DNA of 64,000 bases from Flavobacterium cerinum (GTDB lineage Bacteria > Bacteroidota > Bacteroidia > Flavobacteriales > Flavobacteriaceae). Positions within the stretch are counted from its first letter, which is position 1. Every line of letters starts with the position of its first letter. Below, piece by piece: positions 1 to 64,000 of this stretch. Location: contig NZ_SBII01000004.1 of assembly GCF_004028155.1 (NCBI RefSeq), forward strand, positions 186,001-250,000. Reading direction: 5' to 3'. A model generated the notes under the pieces. The model was given only the letters and a program-made list of their open reading frames with translations, had not been told where the DNA came from and made no database searches. A program made the translations under genes and the position numbers.

Positions 1-319
1 CCAGGTATACCATGTCTTCATGACTAAAAAGAAGGCCCATAGATGCACCTTTTATAAAGCCACGCTCAACCTTGCCTTCAATCTTTGCGGCATCTACATC
101 ATCACTGTCAAATTCAGGATATCCGCTAAGCAGGCCATTTTCTTTTTTGAGGTCCAACCAACGGCCTAATACAAATTCGTTACCGTTACGGTGGTTAGAA
201 AGCATCACCGGGTTTTTTTCAAAACGGCTTAGGTTTATGCCTTCAGTGGACACAAAGAAGCCATAGGAATTTTCTACATTCTCATCATTCAGTATAAAGG
301 GTTTGTTACTTTTTGCCAT
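1..319 (-). CDS. Prohead serine protease, partial (C-terminus outside window)
   Basis: The 106 visible residues read as the N-terminal half of a phage capsid maturation protease of the S78/HK97-protease or Mu protein I type. Visible hallmarks are NPVMLSNH, with the presumed catalytic His at residue 43, and GFIKGASMG, with the presumed nucleophilic Ser at residue 93. The family cleaves scaffold and capsid proteins during head maturation. The start is ATG at 319. The gene is transcribed leftward, away from the terminase genes, so the head genes that follow it lie beyond the left edge. The remaining C-terminal part cannot be assessed. Confidence 0.8.
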   Translation of the reverse strand, partial: MAKSNKPFILNDENVENSYGFFVSTEGINLSRFEKNPVMLSNHRNGNEFVLGRWLDLKKENGLLSGYPEFDSDDVDAAKIEGKVERGFIKGASMGLLFSHEDMVYL

Positions 320-389
320 CGTAATTGTGGTCGTTTAGAGTGGCAAAGATTAGGCGGGTATTTTGCTTAAAAAAGAAGTTGTGCAATTG

Positions 390-491
390 TAAAACACCTA
401 TGTACAAAGACTTTACAGAAGTGTACAGAAATTGTACACCTTTTTTTTTACAACCATTATGTAGTGGAATTTTGTCTATAAATATGGCATA
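390..491. promoter_or_regulatory. Divergent late-gene control region with three TGTACA boxes
   Basis: The 172-bp gap between the leftward protease gene and the rightward terminase genes holds TGTACA at 401-406, 422-427 and 433-438. Their start-to-start spacings of 21 and 11 bp place all three on one face of the helix. An A/T tract follows at 441-449. The position at the split between two oppositely transcribed morphogenesis blocks suggests a binding site for a late activator comparable in role to Mu Mor/C. No clear TAnnTTTG element was found here, so the promoters themselves are not assigned. Confidence 0.5.
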
Positions 492-929
492 ATGGCAAAA
501 ACTAAGCAGTTAGAAAAGGACTATGCAAAAACGCTTTTTGTAAATGAAAACATTTCGCAAAAAGAGATCGCAACACGTCTAAAAGTTACAGAAAAAACAA
601 TCGGTAAATGGGTAAAGGATGGTAATTGGGAAACCATGAAAAAATCTATGCTTACCACTAAGGAAAATCAGCTTACAATGATGTATGACCAGTTGGATTT
701 TTTAAATACTGATATTAAGGGACGTGAATTTAAAATTGCTACACCTAAAGAGGCTGATATCATCAGTAAGCTTACATCTGCCATAAACAGGCTCGAAACT
801 GAAACCTCTATCGGTGATACGGTAGAAGTAGCAAAGAAAATAATACAATTTGTCCGTTCTCAGGATGTAGCATTTGCTGCACAGCTTACAAATTACTTTG
901 ACGGCTATATAACCTCATTAACGAAGTAG
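492..929 (+). CDS. Small terminase-like HTH protein (Mu gp27/DUF1804-like)
   Basis: This 145-residue protein has an N-terminal helix-turn-helix at about residues 12-40 (ISQKEIATRLKVTEKTIGKW) followed by a helical region. Size, the HTH and the position directly before the large terminase match the small terminase subunit that recognises phage DNA for packaging. It starts at ATG 492 and ends 1 bp before the next start, so the two are translationally linked. Family assignment is from layout and the HTH; exact Pfam membership was not tested. Confidence 0.7.
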   Translation: MAKTKQLEKDYAKTLFVNENISQKEIATRLKVTEKTIGKWVKDGNWETMKKSMLTTKENQLTMMYDQLDFLNTDIKGREFKIATPKEADIISKLTSAINRLETETSIGDTVEVAKKIIQFVRSQDVAFAAQLTNYFDGYITSLTK

Positions 930-930
930 T

Positions 931-2451
931 ATGGCAAAAAAAACCGATAAATCATATTTTGACAGCTGGCAGGAGTTCAGGGATAATACCCGAAAAGCTA
1001 CACCGGTAGACCTTAACGAAACCGCAACCCAAAAGGCAAACCGTATTAAGAAGCTGGAGGCTGATGATGAGGCATGGTTTAAATATTATTTCCCAAACTT
1101 CTATACCTCAGAACCGGCACCGTTCCATAAGAAAGCCACTCAAAGGGTGATGGATAATATGGAGTGGTTCGAGGTGCGCTCATGGTCGCGTGAGCTTGCA
1201 AAATCTGCACGTACGATGATGGAAGTTATAAAGCTGGCCATGACAGGAAAAAAGAAAAACATCCTGTTAATATCATCAACCTATGATGCAGCCGAAAGAT
1301 TGCTTTTGCCGTATAGGTCAACACTGGAAGCTAATAATCGCTTAATAAATGATTATGGAGATCAGGAAAGTATTGGCAACTGGGAAGCTGGCGAGTTTAT
1401 AACTAAAAACGGGGTGGCTTTTAGAGCCATCGGAGCGGGTCAATCGCCACGTGGTACCCGAAATGATGCTGCAAGACCCGATACAATACTGATTGATGAT
1501 ATTGATACTGACGAAGAGTGCCGTAACCCTGACAGGGTTAAAAACAAGATGGATTGGATTGAACAGGCTTTGATACCAACACGATCAATATCAGTACCTC
1601 TTTTAATAATTGCCTGCGGTAATATCATTGCGAAATATTGCTGTATTACTGAAATGGCAAAAAAGGCAGATATCCACGAAATAGTAAATATCCGGGATGA
1701 AAAAGGCCGTTCAACATGGCCTCAAAAAAATACTGAAGCTATGATTGACCGGGCATTAAAACCCATCAGCATAGGTTCACAGCAAAAGGAATATTTTAAT
1801 AATCCAATTAAAATTGGAAAGGTCTTTAAAAAGGTTATTTGGGGCAAATGTCCGCCGTTAACGACCTGTGAACAAATATTAACCTATGCTGACCCTGCAC
1901 CATCCGATAAGAAAAGCGCAAATGCATCTACAAAAGCCGTTGGTGTTATAGGCTATTTAGCAGGCAAATATTACCTGTATTGGGTTCGGGTAGCAAGTAT
2001 GAGGCAATTAGAGTTTGTGGATTATTTATATGATTCAAAGGCATACGTAATGAATGGTGGTATAGACACCAACCATACATGGCTTGAAAACAATTCGCTA
2101 CAAGACCCACACTACCAACAGGTATTAAAACCACTGATTTTTAAAGTGGGTGAAACTAAAAAAATGAGGCTTTCGGTTTCGTTGGATTCAAGGGATAAAA
2201 AAGACAAATACACTCGTATTGAGGCAACCCTTGAACCTATATGGCGCGGTGGTGATCTGATTTTTAATGAAGAAGAAAAAGATAACCCACACATGCAAAC
2301 AATGGAAGAGCAGTTTATTGGGGTATCTCCAAATTCAAGCCAAATGGATGGTCCCGATATGCTCGAAGGAGGTGTTTGGTTATTACAGAATAGAGCAACA
2401 ATGAGCACAAACCAATATAGTGTTGGTTTCAGGCAAAATCAAAAATATTAA
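931..2451 (+). CDS. Phage large terminase (packaging ATPase/nuclease)
   Basis: The 506-residue protein is the motor that cuts and pumps DNA into proheads. A degenerate Walker A-like stretch lies at about residues 84-95 (SWSRELAKSART), Walker B is DTILIDDID at 184-192, and a candidate nuclease-domain acidic site is YADPAPSDKK with D321. Length is normal for Mu gp28-type terminases. It begins at ATG 931 straight after the small subunit stop and heads a rightward morphogenesis operon. The ATPase and nuclease assignments follow from the motifs; activity is inferred. Confidence 0.88.
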   Translation: MAKKTDKSYFDSWQEFRDNTRKATPVDLNETATQKANRIKKLEADDEAWFKYYFPNFYTSEPAPFHKKATQRVMDNMEWFEVRSWSRELAKSARTMMEVIKLAMTGKKKNILLISSTYDAAERLLLPYRSTLEANNRLINDYGDQESIGNWEAGEFITKNGVAFRAIGAGQSPRGTRNDAARPDTILIDDIDTDEECRNPDRVKNKMDWIEQALIPTRSISVPLLIIACGNIIAKYCCITEMAKKADIHEIVNIRDEKGRSTWPQKNTEAMIDRALKPISIGSQQKEYFNNPIKIGKVFKKVIWGKCPPLTTCEQILTYADPAPSDKKSANASTKAVGVIGYLAGKYYLYWVRVASMRQLEFVDYLYDSKAYVMNGGIDTNHTWLENNSLQDPHYQQVLKPLIFKVGETKKMRLSVSLDSRDKKDKYTRIEATLEPIWRGGDLIFNEEEKDNPHMQTMEEQFIGVSPNSSQMDGPDMLEGGVWLLQNRATMSTNQYSVGFRQNQKY

Positions 2452-2462
2452 TACCGCACAAA

Positions 2463-2915
2463 ATGTTTTTACAACCGGATGATTTAGGACAGGCAATATA
2501 CGGATACCAGGTACAGGAAATTACCGAAGGTGATGAAGGAATTGTATTGCAGGCATTGGCTGCTGCTGAAGAGGAAACCCGCAGTTATTTAGAGAATAAC
2601 GTAAACAAGATGGGAAGCCTTGATGGCAGGCTATTATACGATGTTGCTGCAATATTTTCTGCAACAGGTAATGACAGGCACGCTCTGATCGTGCAGCATT
2701 GCATAACAATCGCAAAATGGCATGTGATACAGCTCTCAAATATGGATATTCTGTATGAACAGGCAAAGGATCGCTATGATAGGGCGATATCATGGCTCAA
2801 ATCACTATCACGAGGCGAAATAACGCTATCATCTTTACCAACAATCTCATTGGAAGATAACAGTACTCTTTTGCCTTTTAGCTCAGGTTCACGTTTAAAA
2901 TTTAACCACGAATAA
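2463..2915 (+). CDS. gp36-like head-tail connector (DUF1320)
   Basis: A 150-residue protein with an acidic, helical N-terminal half (ITEGDEGIVLQALAAAEEETRSYL) and a central segment resembling Mu gp36/DUF1320 proteins, thought to act at the head-tail junction. It lies 11 bp after the terminase and 2 bp before the portal, fully inside the morphogenesis operon. In Mu the equivalent gene is further downstream, so the order here is rearranged. The call rests on similarity by eye and on context. Confidence 0.6.
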   Translation: MFLQPDDLGQAIYGYQVQEITEGDEGIVLQALAAAEEETRSYLENNVNKMGSLDGRLLYDVAAIFSATGNDRHALIVQHCITIAKWHVIQLSNMDILYEQAKDRYDRAISWLKSLSRGEITLSSLPTISLEDNSTLLPFSSGSRLKFNHE

Positions 2916-2917
2916 GT

Positions 2918-4138
2918 ATGTCACGCAGAAAAATAAACGCCGCCCGTAAAAATATTGTACTCGCTGCCGCTAAGACAGGAGGTCAAACCACCGCACCGAA
3001 ATTAAGCGGAACTATTTCACCAAAAAGTATTTCTCGTACACGTCAGGATATACTTTCGTGGAATATGGCGCTTAATCAGGCGCGCACAGCTGAGAACCCT
3101 AAATTTTACGCTTTACAGCTCCTATATAACGAAATTGTTAACGATGCACTGCTTTCCTCACAATTAGAAAATAGAAGGCTTAAAAGCCTTTCAACTCCTT
3201 TTATCTTTAATGATCTTAAAGGCACCCTAATTGAGGATTTAACAGCTCTATTGCAAAATCAAACATGGATAGCTGACCTTAACAGGCATATCGTTAACAG
3301 CCGTTTTTACGGTCACTCTCTAATTGAGTTTACCTATGTTAACGGCATGCTTAAAACGAATCTGATACCACGTACAAATGTAGACCCGGTTAATGGCAGG
3401 GTATACCCCGATTATGCAGATGATAAATTTGTGGAATACCGTAAAATGGCAGAATACGGTTCGTGGATTATCGAATTTGGCGACTCTACAAATTTGGGGC
3501 TACTAAATACCTGCGTGCCGCACGTTCTTATGAAACGTTTTGCGCAATCGTGTTGGAGTGAGTTGTGCGAGATATACGGAATACCACCCCGTGTAATGAA
3601 AACCAATACGCATGATACAAACATGCTAAGGAGGGGTGAAAAGATGATGAAGGATATGGGAGCTGCATCTTGGTTCATCATTGATAGCAGCGAAGATTTT
3701 CAATTTGCACAAGGTGTAAGCACCAATGGCGATGTTTATAAAAACCTTATTGGCTTGTGCAACAATGAAATGAGTTTAACCGTTTCAGGCGTTGTTATAG
3801 GTCAGGATACTGTAAACGGGAATCGCTCAAAAGAACAAGCCTCACAATCTATGCTACAAGACTTAGTGGATAGTGATTTAACACTTTTAGAACAATATTG
3901 GAACAGCACCGTAATACCTTCTTTAGTACAGATTTATACTGAGATTAAAGGCGACGTAGTTTATGGATATCCAAAGGCAGAAGATTTAGACAAATTGTGG
4001 AAAATGGTAAAAGAAGCATGGACACAATATGATGTGCCTGCCGAATGGGTAACTGATACTTTTGGTATTCCTGTAGAACCAAAAAAACAAGTACCGGCAA
4101 ACACCGGGCTTAATTTTGGTGCTGATTTTTTCGTTTAA
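2918..4138 (+). CDS. Portal protein (DUF935, Mu gp29-like)
   Basis: The 406-residue protein resembles DUF935 portals of Mu-like phages, which form the dodecameric DNA gate at one head vertex. Visible family-like stretches are LQLLYNEIVNDALLSSQLENRR near residue 67 (part of the N-terminal helical domain), a central WIIEFGDSTNLG region and the GVVIGQDTVNGNRSKEQ segment near residue 290. The basic N-terminus (MSRRKINAARKNI) is typical. It starts 2 bp after the connector stop. Length is somewhat short against Mu gp29 (about 500 residues). Confidence 0.8.
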   Translation: MSRRKINAARKNIVLAAAKTGGQTTAPKLSGTISPKSISRTRQDILSWNMALNQARTAENPKFYALQLLYNEIVNDALLSSQLENRRLKSLSTPFIFNDLKGTLIEDLTALLQNQTWIADLNRHIVNSRFYGHSLIEFTYVNGMLKTNLIPRTNVDPVNGRVYPDYADDKFVEYRKMAEYGSWIIEFGDSTNLGLLNTCVPHVLMKRFAQSCWSELCEIYGIPPRVMKTNTHDTNMLRRGEKMMKDMGAASWFIIDSSEDFQFAQGVSTNGDVYKNLIGLCNNEMSLTVSGVVIGQDTVNGNRSKEQASQSMLQDLVDSDLTLLEQYWNSTVIPSLVQIYTEIKGDVVYGYPKAEDLDKLWKMVKEAWTQYDVPAEWVTDTFGIPVEPKKQVPANTGLNFGADFFV

Positions 4139-4171
4139 GCCCCAAAGCCTGGACTGGGTATTTTGGGGCTT
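4137..4171 (+). other. Hairpin between portal and MuF genes
   Basis: A 10-bp perfect stem (AAGCCCCAAA at 4137-4146 pairing with TTTGGGGCTT ending at 4171) fills the 32-bp gap between the portal stop and the MuF start. It is the only GC-rich hairpin inside the operon and has no clean T-run after it. It could be an attenuator, a processing site or a partial terminator lowering MuF expression. The putative TTG start of MuF sits on its last base. Confidence 0.45.
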
Positions 4172-5739
4172 TGAATAGCCGGTTATCCTATTTGTATGAT
4201 TGCGATTGTGATGATTGTAAACACGAAAAGCATATTATAAATTTGGCGGCAAACAGCACGTTTAAAAAGGCTTTAAACAGTGCTGAAAAGGCATTTAAAC
4301 GTTTACATGCAGATGGCAAGTATAATCCTAAAGAGGTTACACAAATTAAAGAATACAAACAGCTGATCGATGAAACTGCAAATATCTTTAATGGCGCTCT
4401 CAGTGATAATGATATACCGGCTCCAATGCTGGATAAGCTAAAGAATGATGTTTTTATTTTTTCAGGGCTTAAAACCAATGCACAATTGCTCGAAGCTTCC
4501 AAATTACTATTAACTGATGAGGGCAAAGTAAAATCATTTGCCATCTTTTCAAAGGATACAGCTAACCTAAAAAAAGACTATAACCAAAATTACCTGGAGG
4601 CCGAATATGAGTTTGCGATCACATCATCACAGATGGCTGGAAAATGGGCTTCGGTTTCAAAAGACTATAATTTACAGTACAGAACTGCGGGCGATGATCG
4701 CGTAAGAGAATCTCATGCAGCACTGGATGGAATTACTTTACCGGCTGATGATGCTTTTTGGCTTTCCTATTACCCGCCTAACGGGTGGCGATGCCGATGC
4801 AACTCTATTGAGGTTCGTAAAGGCAAATACACTGAAAGTAACAGTGACAAGGCAATAGAAGCAGGCGAAAAAGCAACCAGCCAAATAGGAGCTGACGGCA
4901 AAAACAAACTTGCTATCTTCCGATTTAATCCGGGAGCGAAACAAGTGGTTTTTCCTCCTGAACATCCGTATCACAAAGTTAAAGGGGCTGAAGTGGTCAA
5001 AAAGGCTATTAAGGCAAATGAAAAACCCTATCAGGTAGATGATAAAGCACAACAACGACTTAAGGAATTAGGTTTCTCTATAGTAGGTAACGATCAAGCA
5101 TTCTTTAATAAAAACTTTAAAGGTTTCAATATTGAGCAGCTTAATGAGGATATGATCAATGCTACAAAAGGCGTAAATCTTGAGATCACCAATAAATTTA
5201 TCATGTTTCAGTCTGACAAAGTTGTTATAAATTTCTCAAACCCAAGCAAAGGATTTACTATTACACGAAACCTCGAGCTTGATAAGAAACGTAAAACTAT
5301 AGAACACAGCTTATTTACACTTGATAATAAAATGCAGGGCAAAGGTATATCAAAAGAGCTCTTTAAAGTTTGGTATAATCAATATCAAAATGCAGGGATA
5401 GAAAAAGTTAAGGTACATGCTAATATTGATGTCGGTGGTTACGCGTGGGCTAAATATGGCTTTGCTGCCTCAGATAGTTATTATGTTGACCGTGTGGCAA
5501 AAAAAGCTGATTATATGGCTGAAGAAGGTATGATAAGTAAAACTGAACACGAACATTTTACAGGGGTATATAAGAGTTTCTTTAAAGATAATAAGGAAAA
5601 AGAGGGCTTTCCTATGTATGATATTGCGCGCACCGGATATGGTAAAAAATTACTTTTAGGTACAGACTGGTATGGTGAAGTAGATTTAAAAAACAATCTT
5701 CAAAAAGATATGTTTGAAAGTTACCTATTCGGTAAGTAG
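4171..5739 (+). CDS. MuF head morphogenesis protein with GNAT-like C-terminal extension
   Basis: Residues about 100-215 form a MuF domain (DDRVRESHAALDG at 175-187 and the NGWRCRC signature at 204-210); MuF proteins are minor head components that can be injected with DNA. The protein is 522 residues, and residues about 345-435 form a separate domain with acetyltransferase-like features: HSLFTLDNKMQGKGISKEL, where QGKGIS resembles the acetyl-CoA loop, then an ANIDVGGYAWAKYGF strand-turn. A three-cysteine cluster (C11, C13, C16) marks the N-terminus. The start is probably TTG 4171, since no Met occurs before residue 85. MuF fused to variable C-terminal domains is known from phage polymorphic toxins; toxicity here is inference. 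Confidence 0.75.
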   Translation: MNSRLSYLYDCDCDDCKHEKHIINLAANSTFKKALNSAEKAFKRLHADGKYNPKEVTQIKEYKQLIDETANIFNGALSDNDIPAPMLDKLKNDVFIFSGLKTNAQLLEASKLLLTDEGKVKSFAIFSKDTANLKKDYNQNYLEAEYEFAITSSQMAGKWASVSKDYNLQYRTAGDDRVRESHAALDGITLPADDAFWLSYYPPNGWRCRCNSIEVRKGKYTESNSDKAIEAGEKATSQIGADGKNKLAIFRFNPGAKQVVFPPEHPYHKVKGAEVVKKAIKANEKPYQVDDKAQQRLKELGFSIVGNDQAFFNKNFKGFNIEQLNEDMINATKGVNLEITNKFIMFQSDKVVINFSNPSKGFTITRNLELDKKRKTIEHSLFTLDNKMQGKGISKELFKVWYNQYQNAGIEKVKVHANIDVGGYAWAKYGFAASDSYYVDRVAKKADYMAEEGMISKTEHEHFTGVYKSFFKDNKEKEGFPMYDIARTGYGKKLLLGTDWYGEVDLKNNLQKDMFESYLFGK

Positions 5740-5943
5740 ATCGTATTCGGGTAAATACTTTTCAATGTCATTTTTTGAAACATTATAAAGTTCTGCCACC
5801 TGATCTATGGAGTAGTCAAGTGAACGCATAGAAGTAATTGCAGAAAACGCCCGGTGCTTTTTATCAGTATCATTTGATACAGTAAATTCCGAATGCATTT
5901 TCGTAGTTAATTCCTCTTTATATGTTTTAGAGTTTTCAGACAT
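5725..5943 (-). CDS. Small protein convergent with MuF; candidate immunity/antitoxin
   Basis: This 72-residue protein is not recognised. The N-terminal half is charged; the C-terminal part (SIDQVAELYNVSKNDIEKYLPEY) looks like a helix-turn-helix or small helical bundle. It reads against the morphogenesis operon and overlaps the 3' end of the MuF gene by 15 bp. A TATCTTTG box (TAnnTTTG type) lies just before its ATG on the same strand, so it can be expressed when late genes are off. That arrangement suits an immunity gene protecting the lysogen from the MuF extension. Function is inferred from position only. Confidence 0.55.
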   Translation of the reverse strand: MSENSKTYKEELTTKMHSEFTVSNDTDKKHRAFSAITSMRSLDYSIDQVAELYNVSKNDIEKYLPEYDLLTE

Positions 5944-5948
5944 AAATA

Positions 5949-5956
5949 CAAAGATA
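5949..5956 (-). promoter_or_regulatory. Putative -7 box for the convergent small gene
   Basis: On the minus strand this reads TATCTTTG, matching the Bacteroidota TAnnTTTG element, 5 bp before the ATG of the 5725-5943 gene. No good TTG -33 element was found at the usual distance. The resulting transcript would have almost no leader. Confidence 0.4.
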
Positions 5957-5973
5957 TATAAAAATTCCTATTA

Positions 5974-6519
5974 ATGAATATCAGCGAGTTAGAAAATAGA
6001 ATTACCCGTGATTTGGCTGTGGAGCTGGGCGATGAATTTGACCGTAATTTTGAACGTAAGGCTTTCTTTGACGAACCATGGCCAGCTACAAAATTGAGAA
6101 ATAATCGCGGGTCGGTTATGATGCGAAGCGGTAAGCTGAGGCGATCAATAAAATACAATATTATAGATAATGAAATTAAGTTTAGCAGCTCACTACCTTA
6201 TGCATCGATACACAACGAAGGTGGCGAAATTAAGGTAACAGAAAAGATGAAACGTTTTTTTTGGGCTATGTACTATAAGGCTGCGGGTGCAGTTACAACA
6301 AAAAAGGATGGTGGCGAAAGTAAGAGCAAACGAAACGTAAATCTTACCAATGAGGCTGCACAATGGAAGGCACTCGCTTTAATGAAAGAAGGACATATTA
6401 TAAAGATACCAAAAAGGCAAATGGTAGGTGATCACCCAACGGTACAAATGGCCGTCCAGATTGTTATTGATGAAAACATGCAGGCTTTTAATGATGAGCT
6501 TGCAAAAACCTTTAGATAA
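5974..6519 (+). CDS. Virion morphogenesis protein (Mu gpG-like)
   Basis: A 181-residue protein resembling Mu gpG/phage virion morphogenesis proteins (tail completion/assembly). The visible signature is a basic stretch with RGSVMMRSGKLRRSI followed by SSLPYASIHNEGGEI at residues 74-88, where family members carry the S-x-YA-x-IHneGG motif. A lysine-rich insert separates this from the C-terminus. Its stop overlaps the next start (ATG at 6519). The 234-bp gap upstream is occupied by the oppositely oriented small gene. Confidence 0.72.
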   Translation: MNISELENRITRDLAVELGDEFDRNFERKAFFDEPWPATKLRNNRGSVMMRSGKLRRSIKYNIIDNEIKFSSSLPYASIHNEGGEIKVTEKMKRFFWAMYYKAAGAVTTKKDGGESKSKRNVNLTNEAAQWKALALMKEGHIIKIPKRQMVGDHPTVQMAVQIVIDENMQAFNDELAKTFR

Positions 6520-6971
6520 TGAAAGAACTATTAGCTGCCACACAGGCAAAGGTTATGGAAGTAGCCGAAATTAATTATGTTGATGAAGATTGGGGGCAAT
6601 TAGATGATTACAGCCCTAACTTTCCAGTTAAATGGCCCTGCTGTCTAATTGACATTCAAGGCGCAACATTTAGCGATTTGGGAATGCATAAGAGCGCTAA
6701 ACCTCAAAACAGGCAGGAAGGCACTGCAACGGTTGTTTTTACTTTTGCTAACCTGAAGCTAACCAATTCAAGCGGTAAAGCCCCTGAAAGCCAAAAACAG
6801 GCTGCATGGCTGATACATGATATTATAGAGAAAGCTCATGAAGTCATACACGGTTTCAGGCCGGTACAAAGTCATGGTAAGCTAATGAGAACCGGGCAAA
6901 GAAAAGTAAGGCGCGATGATGGTGTGCAGATGCACCAGGTAGTTTATACAATCGGGTTGCATAACGTTTAA
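6519..6971 (+). CDS. Phage tail/neck completion-like protein
   Basis: The 150-residue protein follows the gpG-like gene with start-stop overlap, the slot for gp37-like or tail-terminator proteins in Mu-like phages. It has a mixed beta-strand pattern (FPVKWPCCLIDIQGATFSDLG, GTATVVFTFANLKL and VQMHQVVYTIGL) like small tail-completion folds. No catalytic motif is seen. It is the last gene of the rightward morphogenesis block and its stop overlaps the converging 6968-7201 gene by 4 bp. The role is inferred mainly from position. Confidence 0.5.
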   Translation: MKELLAATQAKVMEVAEINYVDEDWGQLDDYSPNFPVKWPCCLIDIQGATFSDLGMHKSAKPQNRQEGTATVVFTFANLKLTNSSGKAPESQKQAAWLIHDIIEKAHEVIHGFRPVQSHGKLMRTGQRKVRRDDGVQMHQVVYTIGLHNV

Positions 6972-7201
6972 AAAAGCGTTTGCTGCCTATTGGCCTCAGC
7001 TTCTTTTAATTCTTTTTCAACCGGTGTAAAAAGGATGTTGTAAAGGGTGCTGCGGGATATAGGATATTTTGGATAAATATACTCGCTTAAAATCTTTGTG
7101 AGTGGGATGTGTTTATTTTTATGCTCGTTGTAAATATCCATGATAAGCTTATAACGCCTAAGCTTATTAATACTGACACCCTTTTTTGCTTTAACTGACA
7201 T
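6968..7201 (-). CDS. Small HTH-like protein of unknown function
   Basis: A 77-residue basic protein (MSVKAKKGVSINKLRRYKLIMDIY) with a C-terminal segment SRSTLYNILF that could be a recognition helix. I chose ATG 7201 because the longer reading frame starts inside the upstream gene's terminator hairpin. It lies last in a leftward unit, converging on the late operon. A DNA-binding role for the prophage is possible, but the family is not recognised. Confidence 0.5.
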   Translation of the reverse strand: MSVKAKKGVSINKLRRYKLIMDIYNEHKNKHIPLTKILSEYIYPKYPISRSTLYNILFTPVEKELKEAEANRQQTLF

Positions 7202-7233
7202 AATGGCAAATATAACATTTTTTTTACACAAAA

Positions 7234-7257
7234 AAACCCACTTTAATAAGTGGGTTT
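7234..7257 (-). terminator. Rho-independent terminator after 7264-7791 gene
   Basis: A perfect 10-bp stem AAACCCACTT/AAGTGGGTTT with a 4-base loop is followed on the minus strand by a T-rich tail. It lies 7 bp after the stop of the 7264-7791 gene. Confidence 0.85.
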
Positions 7258-7263
7258 CATATG

Positions 7264-7791
7264 TTAATAAAACTTTGTCAACGACCAATAAGGCGTGTTT
7301 TCCTGCTTGAACTTATAGAGGGTATTGCCCTGTTTATAGTCCTGTAATTTATAATTATCCGGCAAAGAGCTTACATCGGCTGTTGGCTGGAAATACTTTT
7401 GCCAAACTGGGAAAATATCAAGGTATTTCATCACAACCGAATTGAACTTATATTTTTTTGTGCCTTTTACTTCAAGGTTCTTATTTTCGCCCTCATAGAA
7501 AGCAGTAAAGGCCACTTTTAGGCATTCGCCAGTTTCACAAACCGATTTACCCGATTTAATTTTATCGATGCGCTCAGGGCTTAATGAAGCATCAACAAAC
7601 CATATTGCAGCACTTTTATCATTTTCCTTATCGTAAAGCGGTACCCATTTAGTGCGGGAGCTTGCCACGATCTCATTAGCGAAACTTTTAGCCTGGTCAA
7701 AATCCATTTTACTGAGGCCATCAATAAAAGCCTTATCCTGTGCCTGAAGCAACGTGGTAAATAGTAAGGCTGTGAGTAGTAATTTTTTCAT
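7264..7791 (-). CDS. Exported protein of unknown function (prophage cargo)
   Basis: 175 residues with a clear signal peptide (MKKLLLTALLFTTLLQAQ, cleavage after QAQ) and a mature acidic/basic alternating domain with two cysteines (CETGEC). No family recognised. It sits with the 7795-8094 gene in a leftward unit closed by a good terminator, next to the late genes. In Mu-like phages this area holds lysis or cargo genes, but nothing here looks like an endolysin or holin. An exported lysogenic-conversion product is one possibility. Confidence 0.5.
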   Translation of the reverse strand: MKKLLLTALLFTTLLQAQDKAFIDGLSKMDFDQAKSFANEIVASSRTKWVPLYDKENDKSAAIWFVDASLSPERIDKIKSGKSVCETGECLKVAFTAFYEGENKNLEVKGTKKYKFNSVVMKYLDIFPVWQKYFQPTADVSSLPDNYKLQDYKQGNTLYKFKQENTPYWSLTKFY

Positions 7792-7794
7792 ATT

Positions 7795-8094
7795 CTATTT
7801 AAAACCGATTCTTATAATTTTAGCATCCTTGTATTCCTCAATATAGCATCTGTTGGGTAGAGCTTTGGCAGCTCTCATTAAAAAGGTTTTCTTTTGCCAA
7901 TCAGTAAGCTGGTGTAAATTTACATAAATTTCGCTGCAATAATCATCATCTTTATATTTAAGGTCTTTAGCGATCATCTTTAACGGCCTGTATTCGTCAA
8001 TTGCATCATACTTTTGCACCGGTTCAATGTTCGCCTTTATCACATAATTTAAAATGCGTTCAATCGCTTTAAAATCCTTTTCATTAATTGCCAT
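7795..8094 (-). CDS. Hypothetical protein, 99 residues
   Basis: Not recognised. The sequence has a helical N-terminus (MAINEKDFKAIERILNYVIKANI) and a basic, hydrophobic C-terminus. It ends 3 bp before the start of the exported-protein gene 7264-7791, so the two are probably co-transcribed. No membrane span or catalytic motif is visible. Confidence 0.5.
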   Translation of the reverse strand: MAINEKDFKAIERILNYVIKANIEPVQKYDAIDEYRPLKMIAKDLKYKDDDYCSEIYVNLHQLTDWQKKTFLMRAAKALPNRCYIEEYKDAKIIRIGFK

Positions 8095-8118
8095 ACTGCA
8101 AATCTAATAATAAGTTCA

Positions 8119-8146
8119 TTGCCACAATGTCAGTACTATAAATTTG
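8119..8146 (+). promoter_or_regulatory. Flavobacterial promoter for 8196-8810 gene
   Basis: TTG at 8119-8121, a 17-bp spacer and TAAATTTG at 8139-8146 match the Bacteroidota consensus closely. The predicted transcript starts about 45 bp before the ATG at 8196. Its orientation is opposite to the surrounding early genes. Confidence 0.7.
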
Positions 8147-8195
8147 GTTAAGTTTTTGTAATACACTCTGTAAGAAATTTTTAAACCCCCCAATT

Positions 8196-8810
8196 ATGAC
8201 AAAATTATTTCACAGTAGTAGGATGCAATTGTACTTTAATAGTAACAATTCAAAAATTATTAAAGAAATTAATGGGTATAGTGATAATACCCTTTTAGGA
8301 TTAAATGCAAATACCCATTCTGATACACTTGCAGAAAAATTTAAAATCGGAAAACTTGTATTGGATAAGGAAGGATGCGAAAACATTGATAATGTAAAAA
8401 AGGTATTTAATCATCCTAACAGAAGATTTGATTTCTCACAAAGAGGCGTACAAACAGAATTTGCAATTTTTAAAATCCCTTTCAACGGTGATAAAGATCT
8501 TTTCCTTCAACATCCCATTAAATACAGAAATCCGCTAACTGTGCAAGCAGAAATAAAAGCTAAAGAACTTATTGCCGAAATTACTGAAAACACTATTTTT
8601 TCAGGGAATGAAAAATTAGAAAAACAGATAGTAAGACGTTTTGAAGAATATTTTTCAATTATAGAAGGTTACGTTAACGCGATTAATTCTGATATTGATA
8701 CTTATAACGCAGGGCTTTCAGAAGAAATAAAGAAGCTATTAGCAATTAAGATCGAAAACGCTAATACAGCTGCAGTCACAAAATCGAACCTTAAGCCATT
8801 CAAAAAATAA
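8196..8810 (+). CDS. Isolated prophage cargo (moron-like) protein, unknown function
   Basis: This 204-residue soluble protein is unrecognised. It is lysine-rich and predicted mainly helical in its second half (residues about 110-190), with no signal peptide or membrane span. It lies alone on the plus strand, bracketed by its own TTG-N17-TAAATTTG promoter and its own terminator, while all neighbours read leftward. That is the classical layout of a moron expressed from the lysogen. A defence or superinfection-exclusion role is possible but nothing in the sequence proves it. Confidence 0.55.
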   Translation: MTKLFHSSRMQLYFNSNNSKIIKEINGYSDNTLLGLNANTHSDTLAEKFKIGKLVLDKEGCENIDNVKKVFNHPNRRFDFSQRGVQTEFAIFKIPFNGDKDLFLQHPIKYRNPLTVQAEIKAKELIAEITENTIFSGNEKLEKQIVRRFEEYFSIIEGYVNAINSDIDTYNAGLSEEIKKLLAIKIENANTAAVTKSNLKPFKK

Positions 8811-8814
8811 AAAA

Positions 8815-8837
8815 AAAGCCACTTATAAAGTGGCTTT
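8815..8837. terminator. Bidirectional terminator with AAAGCCACTT stem
   Basis: Perfect 10-bp stem AAAGCCACTT/AAGTGGCTTT with a 3-base loop, A-run on one side and T-run on the other, between converging genes 8196-8810 and 8823-9152. The leftward gene's last codons overlap it. Confidence 0.85.
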
Positions 8838-9152
8838 TATATTTTGCGGTATTTCAAATTTTATAGGTTCAAATTTAGGGCAGTAAATCCAATCAGGAAA
8901 ATAAACAACAATTTTGTCCTCGTAACCTTCTACAATTTGCATTCCCATGTATTTATCAAAATTGACGGTTCCAACATTGAACATTGCTTTTTGAGTTGCC
9001 ACCCAATTTCTATAAAAATAGGATGGGATTGCAATTTTTAATTCTTCCTGACGTAATTCAAGATCATTAAAATGCTCAGCTGCTTTGTGGCCTACGACAT
9101 TCATAAACCCCATAATTGAGTCAACATATTGTTCTCTAATATTTATATCCAT
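8823..9152 (-). CDS. Hypothetical phage protein, 109 residues
   Basis: Not recognised. The N-terminus (MDINIREQYVDSIMGFMNVVGHKAAEHF) is helical; the C-terminus ends in an aromatic, strand-like stretch (VVYFPDWIYCPKFEPIKFEIP). It follows the adenine methyltransferase gene by 18 bp and is probably the last gene of the early operon. Its stop lies inside a shared terminator. Confidence 0.5.
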   Translation of the reverse strand: MDINIREQYVDSIMGFMNVVGHKAAEHFNDLELRQEELKIAIPSYFYRNWVATQKAMFNVGTVNFDKYMGMQIVEGYEDKIVVYFPDWIYCPKFEPIKFEIPQNIKATL

Positions 9153-9170
9153 GTCGCTAAAATAATAATT

Positions 9171-10037
9171 TTATGAATGTTCTAACTGCAATACTTCTTG
9201 TTTTCCGCTTTTTGTTTTTGAAAGTGGGTAGTTAATCCAAATACATTCAGTAACCTGCTTAGAACGTATGTTGTTTTTCTTACTGGGAAATTTAATTTTT
9301 ATCCATCCCTTACTTTCAAAAAGCTCGTTCATTAATTCGTGATCGTAACCCGATATCATTGCATAGCCTTTTATGTTATTTAAAACCATGGCCAGCCGTT
9401 TATAATCTTCAATCCCAAATTCATATTTATAATCATCCTGTGAGCCTCGGGTTTCCAAAAGGTAGGGCGGGTCTAAATAAAAAAAGGTTCTCTTTGTATC
9501 AAGTCGCTTTATAATGTTAAATATATCATCATTTGTGATCTGAAAATTAGTAGAGATCTCTTTTGCTACTCTTAAGAGCTTGGGTAGTGAATTGTTCCAT
9601 CGCGATACGGTTTCACCACCTTTAGCCATCAGCTTACTTTTGGCTAAATGGAATCCTTTATTTTTACGTTGGGCTCCCAGTCCATAAAAAGACTGGCGAA
9701 CCCTTACATAAAATCTTCGTGCGCGTTCAATATTGCAAGTGCTTTGCTGCCATGAATTATGATACTCCAATTCACTACACGGCGTTAGCTCAAGCAATGC
9801 AATCAGTTCTTTGGGATGATCACGTAACACATAAAAAAAGTTAGTTATGTCACCGTTAATCTCATTTGCCGTCCTGATAACGTTACCCTCAAAATTTAGT
9901 GATACTACTAAGGAACCGGCAAAGCCATCGACAAAGTGTATAAAATCATTTGGAAAGTAAGCATATAGCCATTCCAGCCATGTGAACTTACCCCCAAAGT
10001 AATTGAATGCTATTAATTTTTTACTGTTACCCGACAT
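9171..10037 (-). CDS. DNA N6-adenine methyltransferase (D12 class, Dam-like)
   Basis: The 288-residue enzyme transfers methyl from S-adenosylmethionine to adenine N6. Motif I-like NYFGGKFTWLEWL lies at residues 12-24, FVDGFAGSLVVSLNF at 35-49 completes the AdoMet pocket, and the catalytic DPPY sits in FYLDPPYLLETRG near residue 196. Length and motif order match D12-class Dam enzymes. No restriction endonuclease is beside it, so the likely role is protecting phage DNA from host restriction. It is co-directional with the C5 methyltransferase 1.3 kb upstream. Confidence 0.9.
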   Translation of the reverse strand: MSGNSKKLIAFNYFGGKFTWLEWLYAYFPNDFIHFVDGFAGSLVVSLNFEGNVIRTANEINGDITNFFYVLRDHPKELIALLELTPCSELEYHNSWQQSTCNIERARRFYVRVRQSFYGLGAQRKNKGFHLAKSKLMAKGGETVSRWNNSLPKLLRVAKEISTNFQITNDDIFNIIKRLDTKRTFFYLDPPYLLETRGSQDDYKYEFGIEDYKRLAMVLNNIKGYAMISGYDHELMNELFESKGWIKIKFPSKKNNIRSKQVTECIWINYPLSKTKSGKQEVLQLEHS

Positions 10038-10039
10038 AC

Positions 10040-10543
10040 TTAATATTTTAGATCAGTCCAATGAATAATTTTTCCTTTAAAATCTGTATTGAAGTAGGCA
10101 AAGAAGTCTTCTATACTATCAAAGCCGTCATTGTGTGCTAGTGCTGTCATAGTACCATCGTCATAACCATCCATTCCAAAAATCAATTTGTTATCAATTT
10201 TTACACAAGGTCTAAATTCTCCTAGTGGACGTGTTAAGGGGATATAGTGAATGTCAATTTTTTGAATGCTTTCCACTGATACAACGGAGGCAAACTGTAT
10301 TCGGTTTTTAGTCCTGTTGTTTATAACAAAATGAATTAGCGTACCTACTTTCCATCTGTCCTTTTTATCTACACGTATTGTATGATTTTTAGGTTTGCAT
10401 TTATGGTAAATAGACAAATGAATTATTTCTGTTGCCATTGCTGTTGGTCGTAAAGAAAGGCAGTGTTCTCTAAGTGACTTACATATCTTTTCTACAAAAT
10501 ATGTTGGCTTTCCGGATAATTGTGTGCTAAATGCTAGTGTCAT
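10040..10543 (-). CDS. ASCH-like domain protein
   Basis: This 167-residue protein has a central stretch KNHTIRVDKKDRWKVGTLIHF at about residues 56-76, which resembles the beta-barrel core of ASCH domains (RNA- or modified-nucleoside-binding). The N-terminus (MTLAFSTQLSGKPTYFVEKI) is like phage ASCH proteins seen next to methyltransferases. It starts 4 bp inside the 10540-10767 gene's end and stops 2 bp before the adenine methyltransferase start, so all three are coupled. Similarity was judged by eye. Confidence 0.55.
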   Translation of the reverse strand: MTLAFSTQLSGKPTYFVEKICKSLREHCLSLRPTAMATEIIHLSIYHKCKPKNHTIRVDKKDRWKVGTLIHFVINNRTKNRIQFASVVSVESIQKIDIHYIPLTRPLGEFRPCVKIDNKLIFGMDGYDDGTMTALAHNDGFDSIEDFFAYFNTDFKGKIIHWTDLKY

Positions 10544-10767
10544 TCTTCAATAATGTTTAACCATCTTCTTGGTATTATATATCCGAAGTTTTTAATCATA
10601 CCGTCCGTAACTTCATAACAATCTCCATAGTTATCAGAATAGCCATCGTACTTAATGATTGTAACCTTTGTACCAGGTAGAAAGCTGGTTATACTTATTT
10701 CTCTTAATTGTTCGGTAAGGCAGTCAATTATTGCCTCTTTACCTATGTTCTTATTTGTTTTTTTCAT
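10540..10767 (-). CDS. Hypothetical protein, 75 residues
   Basis: Unrecognised small protein with a lysine-rich start and an aromatic, Asp/Gly-rich middle (KYDGYSDNYGDCYEVTDGM) that may form a small beta fold. Its end overlaps the ASCH-like gene start by 4 bp and it begins 3 bp after the lipoprotein gene stop, supporting translation as part of the early operon. Confidence 0.5.
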   Translation of the reverse strand: MKKTNKNIGKEAIIDCLTEQLREISITSFLPGTKVTIIKYDGYSDNYGDCYEVTDGMIKNFGYIIPRRWLNIIEE

Positions 10768-10770
10768 TTT

Positions 10771-11223
10771 TTAATTATATATAGGTTCTTCAGGGGTTTC
10801 AGGTTCTATGTAATCTTTGTAGTAAGTGCCTACAGGCGTATAAAATGCATCGTTAATATGCCTGTATTTAAACCATGTTTTTTGTCCGTATGAGGACGTT
10901 GTAAAGATGTATTCGATACCATTTACAGCAATTACCCACCTGCAATCAGGGTCATAAAAATTAAAGTTTTCCGTAATCTGAAAAGCCTGTTTATGATTGA
11001 CAGTATTTATTATTATGCTGTCTTGTTTAATGATTATGGTTCCAGCTTCAGTAAAGGGTTGGTTTTTCTTCATTCCAAATACACCGATCATAAAGTCAGG
11101 CAATTTGTTTTCATAGCTGCTAACTGGTGTGAGCTCGTCATTTCTGAACTGGTTAACCTCTTCCGGTTCACAAGCTGCTATTATCATTGTAAGGAGCATA
11201 AGTAAGATTGATTTTGTTTTCAT
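10771..11223 (-). CDS. Prophage-encoded lipoprotein
   Basis: 150 residues beginning with a lipoprotein signal (MKTKSILLMLLTMIIAAC, lipobox IAAC with Cys18). The mature part has no known family; it is acidic at both ends and ends EPETPEEPIYN. Surface lipoproteins of temperate phages often block superinfection, which is a reasonable but untested guess here. It lies between the methyltransferase block and the zinc microprotein in the leftward early operon. Confidence 0.6.
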   Translation of the reverse strand: MKTKSILLMLLTMIIAACEPEEVNQFRNDELTPVSSYENKLPDFMIGVFGMKKNQPFTEAGTIIIKQDSIIINTVNHKQAFQITENFNFYDPDCRWVIAVNGIEYIFTTSSYGQKTWFKYRHINDAFYTPVGTYYKDYIEPETPEEPIYN

Positions 11224-11238
11224 ATAATTTGGTTTTAG

Positions 11239-11328
11239 TTAATCTATATAGCCACCGCAGAACTCGCAAACATCTTCAATGTCGCTTTCAAGGCATACAT
11301 TACAATCGCAGTTGTGATTTGGTTTCAT
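11239..11328 (-). CDS. Zinc-ribbon-like microprotein, 29 residues
   Basis: A short frame encodes MKPNHNCDCNVCLESDIEDV then CEFCGGYID. The five cysteines (C7, C9, C12 and the CEFC pair) make a plausible Zn-binding knuckle. The ATG overlaps the stop of the C5 methyltransferase gene as TAATG, a typical translational coupling, and it lies in the same operon. The size is below most annotation cut-offs; coding is supported by the overlap and the cysteine pattern only. Confidence 0.5.
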   Translation of the reverse strand: MKPNHNCDCNVCLESDIEDVCEFCGGYID

Positions 11329-12839
11329 TATGCTGTTTTTTGACGTTGTTTGAATGCTTTTATTTCGGGTATGATTGGTTCTATTATCAGTCGTGCCCAT
11401 TCAGGCGGTACAGCGTTGCCTATCATTCGTACAGCATCTTTATTGGATAGCTTTAAACCCGGCTTACTGAAGTAGTCGCGTTTAAAGGTCATACACGCTG
11501 CGAGCTCTTCACGGTTCAGGAACCTGGTCTTTACGTCAAAACCATTAAGGATAGATATTAAGGATGCCTTATTTGTAGTTAAAACTGAATTTAAAGGGCT
11601 TTCAAGTGATTGGTTTTGGCTGCCAGGATTGCCACTACTATTAAAGTGATGTGCTATGAACTGTACTTTCTCATTAAAAATTAAGGTTTCCAGTTGGTGA
11701 CGGTCTTTACAGGTAACAGTGTTTAAAGGTGCAGTGACTGCCTGTGAATTTTCGCCTGTTCCGTAATACTGACAAATAAACTGTACGAGTTGCTTTGTCT
11801 GCCTTGTTAGCTGCGGGTTGAGCGGTTCGTCAGGAGTATTGAAGTTATCAGTATGGCAATGGTCTTGTATGAACTGCAGTTTTTCTTTGAGGGTTACCAA
11901 CTGGTGTTGATTGGCTGTTGTTCGTACTGTATTTAAAGGCTCTTCAATGCTTTGTGAACGCCTATGGGTATCTTTACCGCCATAAAAATTGCAAATAAAC
12001 TGGTTCAGATCAGGTGCATATTTTTTAATACCACCGGCTATGCGTTTCAATGTATTTGGCGATAGGGGTTTTCTAAGATGAGGCCTTAAGTTTTCGTTAT
12101 ATTGTCTGCCAAATATGCTAACACCCTCATTCGCTAAATCTATGTGTTCTGAACAGGCATTCCACTTAATTTTTCCATTATCTCCCTTTTTAGAGTGGGT
12201 AGGTTCAGGAAAGCTTACATTTATACCATCACGGTAAAAGAATGCAAAATATCGAACCCTACGGGTTGGGAGGCCATCATCAGCAGCATTACGTATACTA
12301 TCAACGTAATTGTACCCTAAAGCGCAAATTGCATTTTTCCATCTTTCAAATTCTGCACCTACCTGGTCAGGTCTTGGTTTCCCATTTTCGCAAACGGGCG
12401 ACCATTTTTTAAATTCAGGCACATTTTCAATACCAATAACCATTGGCATAAGGTGTTTAATGTACCGCTGAAGTTCCCAACCCATAGTATAAGAACCAAG
12501 CTCTTTATCTTTACCGCCTTTAGCTCTACTATGCTGCGTACATTCGATTGATGCCCAAACTAAGTCCACAGGGTCAAGCTCGTGTTCATCCTGTACATAT
12601 ATATCCGACCAATACGTTTTAATATTAGGATGATGAAAACTATTAGTTTTTATAGCAACTTTATCATGGTTCAAAATCCAGTCCAATCTAACGCCCGGCA
12701 TATCATACAAGGCATCACTCACACCGCCGCCACCTGCAAAGAAATCGGCAGCTGTTATTACATCATCATCTGTACTAGTTGCCTGCTGTTGCAGCAGGCT
12801 CAGTACATTATATTGGTTATCTGATTTCTTTATACTCAT
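11328..12839 (-). CDS. C5-cytosine DNA methyltransferase with repeated recognition segment
   Basis: The 503-residue enzyme methylates cytosine C5 from S-adenosylmethionine. AdoMet motif I is ADFFAGGGGVSDAL (31-44), motif IV is WASIECTQHSRAKGG with catalytic Cys100 in an ECT rather than the common PPCQ context, motif VI is GIENVPEF (136-143) and the C-terminal motif is RMIGNAVPP. Between residues 281 and 430, where the target-recognition domain is expected, four degenerate units of about 30-37 residues repeat the scheme FI...YYG...PLNTV.T...QLVTL. No endonuclease neighbour is present, so it is probably a phage anti-restriction enzyme. The ECT variant is known by me from other phage enzymes, but activity is inferred. 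Confidence 0.9.
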   Translation of the reverse strand: MSIKKSDNQYNVLSLLQQQATSTDDDVITAADFFAGGGGVSDALYDMPGVRLDWILNHDKVAIKTNSFHHPNIKTYWSDIYVQDEHELDPVDLVWASIECTQHSRAKGGKDKELGSYTMGWELQRYIKHLMPMVIGIENVPEFKKWSPVCENGKPRPDQVGAEFERWKNAICALGYNYVDSIRNAADDGLPTRRVRYFAFFYRDGINVSFPEPTHSKKGDNGKIKWNACSEHIDLANEGVSIFGRQYNENLRPHLRKPLSPNTLKRIAGGIKKYAPDLNQFICNFYGGKDTHRRSQSIEEPLNTVRTTANQHQLVTLKEKLQFIQDHCHTDNFNTPDEPLNPQLTRQTKQLVQFICQYYGTGENSQAVTAPLNTVTCKDRHQLETLIFNEKVQFIAHHFNSSGNPGSQNQSLESPLNSVLTTNKASLISILNGFDVKTRFLNREELAACMTFKRDYFSKPGLKLSNKDAVRMIGNAVPPEWARLIIEPIIPEIKAFKQRQKTA

Positions 12840-12840
12840 T

Positions 12841-13356
12841 TTACTTTTCTGTTTTTTTGTATGCTAAGTTTCTCAGCAATGGGTTTTCATTTTTTCCTTT
12901 GGGTGATGTTGGTAGTTCGTCCTGATATCGCTTTTTACTGATGTATCTGCAAAGATGAATTTGAGCTATTGAGTTTTCTCGAATATGTTTTAAATAGCCT
13001 GGTATTGCTATCATGCATTCAATTATTTCGGCTTCCTTCATTTTTTTATACTCCTTTTCAGCTTCCAGTTTTCCAACTTTGTATTCAAAGATTGTCCACA
13101 TTGCATTAAAAGAAATATCAGCGGGTTTAATGGATATATCAAATTTGGAGCATATATCAGTGTTGTTAATCCAGTTGGCTTTAATGAGGCTTTCTGTAGC
13201 AGGGAAACGGGGCGAAAACAGCCAACTCATTTGCTTATCTTCAAGAACCCCCTCGGCAACTTCAAACCCATTTAAATCACCGTTTAAAGTGTATTTAAAC
13301 AGGAATGTAAGTCCGATCTCTTTGCCTTTTACGCGGTAAGTGGTGTATTGTTCCAT
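12841..13356 (-). CDS. Hypothetical phage protein, 171 residues
   Basis: Not recognised. It has a beta-rich N-terminal half and a charged helix (KVGKLEAEKEYKKMKEAEIIE) near residue 95, then a basic tail. It stops 1 bp before the C5 methyltransferase start, so it is co-expressed with it. It may be a methyltransferase accessory or a general early protein; no evidence separates these. Confidence 0.5.
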   Translation of the reverse strand: MEQYTTYRVKGKEIGLTFLFKYTLNGDLNGFEVAEGVLEDKQMSWLFSPRFPATESLIKANWINNTDICSKFDISIKPADISFNAMWTIFEYKVGKLEAEKEYKKMKEAEIIECMIAIPGYLKHIRENSIAQIHLCRYISKKRYQDELPTSPKGKNENPLLRNLAYKKTEK

Positions 13357-13362
13357 TTCTCA

Positions 13363-13719
13363 TTATAATTTTTGATCTAATTGTGAATAAATGTTATTTG
13401 CCAATGCCCTAAAAAATTCGTCAGGTTCTATGTCCTTTGCTTCACACATATAAACTGATACAGCGCGTGCCTCATGGTATATTAATGTAAGCTTATGCAG
13501 TTTTGGTTTACCTTTTTTTGTCTTACTGGGTGATGGTTGTCGGCTTAATCCGCGGGTTCTAGTGTATAGCTTATCTGCTACGGCTTGTGATATGGTATAT
13601 ATTGCCTTTTGCTGTCCGCTTAGTGTGTGAAACTTAGGTTTGTTGAATTCACAGTAACTGTGAAATGCAGCCGACAGGTAAACGAATTGCGGGGTAGTTA
13701 ATTCAAGTTCTATTTTCAT
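13363..13719 (-). CDS. Hypothetical phage protein, 118 residues
   Basis: Unrecognised basic protein. The middle (GLSRQPSPSKTKKGKPKLHKL) is lysine-rich and may bind nucleic acid; flanking parts are helical (YHEARAVSVYMCEAKDIEPDEFFRAL). It overlaps the preceding 13716-14012 gene by 4 bp, which supports coupled translation in the early operon. Confidence 0.5.
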   Translation of the reverse strand: MKIELELTTPQFVYLSAAFHSYCEFNKPKFHTLSGQQKAIYTISQAVADKLYTRTRGLSRQPSPSKTKKGKPKLHKLTLIYHEARAVSVYMCEAKDIEPDEFFRALANNIYSQLDQKL

Positions 13720-14012
13720 AAAACATTGTTTTGTTGGGTTATATTAAAATGTTCATCTATATAGTATACTTGCGTTGCTGATGCAATTAAAGTGAATGGG
13801 ACACCTAATTTTATATGTTGACAAATGTGTTTAATACCTTGCTTGCAATCACCTATTTGAGCGTTAACCTGCCATTGCAATTGTTCTAGTCTTTTACTTT
13901 CCTGTGTAGCATCTAAAGATTCCTTAATAATTTTTACTAGGGCTTTTTTTGCTTCCTTTTCGTCTCCTTGAATTAGGGCGTTTATTCCTGAAAAACTTTT
14001 ATCTTCTATCAT
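13716..14012 (-). CDS. Hypothetical phage protein, 98 residues
   Basis: Unrecognised. The first 55 residues form a likely coiled coil or helical hairpin (GDEKEAKKALVKIIKESLDA), followed by a small strand-rich end. Overlaps of 4 bp with both neighbours place it firmly in the early operon. Confidence 0.5.
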   Translation of the reverse strand: MIEDKSFSGINALIQGDEKEAKKALVKIIKESLDATQESKRLEQLQWQVNAQIGDCKQGIKHICQHIKLGVPFTLIASATQVYYIDEHFNITQQNNVL

Positions 14013-14170
14013 CTACAATCGGTTTTAGGGTTGTCGAGGTCGGTGCAACAGTCCAAACAGCTTAGTACTGTTTTCTCACATGTAACAACCGACTCAATTA
14101 ATCGCATATAAGTTCTTTCGTGTTTACAGTCCTTATGTGCATCGGGTGTGTTTATTGGTTGTTTTTCCAT
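14009..14170 (-). CDS. Small cysteine-rich phage protein, 53 residues
   Basis: I take ATG 14170, just after the 14173 stop of the preceding gene, over an in-frame upstream Met that would overlap it. The protein has a His/Cys pattern HKDCKHE then CEKTVLSCLDCC and a terminal Cys, suggesting a metal-binding knuckle. Function unknown. Confidence 0.5.
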   Translation of the reverse strand: MEKQPINTPDAHKDCKHERTYMRLIESVVTCEKTVLSCLDCCTDLDNPKTDCR

Positions 14171-14172
14171 AA

Positions 14173-14421
14173 TTAATGATCTCTTGAAAATCGTTCTTTC
14201 GTTTTGCACCAGGTATCACACTGGTTAGGGTCACATTTCAGCTTACATTCGAGTAAACTTGCTAATCGGCTATCCTCTTTAGGGGTATGTTTCTGTATTG
14301 CAGGATAATTGCGCTCTATAAACCTGCCAAAGGTGTAGGCCATCCACATTGCAAACATGTAGGAAAGCAGTATCAAACCGATCAAGTAAATAAGAGGCAT
14401 TTCAAGGGGTAGTGTTATCAT
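14173..14421 (-). CDS. Small membrane protein with cysteine-rich tail
   Basis: 82 residues with one strong membrane span at about 9-31 (IYLIGLILLSYMFAMWMAYTF) and a cytoplasmic tail carrying five cysteines (CKLKCDPNQCDTWC region). It overlaps the GemA-like gene by 4 bp. The single span makes a holin conceivable, but position in the early operon and the Cys tail argue against it; unknown. Confidence 0.5.
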   Translation of the reverse strand: MITLPLEMPLIYLIGLILLSYMFAMWMAYTFGRFIERNYPAIQKHTPKEDSRLASLLECKLKCDPNQCDTWCKTKERFSRDH

Positions 14422-14858
14422 TTTTTAGCGGTTTTTGGTTTCTTATATTTTGAGAGGGTCATGCCTTCGAGTGCGCCTATAAACGTTGAGAGTTCATCAT
14501 TATCCATATCCATAAGCCTTTTTTGCACCGGGCACTTATTTGAGTGCATCCATTCGTTTAATGCATCGAGGTCGGCTATGTATCCATACTTACCTGATCG
14601 ATGGCTCATACCGCGCTGGATACATAAAGAAAGTATGTATTTGTGGCGTGGGTTGGTCTTATCAAATTTTGCCCTGAAGGCTAATTTGTGAGGCTTTTGG
14701 CCTATATGTACAAGGATTTTATTAGCTTCATCAAAAGAGAGATCGTCACAGCTTATTTTTTTGTTATCATCAGTGGCCCACTGTACAAACTCTTCCTTTA
14801 TATCGCGATTAGCCGTATTGATATGGATTAATCGCTTTTGGTCTTTAGTTGCTTCCAT
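14418..14858 (-). CDS. GemA/gp16-like regulatory protein (DUF1018)
   Basis: The 146-residue protein resembles Mu gp16/GemA (DUF1018), an early modulator of host and phage gene expression. Diagnostic-looking parts are the N-terminal ATKDQKRLIHI and the central ILSLCIQRGMSHRSGKYGYIADLDALNEWM region, where family members have a W-x(2)-G / L-x(2)-W pattern. Its position in the leftward early block after DUF3164 fits. It is followed within 4 bp by the membrane protein gene. A tRNA-like gene lies just upstream. Confidence 0.65.
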   Translation of the reverse strand: MEATKDQKRLIHINTANRDIKEEFVQWATDDNKKISCDDLSFDEANKILVHIGQKPHKLAFRAKFDKTNPRHKYILSLCIQRGMSHRSGKYGYIADLDALNEWMHSNKCPVQKRLMDMDNDELSTFIGALEGMTLSKYKKPKTAKK

Positions 14859-14872
14859 TGTTTTAAATTTTG

Positions 14873-14946
14873 TGCCTTGAACGGGACTCGAACCCGCGTG
14901 CCTGATTCCCCCCGAAACCAGTACATAACCACTCTGCCATCAAGGC
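14873..14946 (-). tRNA. tRNA-like gene with enlarged anticodon loop
   Basis: The minus strand folds as a cloverleaf: acceptor GCCTTGA/TCAAGGC (7 bp), D-arm GCAG-AGTGGTT-ATGT, T-arm GCGGG-TTCGAGT-CCCGT with the conserved TTCGA loop, 4-base variable region and discriminator A; CCA is not encoded. The anticodon arm is CTGGT-TTCGGGGGGA-ATCAG, so the loop is 10 bases (or 8 if the T-A pair closes to a 6-bp stem) instead of 7. Counting from T33 the nominal anticodon is CGG (Pro). It lies in a gap between early genes. A tRNA is clear by T-arm and acceptor; its decoding identity is not. Confidence 0.75.
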
Positions 14947-14957
14947 GCCAACCAACC

Positions 14958-15128
14958 TTATTTTAATTTTTCTTCATTTAATTTGAATAAGTGCTTTGTA
15001 AATGTTTCCCTTTCATAAGTGGTTAGTTCTACTTCAGCAATCCAATTGTTGTTAGCATCTTTGTAAACCGGTTTATCATTTACATTGTAGTGCTCATCTT
15101 TTTCGACTTCAATTATTTTCACTGACAT
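14958..15128 (-). CDS. Small phage protein, 56 residues
   Basis: A short frame encoding MSVKIIEVEKDEHYNVNDKP and an acidic/basic continuation ending NEEKLK. It starts inside the 3' end of the 15109-15339 gene (20-bp overlap) and ends 12 bp before the tRNA-like gene. The composition is normal for the neighbours. Unrecognised. Confidence 0.5.
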   Translation of the reverse strand: MSVKIIEVEKDEHYNVNDKPVYKDANNNWIAEVELTTYERETFTKHLFKLNEEKLK

Positions 15129-15339
15129 TGACGCAACTTTTAAGGGTTTCTAATTCTGCTAAATACTCTTTCATACTTCCTAAAACTGCAAGCGCGTAAC
15201 GCTCACGGGTTTTCTCTTCACTCTTTTTGACCTTTAATGCCCTGGCAACGGTTTGTTCATATGATTCGTGAACCGTAGCCTGTAATTCTGAAAGAGACAA
15301 TTTCTTAAACTGTATCTCTTTTTCTTTTTTCACTGCCAT
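15109..15339 (-). CDS. Hypothetical coiled-coil phage protein, 76 residues
   Basis: I choose ATG 15339 (MAVKKEKEIQFKKL), 2 bp after the DUF3164 stop, over an upstream in-frame Met. The protein is almost entirely helical and charged (HESYEQTVARALKVKKSEEK). Function unknown; co-transcribed with DUF3164. Confidence 0.5.
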   Translation of the reverse strand: MAVKKEKEIQFKKLSLSELQATVHESYEQTVARALKVKKSEEKTRERYALAVLGSMKEYLAELETLKSCVNVSENN

Positions 15340-15341
15340 AA

Positions 15342-15977
15342 CTATATGCTTGAAAAGTTTAATAATATGCTTTGCCACTTACCGTCTGAGCCTTTGATCT
15401 TGAACTCATACCCATAACCCTTCATGTGATTGCTATACGATTCTTTAATGAGGCGTAAGCCTTCTTTCCATCGTTCATCATCAAACTTATCCTCGTGCTG
15501 GTATAAGTCCATTACACGGCCATATTCCAAATCCCCTTTATCATTTCGCTCTAAAAATCCAATCAGGATTTCATAAATCTTGATATCTCTTTTTTTAATG
15601 GTATCGCCCAAAAAATCTTTTATTAATTCGATGGCTTTTAGTGAGCGTTCATCCCATGCCGGTTCAGTATCACGCCTGCGGGTAACCCTCATTTCACCAT
15701 CACTATGTGTAAGATTAAAACCACCTTTTGAATTGCTCCTTATTTTTCCATATTGGGAAAGCTTTACTGCCTGAGTATCCATTTTTATATGGCAATTAGT
15801 TTTAAATTCCAAAAGCTCTTTGGCTAAAGCCTGTGCGGTATTTACTATGGAGTAAACCACATCATCACGATCTTTTTCATAGGCTTGTTTAGCCTGAACT
15901 AATTTTTTATTTTCCCTATCTCTTGCAGCTGCCAATTCAGCTTCAAGCTCTGCAATGGTTTTTACTGTATCACTCAT
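15342..15977 (-). CDS. DUF3164 family phage protein
   Basis: The 211-residue protein matches DUF3164 proteins of Mu-like phages in length, in the N-terminal coiled coil (AELEAELAAARDRENKKLVQ), and in the central domain (GKIRSNSKGGFNLTHSDGEMRVTRR) with the later DERWKEGLRLIKESY segment. The family is a conserved early protein in transposable phages with no settled function. It sits between the transposition genes and GemA, its usual place. Confidence 0.75.
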   Translation of the reverse strand: MSDTVKTIAELEAELAAARDRENKKLVQAKQAYEKDRDDVVYSIVNTAQALAKELLEFKTNCHIKMDTQAVKLSQYGKIRSNSKGGFNLTHSDGEMRVTRRRDTEPAWDERSLKAIELIKDFLGDTIKKRDIKIYEILIGFLERNDKGDLEYGRVMDLYQHEDKFDDERWKEGLRLIKESYSNHMKGYGYEFKIKGSDGKWQSILLNFSSI

Positions 15978-15978
15978 T

Positions 15979-16038
15979 TTATTTATTGTTATGTGTTAAA
16001 AATTCGGGTTCCTGTACTTCAATTTCGTTAGCTTCCAT
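15979..16038 (-). CDS. Possible micro-ORF, 19 residues
   Basis: A frame encoding MEANEIEVQEPEFLTHNNK starts 11 bp inside the end of the 16028-16285 gene and stops just before the DUF3164 ATG. Placement fits the tightly overlapping operon, but so short a frame may be chance. Confidence 0.25.
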   Translation of the reverse strand: MEANEIEVQEPEFLTHNNK

Positions 16039-16285
16039 AGTTGTATATTTTCGGTTTCCAGTCAGTTCGTTCTATTAAATACAGCATCCTGTTTATTTTA
16101 GTTATGATGGTGACACTTTGGGTAAAATCAGTTTTAATGCCGTCAAGGGCTCTAAAAAGTGCGGCACGTTCCTGATTTACCATAATTCGCTCACCAACTG
16201 TTAGGGATATTTCAAGCGTGGCGTGTTCAGATGAATACTGTAGAACTAATTGCAGTTCTTCCAGTTGATTTAAAATTTGCTCCAT
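16028..16285 (-). CDS. Hypothetical helical phage protein, 85 residues
   Basis: Start placed at ATG 16285 (MEQILNQLEELQLV) because it directly follows the 16290 stop of the upstream small gene; a longer form from 16318 would overlap that gene. The N-terminus is leucine-rich and helical, the C-terminus basic. Unrecognised. Confidence 0.5.
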   Translation of the reverse strand: MEQILNQLEELQLVLQYSSEHATLEISLTVGERIMVNQERAALFRALDGIKTDFTQSVTIITKINRMLYLIERTDWKPKIYNYGS

Positions 16286-16289
16286 TATT

Positions 16290-16445
16290 TTAGCCGGGGT
16301 TTTTATTATCGTTTTCAAGGTTCATTAATTGTAGCTCTAAAGCCCTTTTATCATTCATTACAAGGTTCACGTTAGGATGGTTGGGATTACTTGTGAGCCA
16401 AAAACTTAGCTCGACAATTTTATTTTCAATCTGTTTTTTTGTCAT
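16290..16445 (-). CDS. Small phage protein, 51 residues
   Basis: A frame encoding MTKKQIENKIVELSFWLTSN and a continuation ending NDNKNPG. It begins 2 bp after the 16448 stop of the preceding gene and ends 4 bp before the next start, filling what would otherwise be a 160-bp hole in the operon. Helical, unrecognised. Confidence 0.55.
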   Translation of the reverse strand: MTKKQIENKIVELSFWLTSNPNHPNVNLVMNDKRALELQLMNLENDNKNPG

Positions 16446-16447
16446 GG

Positions 16448-16792
16448 CTAATTTTGGTTTCCTATTACGTTTAACTTTCGTGCAGCATCAAATAAGGGTT
16501 TTGGGAATGTTGTAAAAAGGTCAACCATAACATCTGCATATAACCTGCGAGCTAATTCGGTTGTTATTTTCCCATCCTGAGGCTTTAAAATCTGAATTGC
16601 CTGATGCTCTAAATCTTCGTGCCTTGCTGTGTAGTAATTATTGATCGCTGTGTTAGCTAATAATTTTTGCAGATCAGTTTCTTTATTTTGGGAAAACTGT
16701 AAGCACCATTTCATATATCGTGACAGGTATTCTTTCCAGTATTCATCATCTGTCATATGAATAAGCTTTAATATTGATGTCGTTGTAGTCAT
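16448..16792 (-). CDS. Hypothetical phage protein, 114 residues
   Basis: Start taken at ATG 16792 (MTTTTSILKLIHMTDDEYW); the upstream extension overlaps the P-loop gene. The protein is helical with several Trp/Tyr residues (EYWKEYLSRYMKWCLQF). No family recognised. It lies 13 bp after the P-loop ATPase gene. Confidence 0.5.
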   Translation of the reverse strand: MTTTTSILKLIHMTDDEYWKEYLSRYMKWCLQFSQNKETDLQKLLANTAINNYYTARHEDLEHQAIQILKPQDGKITTELARRLYADVMVDLFTTFPKPLFDAARKLNVIGNQN

Positions 16793-16805
16793 GATTAATT
16801 TTTTT

Positions 16806-17429
16806 TTATTTAATATCAGCCCAATACTTTTTGGCCTCATCCGGCCATATCGTGTAAGGTTCACCACCGCCAAGACGGCTGAGGGGAAAAGCCTTATAAC
16901 CTTCTACACGGATTTTTATATCCGCATCGTACCGTATAAATCCTGCTAAAGCTCCTTTAGGTTCTTTGCCCTCAGCATGACTTATGAAAATGAAAAGAAC
17001 ATTGGGAAACTCCTCTTTTAAAGCGATGTATTGCTTTTTGGTTAGGTCGGTATATTGCAAGCTGTCAATAAATACAAATCGGGGTGCCGCCTTTTTGCTT
17101 AGCCTTTTTCGTAGTTCCTCTATTGGTTCCCTATTAAGGATGGTGAACTTCTTTTTTACCTCATGCATCCGGCATTCAATCATGTTTTTTTGCAATGATT
17201 TTCGCGCGCCCTCTTCAAGGGAGTTGTAAGCAACTTTGCCATACTGGGCCAAGCATTTAGCGAGCATCATGGAAAATCTTGATTTACCATTACCTGAGTT
17301 ACCCCAAATAAGCCATATCCCACTTGCCTCAGGCTCTCCTAATGCTGCCGACCATTCACCATCAAGCTTTAATTCAATGAACTTTTTATTATAAATCTGG
17401 TCAACTGATAAGGCCCTGTTAATCTGCAT
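16806..17429 (-). CDS. P-loop NTPase (RecA/DnaB-fold), early phage protein
   Basis: 207 residues with Walker A WGNSGNGKSRF at 42-52 and a Walker B-like RFVFIDSLQYTDL near residue 117, plus a sensor-like FIFISHAEGK at about 147-156. This RecA-like core is common in early operons of Bacteroidota Mu-like phages beside the MuB-type ATPase. Its start overlaps the end of that gene by 11 bp. A role in replication or transposition target handling is inferred from the neighbourhood. Confidence 0.75.
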   Translation of the reverse strand: MQINRALSVDQIYNKKFIELKLDGEWSAALGEPEASGIWLIWGNSGNGKSRFSMMLAKCLAQYGKVAYNSLEEGARKSLQKNMIECRMHEVKKKFTILNREPIEELRKRLSKKAAPRFVFIDSLQYTDLTKKQYIALKEEFPNVLFIFISHAEGKEPKGALAGFIRYDADIKIRVEGYKAFPLSRLGGGEPYTIWPDEAKKYWADIK

Positions 17430-18276
17430 GCGGTTTTTGGTTTTTTAATGCGTGGATTTTGCGTTTTACACGGCGCAAATCATTGTCGCAATCTTCCCAC
17501 ACCTTTTTTATTTGTGATTTTTCTATTATGTCGTTGGCAACACATATTTGGGTTACGGCTGTAAAATCTACAGATGATAGTTCTATAAATTTTCTGCCAA
17601 CACGGCTATATATCTCGTTATAGCCTTTTTTATTAAGAGCAATGCCTTTTTTTATACGCTTCTTTAAATGATCGGTAGCACACAGGACAATTCCGCAATG
17701 ATCCTCCAACTCATTATATAGTGTTATAAAAAAGTATAACACCTGATCGCTAAGCTTATCAGCTTCATCAAGCATTAGCAATGGTTTTTCTTTTTTCTTT
17801 AACCTGCTTACAGCTTCGTACATCATTTCGGCAACAGTCAAACCTGAATGGTCAGAACCCATTGCAGAAAGCAATTCTGCAAGGAAGATTTTTCGATTCC
17901 AAAATTCGGAGCACTGGAGGCGGTAAGCATTTGGATTATTTGCATAATGCTTCATCGTATTACTTTTCCCTGAACCTGCATCGCCTATTGCAGCGAACAC
18001 ATTTGAATGCTCTTGCGCATCTGTTAAAAGACCGTTTAAACGCTTATGAGAGGACGTTTCTACAATTACCCACTCATTGGTATTACTACCGCCTATTTGT
18101 GCGCTTACGTTGCGCCACATCTCTTCTTTAATTAAATCCCATTTACTATTGACCATTTGGCTAATAGTAGCAGCGCTTACATTTTTTAATGAATTTGCAG
18201 CTTTATTTTGGCTGTCGAATTTTGCAATGTATTCCTTAAGGGCATCAACAATTTGTTGTTTGTCAAAATTTGTCAT
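17419..18276 (-). CDS. MuB-type AAA+ transposition ATPase
   Basis: The 285-residue protein couples ATP to target DNA choice and stimulates the transposase. It has an N-terminal helix-turn-helix (NVSAATISQMVNSKW at about 27-41), Walker A IGDAGSGKSNT near 97-107 and Walker B LLMLDEADKLS near 169-179. Domain order and length match MuB/IstB-like AAA+ regulators. It follows the transposase gene by 52 bp. This pairing is definitive for a transposable phage. Confidence 0.9.
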   Translation of the reverse strand: MTNFDKQQIVDALKEYIAKFDSQNKAANSLKNVSAATISQMVNSKWDLIKEEMWRNVSAQIGGSNTNEWVIVETSSHKRLNGLLTDAQEHSNVFAAIGDAGSGKSNTMKHYANNPNAYRLQCSEFWNRKIFLAELLSAMGSDHSGLTVAEMMYEAVSRLKKKEKPLLMLDEADKLSDQVLYFFITLYNELEDHCGIVLCATDHLKKRIKKGIALNKKGYNEIYSRVGRKFIELSSVDFTAVTQICVANDIIEKSQIKKVWEDCDNDLRRVKRKIHALKNQKPHAD

Positions 18277-18328
18277 AGTTTTGGTAGGTATTAGTCCGGT
18301 TAAGTTTCTCAGGCCGTGCCGGTTCGTT

Positions 18329-20338
18329 TTACATTAATGAATAAATATCGCGTTCGGTATTATCAGCTAAAACCGTATTGGAAGCTTCTTTTTGAAAGTG
18401 ACCTATGTCGGTTTTTTCTGTTTTATTTTTTCCCTGTTGCTTCCTGCTGCTTTCAACACCATGAATTAGAGGGTTTCTTAATCCGTAATCTTCTGCCGAT
18501 CTGCCATGATCTACTAAAATGCTTTCCATCTTATCACGCTCCTGTATCCTGATGCGTTTATTCTCATTTTCAACATTTTTCATAAATGAGTTTTCCCAAT
18601 CTTCCTGTTCCTGTGTACCTCGATGAACTTCGATTTTTGTTTCGGCTGCTGCAACATGTCTTAAACCAAGGGGGGTTTCTAAATAAAGATGTATCAGGGT
18701 CATATCATCAGGGTCAAACTTCACAATGAATTTCCTGTCAATATTTTCGCGAAGCCACATTACATCAGGGTTTCTATTTTCATCGTATACCAGGTATGTA
18801 TATTTTTGGGTTTTCTCTGTAAAGCTTATACCGTATGCCGTACAGGTAACTGGTTTTTCTCGCTGTATCCAAAACATATTAACCATATCCCAAATTTGTA
18901 TTGCAGGGGTTTCAGGATTGTGGCTGTTTAAATAGGTTTCTATTCGCGACATGCCTGTTTTTGGGTGCGGGGCTTCGTTCCATTCCATACGCCTTTTTGC
19001 ATAGATCTCCTTTAATTTTGAAAGTGTTGGAAGTTCTGATTTGTTACGTAATATCATTTCCATATCAGCCTTACTTTCATTTTTCTTAGCTTGGATATTC
19101 TGACCGGTGAAAAACCAATCCTGTTTTAGATATCCTGCCTGAAACCTGTAAAATGCGTTTTCAATGGTTTTCGATTTACCGTTATAAGGTGCGGTGTTAG
19201 TACAAAGCCTTGATATTTTACCTAAGAAACTGTTTGCTTCAAGTTTTTTATGACCGCCCTGGTTATCGAATTTAATTTCGTAAGGTTTGTGACCTGAAAT
19301 TTGTATTGCCATTTTGTAGGCTTGATATTGTGCCTCATAATCTTCTGTTTTGCTGATGTGATAACCAAGGAAAACCTCGCTGTAGGCATCAAAGACCTCA
19401 TATACCTGACATGTTGCCATTTTTCCTGCTGCATCTAAATAGTAGTAATTCAGTTTCGTACCGTCACTATACCAAAGGCTGTCTCGCATGCTTGGTAACT
19501 TAGTTGAGAACTGCAAACTGTATTTTTCTTTGCTCTTAAGTTCACCGAAACGGAAACCATACCATAGTGGTTCAATTTTTGGGTCTTGAAGGAAGTTAAT
19601 AAGCGTTTGTTCGCTTTTTAATTGCTTCCAGTCATTTTGCAGGGCCATTTCGTTATACTCTCTTAGCAATTGCAGGTGCGTTGCACATCGCTGTACTCGG
19701 TCACACCATCTTGCCAATACCCACGGTTTAGCATCATCCCCCAATTTTTCTGAATTTTTATGGCAGAAGCCTTTATGCACTAAACTTTGGTATCCTTCAT
19801 TTTTGTAAGCTGTAAGTTTGTCTTTTAAACGGCGGTGGTTTGTAGGTAATGAATGAGGCCACTGGTGAAGAGGTAACTCAGTTATAACCTGTGCGATCTT
19901 TTCCCACGGCTTAGCTTTTGAACCTAAAGCCCTCCGTTTATTCATTGTTGTATCTAAAATTATATCTACAGCATTCAAAATTTCCGCATTGGCAATATAT
20001 TCGGATATGTTTTTTTGTGGTAATGCATCACCATTTTCTAAAGTGTAATTATTGAAAAATTCAATCGCTTTAGAATCTGCTTTTAAGTAGTCCTTAAAAA
20101 TGATGTTTTTAGTTTTCTCTGTGGGGTCACCAATTAAAGAGATAATTTTCTCTTTAATGTCTTTACGGATAGTTTCAAACTCTATTAATGCCGGTGTGCC
20201 TAAGCCACCACCACGTCGTAACACTTTTAACTTGCCTCGTTGTGTTAAGCTCCTGTAAGTACCTTCACTGTTTATTAAACCAGCTTCAAGTAACCAATTG
20301 CCCTGCACACATAATGAATTATTATAATACTCGAACAT
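18329..20338 (-). CDS. MuA-type DDE transposase
   Basis: The 669-residue protein cuts and joins prophage ends. The N-terminal part holds DNA-binding helices (residues about 1-240). The catalytic core supplies the acidic triad in DSLWYSDGTKLNYY (D near 292), EIKFDNQGGHKKL (D near 357) and APYNGKSKTIENAFYRF (E near 395). The C-terminus (about 590-669) is charged and would contact MuB. Length matches Mu A (663 residues). It lies 5 bp after the Ner-like gene in the early operon. Confidence 0.93.
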   Translation of the reverse strand: MFEYYNNSLCVQGNWLLEAGLINSEGTYRSLTQRGKLKVLRRGGGLGTPALIEFETIRKDIKEKIISLIGDPTEKTKNIIFKDYLKADSKAIEFFNNYTLENGDALPQKNISEYIANAEILNAVDIILDTTMNKRRALGSKAKPWEKIAQVITELPLHQWPHSLPTNHRRLKDKLTAYKNEGYQSLVHKGFCHKNSEKLGDDAKPWVLARWCDRVQRCATHLQLLREYNEMALQNDWKQLKSEQTLINFLQDPKIEPLWYGFRFGELKSKEKYSLQFSTKLPSMRDSLWYSDGTKLNYYYLDAAGKMATCQVYEVFDAYSEVFLGYHISKTEDYEAQYQAYKMAIQISGHKPYEIKFDNQGGHKKLEANSFLGKISRLCTNTAPYNGKSKTIENAFYRFQAGYLKQDWFFTGQNIQAKKNESKADMEMILRNKSELPTLSKLKEIYAKRRMEWNEAPHPKTGMSRIETYLNSHNPETPAIQIWDMVNMFWIQREKPVTCTAYGISFTEKTQKYTYLVYDENRNPDVMWLRENIDRKFIVKFDPDDMTLIHLYLETPLGLRHVAAAETKIEVHRGTQEQEDWENSFMKNVENENKRIRIQERDKMESILVDHGRSAEDYGLRNPLIHGVESSRKQQGKNKTEKTDIGHFQKEASNTVLADNTERDIYSLM

Positions 20339-20343
20339 ATTGA

Positions 20344-20559
20344 TTACTTATTTATAAAGTTCTGTACAGTTTTTTCAACAACCGTTTCAAGAGCCTTGGC
20401 CCCTTGGTTATATTCCTTCTTAATTTGATCAGGAACTATACCCACACGCACGTCTCTTAAGCACTTTCTGACATAGTCTACAGTTACACCATATCGAATT
20501 GAAACCGCTTCGAGAATATCCTCATTGTACTTGTTTCTTTTTTTCGTTTCTTTGCTCAT
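20344..20559 (-). CDS. Ner-like early DNA-binding protein
   Basis: 71 residues with an HTH-like core (ILEAVSIRYGVTVDYVRKCL at about 16-35) and a highly basic start. It is the first gene of the leftward early operon, directly under the operator region, which is the position of ner in Mu. Ner proteins repress early and repressor transcription. It is not an obvious close homologue of Mu Ner; the call is by position and HTH. Confidence 0.6.
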   Translation of the reverse strand: MSKETKKRNKYNEDILEAVSIRYGVTVDYVRKCLRDVRVGIVPDQIKKEYNQGAKALETVVEKTVQNFINK

Positions 20560-20593
20560 TGTATATTTTGTCTTTTGGTATAGGACAAATATA

Positions 20594-20640
20594 GTATGAA
20601 AATCTCATACTGTATCAAAATTAATATGAAAATTTCATAC
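20594..20640. promoter_or_regulatory. Repressor operators O1 and O2
   Basis: Two inverted repeats of the form GTATGA-N5-TCATAC lie between the divergent repressor and early genes: GTATGAAAATCTCATAC at 20594-20610 and ATATGAAAATTTCATAC at 20624-20640, centres 30 bp apart. A TAATTTTG (-7 type) box for the leftward operon sits between them, so repressor bound at both would cover the early promoter. A third site lies inside the repressor gene. Confidence 0.8.
20616..20623 (-). promoter_or_regulatory. -7 box of the early (ner-transposase) promoter
   Basis: The minus strand reads TAATTTTG, matching TAnnTTTG, exactly between operators O1 and O2. Transcription would start near 20609 and run into the Ner-like gene at 20559. 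No canonical TTG was found upstream, where O2 lies. Confidence 0.55.
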
Positions 20641-20651
20641 TTTTTTCGATT

Positions 20652-21476
20652 ATGAATGTAAAGGATAGGTTTTTCAAGGCTTTTGAGTACTTAAAAGAGA
20701 TGGGTTCTGTAAAGAATTTGCAGGAATTTGCTGATATAGTTGGTACTAACAAGGCTGGAATGTCAGACATAAAAGCCGACAGAAAGAAGGTCTCACTCGA
20801 AAATTTGACAAATTTGGCCATTCGATTCCCTGAAATCAATATCAGTTGGATTGCAACCGGCATGGGAAGTATGATATTTTCATACTCCGAAAAAGCAACA
20901 TCAAATTTGTCGGTTAAAGAACCTGAACAAATAATTCATCGGGTACCGCAGGTCGTTACGACTGACGTTGATGGCCGTAATACAATTGTATTGGTACCGG
21001 TGAAAGCAGCAGCCGGTTACCTGAATGGTTATGGCGATCCTGAGTTTGTAGAAAAACTGCCGACATATAATCTTCCTAATATTCAAAACGGGGTTTTCAG
21101 AATGTTTCAGGTTAACGGACATTCAATGTTTCCAACGCTGCATAACGGTTCGTATGTAGTAGGTCAGTTTGTCGAAAACTGGGTAAAGGATATAAAAGAA
21201 GATCGGGTTTATGTTATTGTTTCAAGGAATGACGGCATTATCGTTAAACGCTGTTTAAACAGGATTAAAAAGTATGGTTCTATATACTGTAAAAGTGATA
21301 ACAGAAAAGAGTATCCGAGTTTCGCAGTACAGCCTGAAGATATAATTGAGGTATGGGAATGCAAAGGTATGCTCAGTTTTGAGTTGCCTAATCCAGCCGA
21401 TTTGTACGACAGGGTGTCAGATTTAGAAGCTCAGCTGTATTTTTTACAGAACAGTATAAATAAAAAATTAAACTAA
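20652..21476 (+). CDS. Prophage repressor (HTH-S24 peptidase, CI/LexA type)
   Basis: 274 residues: N-terminal HTH (about 20-65, LQEFADIVGTNKAGMSDIKA) and a C-terminal S24 peptidase domain with NGHSMFPTLHNGSYVVG (Ser near 157) and DGIIVKRC (Lys near 201). A potential self-cleavage point is the Ala-Gly in VKAAAGYL. Such repressors maintain lysogeny and are inactivated by RecA-stimulated cleavage. It is transcribed toward the phage end, as Mu c is, and carries operator O3 within its own coding sequence. A terminator follows at 21693. Confidence 0.88.
   Translation: MNVKDRFFKAFEYLKEMGSVKNLQEFADIVGTNKAGMSDIKADRKKVSLENLTNLAIRFPEINISWIATGMGSMIFSYSEKATSNLSVKEPEQIIHRVPQVVTTDVDGRNTIVLVPVKAAAGYLNGYGDPEFVEKLPTYNLPNIQNGVFRMFQVNGHSMFPTLHNGSYVVGQFVENWVKDIKEDRVYVIVSRNDGIIVKRCLNRIKKYGSIYCKSDNRKEYPSFAVQPEDIIEVWECKGMLSFELPNPADLYDRVSDLEAQLYFLQNSINKKLN
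20869..20885. promoter_or_regulatory. Intragenic operator O3
   Basis: GTATGATATTTTCATAC has the same 6-5-6 dyad as O1 and O2 and lies 217 bp into the repressor gene. It could support looping with O1/O2 or a roadblock type of autoregulation. Confidence 0.65.
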
Positions 21477-21692
21477 AACCCTATATACTAAATCGTTACG
21501 TTGTTTTTATAATGAATTTGCTAAGACCGTAAGGGGGTACATTATTGATTTTTACGGCATATTTAACACGTAATAGGATAATAAGGGATGCTTTAAAAGG
21601 CACTTAATTTTACAAACTGCATATCCTAACGCATACCCTAATGAATATCCTTAGTGAATTGTGCATTGTTTTTGGAATTGATCTAAAACAAA

Positions 21693-21715
21693 AAACCTTC
21701 CGTGTTGGAAGGTTT
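21693..21715 (+). terminator. Terminator after repressor
   Basis: Stem AAACCTTCC/GGAAGGTTT (9 bp) with a 5-base loop, 216 bp after the repressor stop. The intervening 21477-21690 has no gene; it holds imperfect GGATA/AGGGTATG-like repeats of unknown meaning. Confidence 0.7.
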
Positions 21716-21725
21716 GATAAACAGT

Positions 21726-21982
21726 GTTTAAATAGTGTTTAATTATTGCTCATGAACTCATAAGGCTTTGTTTTAAGCGAGTTTAAGGCTATTACTTGGG
21801 TTTGCCTTGCCTTTTATGGTAGTAACCGTTTAAATGAATCGTTTAAGGCGTTTAAGAATGGTAGTAAAATAGTAGCTAACAGTAACAAATGTACATTTTA
21901 ATTTTTTATTCGTTTAAACCTTTTTCGGTGCGAATGCCTTATTTTAAAGGCTTTTTCGAGCTTTTTTGTTTAAGAGGTTTAA
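21726..21982. repeat. Cluster of GTTTAA boxes, candidate transposase end-binding sites
   Basis: GTTTAA occurs nine times in 257 bp (at 21726, 21737, 21781, 21828, 21841, 21850, 21912, 21968, 21977), several as CGTTTAAGG-like words, in a gene-free stretch of about 470 bp between the repressor terminator and the inferred prophage end. Mu-type ends and enhancers contain arrays of transposase binding sites in this same position. All boxes being in one orientation supports a protein-binding array rather than chance A/T richness. Confidence 0.55.
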
Positions 21983-22124
21983 GTACATTTCATTTTATAG
22001 CCTATATAAGGGGCTTGTCCTATTAAAATTCAGTAGTAAAATGAGTTTCGAGTTCAGCCTCAATTTGCTGATATTCAATAAAAAAAACTGCAATTTTTTA
22101 CTTTTTAAGTTTTTTACATTACTT

Positions 22125-22146
22125 AGAGCAAGACAAGAGCAAGACA
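22125..22146. repeat. Tandem 11-bp repeat at the inferred prophage end
   Basis: AGAGCAAGACA is repeated exactly twice head to tail (22125-22135, 22136-22146). On the phage strand each copy begins 5'-TG, the terminal dinucleotide of Mu-like ends. It sits directly against the terminator of the host Xre gene, so the junction is probably at 22135 or 22146. Confidence 0.45.
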
Positions 22147-22180
22147 TAAAAAAAGTCCCGTCATTGGCGGGACTTTTTTT
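22147..22180. terminator. Terminator of the host Xre gene
   Basis: AAAAAAAGTCCCG, 7-base loop, CGGGACTTTTTTT: a strong symmetrical hairpin with A- and T-runs, 2 bp beyond the stop of the leftward Xre gene. Confidence 0.9.
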
Positions 22181-22181
22181 A

Positions 22182-22592
22182 TTATTTAATAAGCTTTTCT
22201 AAATAAGCTATCTTTTCTTTTTCAGACTGTAGCAAACGTTCATAGAGCTTTTTGTTCTCTTCTATTACTTCCATAAGTTTATCCAACGGGTTGAAGGTAC
22301 AGCTATGGTTTTGAGCTATTGCACCATTACTATTCGTAAAGTTATTATCATGGATATTATTAAAATAGTTTATAGCGCTTTCTTCCGAGAAGTTTTTTAT
22401 CGCTTCCGGTGTTACCCCAAGAGCTTCTGCTACTGCAATAAGCTTAGCTTCCTCTATGGTTTCACTATTTTCCATAATAGATATTGCCTGCTGGTTAGTA
22501 CCTAAAGCCTGCGCCAAAGCTTCCTGCTTCATGTCGCGAAGCTCCCTGATGCGGCTTATCTTTCTTCCTATGTGGTTTGTTGATGTGCTCAT
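22182..22592 (-). CDS. Xre-family transcriptional regulator
   Basis: 136 residues: an HTH_3 domain at about 9-66 (RIRELRDMKQEALAQALGTN, then QQAISIMENSETIEEAKL) and a C-terminal coiled coil (LDKLMEVIEENKKLYERLLQ) likely for dimerisation. Stand-alone regulators of this form are common in Flavobacterium genomes. It lies just outside the inferred prophage end and has its own terminator, so I treat it as host. Targets unknown. Confidence 0.75.
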   Translation of the reverse strand: MSTSTNHIGRKISRIRELRDMKQEALAQALGTNQQAISIMENSETIEEAKLIAVAEALGVTPEAIKNFSEESAINYFNNIHDNNFTNSNGAIAQNHSCTFNPLDKLMEVIEENKKLYERLLQSEKEKIAYLEKLIK

Positions 22593-22792
22593 AATTCAAA
22601 GATAGTAATTATTCTGTCAGAAATTATCTGTAAGTAAAAAACAGACGGCTGTATGTATTTTACCGATCAGAACAAAAATACAATTTTTAAAGTTTTTTTT
22701 AATGCACACTTTAAAAGTGTAATGACAACCGCATCCAATACTAATACAAAAGACTAGCTATTAATTATTAAGTTTAGCCAAACCTGAAATGC

Positions 22793-23579
22793 CTAATCGA
22801 TCCACAAACTTCCGATAGAATACGTTTTTGCCTGTCCGCTAATTATTACCCGCTCGCCTTTGTTTTCGCAGAACAGATTTCCTACCCGTTCTGAAACCTG
22901 GAGTGCATAAAGTTCATTTTTATTAAGCCTTGCTGCCCAAAATGGAATTAATGAGCAATGAGCAGAACCTGTTACCGGATCTTCTAAGATGGAAGCCTGC
23001 GGAGTAAAATACCTGGAAACAAAATCGCAGTTATCGCCTGGCGCAGTTACAATTATACCGCCAGGGTCAAGGTTTATCTGGTCAAATAATAATCGGTTTA
23101 TTTGAATATTTTTAATTTCGGTTTCATTATCATAGACTAACACATAATCTCTTGATTTTAAAACTTCTCTAGGTTTAATACAGTGAATTTTCAATGTTTT
23201 CCGGTAAAGTATCCAATAATGGCATTCTCGAAGGAAAGTCCATTTTGTAAAACCCGTTGTCCATAAAAACAGTTAGATCTCCGCTTAGGGTTTCAAAAAC
23301 AATCGTATCACTTTTATAATTAAGAATTGTTTTTAGGCAATGTGCTGTTGCAAGAGTAGCATGGCCACACAAATCCATTTCAATTTCAGGCGTAAACCAT
23401 CGTAGGTGTATCCTGTCTCCATGGTCTACAAAAAATGCTGTTTCGGCGACAGCATTTTCTTTTGCTATTTTCAATAAAATATCATCTGCCAGCCATTTGT
23501 TCAATGGTACAACGCATGCAGGATTTCCTCCGAATGTTTTGTTTGTAAATGCGTCAATTTGATAAAGATCAAGTTTCAT
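22793..23579 (-). pseudogene. PhzF-family isomerase gene broken by a frameshift
   Basis: Two overlapping frames together make one PhzF protein of normal length (about 262 residues). The first (23579 to 23175) has the N-terminal MKLDLYQIDAFTNKTFGGNP, the catalytic-Glu region NAVAETAFF and the MDLCGHATLATAH motif; the second (23194 to 22793) has the C-terminal LEDPVTGSAHCSLIPFW motif. The junction lies near 23175-23194, where the reading frame changes by one base and the first frame ends NSLY. Either a recent pseudogene or a sequencing error; no slippery motif was seen. Confidence 0.85.
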
Positions 23580-23654
23580 TATATTTTTTTAAAAATTTGG
23601 TATTGCAAATAGGAGTTAATTCAGGTATTTTACTTTTTCAAAAATAGTCTTAAA

Positions 23655-23770
23655 AGACTGATGATATTTAAACAGTATAATAATAGTTCTCCCTTGTATA
23701 TCTATTCAGCAAGAATGATAATAGTATCGGGTCAATTAAATCTTTGACCACATCAAGAAGTTTTTTCATG
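23655..23770 (-). pseudogene. Degenerate second copy of an immunity-like gene 3' end
   Basis: The minus strand here aligns over about 95 bp with 24270-24365: it would read LLDVVKDL and then, across frame breaks and stop codons, parts of the IIPAEWIDSEGTII-like end. No open frame remains. It is a decayed tandem duplicate lying in the 227-bp gap between the PhzF pseudogene and the SMI1/KNR4-like pseudogene. Confidence 0.6.
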
Positions 23771-23806
23771 TAAAATAGCGTTACAAAATGTTGGAAAATC
23801 ACCCAT

Positions 23807-24247
23807 TTAATAGCCATATTCCTCGTTCATAAATGAGCTTGCATCATAAAATTCGGCTACCTGACCATATAACTCAGATTCTTTGTCGCAACAAATAAAA
23901 AAATAACCTCTATCGTTTCTATGCCCTACAGAAAGCCAAAAAGCAGGTTTTTTTTCATGATTTCCATCACCATTCATATAATCAATTGTATAAGATATCA
24001 TTTGATACAATCCATAAATATGGTGATCTATTTCTGAAAAGGAAACCGTATTATTTTCTACTTCTTATATAAAGGCTATATACGCTTTCGGAATTTCAAA
24101 ATTTTTATATTCGTCATATAAATTGAGGTTATAAAAATTCCGTAATAAATCTTTAAAAAAATTATTCAATGAATTTTCAAAATATTCACCTTCAACAGAT
24201 GAACTTAATATTCCCTGAGTCATTAATTTGCTATAAATTTCCTCCAT
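23807..24247 (-). pseudogene. SMI1/KNR4-like immunity protein gene with in-frame stop
   Basis: The frame from ATG 24247 reads 60 residues to a TAA at 24065-24067, then continues in the same frame (EVENNTVSFSEIDHHIYGLY and on) to a stop at 23807, giving about 146 codons in all. The FEIPKAYIAFI, HIYGLYQM and WLSVGHRNDRGYFFICCDKES parts resemble SMI1/KNR4 proteins, which often serve as immunity proteins to polymorphic toxins. A single nonsense change explains the break. A downstream Met at 24010 could give a short fragment only. Confidence 0.7.
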
Positions 24248-24274
24248 TTCTCATGATCTTTAAGCTTATTGGTT

Positions 24275-24545
24275 TATTTAATAATAGTTCCCTCGCTGTC
24301 TATCCATTCTGCGGGAATGATAACATTGTCAGGGCAATTAAAATCTTTGATCACATCAAGAAATTTTTGGGTAACACCAATTTCCCCGTGGTCTGTAAAA
24401 TTAAAAATATCTGCACCTTCATAAGTCTCAGAAAACACTTGTAAATAAATCGAATTTTGGCTGTTGTACCTTTATACATTTCCTGCTCAGGTTTCCAATC
24501 CAGCTTCTACAGGTAAGTGTATATATATTTTGGTTGTTGTTTTCC
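24275..24545 (-). pseudogene. Multiply frameshifted immunity-like gene
   Basis: On the minus strand a start-like MENNNQNIYTL is followed in other frames by LPVEAGLET, then LDWKPEQEMYKG, then a continuous YNSQNSIYLQVFSETYEG and a 3' part ending AEWIDSEGTIIK. At least two frame changes are needed to join them. The 3' end is duplicated in decayed form at 23655-23770. The protein family is unknown to me; the setting suggests an immunity gene cluster. Confidence 0.55.
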
Positions 24546-24562
24546 ATAGGTTTCTTTTTCAA

Positions 24563-25042
24563 TTATTTACTATTGGTCATTTTTTTTAAAATATAACCCT
24601 TCCAGTCTTCTCCTTGTATTTTATTATCTATGTAGTAGACTTGTTTTACCTGATTCTCTTCTATTTTATACATTGAGGCTGATCCTATTATATCTTCTAA
24701 AATAATAATACTGCCCTTCCATGTAAATGTGCCTTTTTGTACGAACTTTTCTTCGTCAGTGTTAGTAGGTTTTAATGATAAGATATATTCATTGTCCTTT
24801 AGTACGAGTTCGGTTTCAATTCCATCACAATTCGCACAATCGGTAATGCCAAAATAAGTGCCTTGCCAATCCAGAGTTTCCATAGCTTTGGTATCTTCCA
24901 TAGCATCTATAGCTTCCTGTTCTTCCTGAGCTTTTACAGCTCCTATAACTTTTATAGCATTAGATAGCTTGTTTTCAGATGTGTTACTATTTTTACAGCC
25001 GCTTACTACAAGTAGTACTAAAATGATATTGAATAGTTTCAT
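24563..25042 (-). CDS. NlpE-like copper-resistance/stress lipoprotein
   Basis: 159 residues: lipoprotein signal MKLFNIILVLLVVSGC (Cys16), an acidic linker, then an NlpE N-terminal-type domain from about residue 78 (WQGTYFGITDCANCDGIETE) with the CANC metal/redox motif and the beta-barrel pattern YILSLKP...GTFTWKGSIIIL. In other bacteria NlpE senses surface and copper stress. It is a single-domain form. Its neighbours are unrelated small genes. Confidence 0.8.
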   Translation of the reverse strand: MKLFNIILVLLVVSGCKNSNTSENKLSNAIKVIGAVKAQEEQEAIDAMEDTKAMETLDWQGTYFGITDCANCDGIETELVLKDNEYILSLKPTNTDEEKFVQKGTFTWKGSIIILEDIIGSASMYKIEENQVKQVYYIDNKIQGEDWKGYILKKMTNSK

Positions 25043-25131
25043 GAAATTATTTTTTATTTGAAATATTTACTGCTTCCCATTAGGGCAGGATCACCTGTTT
25101 TGGTATCAATGGTTTACTGTTATGAAGTTTA

Positions 25132-25362
25132 TTATCTCCATGAATTCATTTTATAATTCGAAAAATTTATTTTCATATCTTCTATCCTGTCTTCAAGAGC
25201 TTTAATGCCTGTATTTAAATATTCTTCTTTTTCAGACGCGTTCAAAGTATAAATGATATCAAATCCAGGAGTGGGTTTAGGAATGGGAATAGATAACTCA
25301 ATAGTATCCTTTTCTTCATAAACATAATATTCCCACTCTTTTTCTTCTAATAGTTTTTTCAT
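25132..25362 (-). CDS. Hypothetical small acidic protein, 76 residues
   Basis: Unrecognised. The sequence is acidic with a proline stretch (LSIPIPKPTPGFD) and a helical second half. It stands alone between lipoprotein genes in a region rich in decayed immunity-like genes. Flanking minus-strand sequence at 25380-25440 contains a short GWRGSGQEKPNLFFKQGK-like reading frame end that may be a remnant, so this may be another immunity-type gene; that is speculative. Confidence 0.4.
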   Translation of the reverse strand: MKKLLEEKEWEYYVYEEKDTIELSIPIPKPTPGFDIIYTLNASEKEEYLNTGIKALEDRIEDMKINFSNYKMNSWR

Positions 25363-25491
25363 TTTTAAGATAATTACTTTCCTTGTTTAAAAAACAGATT
25401 CGGTTTTTCCTGACCAGAGCCACGCCATCCTGGAATCAATTATACAGCTATTTGTGTCTTTTTCAAATTCTGTATGAGGGAATAATTTTCA

Positions 25492-26217
25492 TTATTCATA
25501 ATATTTATATTCTTTATATATAACGTTTTCCACTTTTTGCTTACTAAGGTCGTGGTATCCATATATTACAGTTGGGTTTTCATATTTGTCATATTCCTGT
25601 ACTGCTTGTATTTGATAAGTTACAGTCACTTCGCCCTCCAGGTCTTCAGTTATTTTGGTTTTAATTTCCTGTATTTTGTTGTTTTTGGAGATCGTTTCCC
25701 ATTCTTCTACTGATTGCATATCATCTCCATTAAAAACACTTTTACTTAACCGGTATTCTTTATCTAATGTAATAAGTGTTGAATGGGTGTTGTCATCCTG
25801 TGTGATAATTGTATAGTTGTAATCATCAGACCAAACGTACTTGTGGCTGATTTCCGTAAGATCTCCGTCTGAATAACGTGATGTTTCTTTAAAGGATATG
25901 TCTTTTCCTTTGCCAAAAAAACGGCTCGTAAACTCCGCATTATCAATTTTGGTACTGGCATTTCTGTCAAAATCCCACAATTTATGTATTGTTATGACAT
26001 TGCCTAAGCTATCCAGTGACATCGTGATTATCCCTATGTAGTTACCAGTATTTGCAGGTATTTTACCGTTTTCTGCTCTGTATATGTAACTGGTTACTTT
26101 TTTTACTGTTCCTTTAAGTCCATATTCTAATTTTTGAACATAGGTAACTTTAGTGTCCTGTCCGTTACAGGAAAGGAATATTTGCAGGAATAAGAGTAAT
26201 GCTGCCGTTTTTTTCAT
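25492..26217 (-). CDS. Hypothetical lipoprotein, 241 residues
   Basis: Starts with a lipoprotein signal (MKKTAALLLFLQIFLSC, Cys17) followed by a repetitive beta-strand pattern with many Thr/Tyr/Lys residues, for example GLKGTVKKVTSYIYRAENGK, resembling YD/RHS-like or RHS-remnant strands seen in Bacteroidota lipoproteins. No catalytic residues recognised. It probably faces the periplasm or surface. Leftward, single gene. Confidence 0.6.
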   Translation of the reverse strand: MKKTAALLLFLQIFLSCNGQDTKVTYVQKLEYGLKGTVKKVTSYIYRAENGKIPANTGNYIGIITMSLDSLGNVITIHKLWDFDRNASTKIDNAEFTSRFFGKGKDISFKETSRYSDGDLTEISHKYVWSDDYNYTIITQDDNTHSTLITLDKEYRLSKSVFNGDDMQSVEEWETISKNNKIQEIKTKITEDLEGEVTVTYQIQAVQEYDKYENPTVIYGYHDLSKQKVENVIYKEYKYYE

Positions 26218-26713
26218 TTGTCTTTTTGTTTCTTGTGTGAATTATATCTAATTCATCAGGATTTAAATTGTAGTGTTAATGATTTAAATCAACGGGGATT
26301 TTGTCCATTACCATTGATTCCTATTTTTCTAATTATCCTTCTGTTAAATTCTTCAAACAAAATTCCTGTAATTTATGTTCAGTCAATTTATCTATAAACC
26401 CAAATGTAATAAAATTCCCGTTATTTATGTTTAAGATAATATAGTTAAATTCTAGATGTTGGTGTTTTTTTTATATGGTTTTATGTGAGTAAAATGCAGC
26501 AATTCTACGTATTTCTCCACGCACTTTAAAACAGGTATTTCTACCTGTAACCATTCAGTTGTCATTCTTTAAATTTGGTTGTAACAATAAGGAATTGCCA
26601 TATGTTTTTTTCAGGACCTGGTCTTCAACGTAAAGTAGTGCTGTCTTACAGCCTATGATCTGAGAGCGATTCAGGATCCTTTACTATAAATAGATATCCT
26701 AAATCCAACTGAA
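26218..26713 (+). promoter_or_regulatory. Control region of the MNIO operon with a perfect dyad
   Basis: This 496-bp stretch has no supportable gene. It contains a perfect dyad ACAGGTA-TTTC-TACCTGT at 26531-26548 and a TAAATTTG (-7 type) box at 26570-26577, 22 bp downstream of the dyad, in the direction of the ferritin-like gene. A leader of about 130 bp would result. The dyad sits where a repressor or activator would act on the -33 region. The rest is A/T-rich without further structure. Confidence 0.5.
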
Positions 26714-28114
26714 ATGATACATCAAAAATTTTTTGGCGATCAGGCCGAAAAAGTCACACCTGAAAACCTTGGCGAGGCCTTACAGCAGGCCATTGAGATC
26801 GAGATCTCAACGATTCCTACCTACCTGTTTACCTACTATTCTATAGTAAGGTCACCATCACAGCAAAATATGATTAATTCATTGACCAATGCGCTGCTTA
26901 AAATTGACAAAGAACCGCGCTATACTTTTGATGAAGCTTCAGAAATTGCTTTAAATTTCTCTGCCGATATTATGGTATTCGCTAACAGGACAGGTGCACT
27001 TATCATGAGTGTAGCTATCGAAGAGATGCTGCACATGGCACTTTCTTCAAACCTGAAACAAGCCTTATCGGGGATGCCGATACTATATGGCAGATCTCCG
27101 GCCGTTTGGCCCGCCGATCTTCCGGGACACAAACCTGCACTTAAGATCAATACGGCTAAACTGTCGTTAAAGCAGTTAGAGACGTTTCTTAATATAGAGA
27201 AACCCATGAAGCCTAAAGTGACTAATTTAAAAGCACGCAGGGCTTTTATTCCGTATCCTACCATAGGGGATTTCTACCAAATGGTTATCGACTGCCTTGA
27301 TAAAAACCCGAATATACCGTACAATACCCATTCACCACAATTGGTTCCGGGTAAGGGTTATTATGCGCAAAACAATATCGATACCATATATTATGACAAA
27401 CAGCATAATCCTGTATTTACAAATCAGGATGATTCCGGTGATCTTATCTGTGTAGCCGATAAAAAATCGGCACTGGCTGCCATCAACTTAATTGTAGAGC
27501 AGGGGGAAGGCCAGCTGGTTAAAGATGCGCCTTATCTGGATAAAGACAATAACCTTGATTTTGCGGCCTTGCTTCAATACGACTTTACCCCAAAAGAAGG
27601 GGAGGAAGCTTCTCACTTCGAAAAGTTTGCTATGATCTACCAAACGTACTATGAAATGGGTAAAAAGTTTGAAGCTCTGGATATTAAAGACATTACTTTC
27701 GATAATCTTTTTATAACGGATATTGCAAGTAATCCGGCTACTGCCGATTATCCGGCTAATATTGCTCCTGTATCCGATCTTATCAATGGTGTTTACACTT
27801 ATATTTTTGTAATGATCGAAGAGTGTTACCGTAAATCGGGAAGTACACAATATGAAACTTTCATGTTCGGGATACATAAATCGATGATCTTTATATTGAA
27901 CTCGCTTTGTGGCGATATCATGAAACTGAAATACCATAAAGAAGGATATGGTGAGTGTTATGCTTCGCCAACTTTTGAGAACTATACGTTTAGTCCGTTG
28001 GCCAGGCCAAAAGCACAGTTGCAGGATTTATATAGTGCAGCGGTAAGTGTATATCCGGCTATTTCTTATCTTGGTAACAGGGTCGATGACCTGCCGGATG
28101 TAGATTTAAAATAG
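26714..28114 (+). CDS. Ferritin-like (PF12902-type) putative di-iron enzyme
   Basis: The 466-residue protein resembles the ferritin-like domain of VioB/RebD-related iminophenyl-pyruvate dimer synthases. Family features are LGEALQQAIEIEISTIPTYL at residues 17-36 (first helix Glu ligands) and VAIEEMLHMALSSNLKQALSG at about 101-121 (EExxH). A later helix has MIEECYRKSGS. The C-terminal third is of unknown fold. It is the first gene of an operon with a Cys-rich protein, a DUF692 oxygenase and a DUF2063 protein (gap 44 bp to the next). An oxidative step on the Cys-rich product is inferred from this context. Confidence 0.75.
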   Translation: MIHQKFFGDQAEKVTPENLGEALQQAIEIEISTIPTYLFTYYSIVRSPSQQNMINSLTNALLKIDKEPRYTFDEASEIALNFSADIMVFANRTGALIMSVAIEEMLHMALSSNLKQALSGMPILYGRSPAVWPADLPGHKPALKINTAKLSLKQLETFLNIEKPMKPKVTNLKARRAFIPYPTIGDFYQMVIDCLDKNPNIPYNTHSPQLVPGKGYYAQNNIDTIYYDKQHNPVFTNQDDSGDLICVADKKSALAAINLIVEQGEGQLVKDAPYLDKDNNLDFAALLQYDFTPKEGEEASHFEKFAMIYQTYYEMGKKFEALDIKDITFDNLFITDIASNPATADYPANIAPVSDLINGVYTYIFVMIEECYRKSGSTQYETFMFGIHKSMIFILNSLCGDIMKLKYHKEGYGECYASPTFENYTFSPLARPKAQLQDLYSAAVSVYPAISYLGNRVDDLPDVDLK

Positions 28115-28158
28115 ACCGATCATTAACAATTATTCGCAAACATTTATCTGAAAATCTT

Positions 28159-28746
28159 ATGGCTACAATAGAAAATAACAAGGAATTATCAATGTGTGGC
28201 GGCAGCGCACCTAAACCAGCTGCACCGGGAGCACCGGCAAGTATTACTCCTCCTGTAGAACTACATGTTTGTATGGGATTAAACGCCTGTAAAGGGCATG
28301 ACAGAACAGGAACCAACAATTGCGCAGGAACAGGCTATTGTGCTACAGCACAACAACACAGCTGCCAAACCCTAAACAATTGCCGTAATCAGGGCGGATG
28401 CGGCCTGTATGGCGACGCATTGCAGCAGGAAAACCCGGGAAATAACAATTGCGCATGGCAGGGAAGCTGTGCTGTACCAATACAAGCCGAACGTTTTAGT
28501 ACCTTAGGAACCAATAAGGGGAAAAGTACATGGAAACTGGCGCGTCAATTATTCGAAAAAAGAATGAATGAGGCAAACAGGACTGTCGGACCTTCACCTT
28601 ATGAGTGCGGACCGCCTCAAAACTGGCTGGTGTCGCTGTTAGGGTCTTATGATTCGTGCGGAAACAGTGGCAATAAAAGATGTTCGTTCGGTTTCAACAA
28701 CCCGGACGATAATGCTAAAAAGCTTTGCGAAGGTAAAGCCGAGTAA
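28159..28746 (+). CDS. Cysteine-rich protein with Cx5C repeats, candidate MNIO substrate
   Basis: 195 residues with 14 cysteines (13, 38, 44, 55, 61, 69, 75, 81, 98, 104, 150, 167, 175, 190). Residues 38-104 hold five Cx5C units (CMGLNAC, CAGTGYC, CQTLNNC, CRNQGGC, CAWQGSC), most preceded by N-N or N-A. The N-terminus has a Pro/Ala linker and no signal peptide. Lying 6 bp before the DUF692 gene, it has the position and the repeated Cys pattern expected of a ribosomally made peptide modified by MNIO enzymes. It is long for a RiPP precursor, so a metal-binding protein is an alternative. Confidence 0.7.
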   Translation: MATIENNKELSMCGGSAPKPAAPGAPASITPPVELHVCMGLNACKGHDRTGTNNCAGTGYCATAQQHSCQTLNNCRNQGGCGLYGDALQQENPGNNNCAWQGSCAVPIQAERFSTLGTNKGKSTWKLARQLFEKRMNEANRTVGPSPYECGPPQNWLVSLLGSYDSCGNSGNKRCSFGFNNPDDNAKKLCEGKAE

Positions 28747-28752
28747 ATTCAA

Positions 28753-29709
28753 TTGAATATGAGCGAAATTTTAAAACCGGCTTCAACATATAGTGATATC
28801 GTCAAAACGATATCTAATCCCGGACTTGGTTTGGGGTTAAGGAGTATGCACTTTGATTATATTCTTGAACATAATCCACCTGTAGACTGGTTCGAAATCA
28901 TTTCAGAAAACTTTATGGACTCCGGCGGAAGGCCGCGTCATATTTTAAGAAAATTAGCAGACAGATACCCCGTAGTAATGCATGGGGTATCTCTTTCTAT
29001 TGGCAGTACCGATCCTATCAATTGGGAATATCTAGCCAAATTGAAAGCATTAGCTGCCGAAATAAAACCATTATGGGTAAGTGACCACCTGTGCTGGACA
29101 GGCATTAATATGCTAAATACCCATGACCTGTTACCCGTTGTTTTAAACGAAGAATCACTCAAGCATATTATCGGGCGCATCAAACAGGTACAGGATTATT
29201 TAGAACGACCGCTTGTTATAGAAAATCCAAGCACCTACCTTACGTTTAAGCAGTCTTCTATAGCAGAATGGGATTTCCTTCGCTATATGGCCGAAGAGAC
29301 GGGATGCGGCTTACTGCTCGATGTAAACAATGTATATGTATCGGCTTTCAATAATGATTTCGATCCGGTACACTATATCAAACAGCTGCCACATGACAGG
29401 ATAGTCCAGATGCATATAGCCGGGCATCAGCATTGTGGAGATTATATTATAGATACGCACGATAGAAATGTTGTAGATGATGTCTGGAAGCTCTTCTCTC
29501 TTGCCTGGGAGTTAACAGGAGGTGTTGCAACTTTACTGGAATGGGATGGTAATATCCCTGATTTTAATACCTATCATGCCGAGCTTTTAAAAGCAAAACA
29601 GTTTATGAATGGTATGGAGCATGCAAGTACTACCCCAATACAGATAAAGAAGGAGAATTTCACAGTGTCGAACCCTGTTAGCTTTTTAGTTAATGATATT
29701 AAATTTTAA
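28753..29709 (+). CDS. DUF692 multinuclear non-heme iron oxygenase (MNIO)
   Basis: The 318-residue TIM-barrel protein matches DUF692/MbnB-like enzymes, which use two or three irons to rewrite cysteine or other residues in peptides. Candidate ligands follow the family order: DWFEIISENFM (Glu, near 44-48), VVMHGVSLSIG (His near 76), WVSDHLCW (Asp/His near 114), LVIENPSTY (Glu near 156), LLLDVNNVYVS (Asp/Asn near 193), VQMHIAGH (His), IDTHD and LLEWDGN. It is followed 15 bp later by the DUF2063 partner. The sequence shows the family clearly; the chemistry done here is unknown. Confidence 0.9.
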   Translation: MNMSEILKPASTYSDIVKTISNPGLGLGLRSMHFDYILEHNPPVDWFEIISENFMDSGGRPRHILRKLADRYPVVMHGVSLSIGSTDPINWEYLAKLKALAAEIKPLWVSDHLCWTGINMLNTHDLLPVVLNEESLKHIIGRIKQVQDYLERPLVIENPSTYLTFKQSSIAEWDFLRYMAEETGCGLLLDVNNVYVSAFNNDFDPVHYIKQLPHDRIVQMHIAGHQHCGDYIIDTHDRNVVDDVWKLFSLAWELTGGVATLLEWDGNIPDFNTYHAELLKAKQFMNGMEHASTTPIQIKKENFTVSNPVSFLVNDIKF

Positions 29710-29724
29710 CAACCTCTATACTAT

Positions 29725-30543
29725 ATGATCAATAAGGAGGTATTACCAATAGCAGAGATCCAAAACTGGATGCAGGCAATGCTTATACAGCATGTGCCAA
29801 TATCTCATTTAGATGTTACAACGGCCGATATGGTGAACGATTCAAAACGATTGAGTGCTGCTCAACACCTAACAATTTACAGGCAAAGTTATATCGCCAG
29901 GCTGCGTGCCTGCATGCAGAGTCAGTTTAAGTGTTTAGCGCATGCACTTGGTGAATTACTTTTCCAGGATTTTGCAGATGAGTATCTGGATAGCAATCCA
30001 TCTGCAAGCTATACATTAAATAACCTGGGAGAAAAATTTCCTTTATTTCTTGAAATGAACCGTCCTGACGCTGAAAGTGAAGAGAAGGAGGAATGGCCTG
30101 ATTTTATGATAGAACTGGCTGCATTTGAATATGCATTATCAGAAATATTCGACATGCAGGGAACAGATGATATCAATATTCCGGACAGCAATACTCCGGA
30201 TCATTTACTTATTACATCACCTACGCTTCATCTTTTTGAATATAAATTTCCTATTTGTAGTTATTACCTCGATTTCAACGCAAACCTTTCACCTAACTTA
30301 CCTTTTCCTCAGAAAAGCCATTGTGCCGTCTCGAGGCAAAATTATAAACTCGGACTATTCAACTTAGGTATAGATCAGTACTACTTTTTAAACTGTATCA
30401 AAGAAGGTGCTTCTATACAGGAAGCAAAGGATAAATTAATAGAATTCTATAATTTTGAAAGATCCAATTTTGAGAAGATATGGCCAATATGGCGTAGAAA
30501 CTTTATAGTGTCGGGTTTTTTAGTTTGTAAAAATGATGCCTAA
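29725..30543 (+). CDS. DUF2063-type MNIO partner protein
   Basis: 272 residues. The N-terminal domain (about 55-130) has the DUF2063/MbnC-like pattern AAQHLTIYRQSYIARLRACM, then FADEYLDSNPSASYTLNNLG and FPLFLEMN. Such proteins form heterodimers with DUF692 enzymes and help bind the substrate leader. The C-terminal half is less conserved. It completes a four-gene operon; nothing else co-directional follows. An inserted acidic stretch (ESEEKEEWPDF) is unusual. Confidence 0.8.
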   Translation: MINKEVLPIAEIQNWMQAMLIQHVPISHLDVTTADMVNDSKRLSAAQHLTIYRQSYIARLRACMQSQFKCLAHALGELLFQDFADEYLDSNPSASYTLNNLGEKFPLFLEMNRPDAESEEKEEWPDFMIELAAFEYALSEIFDMQGTDDINIPDSNTPDHLLITSPTLHLFEYKFPICSYYLDFNANLSPNLPFPQKSHCAVSRQNYKLGLFNLGIDQYYFLNCIKEGASIQEAKDKLIEFYNFERSNFEKIWPIWRRNFIVSGFLVCKNDA

Positions 30544-30612
30544 AAGATAATGAGTAAGATTCGATAAATATATAGGCTAGATTTTTACTTTTTCGGGCAT
30601 TTTGTTTATATC

Positions 30613-30757
30613 TTATAAATAATCCTGCCTTATAGGTGTAAATACATCGACAACTTCTCCTGTTTCAATAATCTCTAGCGAATGTTCAATATTGGCTGGA
30701 ATAGAATAGGTATCTCCTTCAGTTAATAAAAACTCATATTCTTTATTCTTTTTCTGT
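30613..30757 (-). pseudogene. Remnant of a cupin gene (C-terminal end)
   Basis: A frame lacking a start reads KEYEFLLTEGDTYSIPANIE and continues HSLEIIETGEVVDVFTPIRQ to a stop at 30613. This is the second half of a small cupin barrel (G-D-x-Y-x-I-P-x-N-x-x-H). The upstream half is missing, replaced by the 3' end of the MarR-GNAT gene, with which it overlaps in another frame. It is a deletion remnant. Confidence 0.65.
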
Positions 30758-31705
30758 AAGGTCTAATACCATCTGGATATTACAGCGTTTATAAGGAGTG
30801 CTGCGACCAACAATTTTTTGAAAGCCCATCTTAATGTAAAGGTTGATAGCGGGTTTTAAAATTGTATTGCTTTCAAGGTATAATTTAGAAGCTTTTAGTT
30901 CCTTAGCTCTCTCAATTATTGCCTTTCCAAGCAGCCACCCAATACTTTTACCTTGTGCTTTTGGAGAAACAGCCATCTTTGCCATTTCAAAATCATAATC
31001 GGGATCGTCCATTTTTATAAGGGCGCAAACACCTACAGGCTCGTTATTGTAAAGCGCAACAAGTATCTTCCCGCCTTTATTCAAAATGTATTCTTCAGGA
31101 TTGTCTAAAGCTTTGTAATCGGCTTCTTCCATTTCAAAATAATTTGAGATCCATTCTTCATTTAGAGTTCTAAAAGCTGTCTGGTATTTTGGCTCATAGT
31201 CCACCACCTGAACGTCTGTACTTTCACGCAATTTCTTTTGTTCCTGTACTCTCCTTAATAATGATTTTTGTTCGAGTAAAAATTCCCATTCTTCAATGGC
31301 TTCCCAAAGATTATGATTTGCTTCGGCTATAATTCCATCAATAGCAACATCGATATCTCCGCATTGTACCTTAATATTTTCTGAAAGTACCTTGCCTTTT
31401 TCGGTTAAGCCAACAACATTTCTGCGTTTGTCGTTCGATTTTAAATTCTCATCGATCAGTCCTGCCAAGAGCATTTCCTGAACAATTTTGGTAACCGATG
31501 GCTGCGAGTGCCCAATGTCTGCTGCGATTTCTGTAATTGTCTTTTCTCCTTCTTCCGAAAGAACAAAAAATACGGGGAACCATTTGGGAGAGAATTCTAC
31601 ATTGTATAGTGCGTAGATCTGCGCTGCGTCTTCTGTTATTTTAGCTGTAAGCAGGCGTAATCTGCTTCCTAGAGCCATTTTTCCTGTTTTTTTAAATATA
31701 TTCAT
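30743..31705 (-). CDS. MarR-type regulator fused to GNAT acetyltransferase
   Basis: 320 residues. The N-terminal 150 form a MarR winged helix (KTITEIAADIGHSQPSVTKI near 56-75, wing SNDKRRNVVGLT). Residues about 170-315 form a GNAT domain with the acetyl-CoA loop in VSPKAQGKSIGWLLGKA near 248-264. Such bifunctional HTH/GNAT proteins are widespread, and the substrate is unknown. Followed by the cupin remnant, which may once have been its target gene. Single leftward gene. Confidence 0.85.
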   Translation of the reverse strand: MNIFKKTGKMALGSRLRLLTAKITEDAAQIYALYNVEFSPKWFPVFFVLSEEGEKTITEIAADIGHSQPSVTKIVQEMLLAGLIDENLKSNDKRRNVVGLTEKGKVLSENIKVQCGDIDVAIDGIIAEANHNLWEAIEEWEFLLEQKSLLRRVQEQKKLRESTDVQVVDYEPKYQTAFRTLNEEWISNYFEMEEADYKALDNPEEYILNKGGKILVALYNNEPVGVCALIKMDDPDYDFEMAKMAVSPKAQGKSIGWLLGKAIIERAKELKASKLYLESNTILKPAINLYIKMGFQKIVGRSTPYKRCNIQMVLDLTEKE

Positions 31706-31779
31706 ATCTATATAATTAGTTACATAACTGGTTATGTAAATGTATAAAACAAAATATAATTATACAGAGTATACTGTAA

Positions 31780-32787
31780 TTATTTTTTTTTCATTTGATC
31801 TATAGTGTTTTTTGCAGCGTCAATAATCTTTTCCCGATTTTGAGTATCCAAAATAAGAATATCCGGTTGAATTCCTTTTCCTACTTCATCAAATAGTTCT
31901 TTTTTACTATTAATAATGGTTCCTTCAGTTAAAACCAAAAAAGCACCGTCAGAGAGTCTGTGCTCGGTATTGTCTGAAGTTAGACCATTAGTACGGTCTC
32001 CAAGGAGCTTAACATTAGGCAGGCTGGAAAAAGCGATGGTTATAAACTCTCCCGAGCTCGCCGTAGTTCTGGAAGTAAGTACAATTATTGTTTTATCTCT
32101 ATTCCTTAATTTTACGGTTGGAATATTAAAAGTATGTTGTTTTTCTCCTCTATAATAAACAGAATGGTTTTTAAATCCATAATAGCCATCAATACCATCA
32201 GCATCTCTTGAGCCAACTAGTTGGAGCATTTCAAAAAAAGGATGTAAACCTGCATACATGGGCTGCAGCATTCCTCCATCATTTTCTCTAAGATCAATGA
32301 TCCAGCCGCGCAGCTCATTATTGTCAAGTTCTTTAATTCCTTTTAGAATATGGGAAGCATATTCATCCCAGTCTTTAAAATTATAACATCCAATACCCGG
32401 AACAGAGAGATATCCGTAATTTCCATCGATCAGTTTATATTTTGCATAAGGAAAAGCCTGACCTGTTTGCTTATAGCCCAAAAGTAAAGAGGCTACAGCT
32501 TCGGGAGGAAAAAAGTTAGAGTGAGAGTCTTCAAGTTTGCTTTGTGCTGACCGAATGATAGGGTAGGTGTCTTTAATTGTCCTGGCATCCTTCAATTCCT
32601 CCAATGATGTTTTATATATTGAGTTCCAATCCAGTTTGTTTTTATTGATAGATCGTGATTTCATTAGATCGAGTGCCGATAGAAGATATTTTTTAGCAGC
32701 ATCAGTTTGTGCTTGTGTGCTTGAACTGATAGATAAAAGTAAAAGCAGATAAAGGCAATTTCTTTGGATCTGTATCTTAGTATTCAT
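31780..32787 (-). CDS. S41-family (CtpA-like) peptidase, secreted
   Basis: I choose ATG 32787, which gives a proper signal peptide (MNTKIQIQRNCLYLLLLLSI, then SSSTQAQ), over a longer frame. The catalytic domain has the Ser loop TSRTTASSGEFITI and the basic-residue loop LLGDRTNGLTSDN, where S41 proteases carry the general-base Lys; here the position shows Arg-Thr, so the Lys is not obvious. The IDLRENDGGML motif is typical. There is no recognisable PDZ domain, as in tricorn-like bacterial S41 members. Activity is likely but the base residue is uncertain. Confidence 0.78.
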   Translation of the reverse strand: MNTKIQIQRNCLYLLLLLSISSSTQAQTDAAKKYLLSALDLMKSRSINKNKLDWNSIYKTSLEELKDARTIKDTYPIIRSAQSKLEDSHSNFFPPEAVASLLLGYKQTGQAFPYAKYKLIDGNYGYLSVPGIGCYNFKDWDEYASHILKGIKELDNNELRGWIIDLRENDGGMLQPMYAGLHPFFEMLQLVGSRDADGIDGYYGFKNHSVYYRGEKQHTFNIPTVKLRNRDKTIIVLTSRTTASSGEFITIAFSSLPNVKLLGDRTNGLTSDNTEHRLSDGAFLVLTEGTIINSKKELFDEVGKGIQPDILILDTQNREKIIDAAKNTIDQMKKK

Positions 32788-32929
32788 CAAATTAGGAACT
32801 AGAGGTTTGTGTTTTCGATTAATATATCGAGCTATAAATAATTTTATATTCAATCTTCAAACATAAAGATAAAGAAATGGACATATTAGTAAATAGGTTG
32901 CTTTTACATAAATAACGACATGCTTTACT

Positions 32930-33628
32930 TTAAATAAGTATATCGCTTTCCAGGTCAGATTTTTCAATTTCAAAATCAAAACCCAATTGCTGCATTAGCT
33001 GTATTACAAGATTTTTGTACCAATTCTCGGATTTTGGGTGAATGTATATTTTCTCAATTAGACGGTGAATATCTACATTTGCTTTTACGCCTTCATTAAT
33101 GTTGAGGTTATGGTCGCTAAGATCCGATACTATACGTACCTCGCGTTCATATTGGAAGCTTTTTCGTTTAAAAAGGAATGGGAAAAAGTTGTTGTCAAAA
33201 GGTAGATACTCTTTTTTGTAGTCTATATACTTTACTTCGCCGATATACTGATCATAACGGTTTTCGGGACCTAGAGCTTCCTGCAGCCTTCCTATAGTCG
33301 ACTGGATTGCTAATCCCTCATTGTTTTTGGTGAATATATGCCACATTGCATACGATTCATATTCGTTAATGTGCCAGCTGCTTATTACTACATTTTTTCT
33401 TCGGGTCTTGTATTCGTCAAGAAATTCCGGATTATTGTCTGATACTTTACGTATTTCTTCAAATGTAGGTTCACTAAAAGTACCTTCATACTGGTCTTCA
33501 AATTTATCAGATCGCGACATGAAAAGCTGTTTGCAGAGCAGGAGATCCAGGAACTTTGACAGATCCAGGTATTTCCAGACTATAGTATCGTCTTCAGGTT
33601 GGCTTATCTCGTTATTAGAAACATACAT
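32930..33628 (-). CDS. DUF2971 family protein
   Basis: 232 residues with the DUF2971 pattern: WKYLDLSKFLDLLLCKQLFM at 24-43, SRSDKFEDQYEG at 44-55, an internal SSWHINEYESYAMWHIFTKN and the late KRKSFQYEREVRIV segment. The family is widespread in bacteria, often next to phage or defence genes, and its function is unsettled. It lies 6 bp after the HAD gene and is probably co-transcribed with it. Confidence 0.78.
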   Translation of the reverse strand: MYVSNNEISQPEDDTIVWKYLDLSKFLDLLLCKQLFMSRSDKFEDQYEGTFSEPTFEEIRKVSDNNPEFLDEYKTRRKNVVISSWHINEYESYAMWHIFTKNNEGLAIQSTIGRLQEALGPENRYDQYIGEVKYIDYKKEYLPFDNNFFPFLFKRKSFQYEREVRIVSDLSDHNLNINEGVKANVDIHRLIEKIYIHPKSENWYKNLVIQLMQQLGFDFEIEKSDLESDILI

Positions 33629-33634
33629 AGGCGA

Positions 33635-34258
33635 TTAAGAATTAAGGTAAATATCTTTTAATGCTGCAAAATGAGAAATTTTATAGGTAGCCAATCCTGT
33701 ATCCTGTTCTTCGTGTTTGTCATATAATACTGTAGGTATACCTAATGCTTTAGCGGCTTGTATTTCAGATTCCGGGTCATCACCTACAACAAGAACTTCT
33801 TCGGGTTTGTAGTTATTGCGTTGTAATATATCGGCAAAAACTTCTTTCTTACTGGATACTGCTGGGTTAACTACGTGTACTTCTTTAAAATCATTTTCAA
33901 TCCCCATTTGTTTTATCTTACTCATCTGCATGGTTTTGAATCCTGTAGTGACTAAGAAACGTTCGCCGGGTATATTTTTAATTTCCGGATAATCTTCAAA
34001 AGGATGTATAACATATTTATAATCCATCGCTTCCTGAAGTTCAATAGCTTTGGCAGTAAGTTCATCGCTAAAATTATGGCGCTCAGCAACCAGTCTAAAC
34101 GGAGTACGCATAATAGCTTTTTTAATATCTTCTATACTATCGCTATGCTTACCGCTTTGTAGTATAAGGTCAAACAAAGGGCCGAAGAGCTTATCACCAA
34201 TAGAACTTACAGGATAGATGGTATTGTCAAGGTCGTAGATAATAGCTTTTTTCGGCAT
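33635..34258 (-). CDS. HAD-family phosphatase (5'-nucleotidase-like)
   Basis: 207 residues with the HAD motifs: I IYDLDNTIYP (D9, D11), II LVTTGFK, III Lys in the NPAVSSKKEVF stretch and IV VVGDDPESEI. The small helical cap and DLDNT form resemble YjjG-like pyrimidine 5'-nucleotidases and other small-molecule phosphatases. Substrate not determinable. First gene of a two-gene unit with DUF2971. Confidence 0.85.
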   Translation of the reverse strand: MPKKAIIYDLDNTIYPVSSIGDKLFGPLFDLILQSGKHSDSIEDIKKAIMRTPFRLVAERHNFSDELTAKAIELQEAMDYKYVIHPFEDYPEIKNIPGERFLVTTGFKTMQMSKIKQMGIENDFKEVHVVNPAVSSKKEVFADILQRNNYKPEEVLVVGDDPESEIQAAKALGIPTVLYDKHEEQDTGLATYKISHFAALKDIYLNS

Positions 34259-34743
34259 GTAAAAATATTTTACAGATAAAGATACTGCATAAAAGAAATA
34301 GCTGCAAATGAGCAGCTATTTCTTAATATAATATTATTATTTAGACCAATAAGATATTTAATTGTGCTATCACTAGATCTTATTTTTTAAAAAAATGTTG
34401 TTTTCAAGATTGCCATAACTCTGTTGTGAGGTCGAAATGGTGTAATAATTTTGAGTTTGCAGGCTAAAAGCCGATAAGGCTAATAGTTGGAAGGTAATTT
34501 TTTTATGCGTTATCTTTGGATGGGGTTTTATATTGTAGAAATTTACTTGATAATAATTTATGATATTATTTAATTTTATATACTTTTTTAAAAAAATTCT
34601 CGTTAATTATGTTATAAAATAACGTTATTGCTTTTGATGATTATCTAATAAGTAGTTATGTTTTTTGTTTTAAATAATATAAAGTCTGACATGCCGAAAC
34701 AGGACTATAACTTGAAAGTAGGTTAATTTAATAATGAATATAA
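34259..34743. other. A/T-rich intergenic region
   Basis: About 485 bp between divergently oriented genes. The only clear structure is the hairpin at 34293-34324. The remainder (34325-34743) is very A/T-rich with no open frame, tRNA-like fold or convincing promoter, although it must contain the promoters for both flanks. Confidence 0.6.
34293..34324. terminator. Hairpin upstream of the HAD gene
   Basis: Stem AAGAAATAGCTGC/GCAGCTATTTCTT (13 bp, perfect) with a 6-base loop, only 35 bp upstream of the HAD start. Because both flanking genes diverge, it cannot terminate either; it may end a small upstream transcript or be part of a 5' leader. Confidence 0.45.
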
Positions 34744-35382
34744 ATGAAAAAAGTTTTTTTACTAGCGTCTATGTGTTTAATTTTTTCTTGCTCAAATGAA
34801 AAAGATATTGAATTAAATGATTCGAACTCCAAAAGTATTCAACAAAAGACTACAACGGACAAATTAGCTTTGTATTACGATACAATGATAAATTCACCAG
34901 AATACATTATGTATGATAATGCTTTAAAAGATTTTGTCAGTAAAATTAACTATGATGGTGATTTTTATGTGTTGAGAACTGATAAGCAAATGGTAGACTG
35001 GATTAATTTGAATATTGATAAAACCGAATATCCGACACTTGAAACAGCAAATAATGCTTGGAATAATCTAAAGTCTTTAAATAGTAAAAATATGAGTACT
35101 AATGATTTTTTTTATAAAGAGTTAGTTTTGGTAGGGCCTAATAAACTTTATGATATATTAAAAAAACCTGAATATGGCGACAAAACTTGTCAAGAAAAAT
35201 GTCAAGCTGTACAAGGAGCTTGTACAGATGCTGTGAATAAACAATTTAGTGATAAATTAAATACTGAGCCAAGCGATGCTCTTGAAGCTTTTTTTAATTT
35301 GTTTGTAGGACTGGGTAGAGAAGAGGGACTGGCTAAATGTCATAAAGCCTATAGTAACTGCCTTTATATTAACAAATGTTAA
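34744..35382 (+). CDS. Hypothetical lipoprotein with C-terminal cysteine cluster
   Basis: 212 residues: signal MKKVFLLASMCLIFSC (Cys16), a lysine/aspartate-rich helical body and a C-terminal segment with five to six cysteines (CQEKCQAVQGAC, then KCHKAYSNCLYINKC) probably forming disulfides in the periplasm. The Cx3C-x6-C pattern suggests a helical hairpin. No family recognised; the very low GC suggests acquisition. A terminator follows directly. Confidence 0.65.
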   Translation: MKKVFLLASMCLIFSCSNEKDIELNDSNSKSIQQKTTTDKLALYYDTMINSPEYIMYDNALKDFVSKINYDGDFYVLRTDKQMVDWINLNIDKTEYPTLETANNAWNNLKSLNSKNMSTNDFFYKELVLVGPNKLYDILKKPEYGDKTCQEKCQAVQGACTDAVNKQFSDKLNTEPSDALEAFFNLFVGLGREEGLAKCHKAYSNCLYINKC

Positions 35383-35418
35383 AAAAAAAACAACTAAAAT
35401 TATTAGTTGTTTTTTTTT
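35383..35418. terminator. Bidirectional terminator
   Basis: CAACTAA/TTAGTTG stem flanked by A10 and T10 runs between the converging lipoprotein and ABC transporter genes. Confidence 0.85.
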
Positions 35419-37247
35419 TACTCAAAAGACTGCATCATGACGAGCTTCTTGTAAGTACCATTCTTTGCTAAAAGTTCATCGTGAGTTCCCTGCTCTACGA
35501 TCTGTCCTTTTTGCATAACAACAATTTTATCTGCTTTTTGAACAGTAGATAATCGGTGTGCAATAACTACAGATGTTCTGTTCTGCATCATGTTTTCCAG
35601 CGCCTGTTGTACTAATTTTTCACTTTCGGTATCCAGTGCAGATGTAGCTTCATCCAATATCATAATTGGAGGGTTTTTAAGTACGGCACGTGCAATGCTC
35701 AGGCGTTGTTTCTGTCCACCCGATAGCTTATTGCCACTATCACCAATGTTTGTTTCGATACCTTCGGGTAGGTCTTTTACAAACTCATAAGCATTGGCTA
35801 CTTTCAATGCATCGATTATTTCTTCTTCAGTTGCATCTTGTTTACTAAAAGAAACGTTATTGCGAATACTATCATTAAATAGGATACTGTCCTGAGTGAC
35901 TAATCCCATTAAACCACGTACAGATTCTAACTTATAATCACGTACATCAATACCGTCAATCTTTATAGCACCTTCCTGTACATCATAAAAACGTGTAAGC
36001 AGGTTGGCAATAGTACTTTTTCCACTGCCGGATTGTCCAACAAGAGCGACAGTCTGCCCTTTAGGTACTGTAAGTGAAAAATCTTTTAATACGTTTTCTT
36101 TATCATAACGGAAATTGATTTTTTCAATCGTTATATTGTTTTCAAAAGCATGCTTTTCTATTGCATTTGGCTTATCAGTGATGGTGTTTTCCTGTTCCAG
36201 TATTTCCATAATACGTTCTGCCGCAGCATTACCTTTTTTCACTCCATAGGATGCTTTTGATATAGCTTTAGCAGGTGTAAGTATGTTATATGCAAGTCCC
36301 ATGTAGGCTATAAATTTTGCTCCAGTAAGTGTGCCTTCTATCAATACCATATGACCTCCAAACCACAGAAGTACTGCAATAACCACAATGCCTAAAAATT
36401 CGCTCGCTGGCGAAGCTAGGTTTTGGCGGTTAAGAATACTATTTGACATTATATAAAACTTTTGCGTAGAATTCTGAAATTTGTCATTAAAGTATTTCTC
36501 TGCATTGAAACTTTTAATTACTTTGAGTCCGCTAAGAGTTTCGTCAATTATAGAAAGAAAAAAACCTTGTTCTTCCTGTGCTTTTGTAGATTTTTTCTTT
36601 AGTGATTTTCCAATAATGGAGATAATATAACCCGATACAGGAATAAATATAAATACAAAAAGAGTAAGCTTAATGCTTATTACAAACATTGTTATAATTG
36701 TAAAAAGTATGGTAAGCGGTTCTCGTACAATTAATTCCATAATGGAAAGGAATGAATGTTGTATTTCTACTACATCAGAAGATATACGGGAAATAACATC
36801 ACCTTTTCTTTTCTCTGAGAAATAGGATAATGGTAGTTCAACAGTTTTTTTATACATTAAGTCACGTATGTCTCTTAAAACTCCATTTCTTAAAAAAGTA
36901 ATGAAGTACATTGCCCAATAGTTAAACAAATTCTTAAGCAGAAATAATGATATAATAAATATAATCATTATAGAAAGAGTATACTGTTGTCCGTGTTCAT
37001 CTGAAGCTGTTCTAATGTAATAACCCATATAATTTTCAAGATAGGATCCCAAAGAAAATATGTCTTCATAAACCGGCTTGATCGGAATTTTTTTAGTTTC
37101 TTCCTTAAACAGTACAGTAATCATAGGTATCAGAGCTACAAAAGAAAGAGCGCTGAATAAAGCATATAATACATTGAAAAAAATATTTAAGTATATATGT
37201 TTTTTGTAAGGTTTTGCAAACCGGAAAATTTTTTTATAATAACTCAT
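35418..37247 (-). CDS. MsbA-like ABC exporter (fused permease-ATPase)
   Basis: 609 residues. Residues 1-340 hold six membrane spans (ABC transporter type 1 fold). The ATPase has Walker A LVGQSGSGKSTIAN near 395-408, signature LSGGQKQRLSIARA near 506-519, Walker B IMILDEATSALD and the H-loop in VVIAHRLST. A half-transporter that homodimerises; in Bacteroidota this is the usual lipid A/lipid flippase-type gene. Its start overlaps the phosphoglucomutase stop (37247), so they share an operon. Confidence 0.9.
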   Translation of the reverse strand: MSYYKKIFRFAKPYKKHIYLNIFFNVLYALFSALSFVALIPMITVLFKEETKKIPIKPVYEDIFSLGSYLENYMGYYIRTASDEHGQQYTLSIMIIFIISLFLLKNLFNYWAMYFITFLRNGVLRDIRDLMYKKTVELPLSYFSEKRKGDVISRISSDVVEIQHSFLSIMELIVREPLTILFTIITMFVISIKLTLFVFIFIPVSGYIISIIGKSLKKKSTKAQEEQGFFLSIIDETLSGLKVIKSFNAEKYFNDKFQNSTQKFYIMSNSILNRQNLASPASEFLGIVVIAVLLWFGGHMVLIEGTLTGAKFIAYMGLAYNILTPAKAISKASYGVKKGNAAAERIMEILEQENTITDKPNAIEKHAFENNITIEKINFRYDKENVLKDFSLTVPKGQTVALVGQSGSGKSTIANLLTRFYDVQEGAIKIDGIDVRDYKLESVRGLMGLVTQDSILFNDSIRNNVSFSKQDATEEEIIDALKVANAYEFVKDLPEGIETNIGDSGNKLSGGQKQRLSIARAVLKNPPIMILDEATSALDTESEKLVQQALENMMQNRTSVVIAHRLSTVQKADKIVVMQKGQIVEQGTHDELLAKNGTYKKLVMMQSFE

Positions 37248-38974
37248 TAGATCAGGTTCATCGCTTCGATGATATTTTTAATTTTTGCATCCAGTGCTGT
37301 TTCTACTGCTTTAAAGTTCTTTACATCGTTAAGCATCTCATTTGCGCTAAAGTAGAACTTAATTTTAGGTTCGGTACCACTTGGGCGGGCACATATTTTA
37401 GTACCGTCTTCAAGGTAATAAATAAGTACATCACTTTTTGGTAAATTCAGTACCTCTTTCTCATCTGTAAATAAGTTAAGGGCAGTAGAGGCAAGATAAT
37501 CTTCTACCATAACCACACGCAGTCCGCTAATTTCTTTAAGAGGATTTTCGCGTAGTCCGTTCATTATCTGTTTAATTTCTTCTGCACCATCCATACCCTT
37601 CTTCGTTAATGAAATAAGGTATTCTTTGTAAAAACCAAATTCTACGTATAGTTTTAATAGCTCCTGGTAAAGCGAGCTTGCATTTGCTTTTGCCTGTGCA
37701 GCCATTTCGCAAAGCAATAGGGTAGAAGTTACGGCATCTTTATCGCGTACAGCATCACCTACCATAAAACCAAAACTTTCTTCACCACCGCCTATAAATT
37801 GCTTTTCCGGGAAGTCTACGATCATTTTAGCGATCCATTTAAATCCGGTAAGACCTACTTTGCATTCTACATTATAAGCAGAAGCCAGTTCCATCATCAT
37901 TGGGGTAGATACTATAGTAGAGCCTACAAATTCATTACCTTTAAGCTTACCTTGTTTTTTCCATTGTTCTAATAAAAAGTGAGTCATTAAAACCATGGTC
38001 TGGTTACCGTTAAGCAGTGTCATGATACCGTTACCATTACGCACGGCAACACCCAGTCTGTCGCTGTCAGGATCAGTGCCTACAACAATATCGGCATTCA
38101 CCTGGTCGGCTAAGGCAATTGCCATAGAAAGCGCTTCGGGTTCTTCCGGGTTTGGCGATTTTACAGTTGGAAAATCACCATTGGGTACCGCCTGTTCGGC
38201 TACTATGTGTACATTGCTGTAACCAGCGTCTTCAAGTAAGTCCGGAATTAGTTTTACCGATGTTCCATGCAGGGGAGTGAAAACGATTTTAAGTTCGTTT
38301 TTAGCTTCTTGTGGAGTATTAAATGTAGCGTTTTGTAATGACGATTGAATAAATGCTTTATCCATTTCATCACCTACATATTCTATAAGGCTTTCGTTAG
38401 CCTCAAATTTAATTTTATCATAAGGCAGTGCCTCAATAATATTGATAACTTCTTTATCGTGTGGAGGTACTAATTGACCGCCATCCTGCCAGTATACTTT
38501 GTAGCCGTTATATTCCGGAGGGTTATGTGATGCCGTAAGTACAATACCCGAATGGCAGTTAAGGTACTTAAGGGCAAAAGAAAGCTCAGGAGTAGGGCGT
38601 AGTTCAGAAAATAAGAACACTTTAATTCCGTTAGCAGAAAAAACATCGGCTACGGTTTTAGCCAGTGTGTCGCTATTATGACGGCAGTCATAAGCAATGG
38701 CAACTTTAATTTCTTCTCCGGGGAAAGATATCTTTAAATAATCGGAAAGGCCTTGAGTTGCTTTTCCTAGTGTGTATTTATTAATTCGGTTTGTACCCGG
38801 ACCCATAATACCTCTCATACCGCCGGTACCAAATTCAAGATTTTTATAAAAGCTTTCCTCCAGTTCTTTAGGAGAAGAGGTCATCATTTCTTTTATAGCA
38901 TTATGTGTTTCGCTGTCAAAAACAGGTGAAAGCCATATGTTTACTTTGTCAAGTATCGATTTTTCAATTTCCAT
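37247..38974 (-). CDS. Phosphoglucomutase/phosphomannomutase
   Basis: Start taken at MEIEKSILDKVN (38974). The four family loops are present: catalytic Ser in VLTASHNPPEYNGYKVYW, metal loop GTDPDSDRLGVAV, sugar loop GGGEESFGF and phosphate loop RPSGTEPKIKFY. It interconverts hexose-1- and hexose-6-phosphates for nucleotide sugar and envelope polysaccharide synthesis. Next to a lipid flippase-like exporter and a glycosyltransferase, which fits envelope synthesis. Confidence 0.93.
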   Translation of the reverse strand: MEIEKSILDKVNIWLSPVFDSETHNAIKEMMTSSPKELEESFYKNLEFGTGGMRGIMGPGTNRINKYTLGKATQGLSDYLKISFPGEEIKVAIAYDCRHNSDTLAKTVADVFSANGIKVFLFSELRPTPELSFALKYLNCHSGIVLTASHNPPEYNGYKVYWQDGGQLVPPHDKEVINIIEALPYDKIKFEANESLIEYVGDEMDKAFIQSSLQNATFNTPQEAKNELKIVFTPLHGTSVKLIPDLLEDAGYSNVHIVAEQAVPNGDFPTVKSPNPEEPEALSMAIALADQVNADIVVGTDPDSDRLGVAVRNGNGIMTLLNGNQTMVLMTHFLLEQWKKQGKLKGNEFVGSTIVSTPMMMELASAYNVECKVGLTGFKWIAKMIVDFPEKQFIGGGEESFGFMVGDAVRDKDAVTSTLLLCEMAAQAKANASSLYQELLKLYVEFGFYKEYLISLTKKGMDGAEEIKQIMNGLRENPLKEISGLRVVMVEDYLASTALNLFTDEKEVLNLPKSDVLIYYLEDGTKICARPSGTEPKIKFYFSANEMLNDVKNFKAVETALDAKIKNIIEAMNLI

Positions 38975-39037
38975 AAAATTTATTTTATGCAAAAAATATT
39001 AGTTTGATCTTATTTGTAATGTAAGATCTAAAATTTG

Positions 39038-39988
39038 TTATAGTGTCTCGCTGATCTTGTAGCGTTCCTCATTGTTTTTTGTGCGAAGGATTATTTCGCC
39101 AAGGAAACCTGCAAGGAATAACTGAGTACCGATGATCATTGTTGTAAGTGCTATAAAGAACCACGGATTATCGGTTACCAGTATTGTTTTTTCGTGATGG
39201 TATAGTTTATAAAGCTTAAGGAAACCTATATATAATGCCGACATTAATCCTATAAAGAACATAAATGCCCCCATAGCACCAAAAAGGTGCATAGGCCTTT
39301 TGCCAAAGCGGGACAGGAACCAAATAGTAATAAGGTCAAGAAAGCCGTTTACAAAACGTTCCATACCAAATTTTGTAGAACCATATTTTCTTGCCTGGTG
39401 CTGTACTACCTTTTCGCCAATTCTGCTAAAACCTGCATTCTTTGCTAAAACCGGAATGTAACGGTGCATTTCTCCCGATACTTCTATATTTTTTACAACA
39501 ATATTTCTGTAGGCTTTAAGGCCGCAGTTAAAATCGTTTAGAATTAAGCCCGATGTTTTTCTGGCAGCCCAGTTAAACAATTTTGATGGCATATTTTTAG
39601 AAAGTACAGAGTCGTAACGTTTCTTTTTCCAACCCGACACAAGATCGAAACCCTGTGTCGTTATCATGTTATATAAGCCGGGTATTTCATCCGGGCTGTC
39701 CTGTAAGTCAGCGTCCATGGTAATGATAACATCACCCAGAGCTTTTGCAAAACCGGCATGTAATGCCTGCGATTTGCCATAATTTCGTTGAAAACGGATG
39801 CCTTTTGTATTTGTATTCTGTGCTGCAAGCTGCTGTATTGAATTCCAGGAACCGTCAGTACTTCCGTCATCTATAAAGATAACTTCATAACTGAAATTAT
39901 TTTCAGCCATGACCTTTACGATCCACTGGTGTAATTCTTTTAAAGATTCCTCCTCATTGAGAAGGGGTATAACAATAGATAAATTCAT
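39038..39988 (-). CDS. GT2 glycosyltransferase, polyprenyl-phosphate type
   Basis: 316 residues: N-terminal GT-A domain with VIPLLNEEESL, IDDGSTDGS and MDADLQDSPDEIP (DxD-like), then two membrane spans at about 235-257 and 270-295. This arrangement is that of DPM1/GtrB-like enzymes that move a sugar onto polyprenyl phosphate. It lies 3 bp after the DUF4199 gene. The sugar is unknown. Confidence 0.9.
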   Translation of the reverse strand: MNLSIVIPLLNEEESLKELHQWIVKVMAENNFSYEVIFIDDGSTDGSWNSIQQLAAQNTNTKGIRFQRNYGKSQALHAGFAKALGDVIITMDADLQDSPDEIPGLYNMITTQGFDLVSGWKKKRYDSVLSKNMPSKLFNWAARKTSGLILNDFNCGLKAYRNIVVKNIEVSGEMHRYIPVLAKNAGFSRIGEKVVQHQARKYGSTKFGMERFVNGFLDLITIWFLSRFGKRPMHLFGAMGAFMFFIGLMSALYIGFLKLYKLYHHEKTILVTDNPWFFIALTTMIIGTQLFLAGFLGEIILRTKNNEERYKISETL

Positions 39989-39991
39989 GTA

Positions 39992-40546
39992 TTAAAATGC
40001 TCCCGGATTGTCTTTCTTAACAATAGCACCCACTATTAATGAGATAATAAGGCCTACTATGATAAACATTAATATTGATATAGGAATTAGAAGGTAAGGT
40101 TCCATGAACATTTCTGTAGCTTTTAATGCTGCTTTCATTCCTTCTGCCGTCATTCCAGGGCTACTTGCCAACGAAATTTTAGTTTGTTCAAGTATTTGTT
40201 CTTTAGCTGAAGGTACTATCATGTAAAATACTGAAGTTGCTATAGAAGATAAAAGTGCAGCTACTATAGATACGGAGATACCCGCTTTAATGCATTGTCC
40301 AAAAGTTATATAACCATCATTAAGCTTGTTTTTGTAATTGTTACAGGCAAGAAAAATAAAAAGGAAGGGAAGAATCAGATAGTTTAATAAACTCATTATA
40401 ACACCAACACCTTTATTTTCAGCAGAATTGAGCTCTAAAATATAAGATATTACAAATTCAAGAATAAGTATTGCACCAAAAATTATACCGTAAGGTAATG
40501 TCGATTTAGCAAGAGATGTTTTTTGAATTGCGTCTTTGTTTTCCAT
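39992..40546 (-). CDS. DUF4199 membrane protein
   Basis: 184 residues with four membrane spans (about 17-35, 45-63, 80-102, 150-175), matching DUF4199 proteins of Bacteroidota, which often sit beside this same GT2 glycosyltransferase. The loop between spans 3 and 4 is polar. Function unknown, perhaps partnering the glycosyltransferase. Confidence 0.82.
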   Translation of the reverse strand: MENKDAIQKTSLAKSTLPYGIIFGAILILEFVISYILELNSAENKGVGVIMSLLNYLILPFLFIFLACNNYKNKLNDGYITFGQCIKAGISVSIVAALLSSIATSVFYMIVPSAKEQILEQTKISLASSPGMTAEGMKAALKATEMFMEPYLLIPISILMFIIVGLIISLIVGAIVKKDNPGAF

Positions 40547-40655
40547 GTCTTAAATTTTGATTGGTTAGTTTAATCTACAAATATACTAAATTACTATATT
40601 AATGAGTAGCTAAAAACATAGAGACGTTACATTGAAAAAAAAACTATTTTGCTAT

Positions 40656-40684
40656 TTGATATTAGAAAAATAAATGTATTTTTG
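40656..40684 (+). promoter_or_regulatory. Promoter of the L31 gene
   Basis: TTG at 40656-40658, 18-bp spacer and TATTTTTG at 40677-40684 match the flavobacterial consensus. The leader of about 100 nt before the ATG (40792) is long and could carry autoregulation. Confidence 0.75.
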
Positions 40685-40791
40685 CACTCTCAAATAAAAG
40701 TTTAAAAAACAAAAAGCTGTAAAACGTTTACACCTTTCAATAAACAGGAAGCCTCGAAACGCCCAGCAGCCAAACAATAAAAATTTACAAG

Positions 40792-41064
40792 ATGAAAAAA
40801 GGTATTCACCCGGAAAATTACAGATTAGTAGCATTTAAGGACATGTCTAACGAAGACGTATTCATTACAAAATCTACTGCAGATACTAAAGAAACAATAA
40901 TCCACGAAGGAGTTGAATATCCTGTAGTGAAAATGGAGATCTCAAGAACTTCTCACCCTTTTTACACTGGTAAATCTAAACTTATCGATACTGCAGGACG
41001 TATTGACAAGTTCAAAAACAAATATGCTAAATTCAGCAAGCCAGAAACTAAAACTGAAGAATAG
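40792..41064 (+). CDS. rpmE2: 50S ribosomal protein L31, type B
   Basis: 90 residues matching zinc-free type B L31 ([51 protein letters not shown]). It lacks the CxxC pair of type A L31, so it needs no zinc. Single gene with its own promoter and terminator. The extra C-terminal KPETKTEE is typical of Flavobacterium. Confidence 0.96.
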
Positions 41065-41084
41065 TTTTAAGTTCTATAGTATAC

Positions 41085-41114
41085 AAAGCCTTCCCGAAAC
41101 GGAGGGCTTTTTTT
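41085..41114 (+). terminator. Terminator after L31
   Basis: Stem AAAGCC-TTCC / GGAGGGCTTT with a short loop and T7 tail, 20 bp after the stop. Confidence 0.85.
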
Positions 41115-41184
41115 ATGCTTATAGTTTTTAAGTTACTTCCTTGCTAAGCTATTTAAAGCTGTAGTAAAAACTTTGTGCAACTCT

Positions 41185-41213
41185 TTGTTTTGCATCGAAA
41201 CTTTGTAACTTTG
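41185..41213 (+). promoter_or_regulatory. Promoter of the GlmU-like gene
   Basis: TTG at 41185-41187, 18-bp spacer, TAACTTTG at 41206-41213, 27 bp before the ATG at 41241. Confidence 0.65.
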
Positions 41214-41240
41214 AGACTTTATAACTTTTGACTCACAACA

Positions 41241-42419
41241 ATGAACTATATCCTATTTGACGGAACTGTGCGCAACGCCCTGCTTCCTTTTACTTATACA
41301 AGGCCTGTTGCCGATATTCGTGTTGGTATTCTTACCATTCGTGAAAAATGGGAAAAACACCTGGGCTATACTACTACAACCTTAACCGAAGAATACCTTA
41401 TGGATAAATATCCAATGGTAGAACTGGAAGAGAATGTAATGATAAATGCTTCTTTTCTTCCTACAGAAGTGCTGGCTGAAATGGTAATGGCGTTAGATGA
41501 GAATCAGGCGATTTTTTGCGGAGACGAAGTAATTGCATTCTACTCTAAAGATTCGCAGGAAGAAGTGGATTTTGATACGTATGAGATTATTGAATATAGT
41601 GATGACTGCCTAAGGATAGAAAATCCCTGGGATATTTTTCAAAAGAATGACGCAGCAATACGTGAAGATTTTGAATTGCTTACCGAAGGTCGTACTTCAC
41701 AGCCAATTCCAAGTAGTGTAAATGTAATTGCAGCCGAAAATATTTTTATTGAAGAAGGTGCCAAGCTTGAGTTTGTAACCCTTAACGCTTCAACAGGGCC
41801 TATTTATATTGGTAAGAACTCCGAGATAATGGAAAACTCTGTTATACGAGGGCCTTTTGCATTGTGCGAAGAAGGCCAGGTGAAAATGGGTGCTAAAGTA
41901 TATGGCGCTACAACGGTGGGGCCTCACAGTAGAATAGGTGGAGAAGTGAGTAACTCAGTACTGTTTGGTTATTCTAACAAAGGACATGATGGCTTTTTAG
42001 GAAATTCAGTATTAGGGGAATGGTGTAATCTTGGTGCCGATACAAATAATTCGAACCTGAAGAATAACTATGAAGAAGTAAAACTTTGGAGTTATGAGAA
42101 AGAAGGATTTGTAAAAACCGGACTCCAGTTTTGCGGATTAATGATGGGAGACCATAGTAAATGCGGTATCAATACTATGTTCAATACAGGGACAGTAGTA
42201 GGGGTTAGCGCTAATATATTTGGCAGTGGGTTTCCAAGAAACTTTGTGCCAAGCTTTTCATGGGGTGGAGCATCGGGCTTTACAACCTATGTTACTAAAA
42301 AAGCATTCGAAACGGCAAAAATTGTAATGTCAAGACGTAATATTGAATTTACCGAAGAAGATGCTGCCATAATGGAACATGTGTTTGAAGAAAGTAAAAA
42401 ATGGAGAAAAGACGAATAG
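41241..42419 (+). CDS. GlmU-family sugar nucleotidyltransferase-like protein
   Basis: 392 residues with a short, incomplete nucleotidyltransferase-like N-terminus (MNYILFDGTVRNALLPFTYT) and a left-handed beta-helix of hexapeptide repeats from about 160 to 330 (IFIEEGAKL, IYIGKNSEIM, SVIRGPFAL, TTVGPHSRIGGE). This is the Bacteroidota GlmU-family protein, related to GlmU but without its usual motifs. The exact sugar substrate is not established. Own promoter. Confidence 0.85.
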   Translation: MNYILFDGTVRNALLPFTYTRPVADIRVGILTIREKWEKHLGYTTTTLTEEYLMDKYPMVELEENVMINASFLPTEVLAEMVMALDENQAIFCGDEVIAFYSKDSQEEVDFDTYEIIEYSDDCLRIENPWDIFQKNDAAIREDFELLTEGRTSQPIPSSVNVIAAENIFIEEGAKLEFVTLNASTGPIYIGKNSEIMENSVIRGPFALCEEGQVKMGAKVYGATTVGPHSRIGGEVSNSVLFGYSNKGHDGFLGNSVLGEWCNLGADTNNSNLKNNYEEVKLWSYEKEGFVKTGLQFCGLMMGDHSKCGINTMFNTGTVVGVSANIFGSGFPRNFVPSFSWGGASGFTTYVTKKAFETAKIVMSRRNIEFTEEDAAIMEHVFEESKKWRKDE

Positions 42420-42442
42420 TAATCGCTAAATAATTAGAATAG

Positions 42443-43060
42443 TTGGCAAAACGAACACGTAAAACCAAACCAAAATATACCATAGGAAGCCTGCTTATTT
42501 TGCTGGCTTTCTCATTTTATATAGCCTGTAATACCAAAGAGGAGAAAGAAGTAAAACCTCACAATGAAAAACGGGAAACGGAGATAAAGAAATCCCGCAG
42601 GTCGAATAATAGAAACAACTCTGAGGTTCTTGCTACTTTTGAAGGTAAAGTTGTGGGCATTAAAGATGGCGATACTTTCGAAGTACTATATGATGGTCAA
42701 TCTGAAAGAATACGCCTTGCAGACATCGACTGTCCTGAAAATTCTCAGCCTTTTGGTAAAGCAGCAAAAAAGTTTGCTTCCGATCTGTGCTATGGTAAAA
42801 CAGTTATTGTAATTCCGAAAAAAAGGAGGGATCAATACGGCCGTATTTTAGGTATTGTAATGACAAAAGACAGCCTTAATGTAAACGAAGAGCTTATCCG
42901 ATCGGGGATGGCATGGAGGTATAAGTATTCAAAGAATAAAATCCTTTATACCTTGGAAAATAAAGCCAGAGAACAAAAGAAAGGACTTTGGGCGGATGAA
43001 GATCCTATCGATCCATGGCAATGGAGAAAAAATAAGGGAACTGTTTATAACCGAAACTAA
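42443..43060 (+). CDS. Thermonuclease-family lipoprotein (SNase fold)
   Basis: 205 residues from a probable TTG start (42443). The N-terminus has a basic stretch and a lipobox-like LLAFSFYIAC; the SNase domain follows at about 65-195 with VVGIKDGDTFEV, RIRLADIDCPE, the catalytic Arg in RRDQYGRILG and KGLWADEDPIDPWQW. Calcium-dependent nuclease of the envelope. A perfect 19-bp terminator follows. Confidence 0.88.
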   Translation: MAKRTRKTKPKYTIGSLLILLAFSFYIACNTKEEKEVKPHNEKRETEIKKSRRSNNRNNSEVLATFEGKVVGIKDGDTFEVLYDGQSERIRLADIDCPENSQPFGKAAKKFASDLCYGKTVIVIPKKRRDQYGRILGIVMTKDSLNVNEELIRSGMAWRYKYSKNKILYTLENKAREQKKGLWADEDPIDPWQWRKNKGTVYNRN

Positions 43061-43101
43061 AAACAAATCCCGGAGTAATAAGATTACTCCGGGATTTGTT
43101 T
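43061..43101. terminator. Bidirectional terminator, 19-bp stem
   Basis: Arms at 43061-43079 and 43083-43101 (core AATCCCGGAGTAAT) are perfectly complementary with a 3-base loop and an A/T run on either side. Confidence 0.9.
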
Positions 43102-43122
43102 TACTATATACTATAGATGAAA

Positions 43123-43578
43123 TTAGTCGTCTATTCTTAAGAATTTACCTGTTTTATCAAATACTAATTCAATATCATTAGCAAGTTCTATCTTATAATC
43201 ACCTGAACGTTTTTTGTCAATTTTTACAATAGCCTGCCCTTTGTAGTTTGAAGCTGTATAGGCTGCTATCGTTTTTGGAATTATAGTTGCAGGTACTGCA
43301 ATATGGTTCCCGTCTACTTCTTCCCAGTTGCCTTTGTCGTCAAATTCCACTTCGATACCGTTAGATAATCTTACATCATAATCGGTGCTTATCAAACCTT
43401 TGTCTTTGCGTACAACATCTATGGTCTGGCCTTTAAAATGCTGCTTAATAAAAGCGTGTGCAGGAGCAGGTAACTCTGATGCTGGCACAACCTTGTCCTG
43501 AGCATTCGCAGATAAATTTAGAGATAATGCTACCGCTAAAATTGCAGTAAATAAACCGGATTTCTTTTTAATTTGCAT
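43123..43578 (-). CDS. Periplasmic PepSY-like domain protein
   Basis: 151 residues: signal peptide MQIKKKSGLFTAILAVALSL ending SANAQ, then two PepSY-like repeats (ELPAPAHAFIKQHFKGQTID with DYDVRLSNGIEVEFDDKGNW, and a second copy at IPKTIAAYTASNYKGQAIVK with DYKIELANDIELVFDKTGKF). Belongs to PF11396-type small beta-rich proteins abundant in Bacteroidota; function unknown. Confidence 0.85.
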   Translation of the reverse strand: MQIKKKSGLFTAILAVALSLNLSANAQDKVVPASELPAPAHAFIKQHFKGQTIDVVRKDKGLISTDYDVRLSNGIEVEFDDKGNWEEVDGNHIAVPATIIPKTIAAYTASNYKGQAIVKIDKKRSGDYKIELANDIELVFDKTGKFLRIDD

Positions 43579-43755
43579 AATGTATTGTTTTAAATTCTAT
43601 AGTAAAGTTACAACGTGAATCTGGAAACAATTAGGAATTTTATTTTTTTAATAATTTTTTGGGAAAAGTTCACTAGGCGCAAAAGTACTTTGCAGTGAGG
43701 AAGGTGTAAAGTTGTAAACTACTATTTAGAACCATTTTGTAATGGTGCTTGTTAT

Positions 43756-43968
43756 TCATTTTTTTGTATGTACATATTCTAAAATATCTCCGGGTTGACA
43801 ATTCAATACTTCACATATTGCTTCCAATGTATTGAATCTAATAGCTTTTGCTTTTCCTGTTTTCAAAATAGATAAATTAGAAAGTGTCAGGCCTACTTTT
43901 TCAGAGAGCTCGTTTAATGACATTTTTCGCTTTGCCATCATTACATCTAAGTTTACTATTATTGGCAT
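43756..43968 (-). CDS. Xre/YozG-like small regulator
   Basis: 70 residues consisting of one HTH_26-type domain (KMSLNELSEKVGLTLSNLSI, LEAICEVLNCQPGDILEY). This is the YozG class that accompanies DUF2975 membrane proteins. It lies 3 bp after the DUF2975 gene, same strand. Confidence 0.88.
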   Translation of the reverse strand: MPIIVNLDVMMAKRKMSLNELSEKVGLTLSNLSILKTGKAKAIRFNTLEAICEVLNCQPGDILEYVHTKK

Positions 43969-43971
43969 AAG

Positions 43972-44508
43972 TTATATCGTTAAATCATTTTCAGTTTGGA
44001 TCTCAATACCTCTTTTAAAAATAATTGCAATAATATAGATGATTGCTGCCATTAGGATAAATGCCTCGCTCTCTTCCCAAAATGGGTTTAGGTTATCAGT
44101 CCTATAACCGGAATGTTGTAAGTTTTTTGCGGTTTCCTGCCCAATGAAACTTACTATACCAATTAAAAAAGTGAAAGAACTAATTCGTGTTATTTGTTTA
44201 GAAACAAAGCTGTTAAAAGGGTTGGATAAATCAAGTTTGTGTATTAGTATAATGACTATGTAAAACAGATATGCTTTTAAAATAGCAATCGAGATGATAA
44301 ATGCATACATCCCAAAAAATGCCCATTGGCTGTGTTTGTACATTTCTATTAAGTCCAATTTTTGATATAGGTTCGGAATAAATTCAGGCTTGTAGATACT
44401 GAATATAAAATTAACAACTAACCCTCCGGCTTCAATACATAAGCCAACAAAGATGATCCACGCTACAATATGCAGCACTTTAAATATGAAATTAGTTCTT
44501 TTAGACAT
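43972..44508 (-). CDS. DUF2975 membrane protein
   Basis: 178 residues with four membrane spans (about 9-30, 55-78, 95-117 and 150-172). Pairing with a YozG-type regulator is the conserved arrangement for DUF2975. The two may form a membrane-regulated switch, but the signal is unknown. Confidence 0.85.
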   Translation of the reverse strand: MSKRTNFIFKVLHIVAWIIFVGLCIEAGGLVVNFIFSIYKPEFIPNLYQKLDLIEMYKHSQWAFFGMYAFIISIAILKAYLFYIVIILIHKLDLSNPFNSFVSKQITRISSFTFLIGIVSFIGQETAKNLQHSGYRTDNLNPFWEESEAFILMAAIIYIIAIIFKRGIEIQTENDLTI

Positions 44509-44608
44509 AACATAAAGATTTAAATTATGTCACTAAAGTAATAAATATTTATTGATAAACAATAAATTAGTATTGATAAATGAGAAAACCACTTGTGGTT
44601 GTTTTCTT

Positions 44609-45889
44609 TTACGGATGTTTTTTAGGGAAAACTATTTTAAAACTGTGCATGCCGTTAAAAGAGTAAGTTACAGTAAGATGGTAATTCGTAATAATAGAGT
44701 TTACAATAGATAACCCAAGTCCGGTAGACTGTTCGCTATTGGAATCCCTGTAAAAACGTTTGAATATGGAATTTGTTTTCAAAGCTTTATTAATCCCTGT
44801 ATTATTAATAGTAACAGTGTTGTCGTCAGTAAAAATATTAACTACACCTCCTTTATGATTGTGCAGTATTGCATTTTTGAGCAGGTTGCTTACTAAGGTT
44901 AACGCCAGTCCCTTGTTCATTTTAAAAAGCAGGGGAGATTTAGATTCTATATTTATTGTAATATTTTTATACTCGGCAAGGTCTTCATAATCTAAAACGA
45001 GCTGTTGCAGCAGCTCATTAAAGTCGACAAACTCTTCTTCGGCATATTGTCTGTTTTCAATTTTAGAGAGCATAAGCAGCGATTTGTTAAGGCGTACCAG
45101 CCTGTTTAACGTATCACTTATTTTGCCGAGTTCCATCATCTGCTCGTCTGGTAGCGTGTTGTTGTCGGCAAAAAGTTCCAGTTTATTTAGGCTTATAGCA
45201 AGTGGAGTTTGCAGTTCGTGTGATGCATTTTCTATAAACTGTTTTTGGCTCGAATAAATAGCTTCATTACGTTTTAGCATATCTTCCAGTTCTTTTCCTA
45301 ATATCTTGAATTCTTCAATAGGAGAATGAGGTGATTTAAAGGACGTATCTGCTCCCAGTTTAAAACTTTTTAATCGTTCAAGCAACTGATAAAAGGACTT
45401 CCATACTTTTCTAAGGATCAAATGATTGATAACAGCAACACTTATTACAAGCATAATATACAATGCTATAAGCGCGGTAAGCAAATCTTCCAATAGTTCA
45501 TCTTCCTCAAGCATTGAGGCTCTTATGGTTAATTTATGGGGATTGCCATCAACATCATAGAAAACGGTTTGCAGTAGGCGCACAGGCTCATCATCATCAT
45601 CATATTCCATGAACTCAGTAGTACTGATGAATTTATTGGAATCGTCATATTCTTTTTCTTTGGATAGTGGCTCAATTTTAAATTGGTTGATACCAAATTC
45701 GGGAGTGTCCAGTATTTTTTTATTGGTCTCAGCTTCTCTTATAATAAGTATTTTCGAATTTTTAAGTCCGTCATCAATATTGTCATATACTTCTTCGAGT
45801 ATTACGGCATAGAAAAGCCCTGCCCATACTGCGACTACTCCCAGCAAGGCAATAACAAGGTAGCGTAATGTATAAACCTGTAATTTCAT
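44609..45889 (-). CDS. Sensor histidine kinase
   Basis: 426 residues: two membrane spans (about 10-30 and 138-158) around an acidic periplasmic sensor, a HAMP-like linker, H-box NASHELQTPLAISLNKLELF with the phospho-His, N-box LVSNLLKNAILHN and G-box STGLGLSIVNSI. Its ATG overlaps the response regulator stop at 45889, forming an OmpR-type two-component pair. The signal is unknown. Confidence 0.92.
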   Translation of the reverse strand: MKLQVYTLRYLVIALLGVVAVWAGLFYAVILEEVYDNIDDGLKNSKILIIREAETNKKILDTPEFGINQFKIEPLSKEKEYDDSNKFISTTEFMEYDDDDEPVRLLQTVFYDVDGNPHKLTIRASMLEEDELLEDLLTALIALYIMLVISVAVINHLILRKVWKSFYQLLERLKSFKLGADTSFKSPHSPIEEFKILGKELEDMLKRNEAIYSSQKQFIENASHELQTPLAISLNKLELFADNNTLPDEQMMELGKISDTLNRLVRLNKSLLMLSKIENRQYAEEEFVDFNELLQQLVLDYEDLAEYKNITINIESKSPLLFKMNKGLALTLVSNLLKNAILHNHKGGVVNIFTDDNTVTINNTGINKALKTNSIFKRFYRDSNSEQSTGLGLSIVNSIITNYHLTVTYSFNGMHSFKIVFPKKHP

Positions 45890-46560
45890 TAGCTCATTTT
45901 ATAGCCCATACCATAAACCGCCTGTATATCGGTTTCGGCATTGGCTTCTTTTAATTTTTTTCGGAGATTTTTGATCTGCGAATACACAAAATCCAAACTG
46001 TCGGCCTGATCGGTATAATCACCCCAAACCGATTCAGCAAGGGCAGTTTTATTGATCAGTCGGTTAGGGTTGATGATAAAATAGTACAACAGATCAAATT
46101 CCTTGCGATTAAGCACCAGAGGTTCATTATTCACTAAAACCGTGCGCTGTTCGGGAGATACCTTTAGGTTGTTCCAAACAATAGCCGTATCACCATCGTG
46201 GTTTTTACGGCGTATAGCCGATTTTATACGGGCATGCAGTTCGGCAAGGTGAAAAGGTTTGGCAAGGTAATCGTCGGCTCCAAGATCAAGCCCGGCTACT
46301 TTATCATCTACAGCATCTTTGGCAGAGATTATAATGACGGCTTCTTTTTTTCGTAGTGCTTTAAGCTCACGTACAAGATCAAGTCCGCTGCCGTTGGGAA
46401 GCATGATATCAATAAGCACGCAGTCATAATCATATGAGCCTATTTTTTCAAAGCCCGATATGAAATCATGTGCGGTTTCTACAATGTATTTTTCTTTTTC
46501 AAGAGATTCCTGTATTACTTCCCTAAGGCCCTGCTCATCTTCTATGATAAGGATTTTCAT
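45889..46560 (-). CDS. OmpR-family response regulator
   Basis: 223 residues: receiver domain with IIEDEQGL, phospho-acceptor Asp51 in VLIDIMLPNGSG, SAKD and GADDYLAKPF motifs, and a C-terminal winged helix (about 130-222; LVLNRKEFDLLYYFIINPNR and LRKKLKEANAETDIQAVYGMGY). Works with the histidine kinase just downstream. Confidence 0.93.
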   Translation of the reverse strand: MKILIIEDEQGLREVIQESLEKEKYIVETAHDFISGFEKIGSYDYDCVLIDIMLPNGSGLDLVRELKALRKKEAVIIISAKDAVDDKVAGLDLGADDYLAKPFHLAELHARIKSAIRRKNHDGDTAIVWNNLKVSPEQRTVLVNNEPLVLNRKEFDLLYYFIINPNRLINKTALAESVWGDYTDQADSLDFVYSQIKNLRKKLKEANAETDIQAVYGMGYKMS

Positions 46561-46641
46561 GCTGCCGATGCGTTTTAGTATATCAAATATACTGATTAAG
46601 CCTGCAAGGAACTATGAGATTCTGGAAAGATTTAGGAATGC

Positions 46642-48246
46642 TTATTCTTTTTTAACTCTTTTTAAAACGAGTAAGTTCAGTGGGTTTATGCCCAGTCCGC
46701 TAATGTTACTGCGTGTAAAACGGGAAGCTTTATCGTAAAATAAAGGAATTACAGGTGCTTCTTCCATTACTATAGCATCCATTTGTTTGTAGAGTTCCTG
46801 TCTTTTTTTATCATCTGTTTCAAAAAAGGACTGCTCATAAAGCTTGTCGAATTTATCGTTTTTAAAATGGGTATAGTTAGGACCACCCGGAGAAAAGTTT
46901 TTACTGTAGAATAACGACAGGTAATTTTCGGCATCAGGATAATCGGCAATCCAGCTGGCTTTAAAGAAAGAAACCTTTCCTGTAGAGATAGATTGGGTAA
47001 GGGTAGAAGGCGGGTTAACATCTACCTGAACATCAAGACCTATTTTTTGCCATTCACGTTGCAGGTATTCAGCAATGTCAAGGTATGATGCGCTGGTGCT
47101 CATTTGTATTTTAGGTTTGTAGTCTCCGGTTTGTTTTTTATAATCGGCAACCAGTTCCTTTGCTTTGGCGCTGTCAAAAATATAGCCTTTAGCACCAAAA
47201 CCTCCCAGTCCTGTAGGGATCATACCACTTGTAGCTGCTGTCCCCATACCATTGCGTAAGAACAGGATCATCTTAGCGCGATCAAAGCCATAATTCAAAG
47301 CCTGACGGATACGCTTGTCTTTAACGGCCTTATCAGCACCATCAAGCCTGAAGCCCATATACTCTGTATTTAGATACGGACCGGTAATCATCCTTACATC
47401 TTTACGGTATTTAGGTTGTAATTCGCCTTTTGGCGTAAGGATCTCATCTTTATAAGAAGGGTCAAGACCGGAAACGAAATCCAGTTTGCCCTGTACAAAT
47501 TGAAGGAAACCACTTTGTTTATCTGGTAAAAAAGTAACTGCGACCGCTTCCATATAAGGTAGTTGTATGCCTTGTTCATCCTTTTCATAGTAAAGCGGAT
47601 TTTTTCGCAATACCAATTTTACATTCTCCTCCCATATTTTAAATTGAAATGGTCCTGTACCGACAGGGTTAGATCGGAAATCATAATCCTTTCTGTCAAA
47701 TGCTTCACGAGGTACTACCGATGCATATTTCATTGTGAGCAGTCCAAGAAAAGCAGGAAATGTTTTATTAAGCTGTAGCTCAAAGACGGTATCGTTCACC
47801 GCATGGAATTTCTCCACATTCTGTAAGATCCAGCGCCCTGGAGCAGCAATATCCTCATTAAGCAGGCGGTTTAGGCTGTATTCAAAGTCAGATGCCTTAA
47901 CGGTACGGGTGCTGTCTTTTCCAAAAATGATATTTTTATGAAAGTACACATCATTACGCAATGCAAAAGTATAGGTCTTTCCGTCTGGCGAAATAGTCCA
48001 TGATTTAGCAATATCCGGTTTAATGTTTAGGCTGTCGTCAAGCTGTACCAATCCGTTAAACAACTGATTGCAAACCCATATAGACGGGCGGATTTTTGCA
48101 AATGCGGGATCTAAAGAGTTAACCGCAGCATTTTCGTTATAACGAAAAACAAGGTTGTCACGGTTTTCGGTACTGGTTTTTGTGCATGAAGAGAAAAATA
48201 ATATTAAGCAACAAATTGATATATAGTATATTATTGATTTCATCAA
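46642..48246 (-). CDS. Peptide-type ABC substrate-binding lipoprotein (SBP_bac_5)
   Basis: 534 residues: lipoprotein signal MMKSIIYYISICCLILFFSSC, then an SBP_bac_5 fold with the family stretch NAAVNSLDPAFAKIRPSIWV, WTISPDGKTYTFALRNDVYF, GTGPFQFKIWEENVKLVLRK and a C-terminal FETDDKKRQELYKQMDAIVM. No permease genes lie beside it, so its transporter partner is elsewhere or absent. Confidence 0.9.
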   Translation of the reverse strand: MMKSIIYYISICCLILFFSSCTKTSTENRDNLVFRYNENAAVNSLDPAFAKIRPSIWVCNQLFNGLVQLDDSLNIKPDIAKSWTISPDGKTYTFALRNDVYFHKNIIFGKDSTRTVKASDFEYSLNRLLNEDIAAPGRWILQNVEKFHAVNDTVFELQLNKTFPAFLGLLTMKYASVVPREAFDRKDYDFRSNPVGTGPFQFKIWEENVKLVLRKNPLYYEKDEQGIQLPYMEAVAVTFLPDKQSGFLQFVQGKLDFVSGLDPSYKDEILTPKGELQPKYRKDVRMITGPYLNTEYMGFRLDGADKAVKDKRIRQALNYGFDRAKMILFLRNGMGTAATSGMIPTGLGGFGAKGYIFDSAKAKELVADYKKQTGDYKPKIQMSTSASYLDIAEYLQREWQKIGLDVQVDVNPPSTLTQSISTGKVSFFKASWIADYPDAENYLSLFYSKNFSPGGPNYTHFKNDKFDKLYEQSFFETDDKKRQELYKQMDAIVMEEAPVIPLFYDKASRFTRSNISGLGINPLNLLVLKRVKKE

Positions 48247-48330
48247 GTCGATTTTTGTGTGTAAATTTGCAAACTCTTTTTTGCAGAGGTAAATATAACT
48301 AAAGTTACTACTTTACAAGTAGCTTATACA

Positions 48331-49668
48331 ATGGAAAACAGGAAAAAAGTCGCTTTTTATACATTAGGATGCAAACTGAACTTTTCAGAGACATCTACCA
48401 TAGCCCGTACTTTTCAGGATGAAGGTTTCGACCGGGTTGAATTTGAAGACGTGGCCGATATATATGTTATCAATACGTGCTCGGTAACAGAAAATGCCGA
48501 TAAGCAGTTTAAACAGGTGGTAAGAAAAGCACTTAAGAATAACGATAAGGCTTTTGTAGCTGCCGTTGGCTGCTATGCACAGCTTAAACCCGAAGAACTT
48601 GCCGCTGTTGATGGCGTAGATCTTGTACTTGGGGCAACAGAAAAATTTAAGATTACTGATTATATCAATGACCTTTCTAAAAACGATATGGGAGAGGTAC
48701 ATTCCTGCGAAATTTCGGAAGCCGATTTTTATGTAGGGAGTTACTCAATAGGCGACCGTACCCGTGCTTTCCTTAAAGTACAGGACGGCTGTGACTATAA
48801 ATGTACCTATTGTACCATTCCGCTGGCAAGGGGAATTTCCCGAAGCGATACATTAGAGAATGTGCTTAAGAATGCTAAAGAAATATCAGCACAAAATATA
48901 AGAGAGATTGTACTTACCGGGGTTAACATTGGTGATTATGGTAAGGGCGAATTTGGTAATAAAAAACACGAGCATACGTTTTACGAACTGGTTCAGGAGC
49001 TGGACAAAGTAGAAGGAATTGAGCGTTTAAGAATATCTTCTATAGAGCCGAACCTTCTTAAAAATGAAACAATAGAATTTGTTTCTAAAAGTCGCACGTT
49101 TGTACCGCATTTCCATATCCCATTGCAATCTGGAAGTAATGATATCCTAAAATTAATGCGTAGAAGATACCTTCGTGAGGTATATACTGAGCGTGTAAAT
49201 AAGATAAGAGAAGTAATGCCTCATGCTTGTATAGGTGTAGATGTAATTGTTGGTTTTCCAGGAGAAACAGATGAACTTTTCCTTGAAACCTATAACTACC
49301 TTAACGAGATGGATATCTCTTATCTGCATGTGTTTACCTATTCTGAAAGGGATAATACGCCTGCAGCAAACATGTCTGGGGAAGTACCTGCTAATGTACG
49401 TGCTAAGCGAAGCAAGATGTTAAGAGGGTTATCGGTTAAAAAACGTCGAGCGTTCTATGAAAGCCAGCTGGGAACTACAAGAACGGTTTTGTTTGAAAGT
49501 GAAAATAAAGAAGGATACATTCATGGTTTTACAGAAAACTACGTGAAAGTAAAAACACCTTGGAACCCAGAGTTGGTAAATACGCTCCACGAAATAAAGC
49601 TAACAAAAATTGATGATGATGGTTCTGTACGGTTAGAATTTGTTAATGAACCTGTTTATGTTTTATAA
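48331..49668 (+). CDS. mtaB: tRNA t6A37 methylthiotransferase MtaB
   Basis: 445 residues: N-terminal UPF0004 domain with FYTLGCKLNFSET and INTCSVTENADKQ plus AVGCYAQL (the second 4Fe-4S cluster), radical SAM motif DGCDYKCTYCTIP near 151-163 and a C-terminal TRAM domain. It makes ms2t6A at position 37 of ANN-decoding tRNAs. A TAAATTTG -7 box lies at 48262-48269. A strong terminator follows. Confidence 0.94.
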   Translation: MENRKKVAFYTLGCKLNFSETSTIARTFQDEGFDRVEFEDVADIYVINTCSVTENADKQFKQVVRKALKNNDKAFVAAVGCYAQLKPEELAAVDGVDLVLGATEKFKITDYINDLSKNDMGEVHSCEISEADFYVGSYSIGDRTRAFLKVQDGCDYKCTYCTIPLARGISRSDTLENVLKNAKEISAQNIREIVLTGVNIGDYGKGEFGNKKHEHTFYELVQELDKVEGIERLRISSIEPNLLKNETIEFVSKSRTFVPHFHIPLQSGSNDILKLMRRRYLREVYTERVNKIREVMPHACIGVDVIVGFPGETDELFLETYNYLNEMDISYLHVFTYSERDNTPAANMSGEVPANVRAKRSKMLRGLSVKKRRAFYESQLGTTRTVLFESENKEGYIHGFTENYVKVKTPWNPELVNTLHEIKLTKIDDDGSVRLEFVNEPVYVL

Positions 49669-49682
49669 AAGATAATTGTAAT

Positions 49683-49722
49683 AAAAAAAAGGACCGTCTA
49701 AAACTAGACGGTCCTTTTTTTT
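49683..49722. terminator. Terminator after mtaB
   Basis: GGACCGTCTA / TAGACGGTCC stem (10 bp) with A- and T-runs, 15 bp after the stop. Confidence 0.9.
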
Positions 49723-49761
49723 ATTTAAAAGGAGTATTTAATTTTGGTAAGTATACTTTAA

Positions 49762-50031
49762 TTACACAGAACTCTTATGACTGATAAAAGGTTGTATTTT
49801 ATATATCTCTAAAATTCTTTCTGAAGTATTAGTTTCATCACCTTTTAAAAAGTCTTCCAAATTATGTATTTGCAGGACTTTTATTTTTTCGGGGCGGTTG
49901 CTCCTATCAACTTCTAAATACTCAACAACTTTACAGTGTATGTATTCTTGATATTTAATATCATTAATAGTAAAAGGATTAATATAAGTCTCAATACTTT
50001 TTAAAGAGAAGAATGCAGGATTGTAAGGCAT
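49762..50031 (-). CDS. Hypothetical protein, 89 residues
   Basis: Unrecognised. A strand-rich small protein (YQEYIHCKVVEYLEVDRSNR, PEKIKVLQIHNLEDFLKGDE). It diverges from the 50045 gene with only 13 bp between start codons. First member of the 49.7-54.4 kb accessory island. Confidence 0.45.
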   Translation of the reverse strand: MPYNPAFFSLKSIETYINPFTINDIKYQEYIHCKVVEYLEVDRSNRPEKIKVLQIHNLEDFLKGDETNTSERILEIYKIQPFISHKSSV

Positions 50032-50044
50032 AATAAATAAGATT

Positions 50045-50284
50045 ATGATTGAAATTATTGCAACTAAATATACAAAAGTAAAATTAGGACAAGAATCAAT
50101 TCCTAAAGAAATTCCAATACACGGAAAATCAGGAATGATAAATATTAAAAATTTGTCGGCTATAGGACAAGTAAAACATTTAAAAAATATGCCGAAAACG
50201 GCGCAAAAAGAATTTAATAAAACAGGAAAAACTATCTACACAATAACAGAAAAAACTATAGTAACTGTTAGTAGTAGAGTTTAA
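50045..50284 (+). CDS. Hypothetical basic protein, 79 residues
   Basis: Unrecognised; lysine/isoleucine-rich, for example IEIIATKYTKVKLGQESIPK and the acid-poor end TIYTITEKTIVTVSSRV. No membrane span. Start lies 13 bp from the divergent 49762-50031 gene. Followed by a terminator. Confidence 0.45.
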   Translation: MIEIIATKYTKVKLGQESIPKEIPIHGKSGMINIKNLSAIGQVKHLKNMPKTAQKEFNKTGKTIYTITEKTIVTVSSRV

Positions 50285-50294
50285 TTAAAAAACA

Positions 50295-50320
50295 AAAGCC
50301 ACTTTAATTGAAGTGGCTTT
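50295..50320 (+). terminator. Terminator with AAAGCCACTT stem
   Basis: Stem AAAGCCACTT/AAGTGGCTTT (10 bp), loop TAATTG, T-rich end. The same stem as the prophage terminator at 8815-8837. Confidence 0.85.
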
Positions 50321-50336
50321 ATTAATTTATAGAAAA

Positions 50337-50540
50337 ATGAAAACAATAAATATAAGTACTTGCGAATTCTACGATCTATTATTTGGATTTGCAAGCATCA
50401 AACACCCAGAGCTATTTGAAACTAAAGATTTAGCTTTAGAGTTAGAAACCATCTTATCAATGGTTAAGACTGTTGAGTATCGAAAAATTCATCCTGATAA
50501 TCCTCATTTATCTTGTAAAATTCATTATACCTTTGAGTAA
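50337..50540 (+). CDS. Hypothetical protein, 67 residues
   Basis: Start at ATG 50337 (MKTINISTCEFYDLLFGFAS); a longer frame would begin within the terminator. Unrecognised and mildly acidic. Its 3' end overlaps the converging 50464-50820 gene by 77 bp. Confidence 0.45.
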   Translation: MKTINISTCEFYDLLFGFASIKHPELFETKDLALELETILSMVKTVEYRKIHPDNPHLSCKIHYTFE

Positions 50541-50820
50541 ACTCTGACATTAGTATGAACTTGATGTAATCTTTAATATTGATATCACTAAAAGGAGTTT
50601 TAGCTATATAATCGTATTTAAAAGATCTTCGATCAATATCAATAAAAATACCTTCTCTTATTTTTTCAAACTGTGTGTTATAGTATTCTCTCATTTGTGA
50701 TGTATTTTTATGATCTTGTGGAGATACATTGAATAAAGTTGAACGGTAATCTATTAATTTTTCATCAATCAGGGATTGAATATCATTTTTGTGAATTTCT
50801 AATTCTTTCAATAAGTCCAT
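50464..50820 (-). CDS. Hypothetical protein, 118 residues
   Basis: Unrecognised, highly charged and helical (KNDIQSLIDEKLIDYRSTLF, MREYYNTQFEKIREGIFIDI). It heads the distal end of a five-gene leftward unit (50464-51941) with gaps of 21, 11, 4 and 2 bp between genes. Overlap with 50337-50540 casts some doubt on one of the two. Confidence 0.5.
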   Translation of the reverse strand: MDLLKELEIHKNDIQSLIDEKLIDYRSTLFNVSPQDHKNTSQMREYYNTQFEKIREGIFIDIDRRSFKYDYIAKTPFSDINIKDYIKFILMSEFTQRYNEFYKINEDYQDEFFDTQQS

Positions 50821-50841
50821 AATTATAATTGGTTTTAAGGT

Positions 50842-51075
50842 TTAATCTCTACTAAGTTTTCGATGTTCAAAAGGATCATAATCTTCATTTTTATGCCCAC
50901 CACAATTTTTAGGAATAAATGCCCAAACTATCGCCCCTACAATAAGACAAAATATCAGTTGTACTACCCATTCTGATGTATCTTTTGGTTTATCTCTAAT
51001 TGATTTATCTTTAAATATTGCTCTTATAAATGCGCCTAAGATAGTAAATCCAATAATGCTGAATATTATACTCAT
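50842..51075 (-). CDS. Small membrane protein, 77 residues
   Basis: Two membrane spans (about 3-20 and 36-53) with a lysine-rich loop between them and an acidic tail. Unrecognised. Part of the tight leftward unit. Confidence 0.5.
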   Translation of the reverse strand: MSIIFSIIGFTILGAFIRAIFKDKSIRDKPKDTSEWVVQLIFCLIVGAIVWAFIPKNCGGHKNEDYDPFEHRKLSRD

Positions 51076-51086
51076 AATGGGGTTTA

Positions 51087-51377
51087 TTATTTAATTGGCT
51101 CAGGGTTTACCAAATATTTATTTCTTATCTCATTTGTAGATTTTTTAATTATTGATATTGTTTTTTCAAATGTTAGTCCATGACCTTTTGATAATAATAC
51201 GGCGTTATCTATATAAGCTTTATATACACTACTTATTCCTGCCTCAATGGCAAAACCAGCAAGAAATTCATTATTACCAGTTTCTCTAAGAATAACGGTA
51301 ATTTCTTGCTGTAAGCTTTTTTTAACATCGGCAGAAAGCCTACTTTCTGGTGTTGATGATTTAAATAATCCAAACAT
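51087..51377 (-). CDS. Hypothetical helical protein, 96 residues
   Basis: Unrecognised; helical and amphipathic (LSADVKKSLQQEITVILRET, and GLTFEKTISIIKKSTNEIRN). It lies 4 bp from the small membrane protein 51382-51558 in the same unit. No catalytic or binding motif seen. Confidence 0.5.
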   Translation of the reverse strand: MFGLFKSSTPESRLSADVKKSLQQEITVILRETGNNEFLAGFAIEAGISSVYKAYIDNAVLLSKGHGLTFEKTISIIKKSTNEIRNKYLVNPEPIK

Positions 51378-51381
51378 AATA

Positions 51382-51558
51382 TTAATTTTTTGAGTTTAGT
51401 CCACTATAAAGTAAATACGCTGATATACTACCTATTATAATAAATCCAGTTACAGCTCCAGCTAATCCTGCCCCTTGTTCTTCCCCTGCCATTGTAATCA
51501 TAACATTGATAGCTACAATAGCTAGGATAGCTCCTGAAATAATCTTAAAAGTTTTCAT
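51382..51558 (-). CDS. Small membrane protein, 58 residues
   Basis: A frame encoding MKTFKIISGAILAIVAINVM, a GEEQGAGLAGA turn and a second span (VTGFIIIGSISAYLLYSGL). Two hydrophobic helices with a glycine-rich loop. It fits exactly between its neighbours (2 and 4 bp gaps), which argues it is real. Unrecognised. Confidence 0.6.
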   Translation of the reverse strand: MKTFKIISGAILAIVAINVMITMAGEEQGAGLAGAVTGFIIIGSISAYLLYSGLNSKN

Positions 51559-51560
51559 AA

Positions 51561-51941
51561 TTAGTCAAGTTTGACAAGAGTTACATTTAAAGCTGAACTT
51601 TGTTGATTGTAGTATTTGATCTTATTAGTGCCAATTTTTTCAAATCTAAAGTAGAGATTAGTCCCTCCTCCAGATAAATTAATATCATACTTTGTATTGG
51701 TTATTTCTTCCTTTATTTTTAAAAGAGAGTTGGGGTTAATGGACATTTCAGAATTTGAAGAAATAATATATGCTCCATTTGCACTGAACCTAAAAGTTTT
51801 AACAGTGATGTTGTCTCCATAATCTTGCCCCCAAGTTCCTTGAATCCAAGTAGGGGGATGTAGTGAATTTGTTGAATTGTCATCAGATCCAGAACAGGAG
51901 AATAAAGAAACAGAAAGAAGTAAAAACAATAATTTTTTCAT
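51561..51941 (-). CDS. Hypothetical lipoprotein, lipocalin-like size
   Basis: Start placed at MKKLLFLLLSVSLFSC (ATG 51941) to give a proper lipobox (Cys16). The mature part begins Ser/Asp/Asn-rich, then has a WIQGTWGQDYG segment and a beta-strand run like small lipocalin-like Bacteroidota lipoproteins. It is the first gene of the leftward unit. Its promoter would lie in the structured region 51942-52130. Confidence 0.6.
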   Translation of the reverse strand: MKKLLFLLLSVSLFSCSGSDDNSTNSLHPPTWIQGTWGQDYGDNITVKTFRFSANGAYIISSNSEMSINPNSLLKIKEEITNTKYDINLSGGGTNLYFRFEKIGTNKIKYYNQQSSALNVTLVKLD

Positions 51942-51997
51942 AATAAGGTTGGTTTTAATCATCCCAACCCAGAATGAAAGTTATAGATACGAAAAAG

Positions 51998-52130
51998 CGT
52001 GGGTTGTAACATTAAACTATCATTAGAGGTTCTGGTAAACCTTACGACATAGAATAAGTACACCCACGCCAAGGCGTGAGCGTTTAACCTATTCATTCTG
52101 AGTCGTTGTTTTGAATTTACCAGATTCCTA
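51998..52130. repeat. Large imperfect cruciform with nested hairpins
   Basis: Outer arms TCTGGTAAA (52031-52039) and TTTACCAGA (52116-52124), inner arms ACGAC/GTCGT and AGAAT/ATTCT, and a central hairpin CACGCC-AA-GGCGTG (52065-52078). The segment CACCCACG can instead pair with the upstream CGTGGGTTGTA (51998-52008), so two folds compete. The region lies in the 402-bp gap between the lipoprotein and transposase starts. The rest of that gap holds the transposase promoter. It may be a regulatory RNA, a recombination site or a mobile-element end. Confidence 0.6.
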
Positions 52131-52343
52131 ATTGACAGAATGAAAGCTAACGCTTTACAAATATTTTCAGCATGCAATATAGACATTATTTGTTTTCATT
52201 ACCTCAAAATTTATGGTTTTGCCAACATCAAAAACATAGGCTACATTTGTAGTTCGAGCTGTAATAGTTAGAATATAATTACACCAAATACTTTTATTAA
52301 GTGTAAATTTTGACTATATTTGAGAAAGAAAAACAGCAAGAAA

Positions 52344-53276
52344 ATGTTCAATAAAGAATTCAACTCATTAATAGAAGTAATACAACAGTATTCAACAGAA
52401 GAGGCTTGTATAAAACATTTAGAGGAATTGTATTGGCAAGGTGTACCTACCAGTCCATTTGTTGAAGGATCAAAAGTTTACACCTGTAAGAACGGTAAAT
52501 ATCGTTGTAAAGAAAGTGGCAAGTATTTTACAGTTAAAACAGGAACTATGTTTGATGGGACTCGCATTCCTCTTACTGCTTGGTTTGCAAGTATCTATTT
52601 AGTCATAAACCATAAGAAAGGAATATCAAGTTTACAACTTCAAAGAGATTTAGGTGGTAAATGGTCGCAGAAAACATGTTGGTGCCTTTTAATGAGAATA
52701 CGTAAAGCCTTAGGTATTGAAAACTATAACGAGCTTGAGGGGATTGTAGAAGCTGATGAATCCTTTTACGGCGGAAAGAATAAAAACAGACACGCAAATA
52801 AAAAGGTTAAAAACTCTCAAGGAAGATCTTTCAAAGATAAAACCCCTATAGTAGGCCTGATACAAAGAGGTGGTAAGATGACTGCTATAGTAACAAAAGA
52901 TACACAGAAAGATTCTATACAACCAATTATTAGAAAGTATGTAGCAAAAGGTAGTACACTTATTTCAGACGATTGGAAAGGTTATCACGGTATAGAAAGC
53001 CACGTACATCATTACAGTATAAAACATGCTGATAAAGGTTATAAAAGCGATTATGATAGTACTATACATACTAATAATATCGAAGGGAGTTGGAAAATAA
53101 TGAAGAACAGCTTAAGAGACATGTATAACCACGTTTCTCGTAAGCATTTACAAGCTTATGTTAATGAATTTGTATTCAGATACAATACCCGCCAAATAAA
53201 AAGCGGAGAAAGATTTAATTACTTACTTTTGAATTCTAATGTAAGAACAAAATATAAAGATTTAATTAATGCTTAA
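52344..53276 (+). CDS. IS1595-family (ISXO2-like) transposase
   Basis: 310 residues from ATG 52344 (MFNKEFNSLIEVIQQYSTEE); an earlier TTG is less likely because a TATATTTG promoter box lies at 52315-52322. The zinc-ribbon-like N-terminus (YTCKNGKYRCKESGKYFTVK) is followed by the DDE-type core with VEADESFYGGKNKN (first Asp), STLISDDWKGYHG (second Asp) and HTNNIEGSWKIMKN where family members carry the last acidic residue. No terminal inverted repeats were found, so the element may be solo or decayed. Confidence 0.88.
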   Translation: MFNKEFNSLIEVIQQYSTEEACIKHLEELYWQGVPTSPFVEGSKVYTCKNGKYRCKESGKYFTVKTGTMFDGTRIPLTAWFASIYLVINHKKGISSLQLQRDLGGKWSQKTCWCLLMRIRKALGIENYNELEGIVEADESFYGGKNKNRHANKKVKNSQGRSFKDKTPIVGLIQRGGKMTAIVTKDTQKDSIQPIIRKYVAKGSTLISDDWKGYHGIESHVHHYSIKHADKGYKSDYDSTIHTNNIEGSWKIMKNSLRDMYNHVSRKHLQAYVNEFVFRYNTRQIKSGERFNYLLLNSNVRTKYKDLINA

Positions 53277-53526
53277 ATTAAAGAAAGAAGAATTGCTCAA
53301 TAATGAAGCTGTAAAAAAGATACAGTTTGATAATGATTGGTACTTCAATGTAGAAGATGTTGCAAAAGCTATAAATGAAGATTTATCTAATGTAGAAACA
53401 ATAACTCTTCCTATTGGTGGAGAATATATAAAAACAGCAACATTAGAAAACATTGAAAAAGGAAGAAAACAAGAAGAACTGTCAGAGTTTAATAAAGCTT
53501 TATTGAAGATGAGAAATAAGAAATAA
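53269..53526 (+). CDS. Bro-N-like small protein linked to the transposase
   Basis: 85 residues overlapping the transposase stop by 8 bp. The segment IQFDNDWYFNVEDVAKAINE resembles the start of Bro-N/antirepressor domains (W-Y-F-x-V-x-D-V). The remainder is helical and lysine-rich. Tight overlap suggests coupled expression with the transposase. Family call is by eye. Confidence 0.5.
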   Translation: MLKLKKEELLNNEAVKKIQFDNDWYFNVEDVAKAINEDLSNVETITLPIGGEYIKTATLENIEKGRKQEELSEFNKALLKMRNKK

Positions 53527-53593
53527 GATGTTGATATTATTAATTTTGATATATTAGATTTAATATCTACTTTTGTACAAACAAAACGTACAG

Positions 53594-53890
53594 ATGGAAG
53601 AACTGAATGTAAAGGTTGAAGAACTAGCAACTAAACTTGATTTAATATCTAAAAAGATGCATGATGCAAATGAAAGAATTACTCAAAGTTTAGAACTACT
53701 AACTTCCAGTCTTCAAGAAGTTAACAATAAAGTTGACAAACTTGATGGAAAATCTAATAACAACTTTCTAGGTATAAATGAGAAGTTGGTCAAAATGTTT
53801 GAAGAAATCAGAAAAATTGGCGATTATACTCGCTATGAAGAGAACCAAGATTTACTAGACAAATTTCCCGCACCAAAAGGAAAAGCATAA
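53594..53890 (+). CDS. Coiled-coil protein, 98 residues
   Basis: From ATG 53594 (MEELNVKVEELATKLDLISK) the protein is nearly all heptad-patterned coiled coil up to about residue 75, with a short tail ending FPAPKGKA. Unrecognised. Terminator follows. Confidence 0.5.
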   Translation: MEELNVKVEELATKLDLISKKMHDANERITQSLELLTSSLQEVNNKVDKLDGKSNNNFLGINEKLVKMFEEIRKIGDYTRYEENQDLLDKFPAPKGKA

Positions 53891-53898
53891 TATAAACT

Positions 53899-53925
53899 AA
53901 AGCCACTACAGAAATGAGTGGCTTT
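53899..53925. terminator. Terminator with AAAGCCACT stem
   Basis: Stem AAAGCCACT/AGTGGCTTT (9 bp) and T-run, the third hairpin of this sequence in the window. Confidence 0.85.
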
Positions 53926-53944
53926 TTTATTTTCAGTTTAAAAA

Positions 53945-54193
53945 CTAAGCTGGTAAGTTACCTAAAAAAGTAATATCTCTAAATCCAAATCTTCTTATCT
54001 TACTCGGAGGATTTGAGCCGTCTAAATAATCGAACAAGGATAGATATTGTTCTATTTCAATTCCTATATCATCCACAGAGTGTAAAACACCTTGAATATA
54101 TTCTGTATATCTATCACCAGTCTTGGTTAAAACTACACACGTTACAGTGATAACCCGTCCTCTTAACTTTTTATAACTATTAACTTCATTCAT
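53945..54193 (-). CDS. Hypothetical protein, 82 residues
   Basis: Unrecognised; short strands and charged turns (VITVTCVVLTKTGDRYTEYI). Its start is 5 bp from the divergent 54199 start, leaving no promoter space, so one of the two frames may not be a gene. Confidence 0.4.
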   Translation of the reverse strand: MNEVNSYKKLRGRVITVTCVVLTKTGDRYTEYIQGVLHSVDDIGIEIEQYLSLFDYLDGSNPPSKIRRFGFRDITFLGNLPA

Positions 54194-54198
54194 AATTT

Positions 54199-54444
54199 AT
54201 GGAAATAAAAATCATTCCTTACGAAGATAGAAAAAATATCTGCTCAGAGTATAATCCTACATATGAATCATGGACAGATGAAAAAATCAAATTACATATA
54301 ATAGAAATTTCCGCAAAAGAAATAGACACATATAGTAATTTAAAAAGGGTAATAGAAATCGTAGATAACTTAAAAATTAAAGAATATCGAGAAAATAAAA
54401 TTGCAATTCAGTTAGGGAAATTTAATTTTGAAAATCTTATGTAA
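54199..54444 (+). CDS. Hypothetical protein, 81 residues
   Basis: Unrecognised acidic/lysine-rich protein (MEIKIIPYEDRKNICSEYNP; IVDNLKIKEYRENKIAIQLG). Diverges from 53945-54193 with a 5-bp gap. A short AAGGTA-TAG-TTACCTT-like hairpin after its stop (54446-54462) may terminate it. Confidence 0.4.
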   Translation: MEIKIIPYEDRKNICSEYNPTYESWTDEKIKLHIIEISAKEIDTYSNLKRVIEIVDNLKIKEYRENKIAIQLGKFNFENLM

Positions 54445-54460
54445 ATAAGGTATAGTTACC

Positions 54461-56686
54461 TTAATTTTTAATAATTTTTTGGATTACTTGTCCATCGGCA
54501 CTTAAAAGATAAATACCACTTGGAAACTCTGATATATTTATTCTTACTTCACCAGATGTTTGATTGTTACTTATTCTCTTAATTTCTTTACCAGTCATAT
54601 CTGTAAGTGTAAATAGATTTACTTTAATATCAGATCTAACAGATAGCATACCTTCAGTTGGGTTAGGATATACATTAAATCCATTATCAGGTTGAGCGGA
54701 TTGCTTTACAAGATAAATATTGTTTTCTGTATCATCTTTTGTTCTATCACCAGATATTGTAAATACAGTTTGCGCTACGCAATCTTCAATTTGTGCTGTA
54801 AATACTGAACTATTTAAGGCATTAAAGTTTGGCAACAGTTCAACATAATTTCCTGCTTGATACATAACGTTAGCATTGTTGTTTATAATGTTTACGGCTG
54901 TAATGTATTGTTCACGCTGTTCAAACTGAGAACTATTTGCTGCAACTGGATCTGCTTCATATAAGAAAGGCTCACAAAGATTTATACTTCCATCATAACA
55001 TGCTGGCTCGTAAGCATTTCCCCAATAGGCATTTGAAGGGAAATCATAACCAAAATATGTAGTAAGGCAACACCACTCAGACCATCCACAACTTGTCTTT
55101 ATTCTCCATCTGAAACATTCATAATTAAGCTTTGCAGCAACAGAATATAAATTAATATGATTTTCAGTTACTGTCGTAGCATAATATGCAGGTATTGGAT
55201 CAATAACCGTACTATTTGGACAACATACAGAATCTACTAAAAACTCCAGGTCATAACTTTCTTCGGAATCTGTCCAGTATAGGTCACCTCGCACAACAAA
55301 TGAATCTAAAACAGCTGCATTGCTGTTAAAACTTAGATCAATAGAATTTGTTGCGCCAAAATCCGAGACTTCATGTGTACCAAAGTTAGCAATAGCTACA
55401 AATGTGTAATCTCCGTTAGAATAAATTGAAGGATCTACTGTGAAGCAGAATCTTCTTTCAAATAAAGATGCAGTTGGATTAGTAATTACAACATTAGTAT
55501 ATGTATTAACGATCTGTCCTGTATTTTCCTCTACAACATTTAGCGTTACTGATACAGGATTGCCATTATTTTCTACAGGCATGGTTATTAATCCACATAC
55601 ATTAAATGGAGTTGTAGGACAATTAAATCCTTTATTATCAATTTGAATAGATCCAAATCCCGGACGTTCACATGTATCACATATATCGTCAATATATACT
55701 GTTCCAAAATGTCCGCCCTGGCCACAGTCAGCAATTACAAACTCTAATATTAAATCTAAACCAACCATCTCATCGGGTATTTTTATTCTGTCACATAGCC
55801 AGCCAGTGTATAAAATACTTGGTTTAGCAGGTTTGGGAACATTTGGAAAAAATAGTGGATTGTTTTCATCAGCAGTCAAACAAATGTTGTTTGTGTTGAC
55901 TATTTGATTATCACGATATATTCTGACAGTAAAAAAAGGCTGATCTGCCGGTATATCTGGATGAGGGTTTTCAACGATCAAAGAGTAAGAAAAACCAATT
56001 TCATTAGTAGATGGCCTAATAGTACTCGTCATAGTGGTTATATCAGTCCCTCCGGTACTTCTGTTTAGTTTTATTGAACTGTTACCTGAATGTATCATAG
56101 GAACTTGAATATTAAAAGGTAATAGGCTTTGGTCAAATCCAGGTTGTGTTATTAATGTAGCGCCTTCAGTAGTAAAATTATTTATAGAAGGGACAAAAGG
56201 ATTAAAAAAGGGAGCGTTTCGAGTAGTTATCTCACAATTTAAAATATCAAAAGGCTTGGCAGTTCTCCTTGTAAATGTATAACCTGCTAATCCTTGCTCA
56301 AAATTCCCATTGTTACAATCTGCGGGTACAGTATATACTATTGGAGTTGCCTTCATTACCGATTCTATACCAGGATTGTTTTTAAAATAAAGGTTCCTTA
56401 GTTCAGCTTTCTTGACATCTATTAATGCATCCTGTATTTTCTTATCGTTTAAGATTTCTCCATGAGCACGACTTTCTGTAATAATAGCCTCTTTAATTTT
56501 ATATTCCTTATCAGATGTAAGGGTATAACTTTTTAGATTGAGAGTTATATATTTTTCAATATCGCTCTCAATTTCTCTGGCCTTAATGAGTCTGGTGTTT
56601 TCCTGTTTTATATACTCGATGTTTTGCGAATATCCATCTGCATAACACAATAGTATTGTACAGATTAATAAATATAAGTTTTTCAT
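54461..56686 (-). CDS. T9SS-secreted surface protein
   Basis: 741 residues: signal peptide (MKNLYLLICTILLCYADGYS), a long Asn/Thr-rich beta-sandwich region with many aromatic and paired Cys residues, and a C-terminal type A sorting domain (about 665-741: FNVYPNPTEGMLSVRS, then TDMTGKEIKR and FPSGIYLLSADGQVI). Exported through type IX secretion to the cell surface. Ligand or enzyme activity not apparent. It follows the 56714 gene by 27 bp, so the two form a unit. Confidence 0.88.
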   Translation of the reverse strand: MKNLYLLICTILLCYADGYSQNIEYIKQENTRLIKAREIESDIEKYITLNLKSYTLTSDKEYKIKEAIITESRAHGEILNDKKIQDALIDVKKAELRNLYFKNNPGIESVMKATPIVYTVPADCNNGNFEQGLAGYTFTRRTAKPFDILNCEITTRNAPFFNPFVPSINNFTTEGATLITQPGFDQSLLPFNIQVPMIHSGNSSIKLNRSTGGTDITTMTSTIRPSTNEIGFSYSLIVENPHPDIPADQPFFTVRIYRDNQIVNTNNICLTADENNPLFFPNVPKPAKPSILYTGWLCDRIKIPDEMVGLDLILEFVIADCGQGGHFGTVYIDDICDTCERPGFGSIQIDNKGFNCPTTPFNVCGLITMPVENNGNPVSVTLNVVEENTGQIVNTYTNVVITNPTASLFERRFCFTVDPSIYSNGDYTFVAIANFGTHEVSDFGATNSIDLSFNSNAAVLDSFVVRGDLYWTDSEESYDLEFLVDSVCCPNSTVIDPIPAYYATTVTENHINLYSVAAKLNYECFRWRIKTSCGWSEWCCLTTYFGYDFPSNAYWGNAYEPACYDGSINLCEPFLYEADPVAANSSQFEQREQYITAVNIINNNANVMYQAGNYVELLPNFNALNSSVFTAQIEDCVAQTVFTISGDRTKDDTENNIYLVKQSAQPDNGFNVYPNPTEGMLSVRSDIKVNLFTLTDMTGKEIKRISNNQTSGEVRINISEFPSGIYLLSADGQVIQKIIKN

Positions 56687-56713
56687 AATTATGGTTTTAG
56701 ATTTAAACTTATA

Positions 56714-57505
56714 TTATTGCTTTTGCTCTTTTAGCGTTTTTATTTCTGTTTTAAGTAATTCTATTTGTTTGTTTTGTTCAATCAAGTAAAGAGTTAATTC
56801 TTCTACCTTTTCCATTAGTTTGGCATCCATTTGAGCTACATCAAGACCGTTTTCTACCATTTGTTTTGCAGAGGGTACATTAGGCAAATGTTTATTGTTT
56901 TTAGTGAATTGTTCAACCTCGGTAAGTGGCATTAGCTTGTAGTCTTCAGCGAAAACATAATCTGCCCAGTTCGCAGTTGTTTTAACAGCAACCTTTACTT
57001 TTTCGGTAAGAATACCTTCTTCAACAAAAAGCGTATATCCATCAGGTGTTTTTATGTCATTTAAACCGTTACCTATTCTTACTTTACCATCTGTATTGAT
57101 ACGCATTAATTCGACATTATTATGGCCAAAAGATACTGAAGCTCTGGTAGTATTAGTAGTTTTTGGAGCGTTGAACTCAGCATAAGCTGTAGGGGTATCA
57201 GCACTTGTGGTTAATAATTTTGTAGACACACCGGGATTACTAAGTGGATATCGAAGACGTTGAATATACATGCCAGTATTCGTTGCTGTTTGACCTCCCA
57301 ATACAAGGTCTCTTTGGCCAAAATATGCCATATTAGTGGTTGATAAATTAGGGCCAATTATAAAATTACCTAATAAAACTACATCAAGTTTATTAATAGG
57401 AGCAGATGTTCCAACACCTACATTCCCTGAGGTTGGGAAAGTGTTTTGAGAATAACCATAGGTTGCACATAGAGCAAAAGCGAGCGTAAGGATTTGTTTT
57501 TTCAT
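56714..57505 (-). CDS. Exported fibre-like protein with C-terminal coiled coil
   Basis: 263 residues: signal peptide MKKQILTLAFALCATYGYSQ, the VGVGTSAPINKLDV motif typical of Bacteroidota tail-fibre-like or filament proteins, a glycine/Asn-rich middle, a PLTEVEQFTKNNKHLPNVPS motif (common before the chaperone-like end) and a terminal coiled coil (VEELTLYLIEQNKQIELLKT). Likely a surface-exposed partner of the following T9SS protein. Confidence 0.8.
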   Translation of the reverse strand: MKKQILTLAFALCATYGYSQNTFPTSGNVGVGTSAPINKLDVVLLGNFIIGPNLSTTNMAYFGQRDLVLGGQTATNTGMYIQRLRYPLSNPGVSTKLLTTSADTPTAYAEFNAPKTTNTTRASVSFGHNNVELMRINTDGKVRIGNGLNDIKTPDGYTLFVEEGILTEKVKVAVKTTANWADYVFAEDYKLMPLTEVEQFTKNNKHLPNVPSAKQMVENGLDVAQMDAKLMEKVEELTLYLIEQNKQIELLKTEIKTLKEQKQ

Positions 57506-57741
57506 AATAAATAAGGTTGTTTTAATTAATTATCATAAAACTAAACAAATAACATCGCAATAATTAATTAGGGTTTTTTCTTACTATTTATAATTTAATT
57601 ATTTTGATATTCATAATTCAAATCAACTAAAAAAAAAATCATACACCGTAAGATTTTACTTAATTTAAAAAGTAGCTATCACAAAATCTATTTTATTTGT
57701 GATATCGAAAAATATGTGCTTTTCCCGTAATTAAATGGCAT

Positions 57742-57786
57742 AAAAAAAGGCAACAATGAGTTTTATGATACTCATTTTTGCCTTTT
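57742..57786. terminator. Bidirectional terminator after SDR operon
   Basis: Stem AAAAAGGCAA ... TTGCCTTTT with an inner ATGAGT/ACTCAT pairing lies between the SDR stop and the 57506-57741 gap. That 236-bp gap, upstream of the fibre-like gene, is A/T-rich and shows no gene. Confidence 0.8.
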
Positions 57787-57807
57787 AAAGTTTTAAAATA
57801 GAAATCC

Positions 57808-58524
57808 TTAAGGATTGGTAGACCAAATGCCGCTATCTTTAATGAATACTCTTTTATTTAGCTTTAGTTGAGCAACAATTAGTTCTGCAACATCTTCAGG
57901 CTGCATTACTTTGTCAGGGTTGCCATCAGTAAGGTTTAGATCTTTTGCCATATCTGTAGCTACTGTACTTGGTGTTAGAGCTGTAACTCTGATATTGTGT
58001 TTGCGAACCTCCTGCATAAGTGATTCTGTAAGACCTATAACGGCAAACTTAGAAGCACTGTAAGCACTTGTAGTTGCTGCACCTCTTAATCCTGCAGTAG
58101 ACGATATGTTAACGATATCACCGCTCTGCTGCTCTATCATTCCCGGTAATACCGCACGTGTAGCATAATATACCCCCATAAGGTTTACTTTAATGATCTG
58201 TTCAAATTCTTCGGGTGTTAGATCCATGAATTTCCCAAACTTCCCTATACCCGCATTGTTTATTAGTATGTCAATAGTTTTGAATTCGGCTAGTGCTTTC
58301 TCAACAGCTTCATTAACCGATTTAATATCAGATATGTCTGCCGTAACAATAAAGGCTTTTACACCAAAAGCTTCTATTTCTACAGCTGTTTTTTCAAGAT
58401 CAGCTTTTGTACGTGCTAATAAAATTATATTTGTTCCTTCGGCTGCTAGGGCTAGCGCTACAGCTTTGCCAATACCTTTACCTGTGCCGGTAATAAGCGC
58501 ATTTTTGTTTTTTAAGCTTTGCAT
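57808..58524 (-). CDS. Short-chain dehydrogenase/reductase
   Basis: 238 residues: NAD(P) loop [14 protein letters not shown] (10-23), NNAG near 90, catalytic Ser in [12 protein letters not shown] and Tyr-Lys in SAYSASKFA (Y155, K159 approximately). Of the 3-ketoacyl-ACP reductase-like class; substrate unknown. First stop of a leftward unit with the acetyltransferase and pirin genes. Confidence 0.9.
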
Positions 58525-58548
58525 TATTGCGATGTTTTTTGGATTTAA

Positions 58549-58833
58549 TTATAATCTAATTCCGGGAGGCAGTAATTCTTTATACACCGGATTTTTCTTA
58601 AAGAAAGCCACCACTTTTGGATGTGTGGGCATAACTTTATATCTTTTTTCTATGGCGAATGCCATGATGGCTTTTAAAAAATCTGAAATGATTTCCTCAA
58701 ATTCAAAACCATCGGGAATATGGATCTTGGTAAGGAACAGTTTTTTTTCCTGAAAGGAATATTCAATGGACAGTAATTTACCATCTACTGTAATTTCAAA
58801 CTGTCTTGAGAACGCGTTGTCTTTAATTTCCAT
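58549..58833 (-). CDS. GNAT-type small N-acetyltransferase (YidJ/YjdJ-like)
   Basis: 94 residues of the single-domain Acetyltransf_CG (PF14542) class: FEITVDGKLLSIEYSFQEKK, then ISDFLKAIMAFAIEKRYKVM, PTHPKVVAFFKKNPVYKELL. It overlaps the pirin gene by 11 bp, so translation is coupled. Substrate unknown. Confidence 0.8.
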   Translation of the reverse strand: MEIKDNAFSRQFEITVDGKLLSIEYSFQEKKLFLTKIHIPDGFEFEEIISDFLKAIMAFAIEKRYKVMPTHPKVVAFFKKNPVYKELLPPGIRL

Positions 58834-59560
58834 AGTTATCGTTATACTTCATAGGCACTTCTATTAATAATATTTTGGAAAGTGCTTTGGTTTTTATTTC
58901 AATATTTTCAAATTCGATTACGCCAAAGGCATCACGTTCGTGTATGATCTGGCCATTAATTTCAAGTTCTCCTTCTATTAGGAAAATATAGATTCCATTA
59001 TTTGGGATATTCACATTGTATTGTATGGTCTGTCCTTCCTCAAAAATACCCAGTTGTAAAAATGCCTGTTGGTAAATCCATAAAGCGTTGCCATCATTTT
59101 TATCTTCCGGAGATACTATTGTTATAAATGAATTTTTATTTTTTTCAAGGTCAAATGATTTTTGATCATAACGTGGAATTACATTCTGCTCTTCAGGAAA
59201 GATCCATAGTTGAAGTGTTTTTGCCTGTTCTGTACCACTGGCATTCATTTCACTATGTTCTACGCCTGTACCCGCACTCATAACCTGTACCTCTCCAAAC
59301 CTTACAGTTGCCTTATTACCCATACTGTCCTGATGTGTAAGACCTCCTTCAAGTGGAATGGTAATAATTTCCATGTTATCGTGAGGATGTGTGCCAAAAC
59401 CCATACCGGCAGCAATGGTGTCGTCATTTAGTACGCGAAGCATTCCAAACTGTGCCATGTCAGGATTGTAGTAGCTGCCAAAGGAGAACGAAAAATTGGC
59501 CTGTAGCCAACCATGATTTGCCGTACCCCTTTCATTTTTAGGAAATAATCTTGACTTCAT
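58823..59560 (-). CDS. Pirin-family protein
   Basis: 245 residues with a bicupin fold: metal-binding HPHDNMEIITIPLEGGLTHQ (the His-His-Glu region) near 56-75 and VMSAGTGVEHSE near 93-104. YhhW-like quercetinase/iron-binding protein. Co-operonic with the acetyltransferase and SDR. Confidence 0.9.
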   Translation of the reverse strand: MKSRLFPKNERGTANHGWLQANFSFSFGSYYNPDMAQFGMLRVLNDDTIAAGMGFGTHPHDNMEIITIPLEGGLTHQDSMGNKATVRFGEVQVMSAGTGVEHSEMNASGTEQAKTLQLWIFPEEQNVIPRYDQKSFDLEKNKNSFITIVSPEDKNDGNALWIYQQAFLQLGIFEEGQTIQYNVNIPNNGIYIFLIEGELEINGQIIHERDAFGVIEFENIEIKTKALSKILLIEVPMKYNDNYGN

Positions 59561-59677
59561 AACTTCTTGATAAATTAAAATTAAAGGCTGACCTTGTGAA
59601 GGATAAAAATTTTAATTTTATACAAATTTCGGAATAAAAATTGATTGTTTCGGCTTATCAGCGATAAAACATAACAG

Positions 59678-60340
59678 ATGGACAGAATACCGGTTTATTT
59701 TATGCCAGGAATGGCAGCTAGTCCTAAGATATTTGAAAATATTAAATTACCAGAAGATCAGTTCGAAGTAATCTTTTTGGAATGGTGCCTTCCTTTTGAT
59801 GACGAGTCGATTAAAGATTATGCGGCACGGATGGTACAGCATATTACACACCAAAATCCGGTGCTCATAGGTGTTTCTTTTGGAGGTGTACTGGTACAGG
59901 AAATGGCTGAGATTATTAAGGTTAGAAAAGTAATTATCATCTCCAGTGTTAAATGCAATGCAGAATTTCCCAGACGTATGCGATTTGCAAAGAAAACGCA
60001 TATTTACAGGCTTTTTCCAACCCGGATGATGCAGCGTGTGGATTGGCTGGCTAAGATTGCTGTAGGCAATAATGTAATAACCAGAAAGCTGCAGCTGTAT
60101 GAAAAATTTCTATCGGTTAGAGATAAGAAATATCTGGACTGGGCGTTTAAAACTATATTACTTTGGGATAGGGCAGTGCCGGATGCCAAAGTAGTGCATA
60201 TACATGGTGATAACGATGAGGTTTTCCCGCCAAAGTACCTTAAAGGTTACATCCCGGTAAATGGCGGTACTCATATTATGATCATTAATAAGTTCAAATG
60301 GATTAATGAAAACCTTCCTCGTATTATAGTAGAGGATTAG
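59678..60340 (+). CDS. Alpha/beta hydrolase
   Basis: 220 residues: oxyanion region YFMPGMAASPKIF, nucleophile elbow GVSFGG (Ser near 68), acidic residue in HIHGDNDEVFP and catalytic His in NGGTHIMIIN near the end. Without a lid domain. Single rightward gene before the lytic transglycosylase. Substrate unknown. Confidence 0.85.
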   Translation: MDRIPVYFMPGMAASPKIFENIKLPEDQFEVIFLEWCLPFDDESIKDYAARMVQHITHQNPVLIGVSFGGVLVQEMAEIIKVRKVIIISSVKCNAEFPRRMRFAKKTHIYRLFPTRMMQRVDWLAKIAVGNNVITRKLQLYEKFLSVRDKKYLDWAFKTILLWDRAVPDAKVVHIHGDNDEVFPPKYLKGYIPVNGGTHIMIINKFKWINENLPRIIVED

Positions 60341-60398
60341 GTTATGGCTTGATAATTGAAACAGGTATTTAGAATAACAGAATTAAAAAACAGAAATC

Positions 60399-61289
60399 AT
60401 GGAATTGATTAAAAAAACAGGTATTATCGCATCGGTAGTATTGGTGAGCGGAATGTTTATTCACGCTGTTTCTGATAAAGAGATCGGTAAAGAAATAACA
60501 AAAACAGAACAGCATTTTCCAACTGAAATTGATTTTGCAGGTGAAAAAGCGCCTTTAAATATATCTGATGTTCGTGAACGATTGGATCGCGAACTCCTTG
60601 TAAACGCTAATCTAGACGCATCTACAAGATTAATCATTAAACGTGCTAACAGGGCATTTCCGGTTATAGAACCGATACTAAAACGCTATGGTGTACCGGA
60701 CGATTTTAAATACCTGGCTGTTATAGAAAGTGGATTGGTAAATGTAGTGTCTCCGGCAGGAGCGAGAGGTGTTTGGCAGTTTATGCCGGATACAGGTAAA
60801 GAACGAGGACTTGAAGTTAATGATATTGTTGATGAACGCTACCACCTTGAAAAATCTACTGAAGCGGCTTGTAATTATCTTTTATCTGCTAAGGCTAAAT
60901 TTGGTTCATGGACATTAGCGGCGGCATCTTATAATGGTGGATTTGGCGGAGTGAATAAGCAAATTACTTTTCAGGGAGTAGATAATTATTATGACTTATT
61001 ACTAACGGATGAAACGGCTCGTTATGTGTTTAGAATACTAGCTCTTAAGGAGATAATGCAGCACCCCGAACAGTATAATTTTGTGCTTAAGCCAAGTGAA
61101 TTATACCCAATTTTACCTGTTAAAAAGGTAGAAGTGACCGCTTCTATTCCAGATCTTGCTGTGTTTTCTAAAGAACAGGGAATTAATTATAAAATACTTA
61201 AAATACACAACCCTTGGCTAAGAGACAGGAAACTTGATGTTGCTGCGGGTAAAAGATATATATTAGATATTCCACTTAACGGATATTAA
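60399..61289 (+). CDS. MltD-like lytic transglycosylase
   Basis: 296 residues with an N-terminal hydrophobic export segment (IIASVVLVSGMFIHAVS), SLT domain from about 85: FKYLAVIESGLVNVVSPAGA with catalytic Glu near 109, GVWQFMPDTGKERGL, and AAASYNGGFGGVNK. No LysM repeats, unlike classical MltD. Cleaves peptidoglycan. Terminator follows. Confidence 0.88.
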   Translation: MELIKKTGIIASVVLVSGMFIHAVSDKEIGKEITKTEQHFPTEIDFAGEKAPLNISDVRERLDRELLVNANLDASTRLIIKRANRAFPVIEPILKRYGVPDDFKYLAVIESGLVNVVSPAGARGVWQFMPDTGKERGLEVNDIVDERYHLEKSTEAACNYLLSAKAKFGSWTLAAASYNGGFGGVNKQITFQGVDNYYDLLLTDETARYVFRILALKEIMQHPEQYNFVLKPSELYPILPVKKVEVTASIPDLAVFSKEQGINYKILKIHNPWLRDRKLDVAAGKRYILDIPLNGY

Positions 61290-61313
61290 TATCCGGCTGT
61301 TAAATAAAAATCA

Positions 61314-61346
61314 AAACATCCGCTTTATGAAGGCGGATGTTTTTTT
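61314..61346 (+). terminator. Terminator after lytic transglycosylase
   Basis: ACATCCGC/GCGGATGT stem with T7 tail, 25 bp after the stop. Confidence 0.85.
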
Positions 61347-61384
61347 ATAGAAAAAATGTATTTGGGGATTCAAGGTGTATTGGA

Positions 61385-62089
61385 TTATTTCGTTTCCAAA
61401 TGCTCTTTAGAAACGTCTTTGTTAACTAATATTGTTGCTAGTCCATCTAAAAAAGCATTGTAATTTAAAGCATAGGATTTACTGTAGTTTTCTCTTGAAG
61501 ACTGCTGATAAACTCCACAGCGTCTTATGTCTACAACTTTACGGTTTTCGTCCAGATAATACATTGTTGGGAAGCCCAGAGTGTGCTTTAAGGCTGAAAC
61601 AATTATAGCATCATTTTTATAATATTCATGGGCATAGCAAACTGTAATTCTACTACTGAATTTGCGAGCCAGTTTTTTCATTTTTTGCTTTCGATCCCAA
61701 AAAAGAACTACCATTTTAACATCCTTACCATATTTTCGTGCCAGCTTGTTAAGAGCAGGTATTTCACCCGGTGCAGGGACACACCAGGAAGCATAAGTTA
61801 ATAAGAGCATTGGCTTTTCAATAGAACTCAATTTAAGCCTGGATCCTGAATTTTTTTTAAAGGTTAAATTATCGAATGTCGTACCTATTAATCGATGCTG
61901 CACCAGTGAATCAAACAGGAATTGTCCTCTTTCTGTATTGCCTAAAATAAAAGCTAATGTGCTCTCCTTTTTATATTTATGAAAATTTATTTTTATTGCA
62001 TTAGAGAAATACAGGCTATCGGGCAGGTTCTGTCCAAAAAATGTTGCCGTAAATGCTAAGCTAATTATGATGGCTAATAATTTTCTCAT
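61385..62089 (-). CDS. TlpA-like thioredoxin-fold protein with one active-site Cys
   Basis: 234 residues: signal peptide MRKLLAIIISLAFTATFFGQ, then a thioredoxin fold whose active site reads YASWCVPAPGEIPALNKL. The usual WCxPC(R)xE has lost its second cysteine (CVPA), so disulfide exchange by the normal route is unlikely. The cis-Pro region is LGFPTMYYLDENRKV. A distant Cys in VVDIRRCGVY may substitute. Single gene with a terminator. Confidence 0.85.
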   Translation of the reverse strand: MRKLLAIIISLAFTATFFGQNLPDSLYFSNAIKINFHKYKKESTLAFILGNTERGQFLFDSLVQHRLIGTTFDNLTFKKNSGSRLKLSSIEKPMLLLTYASWCVPAPGEIPALNKLARKYGKDVKMVVLFWDRKQKMKKLARKFSSRITVCYAHEYYKNDAIIVSALKHTLGFPTMYYLDENRKVVDIRRCGVYQQSSRENYSKSYALNYNAFLDGLATILVNKDVSKEHLETK

Positions 62090-62180
62090 ATAAAAAGTTA
62101 AAACTATGAGTAAAATTAGTTAAAATTTAGACAAATTGAATAATAAATATAGGTTAATTACGTTATGAAATCATTATAAT

Positions 62181-62208
62181 AAAAAATCCGCTAATTAGCG
62201 GATTTTTT
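62181..62208. terminator. Perfect palindromic terminator
   Basis: AAAAAATCCGCTAA/TTAGCGGATTTTTT is a perfect 28-nt palindrome just beyond the stop of the leftward 62226-62645 gene. Confidence 0.85.
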
Positions 62209-62225
62209 CTAAATTACAAACTGAT

Positions 62226-62645
62226 TTAGTCTACAATATCATCTGAGCTGATGTATATAAATTCAGATTTAAGTGAATCTTTTACAAAATCGAGTTGAAG
62301 ATTTTTAAATTCAGCTCCATGATAGCTTTTTCCCTCTACTTTTATAATATCGGCCAGTTCTCCTTCTGGTTTGTTAACTTTCATTATCGTTTTTGCATTA
62401 ATATCCCCTTCTATAGTAACATCAACATAATGCTGTCCATCTTTATTTGTATAGCCATCAAAGTAAAAAGCCAGTCCATCTTTATTAGCTGTTTTGATAT
62501 AGTTGGCTAAATTTTCTTTATAGATTTCAGATTTAGGATCTTCATTTTCAAAATCATAACCTTTTTTTTTTGTTTTTTCTGTTTTTCCGCAAGAAACAGC
62601 GATAATAAATGAAGCGATTAATGCAATGTTTTTGATTTTTTTCAT
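62226..62645 (-). CDS. Hypothetical lipoprotein, 139 residues
   Basis: Lipoprotein signal MKKIKNIALIASFIIAVSC (Cys19), a charged linker and a beta-rich domain with many Asp/Lys residues (HYVDVTIEGDINAKTIMKV). No family recognised. Lies next to, and divergent from, the arsenic operon. Confidence 0.6.
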   Translation of the reverse strand: MKKIKNIALIASFIIAVSCGKTEKTKKKGYDFENEDPKSEIYKENLANYIKTANKDGLAFYFDGYTNKDGQHYVDVTIEGDINAKTIMKVNKPEGELADIIKVEGKSYHGAEFKNLQLDFVKDSLKSEFIYISSDDIVD

Positions 62646-62763
62646 AATAATGGTGATTTAAAACTCTAACGTAAAAATCCTACAGATTATTATATGTGAC
62701 ATGATTATGAAAAATGTTTTCAGATGTTAAATTTTTATATATTCTAAAATCACTGTATTATTT

Positions 62764-62779
62764 ATCGTAATATTGCGAT
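62764..62779 (+). promoter_or_regulatory. ArsR-type operator dyad
   Basis: ATCGTAATATTGCGAT is a near-perfect 16-bp dyad (ATCGYAATATTRCGAT) 17 bp before the arsR ATG. TAGTTTTA, close to TAnnTTTG, follows at 62781. Location and symmetry fit autorepression by ArsR. Confidence 0.65.
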
Positions 62780-62796
62780 ATAGTTTTACGGTAATT

Positions 62797-63129
62797 ATGG
62801 GAACAACAAAAAAAGAACATTTTACAGAAAGGCAAAATGAAATTGCAATACTGGCAAAAGCATTGGGACATCCTGCAAGGGTTGCGATTCTGGATTATTT
62901 ATTAAAAGTCAATGCCTGTATTTGTGGTGATATTGTAAATGAGCTGCCATTAGCACAGCCAACGATCTCACAACATTTAAAAGAATTAAAGAATGCGGGA
63001 TTGATAAAAGGAAATGTGGAAGGCAATGCAATTTGCTATTGTATAGACGAAAAAGGTTTAGGGAAACTTAAAGATTATTTTGAGATTATGATGAATACCC
63101 TTGAAATAAAGAAAAACGAATGCTGTTAA
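62797..63129 (+). CDS. arsR: ArsR-family metalloregulator
   Basis: 110 residues from ATG 62797, chosen because the longer frame would run into the operator. The winged helix (LAQPTISQHLKELKNAGLIK near 60-79) is typical; the KVNACICGDIVNEL segment supplies a metal-binding CxC (C43, C45 approximately) near the first helix, and a Cys pair closes the C-terminus (ECC). It represses an arsenic efflux operon until As(III) binds. Confidence 0.9.
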   Translation: MGTTKKEHFTERQNEIAILAKALGHPARVAILDYLLKVNACICGDIVNELPLAQPTISQHLKELKNAGLIKGNVEGNAICYCIDEKGLGKLKDYFEIMMNTLEIKKNECC

Positions 63130-63145
63130 TATAAAATTTTAAATT

Positions 63146-63613
63146 ATGAAATTATCAGAAATTAAAAACCTGCTGGTAAATGCTCAATCAGTGAATTTTA
63201 AACTTCAGGACGGGACGTATGTGCCGGAACATTTTCATGTTACCGAAGTAGGCTTTGTAACCAGAAACTTTATTGATTGTGGTGGTACAGTGAGAAAGGA
63301 AGAAATCGCGAATTTTCAATTATGGGATGCAGACGATTTTGAACATAGGTTAAAACCTAAAAAGTTGCTGGATATAATAGCTCTTTCAGAAAGAGTTTTG
63401 GGTATGGGTGATTTTGAAGTGGAGGTTGAATATCAATCAGGTACGATTGGAAGATATGATCTGGATTTTGATGGTAAAGATTTTCTTTTACTGGCAAAAC
63501 AAACAGCCTGTTTGGCACAGAAACAATGTGGTATTCCTGTTAAACCAAAAGTTAGTTTATCTATGTTAGGAGATGAAGGAGCTTCATGTACACCAGGCGG
63601 CGAATGCTGTTAA
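63146..63613 (+). CDS. DUF6428 protein of the arsenic operon
   Basis: 155 residues matching DUF6428: MKLSEIKNLLVNAQSVNFKL, then VPEHFHVTEVGFVTRNFIDC, ending GASCTPGGECC. It is normally found between arsR and the efflux gene in Bacteroidota; the terminal Cys cluster could bind arsenite or metal. Role unproven. Confidence 0.85.
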   Translation: MKLSEIKNLLVNAQSVNFKLQDGTYVPEHFHVTEVGFVTRNFIDCGGTVRKEEIANFQLWDADDFEHRLKPKKLLDIIALSERVLGMGDFEVEVEYQSGTIGRYDLDFDGKDFLLLAKQTACLAQKQCGIPVKPKVSLSMLGDEGASCTPGGECC

Positions 63614-63640
63614 TTTTTAATATCTTAAACAATAAACAGC

Positions 63641-64000
63641 ATGAATAATTGTGCTCCTGCCTTGAATAGAAAGCGCTTAGGCTTTCTTGACAGGTATCTC
63701 ACTTTGTGGATCTTTCTTGCCATGATTGCAGGTATTGCTATAGGCAGTATAGTGCCTGCATCAGCTGTGTTTATTAATTCTTTTTCGGTTGGTGCTACAA
63801 ATGTTCCATTGGCAATTGGTCTTATTCTAATGATGTATCCGCCTTTGGCTAAAGTAGAGTACAGTAAAATTTCTGAAGTTTTTAGGGATATAAAGATACT
63901 GGCTTCCTCTTTAGTTTTAAACTGGATTATAGGGCCGGTATTAATGTTTCTTCTGGCTATTATGTTTCTCTCTGATTATCCCGAATATATGACAGGCTTA
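63641..64000 (+). CDS. acr3: ACR3-type arsenite efflux permease, partial
   Basis: 120 residues to the window end: [20 protein letters not shown], then spans [40 protein letters not shown] and the [13 protein letters not shown] span. The ACR3 family pattern ([16 protein letters not shown]) is clear. It exports As(III) with energy from the proton gradient. The C-terminal half is beyond base 64000. Confidence 0.9.

Follow-up and report, generated by a model that had tools for sequence, protein, structure and literature searches.

MNIO/DUF2063 protein pairs install 5-thiooxazoles and are encoded at over 24,000 loci (PMC12668002, in the portion of the text available), and their characterised products, as far as the available texts describe them, are metal-binding peptides. 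Bufferin operons share a core of precursor, MNIO, DUF2063 and DoxX genes, and bufferins chelate copper; the same source describes adjamnio-I proteins of 122-293 aa with 8-21 Cys and no signal peptide, encoded upstream of an MNIO, and a correlation between the lack of a signal peptide in the precursor and a partner of PME-type 2 (PMC12452194, available sections). The locus described here resembles bufferin 2 (BufA2-BufB2-BufC2), a captophorin-type metallophore, in its BufB-type MNIO, its DUF2063 partner and a related Cys core, and departs from it in a constant ferritin-like partner.

Within the window (the whole stretch of Flavobacterium cerinum DNA that was analysed, 64,000 nucleotides), four plus-strand open reading frames stand in one row at 26714-30543, separated by gaps of exactly 44, 6 and 15 bp, precisely the tight operon that the original prediction had drawn; its start at 26531 took in 183 bp of upstream DNA, the reading frames themselves beginning at 26714. 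They encode a ferritin-like protein of the PF12902 family (26714..28114, +; 466 aa; Pfam E=2.9e-36), a Cys-rich protein that is the putative MNIO substrate (28159..28746, +; 195 aa with 14 Cys and an N-terminus that is not hydrophobic), a BufB-type MNIO, or DUF692 protein (28753..29709, +; 318 aa from a TTG start, with an alternative ATG at 28759; PF05114 E=2.8e-106), and a DUF2063 partner of PME-type 1 (29725..30543, +; 272 aa; PF09836 E=8.1e-16). In front of the operon the flavobacterial promoter motif gave no more than loose matches, which were not used; sigma-70-like and terminator-like matches are likewise not counted as evidence. Downstream in the window lies an S41 peptidase gene, on the opposite strand and not adjoining the operon.

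Relatives of the Cys-rich protein were found as 114 matching stretches in 84,980 species genomes, fusions being extra, and the neighborhoods of 80 of these were taken (59 from Bacteroidota, 13 from Proteobacteria, 6 from Actinomycetota and 2 from Acidobacteriota). Ferritin-like and MNIO genes stand beside the Cys gene in 80/80 loci, some of them cut by contig ends, and DUF2063 is present in 78, the other two ending at a contig edge; the proviso that the four families might rarely co-occur outside this genome therefore fails. In Actinomycetota the order is Cys precursor-MNIO-DUF2063-ferritin, with the set whole in 6/6 loci. A sample of 395 Bacteroidota genomes, drawn independently of the Cys protein, contains 28 MNIO places, nine of which carry the Cys protein, all nine with a ferritin domain; the other 19 have no ferritin domain within about 1.5 kb (0/19). 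A match to the Cys-protein profile (2.2e-6) was also obtained at a tenth MNIO place (L131), which was counted as BufA2-type because it has a signal-like N-terminus and no ferritin gene. The four genes almost certainly form a unit. This cassette is thinly but widely spread and may be mobile, and a tblastn search of plasmids with the Cys protein gave no match at E<=1e-3.

The MNIO scores 354.4 bits against the BufB model NF050167, above its cut-off of 310, and the model is matched by every member of an alignment of 41 of the 81 sequences (E<=1e-20). Residues H77, H124, E157, D190, H221, H225, H236, E263 and D265, which we take to be metal or catalytic residues, are present in 41/41. The protein falls far below the equivalog scores for methanobactin (MbnB) and chryseobasin (ChrH), reaching 49.1 of 325 bits and 44.6 of 600 bits, respectively. 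A further difference from bufferin 2 lies in the position after the invariant Asp265, which is G, S, N or A in 39 of the 41 and Asp in 2; three MNIOs not belonging to the cassette have Glu at the equivalent position, in a comparison that recovered the motif sought in 6/12 loci. The DUF2063 partner matches PF09836 with 58.5 bits (cut-off 27.2), as do all 47 members aligned from 79 sequences (E<=3e-6).

The Cys-rich protein was originally described as a 14-cysteine protein with Cx5C repeats, and indeed has five CX5C motifs against a mean of 0.9 in shuffles, 7 of 5000 of which reach five. Across an alignment of 61 of the 81 sequences, from which near-duplicates and doubtful starts were dropped, C38, C44, C61, C69, C75, C81, C98 and C104 are present in 61/61, and C55, C167 and C175 in 57/61. 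The protein itself falls below the curated cut-off of the BufA2 model NF050166 (14.3 bits of 60), and 55 of the 61 members match that model at E<=0.1, the best at 2.4e-7. By hhalign, the Cys core aligns with a single BufA2-like protein (L107) at a probability of 94.7 and with a three-row set at 84.3. Judged by these profile comparisons, the protein holds a diverged BufA2 core, which together with an extra CX5C (C98, C104) spans codons C38 to C104 (28270..28470, +), so that the term "bufferin-like" in the original prediction is apt for the MNIO and for this core of the Cys protein. BufA2 itself was matched in 3/198 Bacteroidota genomes at E<=0.001, and in none over the curated cut-off (0/198).

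In other respects the Cys protein differs from the bufferin 2 precursor, having a length of about 195 aa, the extra CX5C, a conserved C-terminal half and no hydrophobic N-terminus. Signal peptides were judged by N-terminal hydropathy alone, the median of which is 0.66 (80 of 81 proteins) versus 2.24-2.48 in three BufA2-type controls; it exceeds 1.8 in 2/80 (L083, L049), both with doubtful-looking starts. A script chose the starts of the relatives, and those of L086 and L050 are also doubtful. We predict from these values that the Cys protein is cytosolic and lacks a Sec signal peptide. A plain bufferin as the full description was rejected, given the missing signal peptide and the constant ferritin gene. 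Family members measure 155-277 aa (L083 and L086 left out for their starts) and contain 8-22 Cys, the upper value in one member. Compared by description only, the family thus resembles adjamnio-I in length, Cys number, lack of a signal peptide and MNIO neighbor, but the major adjamnio-I organization has a PME-type 2 partner without the DUF2063 signature, whereas that signature was found in 47/47 cassette partners. A signal-less precursor with DUF2063 breaks the correlation set out in the available sections of PMC12452194. The AF2 model (pLDDT 60.9) was too poor for a structure search, so the Cys protein was not confirmed as a folded subunit; a single match to a solved structure (E=0.87) was taken as chance.

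The ferritin-like protein matches PF12902 at 125.8 bits (cut-off 22.3), as do 50/50 members aligned from the 81 sequences (E<=0.001). Invariant in this alignment are E30, E103, E104-x2-H107, E162, E265 and E298-x2-H301. The AF2 model (pLDDT 91.5) is closest among solved structures to the ferritin-like Caulobacter protein CC_0557 (PDB 3hl1; Z 25.2, 264 residues, rmsd 2.6, 22% identity), also its only PDB sequence match, with the best ferritin, Dps and bacterioferritin chains at Z 11.0-11.5. E298, invariant in the 50 split proteins, is by eye not at this position in two fused proteins and in 3hl1, and a complete diiron site is therefore not certain throughout. RebD is a PF12902 imine-coupling enzyme, and the ferritin-like domain is what the cassette protein shares with VioB and RebD; unlike either, it is accompanied by an MNIO and its putative Cys-rich substrate, and unlike VioB it has 466 aa against a 1003-position model (TIGR04492), which it matches weakly (E=0.00076, 17.4 of the required 1250 bits). 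Among the open-access matches listed, none links an MNIO to a ferritin-like or PF12902 protein: both words occur in PMC8224329 and PMC7907618, in mentions that are unrelated in the text available, and the word "ferritin" is absent from the main text of PMC12452194. The ferritin-like protein, earlier called not a standard partner, is thus unreported among these matches and constant in the cassette. Of the original suggestion of a candidate undescribed system, this partnership stands as new to the literature searched, while large signal-less putative substrates are already published (PMC12452194, available sections).

Another order, sampled with 201 genomes, has 12 in which one reading frame carries both ferritin and Cys domains, followed in 12/12 by MNIO and DUF2063. 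The Cys domain is matched weakly there, with E about 1e-5 to 1e-8, and composition accounts for part of the match (bias of 9 and 14 bits where the scores are 25 and 21); its assignment draws in addition on motifs judged by eye, the C69 to C104 part of the core being kept in the fusion tails. Of the 35 invariant columns in the Cys-protein alignment only 8 are Cys, which argues for a partner protein rather than a free peptide. We prefer a reading, at a probability of about 50%, in which a cytosolic Cys protein, modified by MNIO/DUF2063, and a ferritin-like diiron protein function together as one unit. With the DUF2063 protein docking its substrate, the MNIO would oxidize several of the eight cysteines that are invariant in the Cys-rich protein, 5-thiooxazoles being the likeliest result. 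That the MNIO modifies the Cys protein is quite probable; that the modification is a thiooxazole is slightly favored, by analogy, because other MNIO/DUF2063 pairs make 5-thiooxazoles. The product would stay cytosolic, attached to the ferritin-like protein by binding or by fusion, its modified cysteines supplying a metal or redox site beside the ferritin-type diiron site of a joint metalloprotein; in some lineages the L-amino-acid oxidase of a neighboring gene may feed this metalloprotein, or be what it protects against. The chances that ferritin-like and Cys proteins are parts of one mature complex seem evenly balanced. An extension, whereby the MNIO/DUF2063 pair acts as maturase of an enzyme, placing heterocycles on the Cys domain of a ferritin-like diiron oxygenase/oxidase with a mixed diiron/thiooxazole-metal site and amino-acid-derived substrates, appears unlikely; if true, MNIO enzymes make more than peptide metallophores. 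With its predicted cytosolic product, its constant partner and its natural fusions, and small enough for expression as a whole, this cassette makes it testable whether an MNIO can mature an enzyme subunit and what PF12902 proteins do.

Alternatively, the ferritin-like protein may be a second tailoring oxidase, whose diiron or haem centre oxidizes another residue of the Cys-rich protein before or after the MNIO to give a doubly modified product. We hold this only tentatively. Enzymes fused to their own substrates are known in other peptide systems, and a tailoring enzyme that modifies the tail it carries would agree with the fusion too. The constant co-occurrence, the ferritin fold with its conserved carboxylate/His pattern and the weak VioB-model match also speak for a second oxidation; VioB, itself of PF12902 type, has reactive imines as its substrates (PMC9705886, available text). 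However, the 12 fusion genomes bind each enzyme to a single copy of the substrate and leave MNIO and DUF2063 as separate proteins, and inspection by eye of the 25 largest neighbor clusters brought out neither a protease nor an exporter. Taken with conservation beyond the cysteines, the fusions would fit one mature protein equally well or better.

It is improbable that the cassette belongs to an amino-acid oxidation pathway, in which an oxidase and a keto-acid decarboxylase make a reactive imine, aldehyde or peroxide for the ferritin-like/Cys pair to process, much as VioB takes up the product of VioA. An L-amino-acid-oxidase-like gene, reminiscent of the VioB-VioA pair, lies within 6 kb in 18/80 loci (15 close, 3 weak) and a ThDP decarboxylase in 19/80; both are paired upstream in L121. 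The oxidase's best solved relatives are an "FAD dependent enzyme" (7x7i, 5.7e-151) and an "Amine oxidoreductase" (8t8a, 3e-239), with L-Lys and other L-amino-acid oxidases ranking next, and one ThDP enzyme has its nearest relatives among keto-acid decarboxylases; moreover, fungi have PF12902 genes in the vicinity of lodA-like genes (PMC4417212, available text). Against this, 16 of the 18 loci come from one Flavobacterium clade plus close kin, and the link is not general since the window genome has no oxidase homolog (E<=1e-20); in G399 a 64-codon remnant is left. Homologs occur in 9/16 cassette genomes versus 1/20 controls, but a single genus supplied every control, and adjacency to the cassette was seen for only 3 of the 9.

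Improbable too, and slightly more so, is a plain cytosolic metal buffer: the modified Cys protein would hold copper or some other metal, with the ferritin-like protein serving the MNIO as a source or store of iron or as a scavenger of peroxide. The BufA2-like core, the BufB-type MNIO, the ferritin/Dps fold and the copper chelation by bufferins would suit it, but ordinary bufferin operons lack a ferritin gene in the core list available in PMC12452194, as do the 19 other Bacteroidota MNIO places, and the 25 largest neighbor clusters contain no metal-resistance gene recognized across genera except an NRAMP-like gene, found in eight loci, mostly Mucilaginibacter. Chance adjacency of the four genes was rejected because the set recurs in 80 loci of four phyla, with the MNIO-place sample and the fusions pointing the same way, and the four gene-tree distances correlate over 75 of the 81 loci (r 0.655-0.935, a value reached by 0/500 permutations, shared species history not being allowed for).

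Four consecutive ORFs occupy positions 26714–30543 (+) of the window. They encode a ferritin-like protein (466 aa; PF12902, 125.8 bits, cut-off 22.3), a Cys-rich protein (195 aa, 14 Cys), an MNIO (318 aa; PF05114, E = 2.8e-106) and a DUF2063 protein (272 aa; 58.5 bits, cut-off 27.2). The original prediction described a tight operon, and recomputing the spacing returned the same gaps of 44, 6 and 15 bp. The host genome (31 contigs, 99.8% complete) holds a single MNIO match and a single PF12902 match, both within this cassette, and the genes scanned around it look unremarkable (among them a MarR/GNAT protein, an S41 peptidase and an ABC transporter). Also in the window, a PhzF-type gene at 22793–23579 (−) is seemingly broken into two overlapping frames (23175–23579 and 22793–23194), the first matching PF02567 at 1.2e-30; this represents either a pseudogene or a sequencing error.

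A single scan of a species-genome collection (84,980 genomes), queried with seven aligned Cys proteins, returned 114 relatives; 80 were kept, and their neighbouring genes were called using profiles seeded with the four proteins of the window cassette. Co-occurrence of PF12902 with DUF692/DUF2063, which the original prediction had marked for checking, is borne out: a ferritin-like gene and an MNIO adjoin the Cys gene in all 80 loci (at locus L058 only the end of the ferritin-like gene lies inside the stretch compared), and DUF2063 is present in 78, the exceptions (L040, L066) ending at a contig edge. These loci span Bacteroidota (59), Gamma- (4), Beta- (5) and Alphaproteobacteria (4), Actinomycetota (6) and Acidobacteriota (2). 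In the six actinomycetotal loci the ferritin-like gene closes the operon rather than opening it.

Because these loci were found via the Cys protein, 395 Bacteroidota genomes were also sampled by family. MNIOs occur at 28 places in 27 genomes (26 places above cut-off). Nine of the 28 places feature a cassette-type Cys domain; all nine also have a ferritin domain, as a separate gene in seven and within the same polypeptide in two. At the other 19 places, two of them under cut-off, no ferritin-like match lies within about 1.5 kb. L131, which is among the 19, has a BufA2-type precursor that the Cys profile also matches (2.2e-6). Conversely, PF12902 was found above cut-off at 15 places in 13 genomes: nine belong to the cassette, and around the remaining six, out to about 1.5 kb, nothing matches an MNIO, DUF2063 or the Cys protein. 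In one sampled genome (G267), an MNIO and a PF12902 gene share a contig but are widely separated. Given 9/9 versus 0/19 MNIO places, together with the PF12902 sampling, the ferritin gene accompanies the cassette-type precursor, not MNIOs in general. A single ORF at L097 (1387–3633) joins a PF12902 domain to a domain that by eye resembles an FAD amine oxidase, with no MNIO within about 1.5 kb, and at L136–L139 of the Bacteroidota sample MNIO genes adjoin ORFs with KCG-type repeats, like ordinary captophorin precursors.

Fusions of the ferritin and Cys domains were catalogued at L118, L119 and L163–L178. In a sample of 201 genomes from the order of genome G419 (probably Sphingobacteriales), 12 encode one ORF of 688–767 aa with an N-terminal ferritin domain and a C-terminal Cys domain, followed in all 12 by MNIO then DUF2063. 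The Cys-domain profile match is weak and composition contributes to it; by eye, the tails retain H-x-C-x3-N-x-C-x3-GGCG and N-x-C-x5-C-AVPI/M, corresponding to C69–C104 of the window Cys protein.

Among 61 aligned Cys proteins, 35 columns are invariant, eight of them Cys (C38, C44, C61, C69, C75, C81, C98, C104), and C55, C167 and C175 are kept in 57. The earlier description of the system as bufferin-like holds for this core, which is related to the bufferin 2 precursor BufA2 (weak model matches in 55/61; hhalign 94.7% against one BufA2-like protein and 84.3% against a three-row set), and for the window MNIO, which scores above the BufB cut-off. It does not hold for the N-terminus: bufferins have a hydrophobic one, and the Cys protein, judged by hydropathy rather than a dedicated predictor, does not. 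A loose six-Cys spacing pattern fits 81/81 members, versus 3/2000 shuffles of the window protein. Precursors with a signal are described as pairing with PME-type 1 partners, and signal-less ones with PME-type 2 (PMC12452194). The cassette departs from the correlation as given there, since the partner of the signal-less Cys protein is DUF2063 (PME-type 1) in 47/47. Kordia/Aquimarina members (L035, L036, L037, L038) carry long N-terminal extensions and 20–22 Cys in total, the extension in L037 being an array of Ser-Gly-Cys repeats. Members from Alpha-/Betaproteobacteria and Saprospiraceae-type bacteria (L043–L052, L077, L081, L085, L087) end in ACG-x-S-x-MSGGGSC(I/G); other tails are longer.

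All 41 aligned cassette MNIOs retain the residues we take to be metal-binding and catalytic. Directly after the invariant Asp265, 39/41 have G, S, N or A and two have Asp; the residue there is Glu in three MNIOs outside the cassette (L107, L123, L124) and Ala in two fused-type loci. Phe or Asp here is described as a specificity mark (PMC12668002), provided that FonB Asp249 corresponds to Asp265. The ferritin-like protein is modeled confidently (pLDDT 91.5) and resembles 3hl1, the solved Caulobacter protein CC_0557 (Z 25.2); against ferritins, Dps and bacterioferritins Z reaches 11.5, modest for helical bundles. E30, E104-x2-H107, E265 and E298-x2-H301 are invariant in 50/50 proteins and, lying on predicted helices or their ends, might be ferritin-type diiron ligands. 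Haem is also conceivable, since a violacein review reports VioB to be haem-bearing with catalase activity (PMC9705886).

The four-gene unit, fusions and conserved residues are direct observations; the chemistry is modeled on other systems, where MNIO/DUF2063 pairs convert Cys to 5-thiooxazole (PMC12668002). The cassette pair would act likewise on a cytosolic protein, which would then stay associated with its ferritin-like partner. The strongest alternative, itself plausible, is a second tailoring step performed by the ferritin-like protein.

Across 75/81 loci, distances between pairs of loci are correlated among the trees of the four proteins (r = 0.655 to 0.935; 0/500 label permutations as high), which fits co-function and shared species history alike. 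By tree distance, the loci nearest to the window for all four proteins are those of Mucilaginibacter, Taibaiella and the like; L053, the sole Flavobacterium locus compared, is far from it. Within the genus, the Cys protein is present in four genomes of the 395-genome sample and absent from at least 20; among near relatives it was found in 0/36 other same-genus genomes. The cassette has 40.4% G+C versus 35.6% for the window, a value reached by 0.3% of 3.8-kb windows, its own counted, and to which the Gly/Ala/Cys-rich protein contributes. The cassette was most likely acquired whole.

Within 6 kb, an L-amino-acid-oxidase-like gene occurs in 18/80 loci and a ThDP enzyme in 19/80, mainly in one Flavobacterium clade plus L022; L121, from another family, has the same pair. 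Loci with both adjoining the cassette are L022, L053–L057, L059–L064, L067–L072 and L121. At L027 a LamG/berberine-bridge-type oxidase replaces the L-amino-acid oxidase beside the ThDP enzyme, and at L120 the oxidase is reduced to a 64-codon remnant. The pairing is reminiscent of VioA/VioB; the window genome has no oxidase homologue at E ≤ 1e-20, and we treat the link as lineage-specific. An NRAMP-like metal transporter gene (by eye) lies downstream on the opposite strand in eight loci, mostly Mucilaginibacter (L010, L013, L014, L016, L017, L021, L032, L033), and could be simple synteny. A THAP4/nitrobindin-like barrel protein also recurs near the cassette, at L042 3718–4596 (Pfam 22.1 bits, under the cut-off of 25), L034 8533–9519 and L076 8372–9406.
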